A DNA stretch of 64,000 nucleotides from Bacteroidetes bacterium GWF2_41_31 (GTDB lineage: Bacteria; Bacteroidota; Bacteroidia; Bacteroidales; F082). A model generated the notes under the pieces. It was not told where the DNA came from, made no database searches, and saw only the letters and a program-made list of their open reading frames with translations. The stretch is taken from NCBI GenBank assembly GCA_001769215.1, contig MEOL01000032.1, forward strand, positions 124,001 to 188,000. Reading direction: 5' to 3'. Both the position numbers and the translations under genes were made by a program. This document shows, piece after piece, positions 1-64,000 of this stretch (within the stretch, counting starts at the first letter, position 1; the number at the start of each line of letters is the position of its first letter).

Positions 1-42
1 AGGAAGAACATGTGTGATAAGAAAATCATTCCAAACTAGGTG

Positions 43-1314
43 CTAAAGCCTATCCCACAGGCGCAACGCCTGCTCTTTGGTGTACGTTAAAATCGCCTTT
101 TCATCCACATTGGTGAGCCTTTTATTCTTCACCAGCCAATTTCCGTTGGAGATCACATGCCGGATGTGGTTGGATGACAATCCAAAAACAAAGTGTCCCA
201 AGAAATTGTTGGGGGTAACAGGTGTTGGTGAATCATAATCCAGCACCACCAGATTGTTGTCGCCGTCACCTGCAAAATGATTGTCGGCTAAATAATGATG
301 CACATTTCTAAACCTGCGGTAGGCTTCAGGCACGTTGATTTGATCTGTTTCCTGTCCGGCAAAAAATGCCACCTGCGCACTTCGGAGCATATCGCTGTGC
401 ATACCATCTGTGCCGAGCATGATGTTCTTGCCCAGGTATGTCCCACGAAAGTGGCCAACATTGTTATTCAGGTTGCTTTCTGCATTTTCAACGATCCAGG
501 CAGGTGAATTCCGGATTAAACTGCGCTCGTTTTCGTTGAGGTGAAGACAATGGGCCAGAATGGTTTTTGGAGAATTAAGTACACCGAAATGATGGAGTCT
601 TTCCACTACCTGCCTGTCATAATGGTGCTGACAGTGGTTTTGATCGGCCAAATCTTCCGCCACATGGATGTGAATGCCGGAGTTGGTCTTTTTCATCAGA
701 TCTACAGCTTTTTTCAAAGATTCATCTCCTACGGTAAATGAAGCGTGAAGCCCTACAAGTCCCTGATTTGCCTGTAAATAATCCGCTGTTTCCTGAAGTC
801 CCTGATTTGCTTTATCCAGTCCATCACGGTCGGAGATTTCATAACACAGCAAATGGCTAACCCCTACCCGATCGAAGGCATGGGCAATGATTTCAAGTGA
901 ACCCCTGATGGTATTGGGTGAAGCATGGTGATCAATCACAAAAGTAGACCCGGCCTTGGCACAGGCCATGGCTGTGGCCAGTGCGCTGGCATCAATCATG
1001 TCTTTATCCAGGGCTTTGTCGAGGTTCCACCACACGTATTCCAGGATTTCCAGAAAGTTCTCCGGTTGTTTTGCCGGAACGGGCATCCCGCGGGCCAAGG
1101 CCGAATATACATGGTGATGACCCACCGCAAAGGATTTGGTGACCAGTTTTCCGGAGCAGTCGATTACTTCATCTTTGCTGATGTCAACGCCTTCAAGATC
1201 GGCCGGAAGCAATAAATAACCTCCACCAGAACCAGTCTCAACTTTTAGGGAAGTTTGAATTTGTTCAAGTGTTTGCCATTGGATAAAAGTGGCGTTTTTA
1301 AGTATGATGGACAT
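43..1314 (-). CDS. ssnA: SsnA-type putative aminohydrolase
   Basis: Metal-dependent amidohydrolase of the SsnA family (423 aa), related to chlorohydrolases and guanine deaminases; expected to be cytoplasmic. The metal-binding pattern is visible: the HHH triplet typical of SsnA (residues 66-68, in VGHHHVYS), HIHVAED (215-221), LAHCLHL (253-259) and GTDG with the metal-binding Asp at about 303. It is the last gene of a minus-strand operon with a molybdenum hydroxylase, two PLP enzymes and YgfK. In other bacteria the same partners belong to the selenium-dependent hydroxylase and purine/urate breakdown locus, so deamination or ring-opening of a purine-derived product is likely. The exact substrate is not established. 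A 12-bp hairpin separates it from the upstream gene, so its expression may differ from the rest of the operon. Confidence 0.88.
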   Translation of the reverse strand: MSIILKNATFIQWQTLEQIQTSLKVETGSGGGYLLLPADLEGVDISKDEVIDCSGKLVTKSFAVGHHHVYSALARGMPVPAKQPENFLEILEYVWWNLDKALDKDMIDASALATAMACAKAGSTFVIDHHASPNTIRGSLEIIAHAFDRVGVSHLLCYEISDRDGLDKANQGLQETADYLQANQGLVGLHASFTVGDESLKKAVDLMKKTNSGIHIHVAEDLADQNHCQHHYDRQVVERLHHFGVLNSPKTILAHCLHLNENERSLIRNSPAWIVENAESNLNNNVGHFRGTYLGKNIMLGTDGMHSDMLRSAQVAFFAGQETDQINVPEAYRRFRNVHHYLADNHFAGDGDNNLVVLDYDSPTPVTPNNFLGHFVFGLSSNHIRHVISNGNWLVKNKRLTNVDEKAILTYTKEQALRLWDRL

Positions 1315-1378
1315 GAAGTTCTGTATTTTATTATTTCAGAAATTGAAAAATTAAAGATAGGAATTTTTATGACCTATT

Positions 1379-1410
1379 GACCCGCCGGGTTTTTTCCTAC
1401 CCGGCGGGTC
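1379..1410. terminator. Strong GC-rich hairpin between xdhD-like gene and ssnA
   Basis: A perfect 12-bp inverted repeat (GACCCGCCGGGT at 1379-1390, ACCCGGCGGGTC at 1399-1410) with an 8-nt loop lies in an otherwise AT-rich gap. Read on the minus strand it has no U-tract after it, so it may be a partial terminator, an RNA processing or stability element, or simply a stable spacer rather than a classical Rho-independent terminator. Confidence 0.6.
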
Positions 1411-1420
1411 GGGAAAAAAG

Positions 1421-3967
1421 CTATCTCTTCAGCGGCAATTTCATCCGCTTCACCCCATCAAAAGCATAAAAGGCATTGGCCACAGCCGCTGCGGTGGGCA
1501 CCAGGCCAATTTCTCCAATTCCTTTGGCCCCGTAGGGGCCTACAGGATCGGGAACTTCCACACCAATCACCTTGATTTCAGGGGTTTCGTGGGCGCGCAG
1601 GATTTTTAAATCGCGCATGCGTTCGCTGAGTAAGAAACCATCCTTCATGGGCAAATCTTCTGTCAGTGCATAACCCAAACCCATGTGAACACCGCCTTCG
1701 ATCTGCCCTTCGAACAACATGGGATTCATGATCTTGCCGGCGTCATGAGCTGCCACCATACGAATGATTTCACCTTTTTCGTCAAGTACACAAAGTTGGG
1801 CCGCATATCCGTAGGAATAATGAATCACAGGGTCTTCAACACCTGTGCCGGGTTTGGTGGTCCAGTCGCAGACAAACTCACCTTTGTAGGTTTTACCAAC
1901 CAACGCTTTCAGCGAATGTTGTTTTAAATCGGCTTTCAAGGCTTTGGCTGCGTTGATGATGGCCAATCCTACCAAAGCGGTGGCCCGTGAACTGGTCGTC
2001 ATCCCGGTTTTAAGCTGTGCTTCCGTATCCACAACCACTTCGATAAATTCCGGGTCAACACCGGTTTCTTCGCACAAGGTTTGTAGTGCCATGTTGTGAA
2101 CGCCTTGTCCCATTTCGGTCCAGCCGTGCTGAAGACGGATTTTGTTTTCGGAAATAATTTCTATGCATACCTGCGATTCATCTTTCATTCCATTGCCCAC
2201 ACCGGAATTTTTGATGGCGCATGCCAATCCTGCAAAAGGAGCTATTAAATAATCCGGTTTTAGCGCTTCGAGACAGGCCCGGATTCCGACACCGGTAACT
2301 TTTTGTCCGGTGGAAGTGCGCAATCCATCCACAAGCGCATTGTCGTACCGAAATTGCCAACGGTCGAAACCGCCTTGTTTGCAAAGATCATCAATGCAAC
2401 TTTCCAGAGCAAAAGCCACCTGGTTGGCACCAAACCCACGCATGGCTCCACAGGGAATGTTGTTGGTATATACCGTTTTAGCTTCAATATCTACCTCCGG
2501 GATAAAATAGCCGCCCGAAGCATGACCGGCCACGCGTTCCATCACTTTCATCCCTACCGAAGCATAGGCTCCGGTATCGCCAACGGCTTTTAATTTAAGG
2601 GCAGTGAGTTTTCCTTGTTTATCGCAAACCACTTCCATGTCCATGAAAACAGGATGCCGTTTGGGGTGCATGCGGATGGATTCTTCCCTCCTTAGGGTTA
2701 TTTTTACCGATTTATTCATCAAATAGGCGAACAAGGCGGTATGACCCTGAATGGTCATATCTTCCTTACCTCCAAAACCTCCCCCGTTGGGCACGAGGAT
2801 CACCCTTACTTTTTTTTCAGACAAGCCCAGGATCATGGCCACCTGGCGGCGGTCCTCATACACGCCCTGGCTCTGGCTGAAAAGCTCCACTCCACCCTTC
2901 CCATCCGGTTGGGCGATGGCGGCTTCTTTTTCCATAAAACCATGTTCAACGCGTTGCGTTTCATAGTGGCCTTTGGACCGAAATGCCGACTTCGACATGG
3001 CTGTTTCGACATCTCCAATGGTGAATTGTGTGGTATCGAAGTGGTTGGGCCTTTCAGAATGAACCCGCTCACCATCAATGGCTTTCATCACATCGGTAAC
3101 TGATTTCAGCACCTCATATTCCACTTTAATTTTTGCCACAGCATCGCGGGCAATTTGGTCGCTGTCGGCCACCACACCTGCCAGCACATCGCCAATATAG
3201 TGGGTGGTTTGTCCTTCGTCAATCATCACCGACCAATCCTGAAGTATGAGGCCGACTTTTTGTTCAACCGGTATGTCCTTTGCAGTGAAAATCCGGTGTA
3301 CACCGGGAATTTCCATGGCCTCTGATACATCGATATTGAGGATTTTGGCTTTGGGATGATCTGAAAATTTTAGTGCAGCAAAAAGCATCCCGTCAAGGAA
3401 AATGTCATCCACAAATTTACCCTTGCCAATGGCTGTTTGATAAGCTTCGTATTTTGGATGCGGGATTCCTATTTTGCCAGAAGTTTTAGTCAGTTCGAGG
3501 TGTTTTCCGCTTGCAAGCGAATCTGCAGCAACTTCAATGGCTTGTTCAATTTTTTTATATCCGGTACATCGGCACAGATGGGGTTTGAGTGCCTGGTGAA
3601 TTTCCTGGATGGTTGGATTTGGATTGTCCTGTAGAAGCACTTTTGTACGGCTGATAAACCCCGGAGTACAAAACCCGCACTGCACAGCACCCTGATTGAC
3701 AAACGATTTGGCGATGGTGTCGAGCACAGATGGAGGAAATCCTTCGGGAGTAAACACTTCCGCGTTTTCCAGCGTTTTCATCCTGGTGACACAAGCCAGT
3801 TTGGCTTTACCGTTGATTTCCACGGTACAGGCACCACAGGCAGCCTGCCCGGAGCAACCGTCTTTTACAGCCGTGAGGTGTTTGTCGAGGCGTAAAAAGG
3901 GCAGTAAAAATCCATCCGGATCTCCGTGATAATTTACAAGTTCGCCATTGAGTTTAAAGGATATCAT
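1421..3967 (-). CDS. Molybdenum hydroxylase (XdhD-like), fused [2Fe-2S] and Mo subunits
   Basis: Xanthine-dehydrogenase-family hydroxylase of 848 aa in which the two-cluster ferredoxin part and the large molybdopterin part are fused without an FAD domain. The N-terminal cluster motif CSGQAACGAC lies near residues 38-47; the second is CGFC (about 97) with CRCTGY (about 131). The Mo part shows GGGFGGKED near 396 and the catalytic-Glu motif GIGEIG near 814. This layout matches E. coli XdhD and the selenium-dependent hydroxylases; selenium use itself is inferred. It overlaps the upstream PLP gene by 4 bp. The missing FAD function may be supplied by the flavoprotein YgfK in the same operon. The substrate is probably a purine such as xanthine, hypoxanthine or urate, by context only. 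Confidence 0.88.
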   Translation of the reverse strand: MISFKLNGELVNYHGDPDGFLLPFLRLDKHLTAVKDGCSGQAACGACTVEINGKAKLACVTRMKTLENAEVFTPEGFPPSVLDTIAKSFVNQGAVQCGFCTPGFISRTKVLLQDNPNPTIQEIHQALKPHLCRCTGYKKIEQAIEVAADSLASGKHLELTKTSGKIGIPHPKYEAYQTAIGKGKFVDDIFLDGMLFAALKFSDHPKAKILNIDVSEAMEIPGVHRIFTAKDIPVEQKVGLILQDWSVMIDEGQTTHYIGDVLAGVVADSDQIARDAVAKIKVEYEVLKSVTDVMKAIDGERVHSERPNHFDTTQFTIGDVETAMSKSAFRSKGHYETQRVEHGFMEKEAAIAQPDGKGGVELFSQSQGVYEDRRQVAMILGLSEKKVRVILVPNGGGFGGKEDMTIQGHTALFAYLMNKSVKITLRREESIRMHPKRHPVFMDMEVVCDKQGKLTALKLKAVGDTGAYASVGMKVMERVAGHASGGYFIPEVDIEAKTVYTNNIPCGAMRGFGANQVAFALESCIDDLCKQGGFDRWQFRYDNALVDGLRTSTGQKVTGVGIRACLEALKPDYLIAPFAGLACAIKNSGVGNGMKDESQVCIEIISENKIRLQHGWTEMGQGVHNMALQTLCEETGVDPEFIEVVVDTEAQLKTGMTTSSRATALVGLAIINAAKALKADLKQHSLKALVGKTYKGEFVCDWTTKPGTGVEDPVIHYSYGYAAQLCVLDEKGEIIRMVAAHDAGKIMNPMLFEGQIEGGVHMGLGYALTEDLPMKDGFLLSERMRDLKILRAHETPEIKVIGVEVPDPVGPYGAKGIGEIGLVPTAAAVANAFYAFDGVKRMKLPLKR

Positions 3968-5202
3968 TTCAACAGGTATTTTAGTTCGCTAAGTGTAGGC
4001 TCGATTGCTTTGGGCATGTTAAGCAATGGCTTTACAGCCGATAAATCCTTGAGGCCACTGCCGGTGAGCAACACTACATTTTTACTGCCAGGCGAAACCA
4101 GTTCCTGGTCATGGTATTTGAGCAATCCGGCCATGGCTGCCGCGGCCGCCGGCTCCACAAACAATCCATACGATTTAGCCAACAGGGCCGAAGCATTGAG
4201 GATTTCGTTGTCGGATACGGTGAGCCATTCTCCATTATAAAGATCCAAAAATTGGCGGGCCATGTGGAAATTTCGAGGAATATCTACCGAGATGGAATCA
4301 GCCAGGGTACGACTGGGACTGATGGTAAATCCCACTCCTTCGAGGTTGTTTACCAGGTTGGCACTTCCTTCGGCCTGCACGGCCACCACCATGGGCATGT
4401 GATCGATGATCCCCGACAGGAGCAAATCTTCGAACCCTTTGTAAACGCCGGAAATAATCACTCCATCGCCCACAGGCACAAACACCGCATCGGGAACCAT
4501 TTTTCCAAGTTCTTCAAACAACTCAAAGGACACACTTTTTTTTCCTTCGATAGTCATCGGATTATAGGCCGTATTTCGGTTGTACCAGCCCATTTCGCGG
4601 GTAGCGCTCACACTTAAATCGAAGGCATCGTCGTATGTACCCTTGACGGGAATGAGGGTTGCCCCATACATGATGATTTGAGTGAGTTTGGCGATGGGGG
4701 CACTTTCGGGAACGATGACGTACGCTTTTTGTCCTTGTGAAGCACAAATCCCGGCCAGCGAGGAACCTGCATTTCCGGTGGAAGCCGTTACAATGGTGTC
4801 GATTTCGTGTTCTTTGGCGAAAGCCGATACCAACGCCGAAGCCCTGTCTTTAAACGACCAGGTCGGATTTTGAGTATCGTCTTTCAGATACAATTCAAAA
4901 GGAATGGTTTCATTGCGAATGGACCGAACACGATACAAAGGCGTATTTCCTATTTTTAATGGGGGAAGGTTTTCGGTGTTTGCAATGGGCAATAAATCAA
5001 GAAATTCTCTTTCTTTAAGCTGTTTAAAACTAATGCTTTTCGATTTCAATTCGGCATAAGGATAAATCACTTTCAGCACGCCCAGGGGAGGTTGCAACGG
5101 GTCGTTGTCCTCTGCACAAATCGGACATAAGTAGCGGACGTCGGCAGCGCTGAATATCTGTCCGCAGGTAGTGCAGGAATAAGTTATTTCTTGATGCATC
5201 AT
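3964..5202 (-). CDS. Threonine-synthase-like PLP enzyme
   Basis: Fold-type II PLP enzyme of 412 aa. An N-terminal zinc ribbon is visible (C10xxC13 and C26xxC29), then the PLP-lysine motif SFKDR with Lys118, and STGNAGS at 141-147, the usual phosphate/substrate loop. LTGSGLK near the C-terminus is also family-typical. Threonine synthases look like this, but the setting inside a molybdenum-hydroxylase/SsnA/YgfK operon, rather than with homoserine genes, suggests a lyase acting on an amino acid released from purine breakdown. Other loci of this class encode 2,3-diaminopropionate ammonia-lyase (YgeX) here. The 4-bp overlap with the downstream hydroxylase gene points to translational coupling. The fold is sure; the reaction is not. 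Confidence 0.75.
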   Translation of the reverse strand: MMHQEITYSCTTCGQIFSAADVRYLCPICAEDNDPLQPPLGVLKVIYPYAELKSKSISFKQLKEREFLDLLPIANTENLPPLKIGNTPLYRVRSIRNETIPFELYLKDDTQNPTWSFKDRASALVSAFAKEHEIDTIVTASTGNAGSSLAGICASQGQKAYVIVPESAPIAKLTQIIMYGATLIPVKGTYDDAFDLSVSATREMGWYNRNTAYNPMTIEGKKSVSFELFEELGKMVPDAVFVPVGDGVIISGVYKGFEDLLLSGIIDHMPMVVAVQAEGSANLVNNLEGVGFTISPSRTLADSISVDIPRNFHMARQFLDLYNGEWLTVSDNEILNASALLAKSYGLFVEPAAAAAMAGLLKYHDQELVSPGSKNVVLLTGSGLKDLSAVKPLLNMPKAIEPTLSELKYLLK

Positions 5203-5236
5203 TTCTTTAATGAATTAATGCCCGTAAGCAAAATGG

Positions 5237-6706
5237 TTAATTGTATTCTTTCGAAACACCGGTACGTTCATTGAAAGCGTTGATTTCGCCATCCCATTCC
5301 TGAACTTTTGCATAGCGCGATTTCCAATAATTTTCGTCGTACCACTGGGCATTCAGTTCCTCCACGGTTTTGCCCTGCTGTTCAATCCAGGTAAAATACT
5401 TCAGGTTGTGCATTCGTTTTTTCTGGTAATAGGTCATTTCGAGCATGTGATCGATGTTCAATCCAAGTAAATCCGAATCGAAACTAACAGCAGCATCGCG
5501 GTTGGTGAATTCGCCATGTTTTTGTTTTTCTTCCGCCAGACGCGACTGATACATGTCCATGGAATCGGTGGCTACCGTGAAGAGCATGTCGTTTTCGTCC
5601 ATTTCGTAGTATTTGGCCAGCTTGATGGAACCCATCAGGTTGGCGATGGAGGAAATGCCCAGTAATCCCAGTTTATCCACCAATTCGGCATCAATGTGGA
5701 GTTCGTTTTTAAGGTATGCTCTTCCGGCAGGTTCGTTAAACAGGCGCATGAGGCGGATGTTTGGATTGTCGTCGATGGCACCCACCAGATCCATATTGCG
5801 GATGTTGTGAATCCAGGGCACATGCTTGTCGCCGATGCCTTCGATGCGGTGTTCACCGTAGCCATTTTCGAGCAATGTAGGACATTGCACAGCTTCTCCG
5901 GCGCAGACTTTCATGTGTGGGAATTTTTCACGGAGGTAATCCGTACTTCCCAGAGTTCCGGCCGATCCCTGCGTCAGGAAGACGCCACTAAAACGCTGGT
6001 TTGGTTTCTTGGTTTGATTGTAAACCTCCTCCATGGCAGGTCCGGTAACGGCATAATGCCACATGGGGTTGCCAATTTCCTCAAACTGGTTGAGGTTGAC
6101 GATGCCATCGCCGCGCTCCGCTTTCAGGACTTTTACCTTGTCGTAAATTTCTTTTACATTGCTTTCGCTGCCGGGTGTGGCAAATACTTCGGCTCCTACT
6201 TTGTGAAGCCAGTCGAAACGCTCCTGCGACATGCCTTGTGGCAATACCGCAATGGATTCGCACCCCAGCAAATAACTGTCGTAAGCACCTCCACGACAAT
6301 AGTTTCCGGTGGAAGGCCAGAGTGCTTTCTGGCAGGTGGGGTCGAAACGGCCTGTCACCAGTTTTTCGACAAGTGGGCCAAAAGTAGCACCTACTTTATG
6401 CGCACCTGTGGGGAAATATTTTCCAATCAGCACGATGATACGGGCTTTTACTCCGCTAAGTTCTGACGGGATTTCAAGGTAGTTGACGTCTCCAAATTTT
6501 CCACCAAAATCCTTGGGTTCGTTTTTCCAGGTGATGCGGAACAGGTTGAGGGAATTCAAATCCCATAGCCCGATGTTGGCCAGCTTGTCTTTAATCTTTT
6601 GTGGAATCAGCTCCGGGTTGCGCATTTGTTTGTAAGTGGGAAGGATGATGTGACGTTCCCTGCATCGTTGGATGGTGTTTTCGAGTACTCTTTCTTTTGT
6701 GTCCAT
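5237..6706 (-). CDS. TrpB-fold PLP-dependent enzyme of unknown reaction
   Basis: PLP-dependent enzyme of 489 aa resembling the tryptophan-synthase beta / cysteine-synthase superfamily. The likely Schiff-base lysine is K104 in PTGAHKVGATFG, comparable to the GAHK motif of TrpB. STGNYCRGG (132-140) is the substrate loop and TQGSAGTLGS (about 246-255) the phosphate-binding loop. It is much longer than O-acetylserine sulfhydrylases and has a distinctive C-terminal part with many aromatic residues. It sits 9 bp after ygfK and 34 bp before the threonine-synthase-like gene, so it is co-transcribed with the Mo-hydroxylase genes. A role in eliminating ammonia from, or cleaving, an amino-acid intermediate of purine catabolism is inferred. 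The substrate is unknown. Confidence 0.7.
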   Translation of the reverse strand: MDTKERVLENTIQRCRERHIILPTYKQMRNPELIPQKIKDKLANIGLWDLNSLNLFRITWKNEPKDFGGKFGDVNYLEIPSELSGVKARIIVLIGKYFPTGAHKVGATFGPLVEKLVTGRFDPTCQKALWPSTGNYCRGGAYDSYLLGCESIAVLPQGMSQERFDWLHKVGAEVFATPGSESNVKEIYDKVKVLKAERGDGIVNLNQFEEIGNPMWHYAVTGPAMEEVYNQTKKPNQRFSGVFLTQGSAGTLGSTDYLREKFPHMKVCAGEAVQCPTLLENGYGEHRIEGIGDKHVPWIHNIRNMDLVGAIDDNPNIRLMRLFNEPAGRAYLKNELHIDAELVDKLGLLGISSIANLMGSIKLAKYYEMDENDMLFTVATDSMDMYQSRLAEEKQKHGEFTNRDAAVSFDSDLLGLNIDHMLEMTYYQKKRMHNLKYFTWIEQQGKTVEELNAQWYDENYWKSRYAKVQEWDGEINAFNERTGVSKEYN

Positions 6707-6715
6707 GTTCTTTTC

Positions 6716-9700
6716 TTAAGACTGATTTTTATGTTGAAAACCTTGCCACACCACGCTCATTTCGGCTGCGGTGTTCAAGGCAAATTCTTTATTTTTTCTT
6801 GTATCAATATTCCATCCCTTGATGTCGAAGGTAGTAGGATCTAATTGAAATTCAACGCCTTTTTCCTGATAAATAAACTGATCCTGATCCATGGTCAGTG
6901 TGGCTTGTCTTCCATCTTTAATGTGATGAAGAATGCTTGTTTCTTCATCAAAATAGTACCCATACTCGCTTTCTGCAAAGGCATTCCGGGTTTGGTACAC
7001 ATGTGGTTTTTCCCGCCAGGGTGCTCCGGAGGTTGGACAAAAAGTGGTACAATTCCCGCATTGGTTGCACCATTCTTCCAAATGAAGAATCTGATAAGGT
7101 TGATTCACCACGAAATCCAGATCAGACTCAAGGTTTACCTGATGGTTGTTGATTACCAGTTTATTTAGTTTGTAATGTATGGGTGTGATTTGAAACGACC
7201 TGAATGCCAGGTTGGGACATACGGTGGTGCAAACATTGCAAAGCACATCGCACTGTAAACAACGCGACGACTCGGCCATGGCCTCCTCCTGGGTTAGTGT
7301 GGTGGTAACCAGGTTGAAATTCTTTCTTTCAGTCAAAGGGGTTTCCACCGGTGAAATTCCCCTGATCCTTTGTGACTTTTTGAACATGAGTTCGTCAAAA
7401 TCGTGGGGGCGGAGGCTAACTTCCTGATTTAGGTCTGTTGCGGGATTGATTTCACGGATAATTTTTTCGGCTACTTTTCGCCCGTCCGCAATGGCATTGA
7501 TGGCGGTAGAAGCTCCCCGCATGGCATCGCCACCGATATATACTTTTGAAATCAGGGTTTGAACCTGTTGATTTTCAATTGCATCCTTTTCAATAAAATC
7601 CAGGTCCAGATCTTGTCCTATGGCCGGAATGATGGTGTCCGCTTCCAGGGTAAATTCAGAATCACTGATGGGAACAGGTTTTTTTCTTCCGGAAGCATCC
7701 GGCACTCCCAATTTCATTTTCTGACAAAGTAACCCCAGCATCTGACCCTGATTTTGTACAATTTTTATTGGAGAGGCCAACTCCAGAATATTGATTCCTT
7801 CTTCCAGAACTGCCGTTATTTCTCCCTGATCGGCGGGCATTTCGGCAATGGTCCTGCGATAAACGATTGTCACTTTTCCCTGGTCGCCCACCAGGCGGAA
7901 AGCGGTACGTGCTGCATCCATGGCGGTATTTCCACCTCCGATGATGGCAATATTTTGACCCAATCCTGTGGGACTCCCTTTTTTTACGTTGAATAAAAAG
8001 TCGAGTGGATCGAGAACACCGGAAGCCTGAATGCACGGGATGTTGAGTTTTACAGATTGCTGCGCACCTGCTGCAATGTAGATCGCATCCGTGTCTGATT
8101 TCAACGTTTCAAACAATCTGTTATCAACGGTGGACTGATAGTGAATATTAATTCCCATCGACAGCATCCGGTTGATATCGATATTCAAATCTTCATCCGG
8201 TAAACGGAAAGCAGGAATGGCACCGGCTACCATGCCTCCTGGCTGCGATTTACTTTCGTAGATATCTACCTGAAATCCGGCTTTGGCCAGATAGTAACCA
8301 CAGGTTAATCCCGAAGGACCAGCCCCGATGATGGCCACTTTTTTTCCATTGAATGCTGACCGACTTTCGGAATCCTGGTTTTTTAAAACCGTTTCCGCCA
8401 CAAAGCGCTTCACTTCTCTTATCAATATCGAAGAGTCGTAATTAATTCGGGTACAACGCGTTTGGCATAGATGATCGCATACCATGCCGGTGGTTTGCGG
8501 AAAGGGATTGGTCTTTAAAATGACTTTTGCCGCCTCATCAAAATCAACCGTTGCCGTCTGCATCAGGTATTCAGGAATGTCCTGATGGGCAGGGCAGGTG
8601 TCCACACAGGGTGCATGAATGCAATCAAAGGTTTCCAGTTCACGATCTGTTTTTATGGTGGGCAAACGCAGGTTTGTGTTTTTATAAGCCGGATTCTGGT
8701 TGATTCCGGCAGCATATTTTTTCAGGTTTCTCCAGGCGGCATCCTCATCGCTACAGCAGAAGCAACGGACTTTTTTGTGGATCATCTCCTGCAAATCTTC
8801 CGAATAAGTGGCCTTCATGACATCCCGCAAGGTTTTGATATATTGATGTAAACGTCCGTAGCCTCCGGGTTTAAGCAAATCGGAACACACGGTGACGGGT
8901 GAAAGGCCTGCATTCACCAATTCCACCACATTAAAGGCATCGGCTCCACCCGAAAAGCTGATGTCCAGTTTCCTTTCAAAAGTATTTTGAAGTTTTTCGG
9001 CCAGTGTCACAGAAAGGGGATGCAAGGCACGGCCGCTCATGTACATCATGGGTTCGTTGGACGGAAATACCTGTTTGTGGTTTTCGCTTTCAAGCGTATT
9101 GGTGAGTTTAACGCTGAAACTGAGCCCCATATCATCGGCTGTGGTTTGAAGCCGTTGCAACATGGGAACGGCATCTTTATATTTCAAATCATGTTTAAAA
9201 GCAGCATCAGGAATCCGGGTGCTAAAACCGGATTGGCCCATGATCTCATGCAAAGTCTCTTTACCCAACAAAGTTGGATTGAGCTTGACAGTAGTGTGTA
9301 GCTTTTTTTCAGCAAGCAAATAATGGGCAATTTGTTCAATTTCCTGCGGCGGACAGCCATGCATGGTGCTCAAAGTAACGTTGTTGCTGAGTTGGGTTGG
9401 TATGTTGAGTTTTTTGATTTTGGGATAAACCTGACTAAGCAGTTTTATTTTTTTTTGCAGCGCTTCGGCAGCATTGTCCATGATTTGTAAAAACCACTGC
9501 ACATTTTCGTTGAGGATTCCCTGGTAGTTGTATCCCACGCTCATATTGAAAATCAGGCCGGTTTTTTTTTGCTGATGTCCCAGCAAATCCTTCAGTACGT
9601 GGATGATTATCCAGGCATTTAAATACTGATCGAATGATTCCTGGATTTTCAATTCCTGCGACCATTCGCAGTTATAGCCCTCATCCTGCATATCGATACA

Positions 9701-9994
9701 GGGTTTGGATACATTGAGCTCATCGAGGGTCTGGATGGTTTTTAGTTCGATAAAACGCGCGCCTGTAAGCCACGCCGCCACGATGTTTTGTGTAAGCTGG
9801 GTATGCGGTCCTGCCGCTACGCCAATGGGAGTTTCAATCCATTGACCAAAGCGGCTTGAGCAAATGGGGTCGTCTTTTTCAGGGAAAAAAAACAGGTTTT
9901 GGTGAATACCAAAAATGCGGTTTGTGTTTTGAAACTCGTCGAGGATGTTTTTCAACATCAAATCGACCGGAATAAGGGTGAAGTGATCCGTCAT
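6716..9994 (-). CDS. ygfK: YgfK-like Fe-S flavoprotein (putative selenate reductase subunit family)
   Basis: Multi-domain redox protein of about 1,092 aa. The N-terminal ~400 residues resemble dihydropyrimidine/dihydroorotate dehydrogenases. A GltD-type cysteine motif ([10 protein letters not shown]) follows, then the FAD Rossmann motif GAGPSG, the NAD(P) motif GGGNTAM, and two C-terminal ferredoxin clusters ([11 protein letters not shown] and CNQCGNC). The open frame extends to a TTG codon at 10021, but the ATG at 9994 is preferred because [11 protein letters not shown]... aligns with the start of E. coli YgfK. As first gene of the operon, it probably passes electrons between NAD(P)H and the Mo hydroxylase that lacks its own FAD domain. 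That partnership is inferred. The annotated selenate reductase activity is weakly founded for the family. Confidence 0.87.
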
Positions 9995-10028
9995 AACAGG
10001 ACTTTCAATTTGAACCTTCAAATTTAGT

Positions 10029-10036
10029 GAAAAGTA
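10029..10036 (-). promoter_or_regulatory. Possible -7 element for the ygfK operon
   Basis: Read on the minus strand this is TACTTTTC, one base from the Bacteroidota -7 consensus TAnnTTTG, placed 34 bp before the preferred ygfK ATG. No convincing -33 box was found. Weak call. Confidence 0.35.
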
Positions 10037-10057
10037 GCGCAGGTTTTAAATTTCCCG

Positions 10058-10065
10058 TAATTTTG
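10058..10065 (+). promoter_or_regulatory. -7 promoter element (TAATTTTG) of mocA-like gene
   Basis: A perfect match to TAnnTTTG ends only 4 nt before the ATG. Transcription would start at or next to the A of the start codon, which predicts a leaderless or nearly leaderless mRNA. The -33 region is not well matched. Confidence 0.55.
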
Positions 10066-10069
10066 AACC

Positions 10070-10681
10070 ATGCTAAATACTCAGCTTTCAGATTGTGGTA
10101 TCATTATTCTCGCAGCGGGTAAATCGGGGCGCATGGGCAGACCGAAATTTCTGCTGGAGCATGTTTCCGGGGAAACCTTCCTGCACAGGCTGATAACCGT
10201 ATACCAGCGGGCTGGAATTAATGAAATGGTGGTGGTGGTAAACAGCATTGATTTTGAAAATCAGCTTGAATATTTTTCAACCCTTCCTGAACGGGTGAAA
10301 ATCATCCAAAACCCAACTCCTGAAAAAGGCAGGTTGCTTTCCATTCAACTGGGAGCGGGAGCCCTTTCAGGGAATATACCGTGTTTTATCCATAACATTG
10401 ACAATCCTTTTGTGGAAATCACCTTATTGGAACAATTGCGTCGCAGCCTTGAGGAATCCGGTTATGTAAAGCCCGTTTTCGCTGGAAAAGGCGGGCATCC
10501 CATTTTAATATCCGATAGTATAGTGGCCGCTTTACGCAATGTAACCAATGAATTTCAGGATTTTAAACAGTTATTGGATTCATTTTATGGTAAGCGGCTG
10601 GAGGTGGAATTTGAGGAGGTGTTGCTGAATGTTAATACCAGGGAGGAGTATAGGTTGTTTCTAAAAAAACCATTTATTTAA
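10070..10681 (+). CDS. MocA/YgfJ-type molybdopterin nucleotidyltransferase
   Basis: Nucleotidyltransferase of 203 aa of the MobA/MocA class. The nucleotide-binding signature LAAGKSGRMGRPK is at residues 14-26, an internal Asp-containing loop reads NIDNPFV, and GGHPILIS follows. MocA adds CMP to molybdopterin for xanthine-dehydrogenase-family enzymes. The YgfJ relatives accompany selenium-dependent Mo hydroxylases, so this protein most likely matures the cofactor of the hydroxylase encoded at 1421-3967. It is divergent from the operon across a 75-bp gap, which fits shared regulation. The choice between CMP and another nucleotide cannot be made from sequence alone. Confidence 0.82.
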   Translation: MLNTQLSDCGIIILAAGKSGRMGRPKFLLEHVSGETFLHRLITVYQRAGINEMVVVVNSIDFENQLEYFSTLPERVKIIQNPTPEKGRLLSIQLGAGALSGNIPCFIHNIDNPFVEITLLEQLRRSLEESGYVKPVFAGKGGHPILISDSIVAALRNVTNEFQDFKQLLDSFYGKRLEVEFEEVLLNVNTREEYRLFLKKPFI

Positions 10682-10988
10682 ATCATCAAATTGTATTTAA
10701 TCCTTAAAGACGAGAAGTATACCTTTATTGTTTAAAATAGGAAACAAGCAAGTTCCACTAAAATTTCATTGAAGTTTGACAGGAATAGGTGGGATTTGCA
10801 ATTTTAACCTCCGCATTTACGACCGGAAACAGGTGTTTAAAAAAGGGAAGTGGGTGAAGAAGTAACTGCAGACGATCCCTTTTCCAAAGTTTGAAACTTT
10901 GGGAAAGTTTGTGTCGGTTGACTTATAATTAAAAACTATTTCGGATATTTGTCACCGAAATATAGTTTTTAACCATAATTCATAAATC
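10682..10988. other. Noncoding gap with an inverted repeat and a short open stretch
   Basis: The 307-bp gap between the mocA-like gene and the small Cys/His protein gene holds no credible gene. A 30-codon open stretch (10773-10865) has no start codon with a ribosome site and resembles nothing recognised. An imperfect inverted repeat lies at 10931-10970. Confidence 0.5.
10931..10970. repeat. Imperfect inverted repeat upstream of small Cys/His protein
   Basis: Arms AAAAACTATTTCGG (10931-10944) and CCGAAATATAGTTTTT (10955-10970) pair except for a 2-nt bulge, with a 10-nt loop. It ends 18 bp before the ATG at 10989, so it may be an operator or a 5' leader stem-loop. It could also act as a terminator, since the right arm ends in a T run. 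Confidence 0.5.
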
Positions 10989-11174
10989 ATGGAAAAAAAT
11001 CCCAATAAAGTATGCGTATTCTGCAAACGCGACGAACAGGAAGTGCCTTTGATAGCACTTGATTTTAAAGGAAATAACTATTGGATTTGTCCTCAGCACA
11101 TTCCGGTGCTTATCCACAACCCCGATCAGCTGGAGGGATTACTGCCGGGAGCTGAGAACCTCCAGGCTGGCTGA
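10989..11174 (+). CDS. Small Cys/His (zinc-ribbon-like) protein
   Basis: A 61-aa acidic-to-neutral protein with CVFC near residues 9-12 and CPQH near 34-37, spaced like a compact CxxC...CxxH zinc-binding knuckle. There is no signal peptide or membrane segment. The size and coding potential look real: it has its own leader with a stem-loop and is followed closely by a good terminator, so it appears to be monocistronic. The pattern recalls the N-terminal zinc finger of ClpX, but there is no ATPase part. Function unknown; binding to nucleic acid or protein through zinc is inference. Confidence 0.7.
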   Translation: MEKNPNKVCVFCKRDEQEVPLIALDFKGNNYWICPQHIPVLIHNPDQLEGLLPGAENLQAG

Positions 11175-11200
11175 TCAGCTTTTTATCCCGGGTATAACCG

Positions 11201-11231
11201 GCCCTTTCCGCTGTTGCGGTGAGGGCTTTTT
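11201..11231 (+). terminator. Rho-independent-type terminator after small Cys/His protein
   Basis: Stem GCCCT (11201-11205) pairs with AGGGC (11222-11226), with an inner CCGC/GCGG pairing, followed by TTTTT. It lies 27 bp after the stop codon. Confidence 0.75.
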
Positions 11232-11280
11232 ATTGAAAATCAGTTAGGGCAGAATCATTGGGTTGTTATCAGGTTTTTTC

Positions 11281-11288
11281 TACTTTTG
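11281..11288 (+). promoter_or_regulatory. -7 promoter element (TACTTTTG) of GGGP synthase
   Basis: A perfect TAnnTTTG, 15 nt before the ATG at 11304. Its position overlaps an upstream TTG codon in frame and so decides the start: the TTG at 11286 cannot be in the transcript. Confidence 0.65.
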
Positions 11289-11303
11289 TTGAAAAGCAAT
11301 TTC

Positions 11304-12047
11304 ATGAAATCCATCGATCTTTTTCACAGACCCAAAAAACAACTGGCAGTCCTCATCGACCCGGACAAACTATCACCCGATCAACTGATTGAAACGGCCA
11401 GGCTATCGCAACAGGCAGGTATTGATTTTTTGTTCGTAGGCGGCAGTCTGATGACAAGCGATATGTTGTTTCATTGTATACGCATCTTAAAGGAAAACAG
11501 CACCATTCCTGTTATTCTATTTCCCGGAAACAGTTACCAAATCACACGCAATGCCGATGCCATGTTATTCCTGTCGCTTATTTCGGGACGCAACCCTGAT
11601 ATGCTGATCGGGATGCACGTTCTTTCGGCACCCTATATCAAACTGGCCGGTCTGGAGACCATCTCCACCGGCTATATGCTCATCGACAGCGGAAAACCTA
11701 CTTCTGTTACCTATATGAGCAATTCATTTCCAATCCCTAGCGATAAAAATGACATCGCGGCATGCACCGCCATGGCTGGCGAAATGTTGGGGATGCAGAC
11801 CATTTTTATGGACGCTGGAAGTGGGGCGCTCAGAACCGTTCCGGAAGAAATGATTGCATTTGTGAAGGGATCGATTGGCGTTCCCCTGATTATAGGAGGG
11901 GGGATTAAATCGCCCGAAAAGGCAATGAGTATATTAGCCGCCGGTGCGGATATCATCGTTGTAGGCAACCGTTTTGAGGAAGACCCCCAACTGATTCTAG
12001 AGTTTGCAGCAGTGGTAGCCTCGTTCAACTCCGTAGTTAATCATTAA
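11304..12047 (+). CDS. Geranylgeranylglyceryl phosphate synthase family protein
   Basis: TIM-barrel prenyltransferase (247 aa) of the GGGPS/PcrB family, which joins a polyprenyl diphosphate to sn-glycerol-1-phosphate. Recognised by LIDPDK near the N-terminus, FVGGS, FPGN, the FMDAGSGA loop and the phosphate-binding PLIIGGGI. Bacteroidota commonly carry such group II enzymes; their physiological product is less clear than in archaea. The start is placed at ATG 11304 because a TAnnTTTG promoter covers the upstream TTG. The gene is 21 bp upstream of the peptidase gene and may be co-transcribed with it. Confidence 0.87.
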   Translation: MKSIDLFHRPKKQLAVLIDPDKLSPDQLIETARLSQQAGIDFLFVGGSLMTSDMLFHCIRILKENSTIPVILFPGNSYQITRNADAMLFLSLISGRNPDMLIGMHVLSAPYIKLAGLETISTGYMLIDSGKPTSVTYMSNSFPIPSDKNDIAACTAMAGEMLGMQTIFMDAGSGALRTVPEEMIAFVKGSIGVPLIIGGGIKSPEKAMSILAAGADIIVVGNRFEEDPQLILEFAAVVASFNSVVNH

Positions 12048-12068
12048 ACCAACTTTCATTACCAACAC

Positions 12069-14204
12069 ATGAAAAAAGCACTTGTTTCTTTATTCCTTTT
12101 CGGATTGTTTATTTCCGGATCCATCCTTGCCCAGGATAAACTACTCACTGCCGATGATGCTATTTATCAGAATCGCGCCCTCTTTCCGGGAAAGATTTCT
12201 CAATTGCAATGGATCGGGCAAACGGACTCTTATGCTTTTGCCAAAGAAGAGTCCTTTTATCAGGTAAAAGCAAAGAAAAGCACTGAGAGGCTTTTATTTG
12301 ACCTTGATATGCTCAACAAGGGCATGCAGGATTTGGGATTGGACTCGCTGAAACGCCTGCCAAACCTGGATTGCTATGGCGATGAAAACTGCCGGTTTTC
12401 AGTTAAGAACCAATATTTTGATTACCAAACCAGCACACAGAAACTAGCTAAAATCAATGAACTGCCTGACGAGGCGGAAAATGCAGATTTTGAAAAGGAT
12501 TCGCGTTTTATAGCCTATACAATTAAAAATAATGTGTTTATTGCCACTGACGGCCAGTCAATACAAATTACCCATGATACGAATCCGGGAATTGTAAATG
12601 GACAAACCGTGCACAGAAATGAATTTGGCATCGGGAAAGGACTCTTCTGGTCACCTGAATCCAAAAAGCTGGCGTTCTACCGCAAGGATGAAACCATGGT
12701 AACCGATTATCCTTTGGTGGATATTACCGCAAGGATTGCGGAGGTAGAAAATACCAAATACCCCATGGCCGGAATGACCAGTGAGCAGGTAACACTCGGG
12801 GTTTATAACCTGGAAACAGGTAAAACAGTGTTTATGAAAACAGGAGAACCAAACGATCAGTATCTTACAGCTGTGACCTGGGGACCAGAAAGTAAGCTGA
12901 TTTACATTGCCCTTTTAAACCGCGATCAAAATCACCTGAAACTCAATTGTTACGATTCGGAAACCGGCGAATTTGTTAAGACGCTTTTTGAGGAAACCGA
13001 TCCGCATTATGTGGAGCCTGAAAATCCTCTTTATTTCCTGCCCGGTCAAAAAGATCAATTCGTGTGGGTTAGCGAACGTGATGGCTTCAATCATTTGTAT
13101 TTGTACGACACCAATGGCGAAATGATTCGTCAGTTAACTTCCGGGCCCTGGGTGGTAACAGGAGTTCTGGGTTTCAGGGGCGATCAGCTGTGGTTTACCG
13201 GAACCAAAGAAAACCCGCTGGAAGACAATGTGTACCTGGTAGAAATAGAAACAGGAACAATATTACGAGTTTCCCCTGATCGCGGAACCCATAGTGCCAT
13301 GGTAAGCAATATAGGGGAATATGTGTTGGATATTTATAGCAATACCGATGTTACACGAGAAACTAAGTTGCTCAACAACGAGGGCATAACAATCCGGGTT
13401 TTGCTCAAGGACAGTAACACGTTGTCGAAATATAAACTGGGCGAAATGTCTATCTTTACTTTGGATGCCGGTGATGGAACCCCCTTGTATTGCCGAATGA
13501 TAAAACCCATCGATTTCGACAGCACTAAAAGCTATCCGGTAATCGTGTATGTTTATGGCGGTCCTCATGTCCAACTGATTACAGATTCGTGGCTGGGAGG
13601 GGCAGGATTGTTTCTCAATTATTTAGCCGAACAGGGATATATCATCTGGACGCTGGATAACCGGGGTTCGGCCAACCGTGGTCGCGATTTTGAACAAATT
13701 ATTCACAGGCAGGTGGGTCAGGTAGAAGTAAAAGATCAGATGGTGGGCGTAAATTACTTAAAATCATTGGCTTATGTTGACACCACACGTATGGGCGTTG
13801 ACGGTTGGAGTTATGGCGGCTTTATGACCATTTCGTTGATGCTCGACAATCCCGGCGTGTTTAAAGCTGGCGTTGCAGGAGGTCCGGTAATCGACTGGAA
13901 ATACTATGAAGTAATGTATGGGGAACGGTATATGGACACACCACAAGAGAATCAGGAAGGTTACGAAAAGTCGGGTCTGTTGAACAAAGTGGATCAGTTG
14001 CAAGGGAAGTTATTGATTATTCATGGAACAGAAGATCCTACCGTGGTCTGGCAGCAAAGTCTGGCCTTTTTGCAAGCTGCCATCGAAAAACGCAAGGAAA
14101 TCGATTACTTTGTTTATCCCGGTCATGAACACAACATGAGTGGTAACGACAGAGCCCACTTGTATGAAAAAATAAGCAGGTACTTTAATGATTTTCTTAA
14201 ATAA
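12069..14204 (+). CDS. Secreted S9 family (DPP-IV-like) dipeptidyl peptidase
   Basis: Serine peptidase of 711 aa with an N-terminal signal peptide (residues 1-21, cleavage near ILAQ), an eight-bladed-propeller-type DPP-IV N-domain, and a C-terminal alpha/beta hydrolase domain. The catalytic residues are visible: nucleophile Ser in GWSYGG near 582, Asp in GTEDP near 654 and His in GHEHNM near 687. The length is usual for bacterial DPP-IV (about 710-740 aa). It would act in the periplasm or on the cell surface to remove dipeptides, often after Pro or Ala, supporting peptide feeding. There is no T9SS sorting domain at the C-terminus. Confidence 0.92.
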   Translation: MKKALVSLFLFGLFISGSILAQDKLLTADDAIYQNRALFPGKISQLQWIGQTDSYAFAKEESFYQVKAKKSTERLLFDLDMLNKGMQDLGLDSLKRLPNLDCYGDENCRFSVKNQYFDYQTSTQKLAKINELPDEAENADFEKDSRFIAYTIKNNVFIATDGQSIQITHDTNPGIVNGQTVHRNEFGIGKGLFWSPESKKLAFYRKDETMVTDYPLVDITARIAEVENTKYPMAGMTSEQVTLGVYNLETGKTVFMKTGEPNDQYLTAVTWGPESKLIYIALLNRDQNHLKLNCYDSETGEFVKTLFEETDPHYVEPENPLYFLPGQKDQFVWVSERDGFNHLYLYDTNGEMIRQLTSGPWVVTGVLGFRGDQLWFTGTKENPLEDNVYLVEIETGTILRVSPDRGTHSAMVSNIGEYVLDIYSNTDVTRETKLLNNEGITIRVLLKDSNTLSKYKLGEMSIFTLDAGDGTPLYCRMIKPIDFDSTKSYPVIVYVYGGPHVQLITDSWLGGAGLFLNYLAEQGYIIWTLDNRGSANRGRDFEQIIHRQVGQVEVKDQMVGVNYLKSLAYVDTTRMGVDGWSYGGFMTISLMLDNPGVFKAGVAGGPVIDWKYYEVMYGERYMDTPQENQEGYEKSGLLNKVDQLQGKLLIIHGTEDPTVVWQQSLAFLQAAIEKRKEIDYFVYPGHEHNMSGNDRAHLYEKISRYFNDFLK

Positions 14205-14415
14205 AAAGAAAAGCAAAAACTTCCTTTTTTTTTCCAAAAGGCTGTTTTCAAGGGGAAGAACTTTTTTAGATTAAGTTAAATGTTAATGAGGGACTATTCA
14301 AGCCTTTTATCGAGAACCCTTGCTTCAAAAATTGGGGAAAATACTTAAACGAACAACCTGCGTTGGTTTCGTAAAATGTTAGTATTTTTAGAGACTTAAT
14401 TTCATAAAAACCAAT

Positions 14416-15918
14416 ATGTGGAAAAAAGTCCTGATCAGTATTCTATTTAGCGCTTCCTTATTATCATTACAAGCCCAGGTATTCAAGCTTGTAAAAACTG
14501 ACATGAAAGGAGTTATGGAGCCCGTGGCAACCTGGATTTCGGCTGGTGATGAATTATTCCCCGAAGCTTTTCTTTCAGGGGAGTATTATCTGAAAGATCA
14601 GCAAATGTTGATTTCGCAATGGACGAAACCACAAAATAAAACCAAACTTGTTCAGCTGACAAGCCCTTTTCCCGCGTTATACCGGGGTGCCGTGGCTGCC
14701 GCTGATTATGACAAGGATGGTGACGAGGATGTTATTTTAACAGGGATTACCAAGGAGAATTCACTCTTTATCCGGCTTTTTCGACAGGAAGACGACCATC
14801 GTTTTACACCCATCAATGAACTGTTTACTCCTGTTACGGATGGCTCTGTTGAATGGGGAGATTATGATCATGACGGGGACTTGGACCTGCTCATTGCGGG
14901 AAAAGAATCCAGCAACCAACTTTCAACCCGGATCTATCGAAACGACCAGGGTATTTTTACCGATATCAACCTCGATCTTCCCGGAATATATCATGGAAAT
15001 GCTACCTGGGGCGATTTGGACAAGGATGGCGACCTGGATATTTTAATTACGGGAAGTACTGGTAACAAACCGATTACAGCTGTCTACAGAAATGATAAAG
15101 GGAAATACATTCGGCTGGCTGTGCAATTGATTGCCCTTAAAAATAGCGCGGCGGTATGGGGTGATTTAGATAACGACAACGACCTGGACATTTTATTGAG
15201 TGGTGAAGACGGAAAAGGAATGCCTGTTTGCGTTGCATACCGCAACGAAGCCAGCACGTATTTTAAGCAAATGCCGGTAGCCATGCGCCCATTAATGAGT
15301 TGTACCATCGATTTGGGGGACTTTGATCGCGATGGTGACCTGGATGTGGTGATGACAGGTGAATCACTAGAACGGTCTTATACTCTGGTTTATCAAAACA
15401 ATCAAGGCTTCAATTTTCAGCAGGTGATCAGCTCCATTCCGGGAGTAAGTGCCGGAACCGCGCTTTGGGGGGACTTTGATCTGGATGGCGACCTGGATTT
15501 GTTGGTGGCAGGGCTGACCATTTGTTATGACTTCGTGGGACAGATCTATCGAAACAATCTTAATCCAACCATTGTGGATGAAAACGAAGATCTTTTTATT
15601 GAAGCACCCATCCCGCAAACCAACAATGGTCCTTTTTATTATTATGTGTTTTCGTCCTGCTATTGTGACCCATCGGGAGGTGATAACATTGCCTACCATT
15701 TGTATGTTAGCAATGTCCATTTGCTGGGCGAAAAATATGAACTGAACTATAAATTTAATGACCTACTATTAAAAGAAGTGCCCAATTGGGGGGAGGCCGA
15801 CAGGGGTTTTCGTACTTCAAATGGACATGTGACCAAAAAAGAAGCCGAAGCGGCACGCAAGCAGTTAATTGAATCCTATAAAGACACTCATTTTGAAGTG
15901 CATTATTTGAATTGGTAG
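14416..15918 (+). CDS. Secreted FG-GAP/VCBS-repeat protein
   Basis: Secreted protein of 500 aa: signal peptide (about 1-21, ending SLQAQ), then six or seven calcium-binding FG-GAP/VCBS-type repeats with cores such as GDYDHDGDLD and GDLDKDGDLD, about 45-60 residues apart (roughly residues 90-390). A C-terminal part of about 110 residues (with YVFSSCYCDPSGG) follows and is not a recognisable T9SS sorting domain. The repeats predict a beta-propeller. A possible -7 box TATTTTTA lies at 14383-14390. Binding or adhesion is probable, but the ligand is unknown. Confidence 0.82.
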   Translation: MWKKVLISILFSASLLSLQAQVFKLVKTDMKGVMEPVATWISAGDELFPEAFLSGEYYLKDQQMLISQWTKPQNKTKLVQLTSPFPALYRGAVAAADYDKDGDEDVILTGITKENSLFIRLFRQEDDHRFTPINELFTPVTDGSVEWGDYDHDGDLDLLIAGKESSNQLSTRIYRNDQGIFTDINLDLPGIYHGNATWGDLDKDGDLDILITGSTGNKPITAVYRNDKGKYIRLAVQLIALKNSAAVWGDLDNDNDLDILLSGEDGKGMPVCVAYRNEASTYFKQMPVAMRPLMSCTIDLGDFDRDGDLDVVMTGESLERSYTLVYQNNQGFNFQQVISSIPGVSAGTALWGDFDLDGDLDLLVAGLTICYDFVGQIYRNNLNPTIVDENEDLFIEAPIPQTNNGPFYYYVFSSCYCDPSGGDNIAYHLYVSNVHLLGEKYELNYKFNDLLLKEVPNWGEADRGFRTSNGHVTKKEAEAARKQLIESYKDTHFEVHYLNW

Positions 15919-16036
15919 GTTATGTTGAGCGATCTTTCAGATTAACCATGGCAACCATTGAGCGTGGCTTCAATAAAGTTAGTCAGGATCATTTAACAGA
16001 TTCCCAAGGAGTTTACCATTTAATACCTTATGCTCA

Positions 16037-16324
16037 TTATTTTTTTTTGTCGAAATACCAACGGGTGACGGCTCCCAATGCCTGACCCAGAAAAAACGAC
16101 GTGACTAAAAACGGATAGGTGATGAATTCAAACCCCAACTCAAAAAGAAATCGAATGAATATGACAAGTGGAACAGGCAAATGAATATACAGGAACCATC
16201 TGAAGGAAAACTTTTTTTGTCCGGCACGCAGGTAGCCAAAAGGAATATTAACTATAAACGAGGCCAGAGTGGCCAATAATAGCGAGTTGGTAATATTCGA
16301 GTTCATGATGTTATACAGATTCAT
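16037..16324 (-). CDS. Small conserved membrane protein
   Basis: A 95-aa protein with about three membrane segments and the motif NIPFGYLRAG...FSFRWFLYIHLPVP, which I recall from a family of small uncharacterised membrane proteins of anaerobes. It ends in a basic tail. The start could be the first Met or the Met seven residues later. It lies 22 bp downstream of the arylsulfotransferase-like gene on the same strand, so it may be co-transcribed. Function unknown. Confidence 0.65.
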   Translation of the reverse strand: MNLYNIMNSNITNSLLLATLASFIVNIPFGYLRAGQKKFSFRWFLYIHLPVPLVIFIRFLFELGFEFITYPFLVTSFFLGQALGAVTRWYFDKKK

Positions 16325-16346
16325 CGCAAGAGCGTATCCGGTATAA

Positions 16347-18530
16347 TCACCTTTTTATCAACTTCTTCACTATTTGCTGATCGTGGTTCTGAAGTTTAAT
16401 TTTGATAAAATAGATGCCATTTGCCAGTTCCCCCAAATCGAGATTAAATTCAAGACCAGATGAAACAGGCTGTTGCTGAACCACTTCCCCAAAAATGTTG
16501 CTCACGGTAATTTGCTCTATGATCCCCTCTTTCGAATGTATCTCAACCATGCCGGAGGTTGGATTGGGGAATACCCCGACAGACCTCTTTTCAAATGCAT
16601 CAATGGAGGAAGGATCGATGGTAGTTCCTTTTAACACGACCTGCCGGGCTATTCGGCGACTCAGAGAGTCGTCGCCAAAATAAGAATCGTAATTAAAGGT
16701 GATTACATCTTCAAAATCCTGTTGTCCAAGTCCTTCAGGGTAGAAGTTGACAATAAAATTCTTTGTTTCCTGTGAGGCAAGTGTTTGGGGCAACTGGGTT
16801 GCCAGTGTAAAGGCCGGAGAATGATTTGATGCGCTGTTGATGGTAATTTCATGATCGGCTTGGTTGGTAATGGTTACAATAACCGGCCACGGAATATAAT
16901 CATGGTAATAACCATAATCGATGGTGTCGAAATTGGTTGAAAATAATCCTGTCTCCCAGGTTTGGCGAAAGGCCTGGAAATTCCAAATAAAATCAGGGTA
17001 ATTCAATTCCCATTGTATTTCGTTATTTGAATTTACTTCGGTAAAAGCAATGGGCCAGTTGAGGCCCCAACAGATGAGCGAATTATCGTTGGGTAACCTG
17101 TGGTTGCTTCCTGTGGCACTTGCATAAATCAAGGGGTCATGCGAATAATCCCAAACCAAAGTGGCCGTAAGGTTGCTTTCATCCAACTCGTATTCAACTC
17201 CCCGGCTAAAGGGCGGTGTATGATAAACTCCATTGTCATAAACCGTGAAATTTCCATTTTCAATTTGACGGGCATCATGTTGATGCGAAAAACCGGTGGT
17301 GTCGTTTGTAAAACTAAACATGTTGTTTTGTGCATGCAGTCCAAACCGCCACAGGACATCTCCTGTATTTCTATCTATTTTGGTTACTTCATCCATGCCA
17401 CGACAACTAATAAGTATTTGGTTGTCAAGTGTTAAACAAATAGAATTCCCGTGTACATAATCGATACTTGCCGCCGTGAAGTCAACGTGATTGCCATCGA
17501 GAATATTAAAATGATCCCAGCTTCTCCATTGAAACAATACATTATGATTGGCATCGAGCTCCTGAATAATAAGCCCTACAACACTGGCATTTGGGTTTCC
17601 ACCCGGAAAAACGGTGTCCATTCCAACAGGTTGTGGATCATAGGCGATAAGCAAGTGATTGCCGTTTTCCATCATATAACCTCCATGTTGATCAATGGTA
17701 TACCCATTGCCCATGTATAGGGTATCAATAAATTGGAATTGATTATTTAATACAAACCATTTGTTAACTGATGGATTGGGATTTGAAAAGGCACAAAAAA
17801 TGAGCTTGTCGTCAAATGTTTTTTGAAATAAGTTGCAGCTAGAAGTCCATTCGAGAAAGAAAACAGGCTCTCCAAATAGATCCAGAATAACATTGTATTG
17901 CTTATAAGGAGCACCCTGATTAGGTCGTGGAGTAGCAAAAGTATAACCGGGCCAGGGATTGTTTAGTGCGGTGATAGTGGGGCTCATATAATTTCCGGGC
18001 AGCACGTAGTCGCCATAAGTAATGAGTTCTGAAACGGATTTATTTTGGGTTGAAGTTACAGCGTTGTTTTTTACAAAACTAAGATCCTCTTCTTCCTGGT
18101 TGATATAGTATTGGGCAAGCAAACTGATCGTTTCGCGTGGTTTTATTTGAAATGAAAAGGTAATTTCTTCATTGATTTTTCCCGAAAGGGTAGTGATGCC
18201 CTTTTTTAAAGTCACCTGAATGGTTTCTCCAAAAGCAAATTGTTTTCCGGGTGTAAAAATAACGGTGCGCCCATCATCTGCTAAAACAACATCACAATTC
18301 ATACTACCGCTTTTGCTGCCTTTAAGTTGAAGCAAATTACCATCCAGGCTCGAAAGCAAGATTTGTTCACCCATTCTGAATGAAATGGTTTGTTCAGGGT
18401 TTATCCATTTTGATCCCGGTAATGGAGAAATGTATTGCCAACCGGTTTGACCCACGGCAAGGAAACTACCCGAGAGTAAAAACAAAACCAAAAAAAACGT
18501 TAGAATAAAATTTTTCATGTGCTTAATCAT
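16347..18530 (-). CDS. Arylsulfotransferase-like secreted protein with T9SS sorting domain
   Basis: Protein of 727 aa (723 if the second Met at 18518 is used). Signal peptide, an N-terminal Ig-like part (about 35-130), an arylsulfotransferase (ASST)-like beta-propeller (about 170-520) with HGGYMMENG, GNHVDF, VHGNSI and TGDVLWRFG, and a beta-sandwich of about 100 residues. A type A T9SS C-terminal sorting domain starts at VGVFPNPTSG and ends in a KKLIKR tail. ASST enzymes move sulfate between phenols without PAPS. The catalytic His is not assigned with certainty here. It is predicted to be exported through T9SS and attached to the surface. Confidence 0.82.
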   Translation of the reverse strand: MIKHMKNFILTFFLVLFLLSGSFLAVGQTGWQYISPLPGSKWINPEQTISFRMGEQILLSSLDGNLLQLKGSKSGSMNCDVVLADDGRTVIFTPGKQFAFGETIQVTLKKGITTLSGKINEEITFSFQIKPRETISLLAQYYINQEEEDLSFVKNNAVTSTQNKSVSELITYGDYVLPGNYMSPTITALNNPWPGYTFATPRPNQGAPYKQYNVILDLFGEPVFFLEWTSSCNLFQKTFDDKLIFCAFSNPNPSVNKWFVLNNQFQFIDTLYMGNGYTIDQHGGYMMENGNHLLIAYDPQPVGMDTVFPGGNPNASVVGLIIQELDANHNVLFQWRSWDHFNILDGNHVDFTAASIDYVHGNSICLTLDNQILISCRGMDEVTKIDRNTGDVLWRFGLHAQNNMFSFTNDTTGFSHQHDARQIENGNFTVYDNGVYHTPPFSRGVEYELDESNLTATLVWDYSHDPLIYASATGSNHRLPNDNSLICWGLNWPIAFTEVNSNNEIQWELNYPDFIWNFQAFRQTWETGLFSTNFDTIDYGYYHDYIPWPVIVTITNQADHEITINSASNHSPAFTLATQLPQTLASQETKNFIVNFYPEGLGQQDFEDVITFNYDSYFGDDSLSRRIARQVVLKGTTIDPSSIDAFEKRSVGVFPNPTSGMVEIHSKEGIIEQITVSNIFGEVVQQQPVSSGLEFNLDLGELANGIYFIKIKLQNHDQQIVKKLIKR

Positions 18531-18568
18531 TTTGTAATTTTTTTGAAATAAAAGAGACTCCTGCGAAG

Positions 18569-18600
18569 CAAAAATAGGTATTAGTTATCGATTTTCTCAA
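18569..18600 (-). promoter_or_regulatory. Promoter of the arylsulfotransferase-like gene
   Basis: On the minus strand the -7 box is TATTTTTG (complement of 18569-18576) and the -33 TTG is the complement of 18598-18600, with a 21-bp spacer. This is a full Bacteroidota-type promoter. The predicted leader is about 33 nt. Confidence 0.7.
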
Positions 18601-18712
18601 TAAAACACCTATTCAAAATCATTTTTAATAAGCTAAAAAATGTGAATTGATGAACGGGGTAAAAAAAATATTTCTGGACGGTAAGGCATTTACCTGATAA
18701 TAGTTGTATTTT

Positions 18713-18720
18713 TACGTTTG
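18713..18720 (+). promoter_or_regulatory. -7 promoter element (TACGTTTG) of TPR histidine kinase
   Basis: Perfect TAnnTTTG, 37 bp before the ATG at 18758. The -33 region shows only a CTG-type match. Confidence 0.5.
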
Positions 18721-18757
18721 GGGTTCAGGTTTTGTACCGAAAAAAGGCTGACATTCT

Positions 18758-21700
18758 ATGTGTAGAAATAAAATAGTTGATTTTATCATATTGTTATTAA
18801 TCGTAAGTACAGTTGCGGCTTGCTTTAAAATATTGAAAGCAGAATCCCAAACGGGTGAGTCAATTGTAGATTCGATTTTCGATTCAGATAAGTCGAACAA
18901 AGAATTGCTTGGTTATGCCATGGATTTCAGGAATATTTCTATTGATACGGCATTGTTGTATACTGACAAGATCTACCAACGTGCTGTATTGGAGGGCCTT
19001 GTTTCTGATCAAATTGATGCCCTTGGTCAACTCAGCGAGTTAAACCTTCACTCAGGGAATACAGTTTTGGCTTATGAACAAATAAACCGGATTTCCCAAA
19101 TAGGTGAAGATTCACATGTGCTTGAAATGAAGTTAAAAGTGAATTTGAGTCTGGGAAGAATAGCCAACATTGAGCATGAATATAAGAGTAGTCTTGAATA
19201 TTACTTTACAGCCCTTAAATATGCAGAACTGTCAGATAATCCTTATTATAAAGGAGAAATATATTACCAAATCGCTACCATTTATTTTATTCTGGGTGAT
19301 TTTGAGAATGTACGGTACTACCTGGAAAAGGCTTTTATGACCGGTTACACGAAGGAACCCGAAAATTATTTGCGATATGAACTCATTGTCGGTGATACTT
19401 ATCTTGCTCAGGAACAATTCGATTCGGCTCTTTATTGTTATCAGCTGGTTAGAAAATTTGCTGAAAAGATGCCTGATAATCATGTAAAACTAGGCAGTGT
19501 TTATTCCTATTTATCAAAATACTATCTCACGATTAACGATTTGATTGAAGCTGAAAGCAACTGTAAATTAAGCATTAAGTATTTTGAATTGGGTCACAGC
19601 ATGGAGCAAATGGCTGCGCTATATACTTATTTGGCTCATATTTATTCTCTTAAAGATGATTACACGCAGGCCCTGGTTTATAACAAAATAGCATTAAAAA
19701 TTCGTACCAGAATAGGGATTAACACATTGATAATAAGCTCACTCAACAATATCGGCGGCAATTTTTCAGAACTCGGGGTCCCTGATAGTGCCCTCATTTA
19801 TTTTAACAAGGCTCTTGCTGTTGAAAAGGGAAATAAAAGTGATATTTATAAGGCGTTGATTTATAAAAACTTGTACGATCTTTTTCTGAAAAACAGCAAC
19901 CAGGCATGTGCGCTGGAGAATTATCGATTGTACCGTGATTATAACGATTCGGTTGTAATGGCCAAAAACAACAAAGCCATTTCGCAAATGCGCATCAAGT
20001 TTGAGCTTGAAAAAGAAAAGAACAAATTTAACGCGTTTGAGCTTTCCAAATCGAAAACGATTCAAATCATACTGATTTCCTTTAGCTTGGTGATGGTTGT
20101 GATGTTGTTGATGTTGTTTAACAAATTTCGCGAAAAGCGACAGGACAACAAGCTATTGCTACAAAACAATAAAACCATTGAGGAGCAAAATATTCAGCTT
20201 GAAACTACGCTGCACGAGTTAAGAGCCAGTGAGCAAAAATACCGTACCCTGTCGAACAATTTGCCGGGCCTGATTTTTCGTCTTGAAACACATCCTGTGG
20301 GTCACATGATTTTTTTCAATAATCTGTTGCCAGAGTTAACGGGATATTCTGAGGCGGTTCTGCGCCGGGAATATGGCAATTCGCTTGATCAGATGATTTT
20401 ACCGGATGACCTCAGTACTTTACAGGAAGCCAGACAAAATGCCATCATCGAAAATAAACCTTACAACATTACCTATCGTTTTGTACACCAAGGAAGTACC
20501 TTAAAATATTTTAATGAAATCGGAGTCCCGGTTCAGGATATTTTAAATAAACAGGAGCTCATCGACGGGTTGATTTTCGATGTGACTGATAAAAAGCTTA
20601 CCGAACATGAGTTGGTTATAGCGCTTGAAAAAGCAAGGGAATCCGATCAGCTGAAGTCTACCTTTCTGTCTACACTTTCGCATGAGCTTCGTACTCCCTT
20701 AAACGCCATCATTGGTTTTTCTAACCTCATCGATCTGGACACACCAAAACAGATGGTTGTGGATTATCTGGGTATTATCAGGAGGAGCGGCGATCATTTG
20801 TTAGAATTGGTTGAAGACTTATTTGATATTTCCCTAATCGAGACCAATAATATCAGCCTTCATCAGTCGGTTGGCATCCTCTCCGAAACCATGAGCATGG
20901 TTGAACATCTGGCCAGGTTTGAGCAAAACAAGCTTAATAAACAACAGGTAACCATCAACTTAAGCATACCAGAAGATACTTCCCTGAAGATTTTTACCGA
21001 TCTCCGTAAGCTCAAGCAGATACTGATAAACTTGTTAAAAAACGCGTTGAAATTTACACCTTCAGGCACCATTGACTTTGGCTATCAAGTTGAAATGCAT
21101 GATGAAAACACGTTCTATCGTTTTTTTGTTATAGATACCGGTATTGGAATTCAGCAGAAGAATATTGATATTATATTTGATATTTTTCGGCAAGCCGACG
21201 ATTCGCTTACCCGGCAGTATGAAGGTGCCGGAATAGGCCTTTCGGTAGCCAAACGTTATATAGAACTGCTCGGTGGCAGAATTTGGGTCGACTCCACATT
21301 TGGTAAGGGATCTGCATTTTATTTTACACTCTCGGCTGATTTGCCTGATAAACAATTGATTGAATCAGATGATTTTACTATTCAGGAGCAAGAAAATGTA
21401 CGAGGGAAAACCATTTTAATTGTTGAAGATATTCCTTCGGCTCATGTTCTGCTAAAAGTATTGCTCGAGAGGGAAGGCTTTGGCACCATTTGGGCAAAAA
21501 ATGGCAAGGAAGCTGTTGAGTTTTGCCATACGGTACCTGAAATACGGTTGGTGCTGATGGATTTAAAAATGCCCGATATGAGTGGCTTTGTTGCTGCACG
21601 CATCATTAAAGAGGATTTTCCAAAATTACCCATTATTGCTCAAACAGCCTTCGCTGTGGACGGTGACAGGCAGTTGGCCCTGGAAGCCGGTTTTGACGAT

Positions 21701-21772
21701 TACATCGAAAAACCGATTCAAAAAAACATACTTCTCAAACTTGTCTATCAGTTTTTATCAAAAAGCAAGTAA
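18758..21772 (+). CDS. TPR-domain hybrid sensor histidine kinase
   Basis: Membrane kinase of 1,004 aa. An N-terminal signal/anchor is followed by a periplasmic TPR array (about 90-400). A membrane segment lies at about 431-453, then a coiled-coil linker, a PAS domain (about 488-610), HisKA with phospho-acceptor H642 in SHELRTP, and HATPase with an N box near 765 (LLKNALKF) and G boxes DTGIGI and GAGIGLS. A C-terminal receiver has D935 in MDLKMPD and Lys in EKPI. No DNA-binding output or partner regulator is adjacent, so the phosphorelay partner is elsewhere. A periplasmic TPR sensor suggests sensing of a protein or peptide; this is inference. The gene shares its downstream border with an AI-2E-family permease. 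Confidence 0.88.
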   Translation: MCRNKIVDFIILLLIVSTVAACFKILKAESQTGESIVDSIFDSDKSNKELLGYAMDFRNISIDTALLYTDKIYQRAVLEGLVSDQIDALGQLSELNLHSGNTVLAYEQINRISQIGEDSHVLEMKLKVNLSLGRIANIEHEYKSSLEYYFTALKYAELSDNPYYKGEIYYQIATIYFILGDFENVRYYLEKAFMTGYTKEPENYLRYELIVGDTYLAQEQFDSALYCYQLVRKFAEKMPDNHVKLGSVYSYLSKYYLTINDLIEAESNCKLSIKYFELGHSMEQMAALYTYLAHIYSLKDDYTQALVYNKIALKIRTRIGINTLIISSLNNIGGNFSELGVPDSALIYFNKALAVEKGNKSDIYKALIYKNLYDLFLKNSNQACALENYRLYRDYNDSVVMAKNNKAISQMRIKFELEKEKNKFNAFELSKSKTIQIILISFSLVMVVMLLMLFNKFREKRQDNKLLLQNNKTIEEQNIQLETTLHELRASEQKYRTLSNNLPGLIFRLETHPVGHMIFFNNLLPELTGYSEAVLRREYGNSLDQMILPDDLSTLQEARQNAIIENKPYNITYRFVHQGSTLKYFNEIGVPVQDILNKQELIDGLIFDVTDKKLTEHELVIALEKARESDQLKSTFLSTLSHELRTPLNAIIGFSNLIDLDTPKQMVVDYLGIIRRSGDHLLELVEDLFDISLIETNNISLHQSVGILSETMSMVEHLARFEQNKLNKQQVTINLSIPEDTSLKIFTDLRKLKQILINLLKNALKFTPSGTIDFGYQVEMHDENTFYRFFVIDTGIGIQQKNIDIIFDIFRQADDSLTRQYEGAGIGLSVAKRYIELLGGRIWVDSTFGKGSAFYFTLSADLPDKQLIESDDFTIQEQENVRGKTILIVEDIPSAHVLLKVLLEREGFGTIWAKNGKEAVEFCHTVPEIRLVLMDLKMPDMSGFVAARIIKEDFPKLPIIAQTAFAVDGDRQLALEAGFDDYIEKPIQKNILLKLVYQFLSKSK

Positions 21773-21777
21773 ATTTG
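21770..21777 (+). promoter_or_regulatory. -7 promoter element (TAAATTTG) of AI-2E family permease gene
   Basis: Perfect TAnnTTTG that overlaps the TAA stop of the kinase gene and lies 21 bp before the ATG at 21799. The permease gene may therefore have its own promoter. Confidence 0.5.
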
Positions 21778-21798
21778 CCTCAAACAATATCTAAATGA

Positions 21799-22878
21799 AT
21801 GAACTCCATTAGGTACCTTAACGTGCGAACTTCTGCCGTGGTAAATATTGCCGCCATATTAATCATCATCGCCGCGACAATGGCAGCCCGATCGATTATT
21901 ACGCCATTTCTGATGGCTATTTTTTTTAGTATCATTATGGCTCAGCCGATCTACTGGCTCGAAAAACATAAAATTCCACAGGGAGTGGGCATTTGTTTGG
22001 TATTTGGGCTGGTCTTGCTGGTGGTTTTTGGCTTTGGCGGAATCATCAGCGAATCGCTTTCCACTTTCTCGCAGGATGCTCCTGCCTATGGCGCTAAGCT
22101 AAACGACATTGGACTTGGCCTGATTGGCTATTTAAACGAACATGGATTCAATATTTCAAAAGACCAGTTAACCACTTTGCTCGATCCATCGAAGATTATG
22201 AGTTATACGGCCGGCATACTCACCGAATTGGGCTCGTTGATGGGAAATATGGCCCTGATTGTATTTACGGTCATCTTTTTATTGCTCGAGCTCAACAGCT
22301 TTAATTTAAAGGTAAAAGCCATCGTAAAAGGAAACGTGGATTCAATTGCCTATCTCACCCGGATCGGGAAAAGCATCCGCCACTACCTGGCCATCAAAAC
22401 CATGGTAAGTTTACTTACCGGATTGCTCGTGTACATCGGACTGTTGATTGTAGGTATCGATTATGCCATCCTGTGGGCTTTGATCGCTTTTTTGTTAAAC
22501 TATATTCCCAATTTCGGATCCATCATCGCCGGTATCCCTGCCGTACTTTTTGCCTTGGTGCAGCTAGGTCCGACCGGGTTTTTCTGGGCAGTGATCGTTT
22601 ATGTGGTGGTTAATATGACCATTGGAAATATTGTAGAACCCAAAATGATGGGCCATGGCATGGGACTCTCCACGCTGATTGTTTTTATTTCGTTGATATT
22701 TTGGGGATTTGTACTGGGAACGGTGGGCATGTTTTTATCGGTTCCGCTAACCATGACGCTTAAAATCATGTTTGAACAAAATAAACAGATGAACTGGATG
22801 GCCATTATTCTGGGAACGCAGGATGATGCAATATCCTGCTTGAATCAAATCGACAACAATAAAGAAACTGTTACCTAG
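21799..22878 (+). CDS. AI-2E family transporter (PerM/TqsA-like)
   Basis: Integral membrane protein of 359 aa with about eight membrane segments. It has the family's usual length and its late motif IPNFGSIIAGIPAV followed by NIVEPKMMGHGMGLS. The family includes autoinducer-2 exporters and sodium-proton antiporters; the name does not prove an autoinducer role. A second possible ATG four bases upstream is in another frame. It is convergent with the LPP20-like gene at 22948-24750. Confidence 0.85.
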   Translation: MNSIRYLNVRTSAVVNIAAILIIIAATMAARSIITPFLMAIFFSIIMAQPIYWLEKHKIPQGVGICLVFGLVLLVVFGFGGIISESLSTFSQDAPAYGAKLNDIGLGLIGYLNEHGFNISKDQLTTLLDPSKIMSYTAGILTELGSLMGNMALIVFTVIFLLLELNSFNLKVKAIVKGNVDSIAYLTRIGKSIRHYLAIKTMVSLLTGLLVYIGLLIVGIDYAILWALIAFLLNYIPNFGSIIAGIPAVLFALVQLGPTGFFWAVIVYVVVNMTIGNIVEPKMMGHGMGLSTLIVFISLIFWGFVLGTVGMFLSVPLTMTLKIMFEQNKQMNWMAIILGTQDDAISCLNQIDNNKETVT

Positions 22879-22890
22879 GCTTTATGTTAT

Positions 22891-22907
22891 GAACAACGCT
22901 CTTGTTC
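22891..22907. terminator. Small hairpin between convergent genes
   Basis: GAACAA (22891-22896) and TTGTTC (22902-22907) form a 6-bp stem with a 5-nt loop between two convergent genes. No T tract follows directly; weak bidirectional terminator candidate. Confidence 0.3.
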
Positions 22908-22947
22908 AGTCAATATACTGTTGGTTATTACTTTTACTCAAGAATCC

Positions 22948-24750
22948 CTACTTATAATCTTTAACCGCTTCCTTTAGTTGTTCGGCAGCATTTACAAAAG
23001 CCTTTTTCCCTGCTTTTGTATAGTTGGCGCCTCCTCCTTTTACCTGATCTACGTGGGTTTTAAATACTTCCTTGTTGGTTGATTGATTGATCACCGAAAT
23101 ATTGGCATCCACGAAAGTGAAATAAACGCCCTGATATTGAGTTCCTGTAGTAGATGAGGCTTCTATTTTAATCAAAAAATCGGCTTGTGAAGGATCGTCG
23201 GTAAACTGGTACCCAATATCCACAAGTGCCTTTTTTACAGTGGGTTCGATGGTTTTTATTTCCATGGGCGATCCCAGTAACAACTCACTGCTTTGAATAC
23301 AATACACCTGTTTTTGTACATGTACCAGAAAGTGGGACGGCAGGAGTTTGAACTGTTTCTTAATCAACAGGTAATAAGCGGTATTGGTATCGATTGGAAT
23401 GTAGGTAGCCAGATCGATACCGGCCTCGACTTCTATCAGCGCATCGTTGAACCCCTGGGGAGGAAGAAAACCCGACGCAATCCCGTTATCATCACTCTTT
23501 GCCGTACAAAGTACCGCTCCTGTTTGCTTGTTTATAAATACAACCGGGATGTTGGCGGCTTCATCGTTGTTTGAACCGGAATTATAAGTGACTTTCACCT
23601 GCAATGGTTCTTCAGCCTGCACTCCTGCCTTAACGGTAAAATCAGGATTTACAGCCGTCAGTTTGTACTGAGTTAGTTTTTCAATTCTGGATAGTTCACC
23701 GGGCATGTACACAACCTGTTGGCTTCTCAGCCATTTCAACGGTATCCGGGCAGTAGCCACGGCCACCAGTTCTTCGTTTTTTACCATGCGGTTGTGGATT
23801 AGGAGATCCTCATCCTGAATCCAGTAGTTTCCTGCAATAAGTAAGCTGGCGCCTTGCGCATTTCCCGTGGTTTTGATTTGATAATTTCCGGCTTTTATCA
23901 ACGCATCCTTCAGTGCGATTGCCCACATTTCACTAAAAGGGCTTGAAAAACCTGTATTTAAATAGGTGGTTTCTCCCATGTAAATGGGTGTGGAAATTTC
24001 ACCCAATTGAATGAAGATTCCGTAAGCTACAAAATAAGCTGCTTCATTCATGTTGAGTTCTGTGGCTTTCTGCAGGTTGTTGATTTCCTGATTAAAATCC
24101 AATCGTAGCTGATTGATTTCCTGCAGATTGATTTCAGCCAGCATTTTGCGGTTCAGGGCCAACAGCAGCATGTGGGCCTGGTCTGATTCTGCCAGCATGG
24201 GCATTCCTTCGTAGAAGCTTCTCAGGGCCTCTTCTTTGTTACCCATTTTCAGGAATTCACGGCCTTCATTTAGTTTCTGCTCCAGCTTTTTTTGGTTTGC
24301 AGCCATCAGGTTTTTGTAGTAGAAAGCCAGTTCCTTTTTGTTTACGTAGCTAAATGCATACACCTCATTTTTCTTCTTATCATAATAGTGCTCGGTGCGC
24401 AACCCATTGATTTTGGCATTTGAAAAGGAAACGCTTTTCGAAAGAAAAGCCTCGCCGGACTTGCCATTGATGTTTGAAATGGTCAGGTCGTTTTGTGATT
24501 CTATTTCCACTTCAATGCTTTGCACCACTTTGTCGCGGGCCATGGATTCGTACTTTTCCACCATTGTACCATGATCTTCATTGTTGGTATTTACAGCGGA
24601 AACGAAGCCAGTTATCCATTCCGATTCGGGATACATTTCGGCTCTTTTGTAATAGTCGGTCCAGGCGGGTAACTGTGCATTTGAGTTCTGTGGCCTTCCA
24701 ATAAGCAGGCCAAAAAACATCGCGATAATTGACAGGAGATATTTATTCAT
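22948..24750 (-). CDS. Secreted LPP20-like protein with PEGA/TPR-like middle
   Basis: Exported protein of 600 aa with a signal peptide (about 1-25, ending SNAQ). Residues 30-150 resemble the LPP20 lipoprotein domain (WITGFVSA...YESMARDKVVQSIEVEI), found in outer-membrane-associated proteins that accompany CsgG-like secretins. A short alpha-helical repeat (about 150-215) follows, then beta-rich domains including a variable-adhesin-like Ig segment (about 380-450). The last 100 residues resemble CsgG-partner domains (YQFTDDPSQADFLI). It lies 35 bp downstream of the CsgG-like gene, so the two form an operon. Envelope-assembly or stress-related function is inferred. Confidence 0.65.
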   Translation of the reverse strand: MNKYLLSIIAMFFGLLIGRPQNSNAQLPAWTDYYKRAEMYPESEWITGFVSAVNTNNEDHGTMVEKYESMARDKVVQSIEVEIESQNDLTISNINGKSGEAFLSKSVSFSNAKINGLRTEHYYDKKKNEVYAFSYVNKKELAFYYKNLMAANQKKLEQKLNEGREFLKMGNKEEALRSFYEGMPMLAESDQAHMLLLALNRKMLAEINLQEINQLRLDFNQEINNLQKATELNMNEAAYFVAYGIFIQLGEISTPIYMGETTYLNTGFSSPFSEMWAIALKDALIKAGNYQIKTTGNAQGASLLIAGNYWIQDEDLLIHNRMVKNEELVAVATARIPLKWLRSQQVVYMPGELSRIEKLTQYKLTAVNPDFTVKAGVQAEEPLQVKVTYNSGSNNDEAANIPVVFINKQTGAVLCTAKSDDNGIASGFLPPQGFNDALIEVEAGIDLATYIPIDTNTAYYLLIKKQFKLLPSHFLVHVQKQVYCIQSSELLLGSPMEIKTIEPTVKKALVDIGYQFTDDPSQADFLIKIEASSTTGTQYQGVYFTFVDANISVINQSTNKEVFKTHVDQVKGGGANYTKAGKKAFVNAAEQLKEAVKDYK

Positions 24751-24785
24751 GGTGAAGACCTTGTTAGTGATTAAAAGTATTACCG

Positions 24786-26048
24786 TTATTTAACATCCGA
24801 TTTGTGAATAAATCCGGTTTTGGTGCCACGCAACTGGATTTTGTAAAAATCGCCTTGTTTTTCAATCACTTTAAATTCTAATCCGCCAGGCACTTTGGCT
24901 ACCACTTCACCCGACTTATCGGGCAAATCATACACATTGGTCCGGTCGGCACTCGTACCTTTTACTAAAACCCTGTCGGACAATGCGGTAGAAATATCAC
25001 CACCCGAGAAAGTATATGGTTGCACCGGACGGCCAATTTCTTCCAGAAACGCAGCCAGTTCAAGACCTCTTTTGGCCCGTTCGGCTGCTTTTTGATACTG
25101 TTCGTTTGTGAAATCAATTTCATAGGCAATACCGTAATATTCGGCAGCCTCTTCAAAATCACCCACCATTTCGTATATGATACCTAAATTATAGGCCGCT
25201 TTCGGGTTATACGAATCGGCCTCATACATGGCATAGGCAATGGGGAAAGCGCGGTCGAGGTCGCCGGCTTCGATGTAGTCCATGGTCTCTTTACTCCGGT
25301 CTTTAAATTCTTTGAGTTTGATTTTCTCAAAATCATACTTGATTTCTTCATATCCGGGAGTAAAATAGCCCACAAACTGGTTGGCCAGGTCTTGAAGCGC
25401 CACATCGGCCATCTGGTCGACCGTGGGCATTCCCGAAATGTTATCATCGCAAGCGGATTCTGTCACTTTGGCCTCTGCATTTTTAGTGCCTTCGATTTTT
25501 GCAGTCTCCACCGAAATAATCTTGATGGTTCCTTTAGCGGTTACCGTTCTTTTTACACAACGTGATGTCGAGGTATTCGTCCTCTCTTCATTATCGGTGT
25601 AGCTAACATTGCCCAGAATCATCACATCTAAACCCAACAATTTACCCACTTCAGCTGCCGACGATTCATCAAGAGCCCCCGATAGCGACAGCCGTTGCTC
25701 TTTCATGATTTTTTCCAGTTGTTCGCGTTCAATCACATCATAAAAGTCGGTTTTTACCCCCTTAACAAAGGTTTTCCCCTCCTTGGCCTTCACAAGCCCC
25801 ATCCATTGTCCCTGAGTATTGTATATTCCGCGATGCTGATCGAGTAAGGCTCCCACAATAAAATTGGTGATGACAAGATTTTTTCGCCTGTTGTTAGTAC
25901 AATCAAATTGCAATACCCCGATGCGCTTCATATTGTAAAAAGGTTTTTCGGGGGCTTTCAAAATGAAACAATCTACTTTCTGAGCCGATAACTCGTTCCA
26001 AAATACGATGGATAAAACAATGATAATAAATAGGTTGGCTTTCTTCAT
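24786..26048 (-). CDS. CsgG/HfaB-like secreted protein with TPR and SH3-like C-terminus
   Basis: Exported protein of 420 aa: signal peptide (about 1-22), a CsgG/HfaB-like domain (about 35-235; RIGVLQFDC, then FYDVIEREQLEKIMKEQ and AAEVGKLLGLDVMILGNV), TPR-like helices (about 255-340) and a C-terminal bacterial-SH3-like domain (about 355-420; VPGGLEFKVIEKQGDFYKI). CsgG proteins form outer-membrane pores for curli; the many CsgG-like proteins of Bacteroidota are uncharacterised and lack the curli partners, as here. No lipobox was seen, unlike true CsgG. It heads the two-gene operon with the LPP20-like gene and is divergent from the 26329-34007 cluster. Confidence 0.78.
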   Translation of the reverse strand: MKKANLFIIIVLSIVFWNELSAQKVDCFILKAPEKPFYNMKRIGVLQFDCTNNRRKNLVITNFIVGALLDQHRGIYNTQGQWMGLVKAKEGKTFVKGVKTDFYDVIEREQLEKIMKEQRLSLSGALDESSAAEVGKLLGLDVMILGNVSYTDNEERTNTSTSRCVKRTVTAKGTIKIISVETAKIEGTKNAEAKVTESACDDNISGMPTVDQMADVALQDLANQFVGYFTPGYEEIKYDFEKIKLKEFKDRSKETMDYIEAGDLDRAFPIAYAMYEADSYNPKAAYNLGIIYEMVGDFEEAAEYYGIAYEIDFTNEQYQKAAERAKRGLELAAFLEEIGRPVQPYTFSGGDISTALSDRVLVKGTSADRTNVYDLPDKSGEVVAKVPGGLEFKVIEKQGDFYKIQLRGTKTGFIHKSDVK

Positions 26049-26103
26049 GGTGAATATGATTCAAAAGGTTAGTATGTAGATGACCAGGGATTTAATTAAC
26101 CCA

Positions 26104-26135
26104 TAAAAATAGCGAATAATCAGGTAATGGGCAAA
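26104..26135 (-). promoter_or_regulatory. Promoter of the CsgG-like operon
   Basis: On the minus strand, -7 TATTTTTA (complement of 26104-26111) and -33 TTTG (complement of 26132-26135) are 20 bp apart. The predicted leader is about 50 nt. Confidence 0.55.
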
Positions 26136-26328
26136 AAAGCGTCTAATTTAGAATTACTCTAAACTAATCACAGAATCAACGACTTAACGAAAACGATGCT
26201 TTATCAGTTTATTAGCAAATAATCGTAAATAATTCAGCTTGTATGCTATTTTATTTTTATAAATCAGTATTTTTACGAGTCTAATTTAAATACAACCTGA
26301 AATTAATTAATGATTAAAAGCTCAACCC

Positions 26329-26970
26329 ATGAAAAATTCAATTTTACTGATCAGTTTATGTTTGGTATTTGCGTTCACATCCAACGCGTATGCACAAAGC
26401 ACCAAGCAGATTAAAAAGGAAATTAAAGGTAAAGCGATTAAAGACGCGCGTAAAGAAGCCAAAAAACTTGCAAAAGATGGATTTACGGTTGCTCCCGGAC
26501 AATTGCCTATGGACAAGCAAATAGAAGCTGTTTGGATAAAAAGGTACGAAACTACCAAAGATGGCAAACCTGCTTATTTTTTGGCTGATGCCCGTTCGGT
26601 TGGCGAAACCCATTCTGCGGCTAAATTGCAGGCATATGAAGTAGCCAAAATCAACCTGGCCGGTCAAATTGGAACCGAAGTGGCCGGTTTGGTAGAAACC
26701 ACCCTGGCCAATGCGCAATTGAATGCCGAAGATGCGGCTTCGGTTACCGAAACGGTGGCTACCTTTAAATCGATCGTCGGATCGAAAATGGGAAGATTGC
26801 TTACCCTTTTTGAAGCTTCCAGAACGATTGATAAAAATACCGAAGTAACCGTTACACTGGGTTACGACTATGCCACTGCATTGGAAATGGCCAAAAATGT
26901 CCTGCGTGAAGAGATGAAAGATAAAGCCAAGGTAAACGCGGAACAGTTGAATAAAATTTTGGATTTTTAA
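26329..26970 (+). CDS. Secreted LPP20-like protein
   Basis: Exported protein of 213 aa: signal peptide (about 1-23, ending YAQ), a short lysine-rich helical stretch (IKKEIKGKAIKDARKEAKKLA), then an LPP20-like core in which an Ala-rich helix (AAKLQAYEVAKINLAGQIGTEV) precedes a beta strand. It is the first gene of the plus-strand cluster and is divergent from the CsgG-like gene. A -7-like box TATTTTTA lies at 26268-26275. An LPP20-like protein opposite a CsgG-like protein suggests they work together at the outer membrane. Function unknown. Confidence 0.68.
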   Translation: MKNSILLISLCLVFAFTSNAYAQSTKQIKKEIKGKAIKDARKEAKKLAKDGFTVAPGQLPMDKQIEAVWIKRYETTKDGKPAYFLADARSVGETHSAAKLQAYEVAKINLAGQIGTEVAGLVETTLANAQLNAEDAASVTETVATFKSIVGSKMGRLLTLFEASRTIDKNTEVTVTLGYDYATALEMAKNVLREEMKDKAKVNAEQLNKILDF

Positions 26971-27000
26971 TCTGCCGCAAGGTGATAATCAACCTTTATC

Positions 27001-34640: not shown

Positions 34641-37376
34641 TCAATCCCCATTAAATTTAAACCCAAGCGATGGTTTATTTAAACTTTTCTGTGGTTCGAA
34701 CTCCTTCACATCTGCCAACATTACCGTAATCATGGCTTGTGAGGTACGTTGTGCCTGCGGCAAGTCGGCCATCCGCAATTCCTGGTTTCGGATGGATTTT
34801 TCCACCACCTTCCGCATGGAGCGGGCATTGCCAAAAAAACGGTTGCGGTTTTGGTATAGAAAAGCGATATAGACTTTCAGGTGTTGTTCTGCTTCAGCGT
34901 CGGGAGCCAGGCCCTTAATTTTAAACATGCCCTGAACAATGCTGTAAAGCTGACTTTCGTTGAAATCGTTAAATAAAAAAGTGTTGTCGAAACGTGATTC
35001 CAGTCCGGGGTTCGATTTCAGGAAGTCCTGCATATTTTCAGTGTAACCGGCCACAATCAGGCTAAAGTTGCCCCGTTGGTCTTCCATTTCTTTGATAAAA
35101 GCTGCCACAGCCTGCTTACCAAATTCGTTGTTTCTGCCCTCGGTAAGCGAATAGGCTTCATCGATAAACAGCACACCTCCCATCGCCTGTGCGATGAGTT
35201 CCTTGGTTTTAAGGGCCGTTTGTCCCACGAAACCTGCCACCAGTGAACTACCATCGGCATCCACCAGGTGCCCTCGCTCGAGTAAGCCCAATGCCTTGTA
35301 TATTTTCCCGATGATGCGGGCTACCGTGGTTTTTCCCGTTCCCGGATTACCGGTAAAAATGCTGTGCATCGAGAAGGCCTTCAACACATCGCGGTTCATT
35401 TCCTTGTAATAGCGGGTCAGCTTCACCAGTTCGTTGATTTCCTGTTTGATATTCTCCAGTCCCGTGAGTTTGTTGAGTTCATCAATGGCCAGTTTAAGCT
35501 GATCGTTGTCGATGGGGAGTTCCAATTTCTTTTTGGTGGATGTTTCCTCCATGTCTTCAATGTCTTCGGGCTGGATCACTGACAGGATATTTTTATTGAG
35601 TTTTTCGGGATCGTGTTGTTTAATGACCCGAACACCCATGTTCATTTTGGCCTCATCCACCAAAGCCGTTGCAAAACGGGCGTTTCCAAAGCTTTTATCG
35701 CGTTTGCGGTAGGCCGTTGTAACCAGTTTAAGCAACCGTTTCTGCGCTTCGGGGCTCAGTTTTACATCCTTCTTTTTAGCAGCGTATTGAGCAATCTCCA
35801 CCAGTTCATCCGGGGTATAATCCTCAAAATGGAAATAGTGCTTAAACCTCGATTTTAATCCGGGATTCGATTTTATAAACGTGTCCATTTCCTTTGGATA
35901 ACCGGCCACCATGATGGCCAAATCGCCCGCTCCGTCGCTCATTTCGGTAATGAGTGCTGCGATGGCCTCAGGTCCGAAATCGCTGCTCGCCCCTTCTTTA
36001 AACAGTGAGTAGGCTTCGTCGATGAACAAAATTCCGCCTCTGGCTTTTTCAATGGCCTCTTTGGTGTCTTTTCCCGTTTGACGAACAAAGCCGGAAATCA
36101 AGTTGTTGGCTTCCACTTCATGCACATGGCCTTTGGAAAGCAATCCCATCGAATGGAAAATTTTACCCAGCAACTTGACCACGGTGGTTTTTCCCGTTCC
36201 CGGATTTCCGGTGAAAACACTGTGCAAAATAATTTCATCCTCATCATGAAAACCGTTTTCCTTTCGAAATTGCAAAAAGCTCACATAATCAACATATTCT
36301 CGCACTTTGTTTTTAATGTTCTCCAGACCGATGAGGCCGTTCAAGTCAGCCAGAATTTCTGTCAAAGGACGGTCGTCAATTTCAATTTCAACATCCGATG
36401 GGGTTTCTTCATCCGAATTGTTTTCGGGTTCACCGGAAACTGTTTTTTCGCTGTCATCTGTTTCCTTGTTTTTCAGGTTTTGGGGAGAAACATGAGTGGG
36501 GTTGTACAATCCGGCCACATCTTCATTCAACAGGGCTTCATACTCGCTCATGCGTCTGGCAAAGGCTTCACCAACGGAAAACGGAATCACGGCTACGATG
36601 GTGTCCATAAATACCACTTCAATCCGGTAATTGTCTTCTATCCAGGTACCATTATTTTCAGATCCCCAGCCTGAGGTAATGGTAAAACATTCACCTACTC
36701 CCTCTTTAGGAGTGATGTGCACCATGGTGTCGGAGGTGCCGATAACCTGACCGGTATCGTCGATAAAGTTGAAAAACAATTCGCAAACCCAATCTTCGGT
36801 AATTTTATTCAAAAACCTCAGTTCTCCCATGATATACCGCGTTTCAGCGGACTTGAATGTTTTGAGATATTCACGGGATTTTTCATCTCGGTCGCCAGTC
36901 GGTGCTTCATAGGTTCTAAAGGTAATGGCTTCAAAATAGGGGTTGTTTTTTTCGGTTACCCGGTCGTAATCCTCAATAAAGAAGTCGGTGGTTCCAACTT
37001 CCTCTCCATCGATATCCGCTATCCACCTGTATTTACCAGGTTTCCAGTATTTTCCCCGTTCATCTTCGCCCCAGCCAAAAGAATAGGTAATGATGTTGTC
37101 CTCTTTCGGGATGGTGATTTCATCCTGTTTGATGCAGATTTCGTCGCCAATTGTGCTTCCGTTCATTTTAACTGCACGTAAATGAATACCTGCCTTCCAG
37201 TCATTTTCATCGAAAAGCTTGTTGTAAAAGGCCAGTTCGGTGCTCAGATAGGTGATTTCGTTCTTATCGAACACCTTCCTGAACTTGCGTTTGCTGCCCA
37301 TGGCACGATCCCAGGCATAGGATTGCAGACTTTTAAATTTAAAATTTTTCCCGTCTTTTGATTTCCCGAAAAGCAT
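34641..37376 (-). CDS. Double CbxX/CfxQ-type AAA+ ATPase
   Basis: Protein of 911 aa with two related AAA+ modules of the CbxX/CfxQ (SpoVK, RubisCO activase, EccA) type. Walker A GNPGTGKTT near 386 and 679, Walker B LFIDEAYSL near 450 and 736, and a GNAR-type helix (FGNARFA, FGNARSM) in each. In front are two similar beta-rich repeats (about 45-135 and 150-270) that share a W-G-(E/S) core and a conserved PGKYRW/EDNYRIEVVF strand, then an acidic linker (about 320-345). Such ATPases remodel or thread protein substrates. The N-terminal repeats look like a substrate- or partner-binding part. Cytoplasmic: there is no signal or membrane segment. A possible -7 box TAATTTTA (complement of 37410-37417) lies upstream. 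Confidence 0.82.
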   Translation of the reverse strand: MLFGKSKDGKNFKFKSLQSYAWDRAMGSKRKFRKVFDKNEITYLSTELAFYNKLFDENDWKAGIHLRAVKMNGSTIGDEICIKQDEITIPKEDNIITYSFGWGEDERGKYWKPGKYRWIADIDGEEVGTTDFFIEDYDRVTEKNNPYFEAITFRTYEAPTGDRDEKSREYLKTFKSAETRYIMGELRFLNKITEDWVCELFFNFIDDTGQVIGTSDTMVHITPKEGVGECFTITSGWGSENNGTWIEDNYRIEVVFMDTIVAVIPFSVGEAFARRMSEYEALLNEDVAGLYNPTHVSPQNLKNKETDDSEKTVSGEPENNSDEETPSDVEIEIDDRPLTEILADLNGLIGLENIKNKVREYVDYVSFLQFRKENGFHDEDEIILHSVFTGNPGTGKTTVVKLLGKIFHSMGLLSKGHVHEVEANNLISGFVRQTGKDTKEAIEKARGGILFIDEAYSLFKEGASSDFGPEAIAALITEMSDGAGDLAIMVAGYPKEMDTFIKSNPGLKSRFKHYFHFEDYTPDELVEIAQYAAKKKDVKLSPEAQKRLLKLVTTAYRKRDKSFGNARFATALVDEAKMNMGVRVIKQHDPEKLNKNILSVIQPEDIEDMEETSTKKKLELPIDNDQLKLAIDELNKLTGLENIKQEINELVKLTRYYKEMNRDVLKAFSMHSIFTGNPGTGKTTVARIIGKIYKALGLLERGHLVDADGSSLVAGFVGQTALKTKELIAQAMGGVLFIDEAYSLTEGRNNEFGKQAVAAFIKEMEDQRGNFSLIVAGYTENMQDFLKSNPGLESRFDNTFLFNDFNESQLYSIVQGMFKIKGLAPDAEAEQHLKVYIAFLYQNRNRFFGNARSMRKVVEKSIRNQELRMADLPQAQRTSQAMITVMLADVKEFEPQKSLNKPSLGFKFNGD

Positions 37377-37475
37377 ATCAAATTGAATTTTAAGAGGTTT
37401 TTTACCGGATAAAATTACAAAAGAATGCCATTGATCCTACCAATAATAAAGGTTTCCTTCATCAGATAGCAGTTA

Positions 37476-37507
37476 TTGACTTTCTGTGCTCAAAATGTGT
37501 ATTTTTG
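37476..37507 (+). promoter_or_regulatory. Promoter of the endonuclease/phosphatase-like gene
   Basis: -33 TTG at 37476-37478 and -7 TATTTTTG at 37500-37507 with a 21-bp spacer; the ATG follows 17 bp later. Confidence 0.7.
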
Positions 37508-37524
37508 GGGGATAACTCAGCAAC

Positions 37525-38805
37525 ATGAACAAGATTCTACTTTGTATCATTCTGATCGCCAGCTTAAATCTTTTTTCGCAGGATACGCTGACTTTTATGC
37601 AATATAACCTGCTGAATTATGGTAATTACACCGATTATTGTACTTCGCTCAACAATAACATCGAAGATAAAGATCAATATATCAGCACCATCGTACAATA
37701 TGTACAACCGGATGTGTTTACGGTAAATGAAGTGGCGGGATCGGAAGCCATTCACCAGCATTTGCTCGATCAGGCGGTAAATGCCGATGGATCGGACAAA
37801 TACAAAATGGCCAACTTTATTCATATAGCGTCTCCCTATCTGGTCAACCTTTTGTTTTACGATCACCACAAATTAACCCTGCATTCGCATGTGATTGCCC
37901 AAAGTTTAATACGCGATGTGGATGTTTACAGACTGTATTACAACTCAAACGACCTTGAAAGTGGCGATACGGCTTTTGTGGTTTGTGTTGTTGCCCATTT
38001 AAAGGCAGGCAATACTTCAGCGGATGCTGATAAACGAAATACCATGGCACAAAACACCATGACCTTTTTAGAAAATGAGGGTGATGACGAAAACTATCAG
38101 TTGAGTGGCGATTTTAATGTGTACACCAGTTCCGAAGAGGCTTACCAGACATTTACCCAATATTCGAATGCCTCCTTGCGGTTTAGCGATCCCATCGACA
38201 AACCAGGTGCATGGAATAACAATTCTGCATTTGCGGCTTACCATACCCAAAGCACCCATTCAACTTCATCCGGGTGTCCCTCAACTGGCGGCATGGACGA
38301 CCGGTTTGATTTTATACTGATGTCGAATAACCTTAAATTTGGTGTTAAACACCTGACCTATGTTCCTGGTTCGTATCATGCGGTGGGACAGGACGGCCTT
38401 CATTTCAACAAGGATATCACGGCATCACCAACCAACGCAAGTGTGCCTCCCGATGTGTTGACAGCACTTTTCGGAAATTCAGATCACCTTCCGGTGACCC
38501 TGAAACTGGCCGTGGACAAAACCCTTGGTATTTCAGACTGGCTTGCCGGCGATTTTCAGGATATCCGGTTTATCAACCCTGTTTCATCCATAATCAGGTT
38601 AACAATAACCACAGCGGAACCAACCAGACTTTATGTGGATTTATTTAATCTTTGCGGGAAAGAGGTTTTTAAACACACCGAAAATCTGATCTCCGGACAA
38701 AACCAACTCGACCTTCACGTGGAAGGAATACCTGCCGGGATGTATTTAATGAAAATGAACGGGGAAAATAAACAAACAGTAACCAGGAAGCTGGTGATCA
38801 ACTAA
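37525..38805 (+). CDS. Secreted endonuclease/exonuclease/phosphatase-fold protein with T9SS domain
   Basis: Exported protein of 426 aa: signal peptide (about 1-18), then the EEP fold with FMQYNLLNYG, TVNEVAG (metal-binding Glu), LSGDFNVYTS and FGNSDHLPV (the C-terminal DH motif). The fold comprises nucleases, sphingomyelinases and phosphodiesterases, so the substrate is open. The C-terminus (about 350-426) is a type A T9SS sorting domain with LHVEGIPAGMYLM and a final KLVIN. It would act outside the cell, for example in feeding on extracellular DNA or lipids. Its stop codon overlaps the stop of the convergent gene by 4 bp (CTAA). Confidence 0.85.
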   Translation: MNKILLCIILIASLNLFSQDTLTFMQYNLLNYGNYTDYCTSLNNNIEDKDQYISTIVQYVQPDVFTVNEVAGSEAIHQHLLDQAVNADGSDKYKMANFIHIASPYLVNLLFYDHHKLTLHSHVIAQSLIRDVDVYRLYYNSNDLESGDTAFVVCVVAHLKAGNTSADADKRNTMAQNTMTFLENEGDDENYQLSGDFNVYTSSEEAYQTFTQYSNASLRFSDPIDKPGAWNNNSAFAAYHTQSTHSTSSGCPSTGGMDDRFDFILMSNNLKFGVKHLTYVPGSYHAVGQDGLHFNKDITASPTNASVPPDVLTALFGNSDHLPVTLKLAVDKTLGISDWLAGDFQDIRFINPVSSIIRLTITTAEPTRLYVDLFNLCGKEVFKHTENLISGQNQLDLHVEGIPAGMYLMKMNGENKQTVTRKLVIN

Positions 38806-39431
38806 AAAGAGGTGGACTGTTTTTTTTCGTTGTAATAATCAATCCCTTTTTGAGTACCAATGCTCATCACAAAGTTGTCAAACATTTGATTGAAGAGGGT
38901 ATTAAACGAAAACTGTTCAGGCGGAAAACTGACCGGATCATGAATATCCAGCAAGCGGCTGATGTACCTGCGGGCAACGAGTTCAATGCTTAAATCATCG
39001 CGGTACATGCCCTGACTGATCCCTTTACGCATGTTTACCTGTATCTTTTCGTTGATAAACGCAATCCGTTTATCCAGGTGTTTTTGATAGACTTTAGGAT
39101 GCTTGTATTTATAATCGTGCGTAACAGAAGGACTCAGATTACGAAATTTGGCCGACATTTCCTTACTCACGGTAAACAAGATGTCGATGGCATCCTCATT
39201 TCCATCGAAGTTGTAATCCTTAAAAATGACCTCGAACATGTTCCGCTCATTCTCAAGAATGAGTGTCACAAGTTGTTCATCTGAATCGATTCGATACTTA
39301 CGAAGCTCGGTCTCAAATTCAGGTATGGCAAGGAGTTTATCCAATGTAACAGCCTCCGTACCTTGTAGGTTGGTCATGTTTCTAATGGTAGTAATAAACT
39401 GATTTAACTCCTTTTTCACTTCCTTATCCAA
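38802..39431 (-). CDS. TetR/AcrR-like protein with a degraded helix-turn-helix
   Basis: A 209-aa protein whose residues 75-200 resemble the ligand-binding domain of Bacteroidota TetR regulators (AIDILFTVSKEMS, then GISQGMYRDDLSIELVARRY). The region where the DNA-binding helices belong (VTLDKLLAIPEFETELRKY) has the right length and flanking Val-Thr and DEQLV, but lacks the Gly-Val-Ser turn and Tyr-x-Tyr signature. It may no longer bind DNA in the usual way, or may only dimerise. A second possibility is an unrelated all-helical protein. The gene has no close partner. Confidence 0.6.
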   Translation of the reverse strand: MDKEVKKELNQFITTIRNMTNLQGTEAVTLDKLLAIPEFETELRKYRIDSDEQLVTLILENERNMFEVIFKDYNFDGNEDAIDILFTVSKEMSAKFRNLSPSVTHDYKYKHPKVYQKHLDKRIAFINEKIQVNMRKGISQGMYRDDLSIELVARRYISRLLDIHDPVSFPPEQFSFNTLFNQMFDNFVMSIGTQKGIDYYNEKKQSTSF

Positions 39432-39666
39432 ATTCTATATTATCGACAAAAGTAGAAAAATAGTATTTACTTGTTAAGCCAATATTAAAATAGTTCTTAA
39501 TAAAACAGATAATTCACTATATATCAGTAATTAAAGACGTTTAATCATCCTTTTCATAATGCAATGGCATCAACAGGGAGTCATTGATGTCAGGTTTAGC
39601 GGGAGAGTAGTGAAGGTGACAACGCCATTCAAATTGATTATTTTACTGCTGCCATCAAAATGACCA

Positions 39667-39703
39667 GTTGATTTCAATCCACTGATCTATACTGGAAATC
39701 AAC
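39667..39703. repeat. Inverted repeat 90 bp upstream of trpS
   Basis: GTTGATTTC (39667-39675) and GAAATCAAC (39695-39703) are perfect complements with a 19-nt loop. It lies upstream of the predicted trpS start of transcription, so it could be an operator but not an attenuator. Confidence 0.45.
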
Positions 39704-39783
39704 AAGATGGTTCATGTTCAGTTCAATACAGAAGCACGAATATTGCCTGCATCAGGGTCTGTTTACAATAACCTGCTTTTTAC

Positions 39784-39791
39784 TACTTTTG
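39784..39791 (+). promoter_or_regulatory. -7 promoter element (TACTTTTG) of trpS
   Basis: Perfect TAnnTTTG 4 nt before the ATG, with a GTTTAC-type -33 candidate at 39761-39766. Predicts a leaderless trpS mRNA. Confidence 0.6.
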
Positions 39792-39795
39792 CCGC

Positions 39796-40812
39796 ATGGA
39801 AAAGAAAGAAATTGTACTGAGTGGCATCAGGCCCACCGGCAACTTACACCTGGGTAACTACTTTGGTGCTGTAAAGAATTTTGTTAAGATGCAGGAAACA
39901 CATACCTGTTTCTTTTTTATTGCTGATTATCACTCGCTTACCACACATCCTACACCCGGAAACCTGCAACAAAATGTACGTCAGGTGCTTGTGGAATACC
40001 TGGCCGCCGGCCTCGATCCTGAAAAGGCTACCCTTTATCTGCAAAGCGATCTCCCGGAAACGGCCGAACTTTACCTTTTCCTGAATATGAATGCATACAT
40101 GGGCGAACTCGAAAGAGTAACTACTTTTAAGGAAAAAGCCCGTAAGCAACCCGATAACATCAACGCGGGACTGTTAACATACCCCACGCTGATGGCGGCC
40201 GATATCATCATTCATAAGGCCAATAAAGTGCCTGTTGGGAAAGATCAGGAACAAAACCTGGAAATGGCCCGTACCTTTGCCCGCCGTTTTAACCATATGT
40301 ATCATGTAGATTTTTTCCCACAACCTTCTGCCTTTAATTTTGGCGAAGAGCTGGTTAAAATTCCCGGACTCGATGGCTCCGGAAAAATGGGTAAATCCGA
40401 AGGAGAAGGCAATGCCATTTTCTTAATGGACGATCCAAAAGTACTGCGCAAAAAGGTGATGCGTGCGGTCAGCGATAGCGGACCGACCGAGATGAACCAG
40501 GTGAAACCAGAGCCCATCGAAAACCTGTTTTCGCTGCTAAAAGTAGTATCACAACCCGATGTAATGGACTATTTCAACGATCAGTACAACAACTGCAACA
40601 TCCGTTATGGTGATTTAAAAAAGCAACTTGCTGATGACATGATTGCCTTTACCGAACCTTTTAGGGACAAAATTGCCGAGCTAACTGCCGATCAGGATTA
40701 TATTACCCGCGTGATGAACCGGGGTGCCGAAAAAGCCCGTGAGAGCGGACGCCATACCGTAGAAGAAGTTCGTCAGATTATTGGTTTCAGAAAATACTAC
40801 CCGTTCACTTGA
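39796..40812 (+). CDS. trpS: Tryptophanyl-tRNA synthetase
   Basis: Class I aminoacyl-tRNA synthetase of 338 aa that charges tRNA-Trp. The HIGH-equivalent is NLHLGN (about 16-21) and the KMSKS-equivalent is GKMGKSEG (about 196-203), within the usual TrpRS length. The start is fixed by a promoter whose -7 box ends 4 nt before the ATG. It overlaps hflX by 4 bp, so both are co-transcribed. Confidence 0.95.
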   Translation: MEKKEIVLSGIRPTGNLHLGNYFGAVKNFVKMQETHTCFFFIADYHSLTTHPTPGNLQQNVRQVLVEYLAAGLDPEKATLYLQSDLPETAELYLFLNMNAYMGELERVTTFKEKARKQPDNINAGLLTYPTLMAADIIIHKANKVPVGKDQEQNLEMARTFARRFNHMYHVDFFPQPSAFNFGEELVKIPGLDGSGKMGKSEGEGNAIFLMDDPKVLRKKVMRAVSDSGPTEMNQVKPEPIENLFSLLKVVSQPDVMDYFNDQYNNCNIRYGDLKKQLADDMIAFTEPFRDKIAELTADQDYITRVMNRGAEKARESGRHTVEEVRQIIGFRKYYPFT

Positions 40813-41996
40813 TAGAAAAAAACACATTTCAGAAAATAGCCGAAAGAACCATCCTGGTTGGTTTAATCACCCGTGAAACAGATAAGGAAAAAGCCAATGA
40901 ATACCTGGATGAATTGTCCTTTTTGGTGGATACGGCGGGTGGAATTCCTGTCAACAGGTTTATTCAGGCACTCGACACTCCCAATCCAAAGACCTTTGTC
41001 GGCACCGGTAAACTGGAAGAAATAAAAGCCTACATCGAAGCCGCAGAAATTGACTTGGTGGTTTTTGATGATGAACTAAGCCCATCGCAACTGCGAAATG
41101 TGGAAAGAGAACTGGAATGCAAAGTTCTCGACCGAACTAACCTCATCCTGGATATTTTTGCCAAGCGAGCCCAAACTGCCCATGCAAAGGTACAGGTAGA
41201 GCTGGCTCAATACCAATACCTGCTGCCACGACTCACCGGTATGTGGACCCACCTTGAACGGCAAAAGGGAGGGATCGGCCTGCGTGGTCCCGGAGAAACG
41301 GAAATTGAAACCGATCGGCGTATTATCAGGGACAAAATCGCCTTACTCAAAAAGCGGTTAATTGATATCGACAAGCAAATGGCCACCCAGCGAAAAAACC
41401 GCGGAAGTATGATCAGGGTGGCACTGGTAGGATATACTAATGTGGGAAAATCCACTTTGATGAACCTGTTGAGCAAATCTGAGATTTTTGCAGAGAACAA
41501 ACTCTTCGCCACACTTGATACCACTGTCCGTAAGGTAGTAATAGAGAACCTGCCTTTTTTGTTGTCGGATACCGTTGGGTTTATACGCAAATTGCCTCAT
41601 AGTCTGGTGGAGTCGTTTAAATCGACCCTCGACGAGGTGCGTGAATCAGACATCCTGCTTCACGTGGTGGATATTTCGCATCCTGAGTTTGAAGATCAGA
41701 TACAAACCGTTTCTCAAACACTTACCGAAATTGGTGCAGGAGATAAGCCAATCATCATGGTGTTTAACAAGGTAGATGCCTATACCGTTTTAAAGCAGGA
41801 ATCAGATGATTTTGATGAGAACCATCCATTGACTCTTGAGGAGTTGAAACAAACCTGGATGGCCAAAGAAAATCACCCGTGCATTTTTATTTCGGCTAAA
41901 ACAAAAGAACAGTTCGACGAGTTGAAAGAGCTGTTATACAACGAAATAAAGGTGGTTCACGCCATTCGCTATCCTTACAACAATTTTCTTTATTAA
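40809..41996 (+). CDS. hflX: GTPase HflX
   Basis: Ribosome-associated GTPase of 395 aa that splits or rescues stalled ribosomes, especially under stress. The HflX N-terminal domain contains FVGTGKLEEI (about 63-72) and the GGIGLRGPGETEIETDRR segment. G1 is GYTNVGKST (208-216), G3 DTVGFIRKLPH and G4 NKVD. The start codon is TTG at 40809, overlapping the trpS stop codon (TTGA), which implies coupled translation. It ends one base before the stop codon of the convergent lipoprotein gene. Confidence 0.95.
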   Translation: MIEKNTFQKIAERTILVGLITRETDKEKANEYLDELSFLVDTAGGIPVNRFIQALDTPNPKTFVGTGKLEEIKAYIEAAEIDLVVFDDELSPSQLRNVERELECKVLDRTNLILDIFAKRAQTAHAKVQVELAQYQYLLPRLTGMWTHLERQKGGIGLRGPGETEIETDRRIIRDKIALLKKRLIDIDKQMATQRKNRGSMIRVALVGYTNVGKSTLMNLLSKSEIFAENKLFATLDTTVRKVVIENLPFLLSDTVGFIRKLPHSLVESFKSTLDEVRESDILLHVVDISHPEFEDQIQTVSQTLTEIGAGDKPIIMVFNKVDAYTVLKQESDDFDENHPLTLEELKQTWMAKENHPCIFISAKTKEQFDELKELLYNEIKVVHAIRYPYNNFLY

Positions 41997-41997
41997 G

Positions 41998-42843
41998 CTA
42001 TTTGTGTTCTTGGGGTTTCGATGGATTGCAATAAATATCCACCGCTTTTACCGCTTCCGGATTTCCCATTTCAGCTGCTTTTTTCCAGTCAGTACAAGCC
42101 TGGTCATTTTGTTTGGTGTAAAAAAAGGCGAGACCCCGGTTCATATAGGCCTTGTCATTATTTGGTTCATATCGTATCGAGTTGGTCAAATCGGAGATGG
42201 AAGCCGCGTAATCTTTTAGCTGTCCGGAAACTGTACCCCGGTTGTAGTAGGCAAGACCGTATTTGGGGGCTACCTGAATGGCCCGGTTATAATAATCCAT
42301 TGCTTTTGCCAAATCACCCCGCTTGAAATAAATCATGCCCACACCAACCAGCGAGCCTGAATCGGAAGGATTGTATTTGATCGCGTCCTCATAATAAGAT
42401 AAGGCCAGATCGGCTTGCCCTTGCATGGCGTAAATTTTACCTAAATTAAAATAGGCCTTATCGTTGTTTGGATCCAGCTCCAGAACCTGAATAAAAGACT
42501 TAATAGCCTCGGTCATATTTTCTTCGCGGTAGTATTGCAACCCATTGTTAAAAGCAGTTTTTGCCCTGCGTTTTTCAAGAATTTTCTCTTTCTCTTCAGG
42601 AGTTAGATCTGTGTCATCGCCTTTAGTTACTGGTGTTTCCGCCATATTGACCTCCATTGGTTTTGAACCGCCAGAATTAGGTTGAAAGGTAATGATGGCT
42701 TCTTGATCGTCTGTTGATGTTGTTACCACGGCATCGCCTTGTTTTTCAGGAGGCACTGTTTTTCCCGGTTTGTCTTTAATTTCTGATTGGCAAGCCATTA
42801 AGAGTACAAATCCGATGAGGACGGTGGTAAAAAAATATTTCAT
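41998..42843 (-). CDS. TPR-repeat lipoprotein
   Basis: Lipoprotein of 281 aa with a signal peptide and lipobox (VLLMAC, Cys about 18), a low-complexity linker, and five TPR-type units (about 120-260; NDKAYFNLGKIYAMQGQADLA and similar). The open frame extends 21 codons further upstream, but the start at 42843 is preferred since it gives the signal peptide and a TAnnTTTG promoter lies just upstream at 42860-42867. Protein-protein contacts in the envelope are likely; the partner is unknown. Confidence 0.8.
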   Translation of the reverse strand: MKYFFTTVLIGFVLLMACQSEIKDKPGKTVPPEKQGDAVVTTSTDDQEAIITFQPNSGGSKPMEVNMAETPVTKGDDTDLTPEEKEKILEKRRAKTAFNNGLQYYREENMTEAIKSFIQVLELDPNNDKAYFNLGKIYAMQGQADLALSYYEDAIKYNPSDSGSLVGVGMIYFKRGDLAKAMDYYNRAIQVAPKYGLAYYNRGTVSGQLKDYAASISDLTNSIRYEPNNDKAYMNRGLAFFYTKQNDQACTDWKKAAEMGNPEAVKAVDIYCNPSKPQEHK

Positions 42844-42859
42844 TTTCAATAAATTTTGG

Positions 42860-42867
42860 CAAAGATA
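42860..42867 (-). promoter_or_regulatory. -7 promoter element (TATCTTTG) of TPR lipoprotein
   Basis: Complement of 42860-42867 is a perfect TAnnTTTG, 16 bp before the chosen ATG. It lies inside the longer open frame and so supports the shorter start. Confidence 0.55.
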
Positions 42868-42999
42868 ACAATGATCAAAGGGATGATGGTCGTTACTTTC
42901 GGCCAAATTGATAATTTTTGTTAAAGTATTTTACTGATCAAAACCAAAGGTGTAAAAAAAATACGATTTTTACCGTTTTAAACTTGAATAAACTATTTC

Positions 43000-44469
43000 A
43001 TGAACTCTACACTTGTCGTACTCGATACAATAGATAGATGGACACCTTATTACGATACAGAAAGCATATTGACCGTTGGTGATTACCTTCAAAATCAGGA
43101 ACTTAACCAGAAGCAGTTTTTCGTGATCAACCTGTGTAATAAACTCGATTACCATTCAGAAGGATACTATTGCTCGTTACTTGCACAAGCCCGTGGACAC
43201 AAGGTGATGCCGGATATAGAGGTCATTAATCGTCTCGAAACGGGTGCTGTAATGCGGCTCGACAATCAGATGCAAAAAATTACCTACCGTTGGATGCAAT
43301 CGATTCAGGTATCCCCCGAGGAGAACATTACACTTGATATTTTTTTTGGCACTACCAGTGAAGTGGCCATGGAAAAAGTGGCGAGGTATATTTTCGAACA
43401 AAATCCATGTCCCATGTTGCGGGTGCATTTTGCTTTCCGCGAAAAGAACCAGATCGAGTCTATCAGGCCCTTGGGTTTGGATGAATTAAACGATGCCCAA
43501 CAGGATAGCTTCGCACGAGCATTGGATACTTTTAGCAAAAAAGTCTGGCGTCATCCACGTGCAAAAAAACCCGCACGTTACGATCTCGCTATTCTCATCG
43601 ATCCGGATGACCTGCTTCCACCCAGCAATAAAGGTGCCTTGAACCGGTTCCTGATCCAGGCACGTAAACTAAATATTAACGCGGAACTGATAACGGCCCA
43701 TGACATATACAGGCTCATGGAATATGATGCTTTGTTTATCAGGCAGACAACCTCGCTCAATCACATCACGTATCGCATGGCTTATCTGGCACAACAGGCC
43801 GATATGGTGGTGATTGATGACCCGCTCTCCATCATTCGCTGTACCAACAAGGTATATTTAAAAGAATTACTCGACAAAGAGGAGATCCCCACACCTAAAT
43901 CACAACTTATTTTTAAGTCGGAACCTGTCGGATGGAAAGAAATAAGTGAAGTCTTAGGTTCGCCCATCGTGCTTAAAGTACCGGATGGATCCTTTTCTCA
44001 TGGCATGGGAAAGGCAACCAATGAAGATGATTACCTGAAAATCCTGGCAACTTTATTTGATAAAACGGCCATCGTACTGGCACAGGAATTCCTGCCAACC
44101 GATTTCGATTGGCGAATTGGAATACTCAATGGAGAACCGCTTTTTGCTTGTAAGTATTTCATGGCGCGCGGTCATTGGCAGATCTATAACCACGATAGTA
44201 GCGGGAAAACCCAAATGGGATCGTTCGAGACAGTACCTGTTAACAAGGTCCCAAAGCATGTAATGCGCAACGCCCTCGATGCTGCCTCGGCCATCGGAAA
44301 AGGACTCTATGGTGTTGACATTAAAGCCTTCAACGAAAAATCGGTTATTATTGAGGTCAACGATAACCCTTCCATCGACCATGGTGTGGAAGACGCCATT
44401 TTAGGAGATGAACTCTATCGACTTATTTTACGCGAGTTTCTCGATCGACTCGAAAGAAAACATCGATAA
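43000..44469 (+). CDS. RimK-like ATP-grasp ligase
   Basis: ATP-grasp protein of 489 aa of the RimK family, with the N-terminal RimK-like extension (about 1-150) seen in the stand-alone RimK family proteins. The ATP-grasp domain starts near 285 and shows ATP-binding segments VLKVPDGSFSHGMGK and the metal-binding EVNDNPSIDHGVED near the C-terminus. RimK ligases add Glu residues to a protein or form other amino-acid-acid bonds. This longer class usually pairs with a GNAT acetyltransferase, exactly as here (1 bp apart). The substrate is not known. Confidence 0.85.
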   Translation: MNSTLVVLDTIDRWTPYYDTESILTVGDYLQNQELNQKQFFVINLCNKLDYHSEGYYCSLLAQARGHKVMPDIEVINRLETGAVMRLDNQMQKITYRWMQSIQVSPEENITLDIFFGTTSEVAMEKVARYIFEQNPCPMLRVHFAFREKNQIESIRPLGLDELNDAQQDSFARALDTFSKKVWRHPRAKKPARYDLAILIDPDDLLPPSNKGALNRFLIQARKLNINAELITAHDIYRLMEYDALFIRQTTSLNHITYRMAYLAQQADMVVIDDPLSIIRCTNKVYLKELLDKEEIPTPKSQLIFKSEPVGWKEISEVLGSPIVLKVPDGSFSHGMGKATNEDDYLKILATLFDKTAIVLAQEFLPTDFDWRIGILNGEPLFACKYFMARGHWQIYNHDSSGKTQMGSFETVPVNKVPKHVMRNALDAASAIGKGLYGVDIKAFNEKSVIIEVNDNPSIDHGVEDAILGDELYRLILREFLDRLERKHR

Positions 44470-44470
44470 C

Positions 44471-44932
44471 ATGAAAACCCTTACACCTAACATCAACATC
44501 AGAAAAGCTACCTTGCCTGATCTGGATGCCGTGATGGCCATTGAAAAAGAAAGTTTTGGTTCGGATACCTTTGGGGAAAGGCAGATGCGGTATCTGATGA
44601 AAAGCCCAACCTCATTGTTTTATATCGCGGAATCAAAGAATATGTTGGCGGGTTATGTTATCCTGTTGATACGTAAAAACAGCCATCAAATGCGGATATA
44701 TTCCATTGCGGTATCGTCGCTTTTGCGTGGAAAAGGGGTTGGCCAGCACTTAATCGATTTCGCATTGAAAACAGCAGCAAACAGGTCAAAATCCAGTTTA
44801 AAGCTGGAAGTAAGAACAACCAATTCGGGTGCCATTCAACTTTATGAGCGAAATAAATTCACGTCGGTAAAAATCATTCCTGATTACTATCACGATGGTT
44901 GTGATGCGCTTGTGATGAAAAGAAAACTTTGA
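44471..44932 (+). CDS. GNAT N-acetyltransferase (RimI-like)
   Basis: GNAT-fold acetyltransferase of 153 aa. The acetyl-CoA loop reads SLLRGKGVGQHL and the C-terminal strand is VRTTNSGAIQLYERNKF, both typical of RimI-like proteins. The start at ATG 44471 is preferred to the earlier in-frame codon at 44408, which would overlap rimK by 62 bp. Works probably together with the ATP-grasp ligase encoded just upstream, in a small-molecule or protein-modification pair. Confidence 0.87.
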   Translation: MKTLTPNINIRKATLPDLDAVMAIEKESFGSDTFGERQMRYLMKSPTSLFYIAESKNMLAGYVILLIRKNSHQMRIYSIAVSSLLRGKGVGQHLIDFALKTAANRSKSSLKLEVRTTNSGAIQLYERNKFTSVKIIPDYYHDGCDALVMKRKL

Positions 44933-44942
44933 TTTTACAAAA

Positions 44943-47414
44943 TCACTGTTGAGTTAATACCCGGATGCTTGCCGATTTTCCTGCAGGAAGGTCAAACCAA
45001 AACACCAATCCTTCATCGGTAATTTTTTGAGCAGGTTTTAATCCATTTACCAGGACAAAATCTCCCAAAGTGGTCATAGCCAGCTGATTTATATCCTGAT
45101 CACCCTGATTGGTTAAAAGGATATGACCATCCGGGAACAGGGTATAATTTACACTTTCCAATGCAATCCGATAGTCAAGATAAGTTTTAATCGTACACAC
45201 ATTGAGTTGTCCGGCATCGCGCAATTCAGCCATGTTAGCCAATGTTTGGTTGAATCCCGGTTGAGCTACCAGCGAAGAATCTTCACCGTAAGTCCAGAAT
45301 CCCTTTTTGGGATCAACCCAGGCGGGATAACAGTGATTGATAAACGTTCCCCACTGATTGACAAAGTTTTCCAGATTGGCTTTGTTGAAATAATAATCCC
45401 ACAAACCATCCTGGTCGATAAAGAGTACGCTGGTAGTTGGCCAGTGGATCATCGATGCGGATTTGGAGCGGTGCACCCAGTAATCGGCTTTTGGCCAAAA
45501 ATCGCCAAATCCGGTGTAAGGCTTCGTAATGTTTCTGCCAAATTGCCAAAAATCAATCCCTTTCATGTCTTCATAATAGCTGTTGTGCACATAACGGATA
45601 CCGTACTTCGACCAGATTTTCAGCGCGTAATAAGGCGATTTTTTGATGGTGGCATCGCAAACCAGGTCTTCCCGGTTATTTTGCGCTCCATTGTTATTGC
45701 CATGATCAATCCAGGAAGAACTGCCAAAATGTTGTTGCATATAGGACAACGCTTCCTTAAACATTTGAGGAGTGGTGGTATATTGCTCGGGGGTATGCAA
45801 ACAAATTTCGCTTCCTTTATGGTTGATCCGGGTTAAAAAATCGAAAAACTCCGGATCGGTTTTTATGCTGCTTTCCAACCCAGGAAAACGACCGCCAGAA
45901 ACCTCATCGTTACGGATACTGTCAGGATTGGCATAAAACACACTCATGGTAACCGGAATGCCATATTTCACAAATCCACCGATAGCATCTTTGGCATGGG
46001 TAATGTTTTCAGAACCAAAATAGGTGGCCCTGTGGGTTTGGATATTGGTCCAATCGGCATGTTCGGTCCAGATATATGTAGCTAAATAGCCACCCGGATT
46101 TTTCATCAGCCGTGGAATTTCCGGGCTTGCATTCTGCATGTTGATTTTAAACGAAAATTGTCGGCGGCTGCCTCTGCGGTAAACAGAGGCTGATTCCTCC
46201 GTTTTCCATTCGGAACTGTCAGGGTTCAAAGGAAACCGGAAAAAAGGATGGTCGCGTTCGTAATCCAGGTTGACCCAAAGTTGATTTTTTACCGTATTGA
46301 ATTGTAACGAACTGACATCCGGCACATGATAAACCGACCAACCTTCATTTTTAGAACCAAATTGAACACCTTGTTTGTCGAGCCAATATTCGGGTTGAAA
46401 ATCGGCGGTATCCACTTTTCGATTGGCCTTGAAAACCTTCGATACCGGCTGACCGCTGGTGAAAACAACCGACTCACGGCCAACTTCCTGTTTCTTCCTG
46501 TATTTTTCATTGATTTCCACCCTGATTTCGGGTTGGCTGTTTTGGCAATGGAGAATACATTCAAGTCTTGAATCAGGTGCGTTGATCAGAAAGTAGATTT
46601 CCGTTTCTCGTTGGTGAACCTTTTTCCTAACAAACTCCGGATGCACAAGGCCCTCATAAACTTTGCCTTTTAATGTTCTATGTGAATAATACCTGATTGA
46701 TTTGATCAACTGATTGTTCGCCTGATCCATAATGGCCACTTCCTGCTGTTTTTTGTTATAAAGTATCTGATAGAATGCATTGGAAAACAAAACTTCAGCC
46801 AGTTCATATTCATCATCTGTTGGTTTATCAAACTTGATTTCAGGCAAAAAAGTCGGGTTATTTACAGTTAAAAAACTGATTTGAAGATCATCCATCCATA
46901 CGGGAATTTCTGGTTGTTGATTCCAGAAATAGGCTTTTATGCCAGCATTTTTCGTCAGGTTAGCCGGGATCATAACGCTGTCTGATACTCCATTCCATTC
47001 TCCCGGAATCAATAGGGAGGGTTTCAGATCAATTCCATACCAGAATCTCACTTGCTCTTTCTCGGTCAGGGTGATGACGAACAAGGTCCGGGCATCCTTT
47101 TGAACTGCAGTTACCTGACAGCTGACTTTCAACCACGTATTTTTACCCGAGACTTCATCCGGGAAATAGCTTTCAAATCCAATCCCGTAAGGTTGACCAT
47201 TTTTCGTTATGGAAGCATGGTTTCCTGAAAAGGCTTTACCTGTATCAATGGTTTGTGTTCCAATCCAATGACCTGATGGAAGACTGTCTTCGAGGTTGGT
47301 GAAATAACGTTGACCCAGGATGACCAAAGGGAAAAGAAGGACTGCTGCTAAAAGGCCAAGTGGCTTTATTATCTGTCCCGGAAACGAAAATCGCGATGTA
47401 TTTAACAGGTTCAT
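44943..47414 (-). CDS. Secreted large protein with deacetylase-like barrel region
   Basis: Exported protein of 823 aa: hydrophobic signal or anchor (about 15-35), beta-rich N-terminal part (about 40-400), then a region (about 430-750) like the NodB/polysaccharide-deacetylase (beta/alpha) barrel (YIWTEHADWT, then EICLHTPEQYTT and SSWIDHGNN), and a final beta domain. The metal ligands of NodB enzymes are only partly visible, so activity on a glycan is uncertain. It is 2 bp downstream of the butyrate kinase gene, so they share an mRNA, an unexpected pairing. Glycan-processing or binding on the cell surface is inferred. Confidence 0.6.
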   Translation of the reverse strand: MNLLNTSRFSFPGQIIKPLGLLAAVLLFPLVILGQRYFTNLEDSLPSGHWIGTQTIDTGKAFSGNHASITKNGQPYGIGFESYFPDEVSGKNTWLKVSCQVTAVQKDARTLFVITLTEKEQVRFWYGIDLKPSLLIPGEWNGVSDSVMIPANLTKNAGIKAYFWNQQPEIPVWMDDLQISFLTVNNPTFLPEIKFDKPTDDEYELAEVLFSNAFYQILYNKKQQEVAIMDQANNQLIKSIRYYSHRTLKGKVYEGLVHPEFVRKKVHQRETEIYFLINAPDSRLECILHCQNSQPEIRVEINEKYRKKQEVGRESVVFTSGQPVSKVFKANRKVDTADFQPEYWLDKQGVQFGSKNEGWSVYHVPDVSSLQFNTVKNQLWVNLDYERDHPFFRFPLNPDSSEWKTEESASVYRRGSRRQFSFKINMQNASPEIPRLMKNPGGYLATYIWTEHADWTNIQTHRATYFGSENITHAKDAIGGFVKYGIPVTMSVFYANPDSIRNDEVSGGRFPGLESSIKTDPEFFDFLTRINHKGSEICLHTPEQYTTTPQMFKEALSYMQQHFGSSSWIDHGNNNGAQNNREDLVCDATIKKSPYYALKIWSKYGIRYVHNSYYEDMKGIDFWQFGRNITKPYTGFGDFWPKADYWVHRSKSASMIHWPTTSVLFIDQDGLWDYYFNKANLENFVNQWGTFINHCYPAWVDPKKGFWTYGEDSSLVAQPGFNQTLANMAELRDAGQLNVCTIKTYLDYRIALESVNYTLFPDGHILLTNQGDQDINQLAMTTLGDFVLVNGLKPAQKITDEGLVFWFDLPAGKSASIRVLTQQ

Positions 47415-47416
47415 GC

Positions 47417-48499
47417 CTATTTGTATTCCTTCACGGGAATTTCATCTTTCAACACGTGAAGACCAAAGAGGGCCAATGCTTCAAAATCGTTCACCGATGG
47501 ATAAAGGGCGATAGGGGCAATGTGTCCGATGCGATTTTTTACATTTTCGAGGAAGGAGTCGCTGTCGAAGATCATGCCGGTGAGGATGATGGCATCCACC
47601 TTTCCCGAAAGGGTAGCCACATGGGAGGCAATTTCTTTACTAACCTGATACGATAAAGCATAGGAAATAAATCGGGCTTGTTCATCTCCGGCTGCGATTC
47701 GGGCATTTATTGTGGTGATGCTGTCGGTGCCCAGATAAGCCATGTAGCCCCCTTTTGAGGTGAGCATTTCCATGATCTCTTCTTTGGTATATTTTCCGCT
47801 AAAACACAGTTCTACCAGCTGGCCCATAGGTAGCGTACCGGTTCTCGTAACAGAAAATGGCCCGCCACCGTCAAAAGCCTGGTTTACATCTACTACCCGG
47901 CCTTTTTCATGTGCTCCGATACTAATGCCCCCGCTGCCGATATGACATACAATCAGGTTGAGGTCCTCATAAGGTCTATTAACCGACTTGGCGTATTTGG
48001 AAGCCACATGTTTGTGGTTGAGGGCATGAAAGATTGATTTACGCTTAAACAACGGATGACCTGTCACCCGGGCCACATCGCTTAGTTCGTCCACTACTAC
48101 CGGGTTGGCCATATACGCTTTCTTGCCAATTGTGCTGGCAATTTCGAAAGCCAGAATTCCACCCAGGTTGGTGGCATGAACGCCCATAACTCCCTGCTCA
48201 AGGTCGTTCACCATATTTTCATCAATCAGGTAAACTCCCTGAGAAACAGGCTTTACCATACCGCTACGGCCCATCACCAACTCAATATTTTCCAGGTTGA
48301 TGCTGTTTTTTTCCAGTTCACTCATAATGGCTTTAAGGCGAAACCCTTTTTGATCTCCCACCTTGTTAAACTGTGCCAGCTCTTCCGGAAGGTGCTTGAT
48401 GGTCTTCAGGAAAATAGGTTCCGTGTTGCGGTAAACAGCCAGCTTGGTTACCTTAACTTCAGGATAAATAACCAGGATATTTTTATTAATCATGATCAA
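47417..48499 (-). CDS. buk: Butyrate kinase
   Basis: Acetokinase-family kinase of 360 aa that makes ATP from butyryl phosphate (or a branched-chain relative). Motifs are VCHIGSGGISIG, the VDVNQAFDGGGPFS segment and GTLPMG, with the Buk-typical length. The usual partner phosphotransbutyrylase is absent next to it. Two in-frame ATG codons (48499 and 48493) are possible starts. A -7-like box TACTTTTA (complement of 48513-48520) lies upstream. It is co-transcribed with the secreted deacetylase-like gene. Confidence 0.9.
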   Translation of the reverse strand: MIMINKNILVIYPEVKVTKLAVYRNTEPIFLKTIKHLPEELAQFNKVGDQKGFRLKAIMSELEKNSINLENIELVMGRSGMVKPVSQGVYLIDENMVNDLEQGVMGVHATNLGGILAFEIASTIGKKAYMANPVVVDELSDVARVTGHPLFKRKSIFHALNHKHVASKYAKSVNRPYEDLNLIVCHIGSGGISIGAHEKGRVVDVNQAFDGGGPFSVTRTGTLPMGQLVELCFSGKYTKEEIMEMLTSKGGYMAYLGTDSITTINARIAAGDEQARFISYALSYQVSKEIASHVATLSGKVDAIILTGMIFDSDSFLENVKNRIGHIAPIALYPSVNDFEALALFGLHVLKDEIPVKEYK

Positions 48500-48688
48500 A
48501 TTTTTGAGAGGATAAAAGTAGGGAAAAATTGTGAGGATTGAAGTGCACCTAAATTCTTCTGTCTGCAGCTTTTCTTAGAATCAATTCTTAATAAAAACGG
48601 CAAAATATCGCCTTGAAATCCAAAAATTGTAAATCCGGAAAAACCATCCCATATACATATGGTAAGCCAAAACGCGGAGATCAGGATA

Positions 48689-49945
48689 TTAATTCACCGT
48701 GAAATAAAATATAGCTCCCTGTCCTGGTGCCGAATCGAACCAAACGACACCTCCATGTCTTTCAATAATTCGTTTTACTGTACTGAGACCAACACCTGTG
48801 CCCTGAAATTCGCTGTCTTTATGTAAGCGGACAAATGGCCGGAATAGCATATCTGCCTTATCCATATCGAATCCGGCTCCATTGTCACGTACAAATAACA
48901 CCTGCTTATCATTCATTTCAGTAATGCCAAAGGTGATTTCAGGAGATGCTGATTTTTGGCTGTATTTTAAGGCATTACCTAACAAATTGTTCAGTACAAC
49001 GCGCATCATATTTTGGTCAGCAAACACGGTAATCCCATCCTGAATTGTAATATTGTAATTGCCTTGATAAATAGTACGGGTCATGTCGATGATGACCTCG
49101 CGGGCCATTTTTGACATGTCAATTTCTTGTGAATCAATCTCACTGCGACCCGAGCGTGAGAATTGTAACAAGTCGTTGATTAATTGCGACATGTTTTGAG
49201 ATGATTTGATAATCCAGTCAATATATTCCATCGCCTCGTCATCAAGCACATCCGTGTATCCCGTTCTAAGGAGATCAGCAAAGCCAATCATTCCATTTAA
49301 AGGAGAACGTAAATCATGAGAGACAGTATGTGCGAAGGCTTCCAAATCTTCATTTGCAGCCAACAGATCTTCATTCAGTATTTGAAGTTGGTGTTGTGCT
49401 TCGATAAGTTGTGTGTTACGACTGATAGCCGCTTCATAAACCGATAATAACAGGTCAAGAATCTGTTTCTTGTCCGAATTGATCTTAAATTTTTGATTCT
49501 GAAACATGATCTCGATGCTCATATCGCCAAACCCTGAATTCCGGAAAGTACGGTTTGCAATCAGGTAACTGATGCGGGCAATAAGATACTTTTCTTCATA
49601 AGGCTTGGTAATAAAGTTATCAGCCCCAGCCTGAAGGCCTTTGATGATATCCAAAGGATCGCTCAAGGAGGTGAGCAGAATAACGGGTATATCATTCAGA
49701 TCAGGATTGTTTTTTATCCTGGAGCAAAATTCATAGCCATCCATAACAGGCATGATGATATCACTTATTATCAGTACTGGCTTTTCTTTCAGGGCAGCTT
49801 CATAGGCTTCAGATCCATTTTTGCAAATCAAATAGTTGATTTGATTGGCCTCAAAGAAAAACTTTAGTTTTTTGGCTTGAACCATCGAATCTTCAGCGGC
49901 AAGAATATATCCGTTCTCCAGGTTGATTTGAAAAAATGTGTCCAT
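48689..49945 (-). CDS. REC-histidine kinase, probable output of the chemosensory operon
   Basis: Protein of 418 aa: a receiver domain at the N-terminus with phospho-acceptor D62 in IISDIIMPVMDG and Lys in ITKPYE, a helical linker (about 145-205), then HisKA with H210 in SHDLRSPLN and an HATPase with DNGAGFD and GTGVGLS at the C-terminus. There is no membrane segment and no DNA-binding or GGDEF part. It follows cheB by 11 bp and is the last gene of the operon. In Wsp systems this place is taken by WspR (REC-GGDEF); here CheA would instead phosphorylate a kinase. Its own target is not known. Confidence 0.87.
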   Translation of the reverse strand: MDTFFQINLENGYILAAEDSMVQAKKLKFFFEANQINYLICKNGSEAYEAALKEKPVLIISDIIMPVMDGYEFCSRIKNNPDLNDIPVILLTSLSDPLDIIKGLQAGADNFITKPYEEKYLIARISYLIANRTFRNSGFGDMSIEIMFQNQKFKINSDKKQILDLLLSVYEAAISRNTQLIEAQHQLQILNEDLLAANEDLEAFAHTVSHDLRSPLNGMIGFADLLRTGYTDVLDDEAMEYIDWIIKSSQNMSQLINDLLQFSRSGRSEIDSQEIDMSKMAREVIIDMTRTIYQGNYNITIQDGITVFADQNMMRVVLNNLLGNALKYSQKSASPEITFGITEMNDKQVLFVRDNGAGFDMDKADMLFRPFVRLHKDSEFQGTGVGLSTVKRIIERHGGVVWFDSAPGQGAIFYFTVN

Positions 49946-49956
49946 AATTAATATTT

Positions 49957-51033
49957 TTATTTTGAAAATATTTGATTAATAAGATCTACAATGGCTTGCG
50001 GTGGAAGGATTTTGCAGGCTGCTTCAAGTTTCACGGCTTCACCCGGCATTCCAAACACCAGACACGACTCTTCATCCTGCACCAGGGTAAAGGCCCCTTT
50101 ATTTTTAAGCAATTTTAATTCATCAGCTCCATCTTTACCCATTCCAGACAAAATAACGGCAATCACTTTTTCGTGAAATACCTTGGACGCACTGTTAAAA
50201 AGATGTCCCACAGAAGGTCTAAGTCCCTTCATTGGAGGGTCGCCCGATATTGTCGCCTGAGTTTCAGATTTTAATATCAAGTGTTGATCCCCGGGTGGAA
50301 AATAGGCATGTCCGGCTATTAGCACTTCATCAGCAGCAGCAATATGGATGGGTACATTTGAAGTTGACCGAAGCCAATCGCAGTAACCTTCCGCAAAATG
50401 GGGATCGATATGTTGCACAACCAATACCGGAACAGGGACATTTGGATTCAGGCCATTGAGAATAGTTTTTATCCCCTCAGGGCCACCTGCCGATGCCCCA
50501 ATAACAATAACTTTATATTCAGTAGCTTGCAAACATGGTTTCGAGATGTTCTTATGGAAATTTCTGTTAATTGCAGGTGTGGAGTTGGCAGGAGTAGTTC
50601 TTCTTTTCACCACCTTAATTTCCGACATGGTTTGTAGCATGTTGAGGTATTTCCTCGCAGTGTATTCAAACTTTGGATGTCCGGGGCCATATGGTTTTTG
50701 AAGTATATTTAATGCTCCGGCTTCCAACACTTCCATCGCCATTCCCATTTCACCAGGCTGATATAAGCTGCTCACAATCAGGATGGGTACAGGATATAAC
50801 TGCATAATCTTACGTGTGGCTTCAATGCCATCCATCAGGGGCATATTGATGTCCATACTTACCACATCGGGATGCAGGTTTACCACCAGATCGATGGCTT
50901 GTTGTCCATCAGCTGCAATACCGACCAACTCAAAACGATCGTCTCTGCTCAGCAGCCCTTTGTATAGTTTCTGACTGACCATACTATCGTCAACAATAAG
51001 CACTTTGATTTTTTTGAGTTTAGTTTCAGTCAT
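49957..51033 (-). CDS. cheB: Chemotaxis methylesterase CheB
   Basis: Protein of 358 aa with a receiver (D61 in SMDINMPLMDG) followed by the methylesterase/amidase domain. The catalytic triad is visible: S181 in GASAGGP, H208 in VQHIDPHF and D301 in GMGKDGA. Removes methyl groups from the MCP encoded in the same operon when phosphorylated by CheA. It is 7 bp after cheA. Confidence 0.95.
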   Translation of the reverse strand: MTETKLKKIKVLIVDDSMVSQKLYKGLLSRDDRFELVGIAADGQQAIDLVVNLHPDVVSMDINMPLMDGIEATRKIMQLYPVPILIVSSLYQPGEMGMAMEVLEAGALNILQKPYGPGHPKFEYTARKYLNMLQTMSEIKVVKRRTTPANSTPAINRNFHKNISKPCLQATEYKVIVIGASAGGPEGIKTILNGLNPNVPVPVLVVQHIDPHFAEGYCDWLRSTSNVPIHIAAADEVLIAGHAYFPPGDQHLILKSETQATISGDPPMKGLRPSVGHLFNSASKVFHEKVIAVILSGMGKDGADELKLLKNKGAFTLVQDEESCLVFGMPGEAVKLEAACKILPPQAIVDLINQIFSK

Positions 51034-51040
51034 TTAATTA

Positions 51041-53389
51041 TCAGATTAATCGCTGAATGGTTTCAATTAAATTGCTTTTTTCAAAACTTCCTTTTACGAT
51101 GTATGCATTTGCACCCGCTTCCAATCCCCTCTGTCGGTCCTCGGTTAAATCGAGCGAGGTGACCAAAATTATTGGGGTGTCTGCGAGTTTTTTTATTGAA
51201 CGGATTTGTGAAGTAAGCTCAAACCCGTTCATGCGTGGCATTTCTATATCCGATACGACCAGATCAAAGGTTTCCGCTTTTAATATTTCGAGAGCCTCCA
51301 TTCCATCCACGGCTGTTTTTACCGTAAAGCCGGCTGCTTCAATAAAGTTACGCAACATATTACGTACTGTAATTGAATCTTCGGCGACGAGAATATTTCT
51401 TTCAATGGCTTCTGTCCCTTGGTTATCAACCTTTTTATTTATCTCAATATCACTTATCAAATTTCGCTGAGCAGCCGAAGACATTAACTCGGCGATGTGT
51501 AAAATGGGTACAACTTTGCCGTTTCCCAACAAAGTAGCCCCGGCAATATTTGTAACATGCCGCAATTGAGGGCTGAGGTTCTTTACAACCCCTTCCTGTT
51601 CACCTAAGACTTCATCAATAATAAACGCAATTTTCTTTTGAGACAATTGAAGTATTAAAACGTTAAGAGTGGATTGTTGTTTCTTTTCGGCGGGGCGGTG
51701 TCGAATATGAAGTACTTCTCTTAAATGTACCAGGGCGATTGTTTCATTTTTGAATGAAATGGTCTTTTTCGATTCAACGGTTTTAATATCGGATAGTTTG
51801 ATTTGCAGGGCTTTAATCACTGCAGATGTAGGTATTATAAAGAACTGGTCAGATACCCTTACAAGAATTCCTCGAAATGCAGCCAACGTTTGAGGCAAGG
51901 TAATTTTAAATGAAGTTCCCTTTCCCTGTTCTGTTTCCAGTTCAATGGTTCCCTCAATGCCGGCCACTTTTTCGGCTACAATCGCCATGCCCAGTCCTCT
52001 TCCCGAAACATCGGTAATGAAAGGGCTGGTTGAAACTCCTGAGGAGAATATAAGCATGTTAATTTCGCTTTTTGACATGGCCCTTACCTCTTCCGGTTTG
52101 ATTATACCTGATTTGATGGACGAGTTGATGAGCTTTTCAGTATTAATGCCGGCACCATCGTCGCTAATAAGCATTTCAATGTTTTGGTGATCCTGACGAA
52201 TGGAGATGTTGAGGCTACCCGTAGCTGGTTTATTGGCTATTAAACGGTCGGACTTGGTTTCCAGACCATGATCGATGCAGTTTCTAATGAGGTGTATTAA
52301 CGGATCCTTCATTTCTTCGAGAATTCGGCGGTCAATTTCAATTTCACCTCCTTCCATCTGCAAATTAATTTCCTTGTTGTATTCTTTGCCTAAGTCCCTG
52401 ACAATTTTGGGCACAATATTTAGCAACGAAGAGAATGGGTGCAATAAGGTTTTCTTTATGTCGAGCAACATTTCGTCAACTGACCTGATTACTAACCGCT
52501 GCATCTGTTCGAGATTCCCATTGATCCTGTTAAGTTCCTCTGCATGTTTTTTTAAATACACTTTCTGTTTGGCAACTTCTTCACCCTGATATGATTCGTC
52601 TTCTTTAAGTGACAATGTAGATTGGGTAAACCTGTCATCCTGTGTTTTTCGCCAGGTGTCGAACCTGGTAATAAGTTGTTCGAGTTGTTTGATCTGAAAT
52701 TTAAGTGAGGTTTTTACGGTTACCATTTCTTCCGCCTGACGGAGTATATCATATAATTTTGAAGTTGTTACACGTACGGTTTCTTTGTCGGATAACTTTG
52801 TGGGAGATTCGACAGTTGGTTTATTAGATTCAATATTTAGAGGTTCCCGAAAGGCAGACGAAGAGGTTTCTTCTGCCCTATCTGCTGCTGTGGTAGCTAT
52901 GGGGTTTTCAGGTTTTGATGACGTAAATTTATTTTCAACGCGAGGTTGGGAATGTATTATCCCAAAACCGGGAGGTGATTTCTTAATGAACCCTTCAAAA
53001 CTCCGTTTAAATTGTGAAAGGTTGTTTTCGGATACTGTCTTTTGTTTGGAATCTATTTCAGAGATCATGATCTCAAGATAATCGGACGCTTTAAGAAAAG
53101 TGTCGAAAATGGCAGGGACTAATTTCAGGGTTCCATTTTTTATTTCATGAAACACATTTTCCATGCCCATGCACAACTGCTCAATCTGGGTAAGGTTAAC
53201 CGCCCTGGCAGCGCCCTTCATGCTATGGATTTCACGGAAAATAATTTCTACATCCGACTGACTATTGGCTGAATCCGGATTTTTTTCCAATTTAATCAGC
53301 CCATTGACAATAGCCTGGTGATGCTCGGCGGCTTCAATTTTAAAGTCTTCGAGTAATTCGCGTAAGAATTCTTCCTGCTGGCTATCCAT
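51041..53389 (-). CDS. CheA-type hybrid histidine kinase (WspE-like)
   Basis: Protein of 782 aa: HPt domain with phospho-acceptor H55 (EIHSMKGAA), a disordered linker (about 130-190), a dimerisation part, an HATPase of the CheA type (LIRNCIDHGLE, SDDGAGI, GRGLGM), a CheW-like regulatory domain (about 500-640), and a C-terminal receiver with D714 in VSDIEMP. A fused receiver is typical of alternative chemosensory systems such as WspE. It phosphorylates CheB and probably the REC-histidine kinase. It is 6 bp after the MCP gene. Confidence 0.93.
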   Translation of the reverse strand: MDSQQEEFLRELLEDFKIEAAEHHQAIVNGLIKLEKNPDSANSQSDVEIIFREIHSMKGAARAVNLTQIEQLCMGMENVFHEIKNGTLKLVPAIFDTFLKASDYLEIMISEIDSKQKTVSENNLSQFKRSFEGFIKKSPPGFGIIHSQPRVENKFTSSKPENPIATTAADRAEETSSSAFREPLNIESNKPTVESPTKLSDKETVRVTTSKLYDILRQAEEMVTVKTSLKFQIKQLEQLITRFDTWRKTQDDRFTQSTLSLKEDESYQGEEVAKQKVYLKKHAEELNRINGNLEQMQRLVIRSVDEMLLDIKKTLLHPFSSLLNIVPKIVRDLGKEYNKEINLQMEGGEIEIDRRILEEMKDPLIHLIRNCIDHGLETKSDRLIANKPATGSLNISIRQDHQNIEMLISDDGAGINTEKLINSSIKSGIIKPEEVRAMSKSEINMLIFSSGVSTSPFITDVSGRGLGMAIVAEKVAGIEGTIELETEQGKGTSFKITLPQTLAAFRGILVRVSDQFFIIPTSAVIKALQIKLSDIKTVESKKTISFKNETIALVHLREVLHIRHRPAEKKQQSTLNVLILQLSQKKIAFIIDEVLGEQEGVVKNLSPQLRHVTNIAGATLLGNGKVVPILHIAELMSSAAQRNLISDIEINKKVDNQGTEAIERNILVAEDSITVRNMLRNFIEAAGFTVKTAVDGMEALEILKAETFDLVVSDIEMPRMNGFELTSQIRSIKKLADTPIILVTSLDLTEDRQRGLEAGANAYIVKGSFEKSNLIETIQRLI

Positions 53390-53395
53390 TGCTTT

Positions 53396-54895
53396 TTAAA
53401 GTCTATATCTTTCAATAATTTTTTGCAAATTTTGACTCAATTCATTCAAGTCGCGTGTAGCCGATTGTGCTTGCCTGATTCCGGCTACATTTTGCTCGCT
53501 GGCTTGTTTTATATTTTCCATAGCCGGAACAATTTGATCCATGCCAGCCATTTGTTGCTGGCTCGAAGAAGAAATTTGAATGGAGGCCTGTACGGCTTCT
53601 TCCACGTTTTCGGTCAATGCCTCTACAACTTGCCTGTCTTCCATAACAAAAACACTGCCTTCCTCAACAGTCTTTGCACCCTGACTTATCACTTCTACGG
53701 CAAGATTAACTGATTTTTGTATTTCGTTCAGGATTTCTTTTACCTGTGCAGTTGATTTTTTCGATTGCTCGGCGAGGCTTCTTATTTCTTGAGCAACAAC
53801 TGTAAATCCTCTTCCATGCTCACCGGCTTTAGCGGCTTCGATGGCGGCATTAACTGCCAATAGATTCGATTGGTCGGCGATATCCGAAACGGTAGATGTA
53901 ATTTCGCCAATTGACCTGTTTTGCTCAGAAAGTATGGTAATGGTATTTCGGATGACTTTCATCTGGTTGTCAATTTTCTTGATGGCATCAATCATCTGTT
54001 GTGAAGATTCCAGGCCCTTTTCAGCTAACTCGAATGATTTTTGTGAGCTGAGCAACAGGTTTTTTGCTTTCTGACTGGAGACTGTAGAAGTTTGACGAAT
54101 TTCTTCCATGGTGGTTGTGGTCTCTGCAATTGCGGTGGCTGTTTCAGCCGCACTGGTCGAAATTTCGGCAACAGTGGTCTGTATTTCTGCCGAAGAGGTG
54201 CCTAAAATTGCAACGCCTTCTTTCATCTCATCTGAAACCCTTGCCAACATACGGCGGATACCAATAATAATAATCAACGAAACAATTACAAGCACAGTTG
54301 CCAGGGTTATGAGCGTAATGTAGGTGTTATTCACTACTCTTTTCGATTGTTGGTCAAGCGATTCAGTTCTGTCGTCCAGAATTTTTTCCAGGATCAACAG
54401 ATGTCGGCCTATTTCTTCAAAAAGGGGAATCTGCTTTTCAGAAAACAAAGTATGAGCCTCCTCAATTTTATTCTGACTGACCATTTCTTTTATATTGCTT
54501 TCAATTTCAGACAAACTGATGATGAGTTTTTCAATTACATCAAACTCATCGCGGGTGCCGGGTATGTCAATGATGGCCAGTTTGATTTGATTAAAACTTT
54601 GCTCTGCAATGCCCCGTGTCTTGATAATTTCTTGCATGTATTTTTCACGCTCGGTAGTATTTTGTGAATACATGAATTGACCCATCAAGACACTCAAATG
54701 GTTTTCATCCGATCGCAATTGTGTCAGGCTTCTGGTGGCTCTGAAGGATTCCTTCACCTTGTTTTGTACCTGAATGATGTTGTTGAAGCTGTATAAAGCC
54801 ACACTCAGCGCTATAACGATAAGAACAATGATGACCGTGAAGCCGGAAACCATCTTTGTTTGGGTGCTGAATTTTAAAGAATTCTTCATAAACAA
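53396..54895 (-). CDS. Methyl-accepting chemotaxis protein without a clear HAMP domain
   Basis: Transmembrane receptor of 499 aa. The first segment is at about 18-38, a periplasmic four-helix-bundle-type domain spans about 40-185, and the second segment is at about 189-213. The signalling domain with the hairpin tip ([19 protein letters not shown]) follows almost at once; a HAMP domain with its conserved Pro is not seen. The C-terminal end (IERYRL) has no CheR-binding pentapeptide. Two starts are possible (first Met, or the Met two residues later). It lies in the middle of the chemosensory operon and is its only receptor. Confidence 0.92.
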
Positions 54896-54924
54896 AAGTA
54901 TTGATAATGGTTAATAACAGTTTA

Positions 54925-55437
54925 TTATTGGTCAATGATCAATTGGTTGCTGTTTAGCATCCGGTTGGCGTCGAGTATGATAAGGCCTTCAGCAGTAATG
55001 CCCGATACAAAATTAGCAGATGTTCCACTAAGCGTTAATGGAGCATCACTTAATGTTTTGAATAAAATACTTTTATTACCAACTAACCCATCGGCTACAA
55101 TTCCAAACTCCATTGTGTCGTTACGAAGAATGATCACTTTATTTAATTCCGTGAGTCCTTTTTCGGTTAATCCAAAGATCACTTTGAGGTTAACTATAGA
55201 GAGGATTGTGCCCCGAAAATTAATCACTCCCATGACAAAGTCAGGTGTACCTGGTATGGTGGTTATCTCATTGAGCGACAACACTTCACGTATGTACTTC
55301 CCTTCGATGGCGTAATGTTCGGGATGAAGAATAAATTCAACCACCTCCACACTGTCATCATCCACCAGAGTTGCTTTCTTTTTATGTGCAACTACCCGTG
55401 CCCTTTCATTTAAGGTTTCTTGCTCATTTACTATCAT
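54925..55437 (-). CDS. CheW-like coupling protein
   Basis: CheW-fold adaptor of 170 aa. It shows VEFILHPEHYAIEGKYIREVL, then VMGVINFRGTILSIVNL, the core coupling signature. Its first 25 residues are an extra extension. It overlaps the upstream cheR by 4 bp and lies 29 bp before the MCP gene. With the other CheW, this gives two adaptors per operon, as in Wsp systems (WspB and WspD). Confidence 0.92.
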   Translation of the reverse strand: MIVNEQETLNERARVVAHKKKATLVDDDSVEVVEFILHPEHYAIEGKYIREVLSLNEITTIPGTPDFVMGVINFRGTILSIVNLKVIFGLTEKGLTELNKVIILRNDTMEFGIVADGLVGNKSILFKTLSDAPLTLSGTSANFVSGITAEGLIILDANRMLNSNQLIIDQ

Positions 55438-56921
55438 CCCATCGACATTTTGACCATTTGCCTGAGCCTTCCGGCTGTCATACCATCCAGGTCGGGTACT
55501 ATTTCATCATCATCCCACGAGTCCAGGCATTTGATCAGGTTAAGTGATTGTTTCAATGCCTGATGGTTCTTGCCCAATCGTTTATATATGTCACTCAGGC
55601 TCAATTGAGCAGCAAGGTGGTTTGGCTCAAGGTAAAGTATACAAAATAATATTTTCCCGGCCAGTTCCCATTCTTTTTGTTCGATGAGGATGGTGGCATA
55701 AAGATAACGAATTTCAGCTGTTATACTGTTGATTAGCAATAAATGTTCCATCCAGGTCCTGGCTTCATCCAACTTACCCATATTGGCATATGATTTCACC
55801 AGGATCAACATCAGGTTTGTGTCGGAGTTGATCTCCGGTTTTTGAAGACAATATTCAACACATTCAGGATATTTTGAAGCTGCAAAAAGCAAAGTAGCCT
55901 GAATCGGATTTTGTTTTTCAGATTCAGTATCAACTGGTTTTGAAGTCTCAGGTTCTTTTACAACATGTTTGAAAGGACTGTTTGTTTTCAACTTGGATAT
56001 ATCCTGTTGGTTCGATCTTTTCACTTTTGAGCCTGTAAAAAAGGAAACTTGTCCCTTCTTGCTTTTAGTGAAATCTTCTTTCAACTCCGTTTTTTGATAA
56101 AAAATGCCGTTATGACTGAAAACCCTGCTAAAAAGCGAAAAATAAGTGTCATTAAGCTCAACCTGGCTTGTAATTAACCATCCATTATTTTTAAGGGCCA
56201 TATGAAAGCGTTGGGATATTTCACAAATCGTTTTTGGAGCAAAATACATCAATACATTGCGGCAAAAAATGACATCCATATCATTTGTTTTGTTCGAAGC
56301 TAAAGGGTAATGATCGCTTACCAGGTTTAACCGTGAAAAGGTCACCATTTGCTTAATTTCAGGTACTATGCGAAGTAATTTCCCTTCCTTAACAAAATAT
56401 TTGTCTTGAAGTTTAATCGAAGTTTCCCGAAACGACCAGGGGGTATATATTCCTGTTGTTGCTTTTTGTATGGCGGCGTCATTCAAATCGGTTGCCAGGA
56501 TGGTGATATCCCAATTTTCGATGTCAGGAACTATTTCTTTTAACAGCATGGCAATGGAATAGGGCTCTTCACCCGAACTGCAACCGGCACTCCAAATCCT
56601 TATGTATTTATTGCCGCCACTCCGTTGTGACATAATTTCAGGGATGATTTTCTTTCGAAACAGGTCCAATGCCACTTTCTCGCGAAAAAAATAGGTTTCA
56701 CCAATGGTCAGGTGTTTTGTCAGCACTTTTATTTCTTCGTCAGGAATGTCGGGCTGGGCAAGCCATTCACAAATGGCAGGCAAACCCTGGTCATGTTTTA
56801 ACTCAACCACAGCATTTAGAATACACCGCTCCAAATTATGCCATTGGTCTTCAGGATAATGAAGCCCAAACAATTCGCCGATTTTCTCACTGATAAAAGC
56901 CAGATGTGATGCCCTTCCCAT
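55434..56921 (-). CDS. CheR methyltransferase with TPR domain (WspC-like)
   Basis: Protein of 495 aa: CheR N-terminal helical domain (about 5-75), methyltransferase core (about 80-285) with SAM motif WSAGCSSGEEPYS and VIFCRNVLMYF, and a C-terminal linker with three TPR-like units (about 350-490). The TPR extension is typical of WspC. It overlaps the upstream cheW by one base and the downstream one by 4 bp. Confidence 0.93.
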   Translation of the reverse strand: MGRASHLAFISEKIGELFGLHYPEDQWHNLERCILNAVVELKHDQGLPAICEWLAQPDIPDEEIKVLTKHLTIGETYFFREKVALDLFRKKIIPEIMSQRSGGNKYIRIWSAGCSSGEEPYSIAMLLKEIVPDIENWDITILATDLNDAAIQKATTGIYTPWSFRETSIKLQDKYFVKEGKLLRIVPEIKQMVTFSRLNLVSDHYPLASNKTNDMDVIFCRNVLMYFAPKTICEISQRFHMALKNNGWLITSQVELNDTYFSLFSRVFSHNGIFYQKTELKEDFTKSKKGQVSFFTGSKVKRSNQQDISKLKTNSPFKHVVKEPETSKPVDTESEKQNPIQATLLFAASKYPECVEYCLQKPEINSDTNLMLILVKSYANMGKLDEARTWMEHLLLINSITAEIRYLYATILIEQKEWELAGKILFCILYLEPNHLAAQLSLSDIYKRLGKNHQALKQSLNLIKCLDSWDDDEIVPDLDGMTAGRLRQMVKMSMG

Positions 56922-57412
56922 TAAATTGATGCTTTGTTTTGGGTTTCAAAAATCTGCTTTAACTGTAATTCGATTTCGCTGTTTAGCAGGATTTTTACAT
57001 CATAAATCGCAATAACCCCGTCTTCATTGCTCAGGAACGGTAACTTTTTCAGGTCATTGCTCCGATCCGGGGATGACAAAGACACATCCACGCAGCTTAT
57101 ATCCTCTTCGGGAGGTTTCCTGATTTCTTCAACCTCATCTACTACCATGGCAAACATTCCAACATTGGATGAAACGATTATAAACCGATCGTTAATTTCG
57201 ATTGGCTTTGATGGCAAACCAAATCGTTTTCGGAGGTTTAGTACCGGCATTATTTCTCCATGAAAATCGAAAACTCCATGAAAAAATTCATTGGCATCCG
57301 GAACTGATGACACTGCCACGGCCCTTATCACGCTTTCGACATTTGTCAATGGTATGGCAAAGCGCCTGTCGGCCAGAAAAAAGCAAAGCAGCGTGCAGTT
57401 TTGATTACTCAT
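56921..57412 (-). CDS. CheW-like coupling protein, first gene of chemosensory operon
   Basis: CheW-fold adaptor of 163 aa with LADRRFAIPLTNVESVIRAV and FHGVFDFHGEIMPVLNLRKRFG. It opens the seven-gene minus-strand operon and overlaps cheR by a single base. A possible promoter lies 49-56 bp upstream of its ATG. It couples the receptor to CheA; the presence of two CheW proteins suggests they bind different parts of the complex. Confidence 0.93.
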   Translation of the reverse strand: MSNQNCTLLCFFLADRRFAIPLTNVESVIRAVAVSSVPDANEFFHGVFDFHGEIMPVLNLRKRFGLPSKPIEINDRFIIVSSNVGMFAMVVDEVEEIRKPPEEDISCVDVSLSSPDRSNDLKKLPFLSNEDGVIAIYDVKILLNSEIELQLKQIFETQNKASI

Positions 57413-57460
57413 TGCATTTGGTTTTGGTCAAAAAAAAAATCCACACGACATAATACATGA

Positions 57461-57468
57461 CAAATATA
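57461..57468 (-). promoter_or_regulatory. -7 promoter element (TATATTTG) of the chemosensory operon
   Basis: Complement of 57461-57468 is a perfect TAnnTTTG. The nearest -33 TTG (complement of 57485-57487) is 16 bp away, shorter than usual. The predicted leader is about 43 nt. Confidence 0.5.
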
Positions 57469-57659
57469 ACATTAAAGTGTTCCTCAAGTAACGCTCCTTT
57501 TAAAGTTACCTTACCGTTCCCTCCTTTATGAGAACAACGTTGCATATCAGAAAGTAATCGCGTATTGGAGGTCTTAAATAAGTATAAATGCATTTTAAAT
57601 TCCACAACGTAGCGATGACAGGTTAATCTTCCATTTGTCTTTAAACACAGCAAGTTAAA

Positions 57660-57989
57660 TTGCTAAGTTTAGGATTATTCGTTAAGTTTTACAACTTTTT
57701 AGGAATGAAATCCAAATAAGTTGTAGAATTTTCGGAATGAAAAAAAAGTTGCATTATTCACAAAAGTGGGCCAACTATAGGTATTGGCTGCCAAAGAACA
57801 AAGGGAGATCGATTTTGTTGGAGAATCCGATGGTCGGTTAACCTCTATATAGGTTATTAACCATAGTAACAACGAGGGGTTTTTATTGTCGATTTATTGT
57901 TTAAGTTTCCAAATAGGTGTGTTTTCGGAAAGTACACTTTCCGTATTAAGCATAATTAGGCAAGTTTAGTTGCTTAAATTTGGATTATT
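57660..57989. repeat. Imperfect 20-bp direct repeat pair
   Basis: TTGCTAAGTTTAGGATTATT at 57660-57679 and TTGCTTAAATTTGGATTATT at 57970-57989 match at 16 of 20 positions, about 310 bp apart. The second copy carries the -33 box of the ATPase promoter. It may mark a duplicated promoter or the border of an inserted segment. Confidence 0.4.
57926..57943. promoter_or_regulatory. Palindromic operator-like site
   Basis: CGGAAAGT and ACTTTCCG (8-bp arms, 2-nt spacer) centred 58 bp before the -7 box of the ATPase gene. It suits a dimeric regulator, but no cognate protein is known. Confidence 0.4.
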
Positions 57990-58000
57990 GTCTATTTTTG
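57970..58000 (+). promoter_or_regulatory. Promoter of the DUF4143-type ATPase
   Basis: -33 TTG at 57970-57972 and -7 TATTTTTG at 57993-58000, spacer 20 bp; ATG at 58017. Confidence 0.65.
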
Positions 58001-58016
58001 CTCAAACTTATGGATA

Positions 58017-59144
58017 ATGTGGATAAAAAGAAATTATGAATCCGACCCTGGCTATTTGCAAGCAGGAAAAGTAAATTTACTTTATGGGCCAAGAAGAGTT
58101 GGAAAAACTGCGTTAATTGAAAAATTTTTGAATGATGCTAAAGGGAGGATTTTTCAAGGTAGTGGTGATGACATCCAACTGAGATCAATATTGGGATCAG
58201 AGGATAGTGTTCGGATTTTATCTGCATTGCAGGATTATGATGTTATTTTTATTGATGAAGCCCAAAGAATTCCAAAAATTGGATGGGGATTGAAAATTCT
58301 CATTGACAATTTACCTCAGGTAATGATTATTGCTTCCGGATCATCGTCTTTCCAGCTTTTATCACAAGTAGGTGAACCATTAACCGGTCGTAGCCGTACC
58401 AGCATGTTATTTCCAATATCGGTATCGGAATTAAAAACACAATTTGGAGGAATGCAGATCATACAAAACCTGGAAAACTATCTGGTTTATGGGATGTACC
58501 CTGAAGTATTATGCCTTGGAAACAATAATGATAAGGTGGCTTATTTACATGAGTTGAGAAATTCGTATCTGCTGAAAGACATTCTGGAATTGGAAAACAT
58601 CAGAAATGCAGATAAGCTGTATGATTTATTGAGACTTTTAAGCTATCAAATTGGAAATGAAGTTTCTCTAAGCGAATTAGGAAATTCTCTGGGACTGGCC
58701 AAGCAAACCATTAACCGATATCTGGAATTGCTGGAGAAAGCCTTTATCATAAAAAAAATGAGTGGGTACTCCAATAATTTGAGAAAGGAAGTCACAAAAA
58801 CCCACCGGTATTATTTTTACGACAACGGAATTCGCAATGCCATAGTAAACAATTTTAATTTACCGGAGCAACGCAATGACATCGGTATGTTGTGGGAAAA
58901 TTTTATGGTGATGGAAAGGATCAAAAAGCAACAATATAATAAGATTTTCAGTAACAACTACTTCTGGCGTACTTACGATAAAAAGGAAGTGGATTTTGTT
59001 GAGGAACGCGACGGTAAACTGTTTGGATATGAATTTAAATGGAATCCAAGGAAAGTTAAAATTCAAAAAGAGTGGCTAAGCACCTATCCCAATGCTAGTT
59101 TTGAAGTAATCAATAAGGATAACTTTTTAAGTTGGATTGAATAG
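58017..59144 (+). CDS. AAA ATPase with DUF4143-type C-terminus
   Basis: Protein of 375 aa: P-loop GPRRVGKT at 24-31, Walker B IFIDEAQ near 78-84, a winged-helix-type middle (VSLSELGNSLGLAKQTINRYLELLEKA), and a C-terminal DUF4143-type part with EVDFVEE...YEFKW, which carries the Asp/Glu-x-Lys pattern of PD-(D/E)XK nucleases. Such proteins are frequent, mobile accessory genes, and their role is not settled. It is convergent with the AAC(3)-like gene and has no partner. Confidence 0.87.
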   Translation: MWIKRNYESDPGYLQAGKVNLLYGPRRVGKTALIEKFLNDAKGRIFQGSGDDIQLRSILGSEDSVRILSALQDYDVIFIDEAQRIPKIGWGLKILIDNLPQVMIIASGSSSFQLLSQVGEPLTGRSRTSMLFPISVSELKTQFGGMQIIQNLENYLVYGMYPEVLCLGNNNDKVAYLHELRNSYLLKDILELENIRNADKLYDLLRLLSYQIGNEVSLSELGNSLGLAKQTINRYLELLEKAFIIKKMSGYSNNLRKEVTKTHRYYFYDNGIRNAIVNNFNLPEQRNDIGMLWENFMVMERIKKQQYNKIFSNNYFWRTYDKKEVDFVEERDGKLFGYEFKWNPRKVKIQKEWLSTYPNASFEVINKDNFLSWIE

Positions 59145-59160
59145 GTTTTTGCTCCAAACA

Positions 59161-60024
59161 CTAGCCATAAATGGTTTTCCCCCGTTCCGCTAATTTTTTT
59201 AACTCATCGAAAAGAAGGGAAGGATTAGCGCTAAAATAGTTTACTCCCTGAAATGAAGTGGATCGACAAGCTTCTTTTGAAATGTATTTATTGAAAAATC
59301 CCGGGATATCGCGATGACCAATATTCAAATGTGGCACCAATGTTTCAATGATCAATTCTTGATTGTTCTGATCGATGACCCTGCCTTCCATGGGTTTGCC
59401 CGACAAAGTCTGCAAAGGAAAGTCCTCTTTCATCAAGTCTTCTACCACATGCACAAACGAAAGGCTGACCACTTTTTCGCCCAGCCCGATGATCCTGCTG
59501 TTGTATTTCATCATTTTATATAGCGGGCTTCTTTTACCATTTGGATACATGTCCAAGTGATGTTCATCAATCAATTCATGGGCCTTTGCACCAATGGCAA
59601 CAATCGAAGTGGTTGGGTGCAAACTACGCACAGCATTTTTGTGTCTCCGGGCCAATTCGGGCAACAGCCCCATGGTGGTAGGTGAACGTTTTACAATAAA
59701 CAAAGCCCCGGGTTGTTTCAAATAATCTTCGGCACGATCGCGGTAATTCCAGCAGGGAAACATAACTGTGCCGTCTTCTCCCACAGACTCCATCAGCAAT
59801 TCCAGCAACCTGTATGCTGAAAAAGCGATGTTAAGCTTATCAATAGAACTGTGAACGTAAAGGATCATTCCCTTTTTCACACCCAACCTGCTTTCCAGAA
59901 ATGCGGAAAACTGATTTTCAGTGAGGGGGGGATATAACAGCTCGTTGAGCTTATAATAAGCTTTCCTCAACGCTTTAAACCACGACACCGGAAAATGCTT
60001 ATAAATGAAATCACTTAAGCTCAT
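59161..60024 (-). CDS. AAC(3)-family N-acetyltransferase
   Basis: Protein of 287 aa of the AAC(3) family, recognised by YVHSSIDKL near 56-64, DGTVMFPCWNY, SPTTMGLLPELAR and the HPTTSIVAIG motif. AAC(3) proteins transfer acetyl or acyl groups to amino sugars; chromosomal members in cell-surface or glycan loci are common, so antibiotic resistance should not be assumed. It is the last gene of the four-gene operon with ACP, VOC and deacetylase-like genes, 2 bp after the deacetylase. A 7-G run (59925-59931) lies in its 5' part. Confidence 0.85.
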   Translation of the reverse strand: MSLSDFIYKHFPVSWFKALRKAYYKLNELLYPPLTENQFSAFLESRLGVKKGMILYVHSSIDKLNIAFSAYRLLELLMESVGEDGTVMFPCWNYRDRAEDYLKQPGALFIVKRSPTTMGLLPELARRHKNAVRSLHPTTSIVAIGAKAHELIDEHHLDMYPNGKRSPLYKMMKYNSRIIGLGEKVVSLSFVHVVEDLMKEDFPLQTLSGKPMEGRVIDQNNQELIIETLVPHLNIGHRDIPGFFNKYISKEACRSTSFQGVNYFSANPSLLFDELKKLAERGKTIYG

Positions 60025-60026
60025 TT

Positions 60027-61079
60027 CTAGTTTTTATTGAGGTCAGTAAAAGTAATAAACTCAAGTTTAGAACCGTATTTTTTGCCGGCCAGTCTGACAA
60101 ATTCCGATAGCAGAAAGTAATGGTATTTGTCCATCGATTTGGGATGCCCGATCAGGCTCATTATAATTTCATCGTGACGATTATACTTGTTGACATTATA
60201 ATCCAGGATTTTCATCAGGTAATCGGGTGAAAATGTGTGGTTATCAACAGTTAACATGCGGCTTGAGAACAGCTGTCTTACTTTATCACGCTTGCCCACA
60301 CTTTCGTTTGAATGGATCATAGGCCCACGGTTTTCCACGGCACGACCAGCATATTTCTTTAGTTTAAAAGAGGTAGGCATTTCAAAAATCCCCTTTGGTT
60401 TTGAAGCAATGGGAATTTCAAAAAGCGTATTTTTATTTACATCAGTCTTGCTAAAATCGCCATCGCTTGACAAGTACCAATTTGGAATGTTTGGGACATC
60501 CCTGTAATCGACCAACGAAGTATTCGACCTGAAAAAGTATCCCGGGCTGATGGAACTGTCGAAACGGATGCCATTATTATACAAGGCATTTAATATTTTA
60601 TCGGCATGTGGAACGAAATTATATCCACCGGCCCTGAAAGCCATGCAACGATACTCCGGATTGGCCGAACTACCTATTTTGGTTAACTCATTCACGCCCA
60701 ACTCAACAATGGTTTCGATGTTGTAATGGTTATCTTCATTGGCGAAATCTCCCATTTTATACTTCGGTGAAGGTGCTACTTTACCATTGGTAAACTTGCT
60801 TTCGAGCCAATGGGGATGCAGGTGTAACTGTACATCATGTCCATTGGTAATGGCTTGTTGCATTTGGTTTTTAAAGGCTTGGGCAAACCCTGTTTCATTC
60901 CATTCTCTAAACTGAACATAACTTAGTATATCGGCAAAAAACACGGCCGGAACCTTTAGTTTTTCAAGTAACTCCAAAAGCCGGTCAGTGGGATCAAACA
61001 AACTGTGCCGATACGATTTGACAATGCCTCCCAGAGGGAGTTCATAATCAAATGTGAGCAGGAGTTTGAGATGGTTCAT
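60027..61079 (-). CDS. Polysaccharide deacetylase-like (NodB-fold) protein
   Basis: Cytoplasmic protein of 350 aa without a signal. TFDYE at 9-13 (catalytic Asp), LHLHPHW at 85-91 (metal-binding His) and FRAGGY at 148-153 fit the NodB fold. In surface-glycan loci such proteins deacetylate sugars or carry acyl chains. Here the partners are an acyl carrier protein, a VOC protein and an AAC(3)-type acyltransferase, so it may prepare an amino sugar for re-acylation; this is inference. Spacing to neighbours is 6 bp upstream and 2 bp downstream. Confidence 0.77.
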   Translation of the reverse strand: MNHLKLLLTFDYELPLGGIVKSYRHSLFDPTDRLLELLEKLKVPAVFFADILSYVQFREWNETGFAQAFKNQMQQAITNGHDVQLHLHPHWLESKFTNGKVAPSPKYKMGDFANEDNHYNIETIVELGVNELTKIGSSANPEYRCMAFRAGGYNFVPHADKILNALYNNGIRFDSSISPGYFFRSNTSLVDYRDVPNIPNWYLSSDGDFSKTDVNKNTLFEIPIASKPKGIFEMPTSFKLKKYAGRAVENRGPMIHSNESVGKRDKVRQLFSSRMLTVDNHTFSPDYLMKILDYNVNKYNRHDEIIMSLIGHPKSMDKYHYFLLSEFVRLAGKKYGSKLEFITFTDLNKN

Positions 61080-61085
61080 CTAGTT

Positions 61086-61478
61086 TTAATTACATTCTAA
61101 CAGTTCAATAAGTCCAATATTCGGGTGGTACAAAAAGGCTGCCAATTGACCATTGAATGCCATTGCTGGGCTCGCAGGTTCAATTAATACGTACTTCTTA
61201 CTTCTCAAAACATGTATTGTTTTTTCAATAGATTCAGTACAATAGCAAAAATGATAAGGAGTATTGTTGTTTTTATTTAAGATGTTGTTTATTGGTGATT
61301 CAGCGGAAAGAGGCGCAACCAATTCTATCTCCCAAGGATCGTTTTTTAACATTTGTATACTTACTTTTCTGCTTACATCATGAATCAGGATGCCTGACTT
61401 GGTATAGCCCAATGCATCAAACTCGAGAACACTCTTTTCCATATCACTTACAGCATAACCAACATGATGAACTTTCAT
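61086..61478 (-). CDS. VOC/glyoxalase-superfamily protein
   Basis: A 130-aa protein with two beta-alpha-beta-beta-beta units. Possible metal ligands H5, E52, H76 and E125 are in the positions used by VOC enzymes such as methylmalonyl-CoA epimerase. It lies 2 bp after the ACP gene. The reaction could be an epimerisation or a rearrangement on an ACP-bound or small intermediate; the substrate is unknown. Confidence 0.8.
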   Translation of the reverse strand: MKVHHVGYAVSDMEKSVLEFDALGYTKSGILIHDVSRKVSIQMLKNDPWEIELVAPLSAESPINNILNKNNNTPYHFCYCTESIEKTIHVLRSKKYVLIEPASPAMAFNGQLAAFLYHPNIGLIELLECN

Positions 61479-61480
61479 GA

Positions 61481-61717
61481 TTACTGTTTTTTTATTATCA
61501 CACGAACAATTTCACCAGAACTGACCATTTCAACAATTTCCTCAGGTTCAAACTGAATATCAAATTCCATTTCTATTTCGGCAATAATCATGATGTGTTT
61601 TAAAGAATCCCAAGTCTCAATGTCTTGCTTATTTAGATGTTTAGATGTTTCATTGATTAAACCAAGTACTTTCTTTAAAATCTCAAGCACCCTATTTTCA
61701 ATATCTTCTTTTTTCAT
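61481..61717 (-). CDS. Acyl carrier protein
   Basis: Acidic 78-aa ACP with the phosphopantetheine serine S38 in TWDSLKH. The start at 61717 is chosen because it gives the usual ACP length and a promoter follows at 61734-61741; the open frame goes on upstream but would include the ten-C tract. As first gene of the operon, it would carry an acyl or amino-acyl group for the downstream enzymes. It is a dedicated ACP, separate from the fatty-acid one. Confidence 0.88.
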   Translation of the reverse strand: MKKEDIENRVLEILKKVLGLINETSKHLNKQDIETWDSLKHIMIIAEIEMEFDIQFEPEEIVEMVSSGEIVRVIIKKQ

Positions 61718-61733
61718 ATTTTTATGTTTACGA

Positions 61734-61741
61734 CAAAAGTA
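61734..61741 (-). promoter_or_regulatory. -7 promoter element (TACTTTTG) of the ACP operon
   Basis: Complement of 61734-61741 is a perfect TAnnTTTG, 16 bp before the chosen ATG. No good -33 box was found; the nearest TTG lies 15 bp away. Confidence 0.6.
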
Positions 61742-61812
61742 AGAATCATAATTACACAATCGTAAAATAAAATTCCATTTCCGTAACAAATTATCCACAT
61801 CCGGATTACTTA

Positions 61813-61822
61813 CCCCCCCCCC
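61813..61822. repeat. Ten-cytosine homopolymer tract
   Basis: A run of ten C (G on the minus strand) in an AT-rich divergent region, 96 bp before the ACP start and 105 bp before the tail-fibre-like gene. Runs of this length are prone to slipped-strand changes. Confidence 0.85.
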
Positions 61823-61926
61823 ATAAATTGTATAAGTATGATATTTAACAAGATACAATATTTGGCACGATAGTAGATTATTTCTTCGCAACAATTGAAA
61901 CTTAAGTCTAATCAAAAATCAAGGAA

Positions 61927-62601
61927 ATGAAAAAATCAATTTTAATGAGTGTGTTATTATTCGCTATAGCTTTTTCTGTCAATGCACAATGGACGACAAA
62001 TAGTTACGGTATTTATCCACTTAATCTTAATCATCATTTAAGTGTTGGTGTATACACACCTAATACTCCCATGGAATTTACAGTAAAAGGTCAACAAATA
62101 ATTTATGGGCCTGAGGCAAGTTTATTGTTTGGAGGCCTTGAGAATACTACAGTTGGATGGGGACAATACGGAATTGAGTACAATGTATCCGCCGGAGGGC
62201 TAAACTTTTGGAAACCGAGTGGCAGCAATGGATTTAAGAACTGGGTGCTTTTCCTTAAAGACGATGGCCGGGTGGGTATCGGAACACAAAATCTTACAGC
62301 GGATTATTTGCTAACTGTTGCTGGTGGAATTCATGCCCGTAAAATTTATGTAACATCATTGGCTGGTGCGGATTTTGTTTTTGCAAAAGGGTATAAATTA
62401 AGAACTTTGCAGGAATTGGATCAATTTGTAAGCGTGAATCAGCATCTACCTGAAATACCCTCTGCTAAAGAAATGGAAGAAAAAGGTATGGATATGGGAG
62501 AATTTCAGATTAAACTATTACAAAAAGTAGAAGAGCTAACTTTGTACATTATTCAACAGCAGAAAGAAATTGAGGAACTAAAAACCAGATTGTCTAATTA
62601 A
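61927..62601 (+). CDS. Secreted tail-fibre-like (S74-related) protein
   Basis: Exported protein of 224 aa: signal peptide (about 1-20, ending VNAQ), a beta-rich part, then DGRVGIGTQN and VAGGIHARKIYV, and a C-terminal region (YKLRTLQELDQFV...HLPEIPSAKEME) ending in a coiled coil. This resembles the many Bacteroidota surface proteins with tail-fibre/S74-like C-termini; the self-cleaving peptidase set is not clearly present. An AAGGAA just before the ATG looks like a ribosome site. Role on the cell surface is inferred. Confidence 0.77.
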   Translation: MKKSILMSVLLFAIAFSVNAQWTTNSYGIYPLNLNHHLSVGVYTPNTPMEFTVKGQQIIYGPEASLLFGGLENTTVGWGQYGIEYNVSAGGLNFWKPSGSNGFKNWVLFLKDDGRVGIGTQNLTADYLLTVAGGIHARKIYVTSLAGADFVFAKGYKLRTLQELDQFVSVNQHLPEIPSAKEMEEKGMDMGEFQIKLLQKVEELTLYIIQQQKEIEELKTRLSN

Positions 62602-62667
62602 CTTTCTGGTTATTCTTTATTAACGATCTACATTAGTGTAAATGTTAACAACCTTAATTTACTATCT

Positions 62668-63687
62668 ATGAAAAATTTATCAATTAAAATTATCGGGATC
62701 TCCTTCGGACTACTTTTAATGTGGGTTCAGGTATATCCGCAAGGACAAATTAAAAGTGAACTGGCAGCTACAAAAGGAAGTGTATCAAGTGAACAGTCAT
62801 GGTCTATGGAACTTAGAGCCAAAAGAGCTTACACTACACAGTCAACAATCAATTATTGCTACCTTGTTAATCCTTCCGATGTATTGTGTAACTTTGCTAT
62901 CGCTTATGACCATGGGCAAAATTTTGATGAGAATGCCAGACGAACATACATGTTTACATACTCTATACTTAGAGGTGGAGTTGTAATTAATTCTATTACA
63001 GTAGATGTGGCGGGTTCTGGCATTAATGATTATGTCGCATATTATCAGTTTCCAGGCTTAATTCAGGTTTACTCAAATGACATTATTTCTGGAATGTTAA
63101 ATATATCATATAGAGAACTACAACAAGGAGGTGGTTATACTTTTGGTAATATTTTACCGGATCAACTTGCGCCAAATTCAATCATCTTAAAGATTAATCC
63201 ATATAATGTTATCACTTATACCGTTGTTCAGCCTGTGTGTCCTGATATTGCGCCTCCTAATTACTATCATCTTATAGAAGCAACCAATAGCATTACTTTG
63301 AACCCTGGCTTTATGGTTGATGCTGCTGACATGGATTTTTATGCTGAAGCTATTAATAGGTCTGGCGGCACCAAAAATATTGAGAACATGCCAGATATGA
63401 CGGAAGAAATAGTGTTGAAAACCGGAAATGAGCAAAATGCAGATGAAGTTTTTATCGGGCTTTACCCAAATCCTTCTGATGGTAGGTTTACCGTTAAAAA
63501 TATCCGAACGGAAGAAATAACAATTTCTTTTTATGGTCAAATGGGAAAACTTATTCCGGATGAAAAGCTTAACGCTGGTGAAGAAAAAGAAGTAAATTTA
63601 TCTCAGATAAACGCACGCTTTATTACTCTACTTGTTTATTCTAATGGGAAAATTGTGTCAAGAAATACCATGATTATAAATAAATAG
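62668..63687 (+). CDS. Secreted protein with T9SS sorting domain
   Basis: Exported protein of 339 aa: signal peptide (about 1-26), a beta-rich body without recognised domain, and a stretch (SITLNPGFMVDAADMDFYAEA) resembling the 3-coathanger stack often found before T9SS sorting domains. The C-terminal sorting domain starts at IGLYPNPSDG and ends in MIINK. It follows the tail-fibre-like gene by 66 bp and is closed by a strong terminator. Confidence 0.78.
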   Translation: MKNLSIKIIGISFGLLLMWVQVYPQGQIKSELAATKGSVSSEQSWSMELRAKRAYTTQSTINYCYLVNPSDVLCNFAIAYDHGQNFDENARRTYMFTYSILRGGVVINSITVDVAGSGINDYVAYYQFPGLIQVYSNDIISGMLNISYRELQQGGGYTFGNILPDQLAPNSIILKINPYNVITYTVVQPVCPDIAPPNYYHLIEATNSITLNPGFMVDAADMDFYAEAINRSGGTKNIENMPDMTEEIVLKTGNEQNADEVFIGLYPNPSDGRFTVKNIRTEEITISFYGQMGKLIPDEKLNAGEEKEVNLSQINARFITLLVYSNGKIVSRNTMIINK

Positions 63688-63707
63688 TAGCTTTACAAAG
63701 GATTATT

Positions 63708-63747
63708 TTCGATATTGCAAGTATTTTGCTTGCAATATCGAATTTTT
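63708..63747 (+). terminator. Rho-independent terminator after T9SS protein gene
   Basis: Perfect 14-bp stem (TTCGATATTGCAAG at 63708-63721, CTTGCAATATCGAA at 63729-63742), 7-nt loop and TTTTT after it. Confidence 0.9.
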
Positions 63748-63781
63748 AAACTGATTTTGAATTATCATTAATGGTATAAGA

Positions 63782-64000
63782 ATGAAACGTAAAAAAATGT
63801 TTAATTTAACAAAATGGATCCTAACAGTCGTTTTTGCCTTTGGGTTTTTCACCGTTTTTTCGCAACAAATCCAACTTGGTTTTAATGCCGGAGGTAATTA
63901 TTCATTATTTCCCCTTCCGGAATACAACAAATACGACGGTCCTTCTTTAGGTTATACGGTGGGTCTGTCAGGTCAATTGCGTTTGAAGGATCACTTTTTC
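63782..64000 (+). CDS. Partial outer-membrane beta-barrel protein, cut by window end
   Basis: The first 73 codons are visible: a signal peptide (KKMFNLTKWILTVVFAFGF, ending FSQ), then LGFNAGGNYSLFPLP and GYTVGLSGQLRLKD. This is the usual start of PorT/porin-family eight-stranded barrels of Bacteroidota. The rest lies beyond the window, so length and identity are open. Confidence 0.7.
   Translation, partial: MKRKKMFNLTKWILTVVFAFGFFTVFSQQIQLGFNAGGNYSLFPLPEYNKYDGPSLGYTVGLSGQLRLKDHFF

Follow-up and report, generated by a model that had tools for sequence, protein, structure and literature searches.

Do ten adjoining genes that match no described pathway make up a single machine of the cell envelope, or are they merely neighbours? 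The genes, A to J, lie in the window, by which we mean the whole 64,000-nucleotide stretch of DNA analysed here; it belongs to contig C32, and the genome (G000) measures 4.5 Mb. An earlier note on this DNA had described nine or ten genes sitting together, with an exported pair, A and B, divergent from a six-gene run, C to H, and an ATPase gene, J, closing the region convergently. All ten open reading frames are present with the coordinates, strands and spacing that it gave (Table 1): A and B point away from C-H, the gaps on either side of the divergent region span 8-61 bp (A-B 35, C-D 30, D-E 61, E-F 60, F-G 8 and G-H 8 bp; B-C, 280 bp), and J, on the minus strand, runs against C-I on the plus strand. 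A promoter consensus scan yielded no excess of matches (26 versus 30.5 in shuffled sequence), and a terminator scan barely more than shuffles (24 versus 16.2).

Table 1. Positions of the genes and smaller features of the locus within the window.
Feature	Position	Strand	Remark
A: exported, 600 aa; LPP20-like N-terminus, middle Ig/CNA-like region, DUF4136-like C-terminus	22948..24750	-	
B: exported, 420 aa; CsgG domain, TPR and SH3b; without lipobox	24786..26048	-	
B-C divergent intergenic region; slot of c6 in relatives	26049..26328		
C: exported, 213 aa; LPP20-like A-rich signature, LPP20 not detected by Pfam	26329..26970	+	
D: exported, 870 aa; N-terminal helix, LapG/transglutaminase-fold domain (residues 298-489), SBBP beta-propeller, C-terminal domain	27001..29613	+	
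D catalytic triad region: Cys409 (DCEDR), His436, Asp463 (DPT)	28225..28389	+	32-member alignment
E: signal peptide, periplasmic right-handed beta-helix (pentapeptide-like), TM1, TM-loop-TM C-terminus	29675..31522	+	
E re-entrant-loop-like motif SLNSFVLIGFGVMPEKG	31370..31420	+	
F: integral membrane protein, 166 aa	31583..32083	+	
G: multi-pass membrane protein, 278 aa; conserved cytosolic-looking C-terminal tail	32092..32928	+	
G C-terminal tail DDDIPRLYPD (consensus DDDIPRLHPD)	32896..32925	+	
H: cytoplasmic SMI1/KNR4 (SUKH) and TPR protein	32937..34007	+	
I: accessory protein, 180 aa	34059..34601	+	
J: beta-rich N-terminal region, two intact CbbX/SpoVK-class AAA+ modules	34641..37376	-	convergent

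To ask whether the arrangement is maintained, D was searched in 119 related genomes (MAGs of uncultured bacteria, mostly labelled Bacteroidales or Bacteroidetes) and stretches of at most 20 kb around the loci were examined. In these relatives A and B are divergent from C-D-E(-F-G-H) and J is convergent, and every pair of genes that shares a contig keeps the order and orientation of the window (100%, 20 loci), so that the arrangement exceeds chance. Counting only loci with both genes on the contig, synteny is complete for A-B (16/16), B-C, divergent (18/18), C-D (20/20), D-E (20/20), E-F (13/13), F-G (12/12), G-H (11/11) and H-J, convergent (8/8). The block is found complete in L053, L054, L056, L060-L063 and L067/L100, with F not recognised in L063, and where the full set exists, separate occurrence of the CsgG pair, the six-gene run and the ATPase is not the majority pattern. 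E was found only in Bacteroidales-type MAGs (31 loci; 28 of the 119 relatives). C is found near D in other families too (L035, L051). Gene order persists down to ~40-60% protein identity; the window's flanking genes N1-N6 are common to the genus only and are lost outside it. Trees built from D+C and from RpoB agree (Mantel r = 0.90, p = 0.0005; 13 of 21 splits in common), all genera being monophyletic in both, which argues for mainly vertical inheritance and for a block that descends with the genome rather than travelling as a moving cassette. A literature search on the gene combination found nothing on this locus. The description of an undescribed, conserved envelope locus is borne out by this constancy of order and orientation, and we think it very probable that the locus is conserved as a genuine functional unit. 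One genome of the same genus (G004) carries A-B-c6 beside flanking genes N1-N2 and C-D-E-F-G-H on another contig (L132, L055).

The locus is nonetheless composed of two modules, a core A-B-C-D-E and a set F-G-H-J. Genera g4 and g9 have the core but lack F-G-H-J beside it; conversely, genera g12, g13 and part of g2 (L104-L108) have c6-F-G-H-J, or parts of it, unaccompanied by A-E, so that neither module needs the other. The single-machine reading put forward earlier survives in that the genes are conserved together, but has to give way to two separable modules, each of which is also found alone. At the core loci of g4 and g9 (type II), a MltC-like lytic transglycosylase and a HerA-like ATPase lie between B and c6, core and both proteins being found in L065 and L068-L071; the MltC-like gene, c12, matches SLT and Mltc_N with E-values of 9e-24 and 1.5e-9. 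In a paralogous locus, L033, the neighbours of D are again LPP20-like proteins, together with an A-like and the MltC-like gene. The zinc-ribbon protein c6 (~243 aa) has its usual slot between B and C in relatives, 56-204 bp from C in 15/15 loci having both; it usually accompanies the core A-E, is also usual with F-G-H-J, and turns up in other, unrelated settings (genera g14 and g15). It is missing from the window, and no copy was found elsewhere in genome G000.

Within the second module, G was found in 23 of the 119 relatives and J, at E-values of 1e-60 or below, in 36. The two co-occur in 21 genomes of the same nine genera, with G only in 2 and full-length J without G in 4 genomes of the family (Fisher p = 5e-12, a value not corrected for phylogeny). 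G is limited to the Bacteroidales family studied (0/394 other Bacteroidota sampled). Unrelated, non-conserved insertions occur around H and J, between G/H and J, at L123, L060, L107 and L112; judged by eye, they include a DUF4062/STAND-looking protein, a SAM-domain-looking protein, transposase-like ORFs and large ORFs.

What do the individual proteins look like? A to E all have N-termini resembling signal peptides. The reading of A and B as CsgG/LPP20-type proteins stands for B, whose CsgG domain scores 38 bits against a Pfam cut-off of 20.8 (the match spanning profile positions 49-156 of 210 only), alongside an SH3_3 domain that is also above cut-off and TPR; it is weaker for A, in which LPP20 is seen in 5 of 14 relatives, always below threshold (best 1.9e-4), together with a weak DUF4136 signal. 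Sequence searches of the PDB gave nothing usable for A, and TPR and SH3 matches only for B. C is strongly conserved, with no confident domain, and despite its LPP20-like signature gives no match to PF02169 in Pfam. A simple pattern for a lipobox-like motif was absent from the homologues of A-E (~20 relatives each; 0/20 for B), leaving the outer-membrane component of the earlier model unsupported; nor is there a sign of a CsgG-type pore. A second protein with a CsgG domain is encoded elsewhere in the genome (G000 C26:9279-9755).

D had been described as a transglutaminase with a propeller. The propeller is there, an SBBP beta-propeller with a CylK-type match, but the domain preceding it models as a LapG-like cysteine-protease fold, and Pfam's Transglut_core is reached only below threshold, in 11 of 32 members. 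Proteins with the LapG fold may be proteases, transglutaminases or inactive. The AlphaFold2 model of D has a pLDDT of 85 overall and ~90 in this domain, and residues 298-489 superpose on LapG 4u65_E with Z 10.8 and rmsd 4.1 over 143 aligned residues and on Legionella LapG with Z 9.2-9.4; Foldseek gives LapG a probability of 0.97-0.98, though at an E-value of ~0.1. A profile search of the PDB with the catalytic domain came back empty, without a LapG match, and because a sequence-level family match is absent we call D LapG-like in fold and do not file it as LapG. Cys409, His436 and Asp463 are invariant in 32 sequences from several families. As modelled, D is a periplasmic cysteine protease of LapG-like fold in which the Cys-His-Asp triad is intact. 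LapG itself is described in PMC4359373 as a periplasmic protease recruited by a transmembrane receptor, LapD, and given the fold and triad of D and its position next to the inner-membrane protein E in all loci, the two suggest a pair analogous to LapG-LapD. An isolated full-length paralogue of D (L072:9877-12498, genome G038) has YGKE in place of DCED, its Cys being lost, and is therefore likely a pseudo-enzyme. Other D homologues, shorter or otherwise different, occur in other families (L042, L049, L050, L051), where their neighbours include caspase-domain CARDB proteins (c20) and further exported proteins, hinting at a broader exported-caspase/transglutaminase association.

E is modelled as a signal peptide, a beta-helix and one TM helix, followed by a TM-loop-TM segment with SLNSFVLIGFGVMPE. 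The beta-helix is clear by VIA-align (Z ~15-18 to beta-helix proteins); Foldseek returns weak beta-helix and pentapeptide matches only, and Pfam a pentapeptide-like match below threshold. The membrane part is modelled with a pLDDT of ~50-80. E had been likened to a K+ channel, and a G[FY]G motif (GFG/GYG) and P[ED] are indeed kept in 20/20 relatives. The Thr of the K+ filter and the Asp that follows it are missing from all 20, however, so that the T-x-G-[YF]-G-D filter is not matched; none of 20 members hits Pfam Ion_trans_2, the best signal in any relative being one sub-threshold match (E-value 0.007); and when E was compared profile to profile with 19 Ion_trans_2 domains of related genomes, the probability was 0.2%, no better than controls. 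Since this test against genuine Ion_trans_2 domains failed, we have cut the label back to the motif: homology to K+ channels is not supported beyond a GFG seen in the sequence.

F and G are multi-pass membrane proteins, as had been proposed, and belong to no known family. For H, the SMI1/KNR4-TPR assignment is upheld, SMI1_KNR4 scoring 45.4 bits against a cut-off of 25.4 in addition to TPR; its family has many roles, which counts against the envelope-remodelling reading given below. I is accessory: it is not at the same place in relatives, and its remote homologues (~30%) reside on Nostoc, Rhodococcus and Phocaeicola plasmids. J proves to be the double CbxX-type AAA+ protein that had been described, with two AAA + AAA_lid_6 modules, both of which carry intact motor motifs: GNPGTGKTT and FIDEA (Walker A and B), AGY, NPGxxSR and, at what is presumably the pore loop, an aromatic residue. 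Its best model is SpoVK/CbbX/EccA, to which both modules score (E-values of 4e-59 for CbbX and 2e-51 for EccA1). An assignment to the FtsH/Cdc48 type was set aside, the SpoVK/CbbX/EccA score being far better. CbbX acts on the C-terminal tail of its target, and the conserved tail of G, encoded beside J, makes G a candidate target of J by analogy. The characterised members of this clade (CbbX, EccA, SpoVK) are dedicated chaperones without protease partners, several of which act on envelope synthesis, SpoVK activating the peptidoglycan enzyme MurG (PMC10659427).

How might these parts fit together? Nine to eleven undescribed genes in a fixed order suggest a cell-envelope machine of two separable modules. 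We tentatively propose, on the strength of the roles known from J's clade, the analogy of D-E to LapG-LapD and the indications of a peptidoglycan link, that the locus encodes an inner-membrane and periplasmic envelope-remodelling complex made up of the core and an exchangeable control module. A, B and C would be soluble periplasmic proteins of LPP20/CsgG type, the SH3b domain of B being expected to contact peptidoglycan; such a link is indicated by this domain and, at type II loci, by the MltC-like enzyme. D would act as a LapG-like cysteine protease on a beta-propeller, processing a periplasmic or outer-envelope substrate. The periplasmic beta-helix of E may sense or dock the core assembly, and its membrane part may relay the state of that assembly to the cytoplasm. 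The control module, putatively made up of F, G, H and J and usually joined by c6, would place F and G in the inner membrane and use H as a SUKH/TPR adaptor; J probably threads a peptide, most plausibly the tail of G, and thereby resets or activates the membrane complex. Two genera have the MltC-like lytic transglycosylase and the HerA-like ATPase in place of this module.

Several other readings draw on the same observations. One, which we regard as unlikely, is an inside-out control resembling the Lap system: cytosolic state (J/H/c6) would gate D via the inner-membrane proteins, and D would release a surface protein, with D as the effector and A-C as its inhibitors or docking partners instead of a peptidoglycan scaffold. 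D does model closest to LapG, its best LapG row, 4u65_E, is LapG in complex with the periplasmic part of a LapD-type receptor, its DCED and H motifs are invariant, and E, whose gene follows that of D in 20/20 loci, lies in the inner membrane and has a large periplasmic domain; yet the locus has no GGDEF/EAL or HAMP domain, no large adhesin and no type I secretion gene, D lacks a sequence-level match to LapG in the PDB, and E is not LapD-like. Were E instead a cation channel gated by its beta-helix, the other genes would maintain or regulate it, as part of an ion or osmotic-stress complex. The modelled TM-loop-TM, the universally kept G[FY]G and P[ED] and the one relative that approaches Ion_trans_2 speak for this, but in view of the missing filter residues, a profile comparison no better than controls, the lack of an Ion_trans_2 hit in 20 members against Pfam and the pLDDT of ~50-80 in the membrane part of the model, we consider it distinctly unlikely. 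That the locus is a secretion apparatus of curli or amyloid type, B being its pore, is barely credible: the CsgG domain of B clears the Pfam cut-off, but the match is partial, TPR and SH3b follow it, a lipobox-like motif is lacking in 20 homologues, and no curli partner genes are recognised in the locus, in keeping with the absence of curli genes noted earlier.

Might the locus serve in conflict, or not be a system at all? The SUKH domain of H, an AAA+ protein and insertions around G/H/J in relatives that look by eye like DUF4062/STAND-type and SAM-domain families and transposases could suggest phage defence or immunity to contact toxins. We hold this to be highly improbable, as PADLOC finds only generic AAA matches in J and no known system model fits, inheritance is mainly vertical and congruent with RpoB rather than a matter of horizontal spread, five of the proteins are exported to the periplasm, and the insertions are not conserved. 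That the neighbours are kept together by common descent, with no functional system behind them, is very unlikely: although mainly vertical inheritance, the separation of the modules in some genera and the split of A-B-c6 and C-H between contigs in G004 are compatible with it, order is kept at ~40-60% identity while N1-N6 are lost outside the genus, the intergenic gaps are very short, C stays near D in other families (L035, L051), and D, A and MltC recur together in the paralogous locus.

Returning to the envelope-remodelling complex, a bolder version, possible but doubtful, is that the locus represents a new class of trans-envelope machine in Bacteroidales, in which a periplasmic LapG-fold protease/propeller and an LPP20/CsgG scaffold are linked, by way of a beta-helix receptor in the membrane, to interchangeable cytoplasmic motors, ATP hydrolysis in the cytoplasm driving or resetting the remodelling of peptidoglycan or an outer layer. 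The motors would be the double CbbX-class AAA+ protein in most genera and a HerA-class ATPase with a lytic transglycosylase elsewhere. Most of the soluble parts fall into recognised superfamilies; F, G, c6 and the combination as such are undescribed in the sources searched. If the genes do form one machine, it would constitute a new Gram-negative link between a cytoplasmic AAA+ motor and periplasmic proteolysis and wall remodelling, would give functions to the orphan families E, F, G and c6, and would suggest that a LapG-type protease fold can occur in a setting unlike the c-di-GMP/adhesin systems of Proteobacteria. The swap of ATPase modules between genera is a ready-made test of the motor's role.

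How does the locus compare with known systems? D resembles LapG in its modelled fold, in its Cys-His-Asp triad with a DCED motif, in its export to the periplasm and in being encoded beside an inner-membrane protein, and differs from it in being fused to a beta-propeller and in having no sequence-level match; the locus, unlike the Lap adhesin system, has neither a LapD-type c-di-GMP receptor nor a LapA-type adhesin. E shares with the two-TM K+ channels of Ion_trans_2 a G[FY]G loop between two TM helices, but not the filter Thr and Asp or any profile-level homology. Like CsgG of curli, B has a CsgG domain, though one without a lipobox and accompanied by SH3b and TPR, and the locus, unlike the curli system, encodes no curli substrates; A recalls LPP20-type envelope proteins through its weak signal in 5/14 members. 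The Mltc_N and SLT domains of MltC are found in c12 of type II loci, a gene absent from this window, and profile comparison detects an N-terminal FxxF helical segment common to MltC and D, a likeness that is weak because the segment is repetitive and includes the signal peptide. J, finally, shares with the SpoVK/CbbX/EccA clade the GY sensor-1 and the Asn before the Arg-finger stretch that characterise it (PMC10659427), and departs from it in joining two AAA modules in one chain behind a beta-rich N-terminus.
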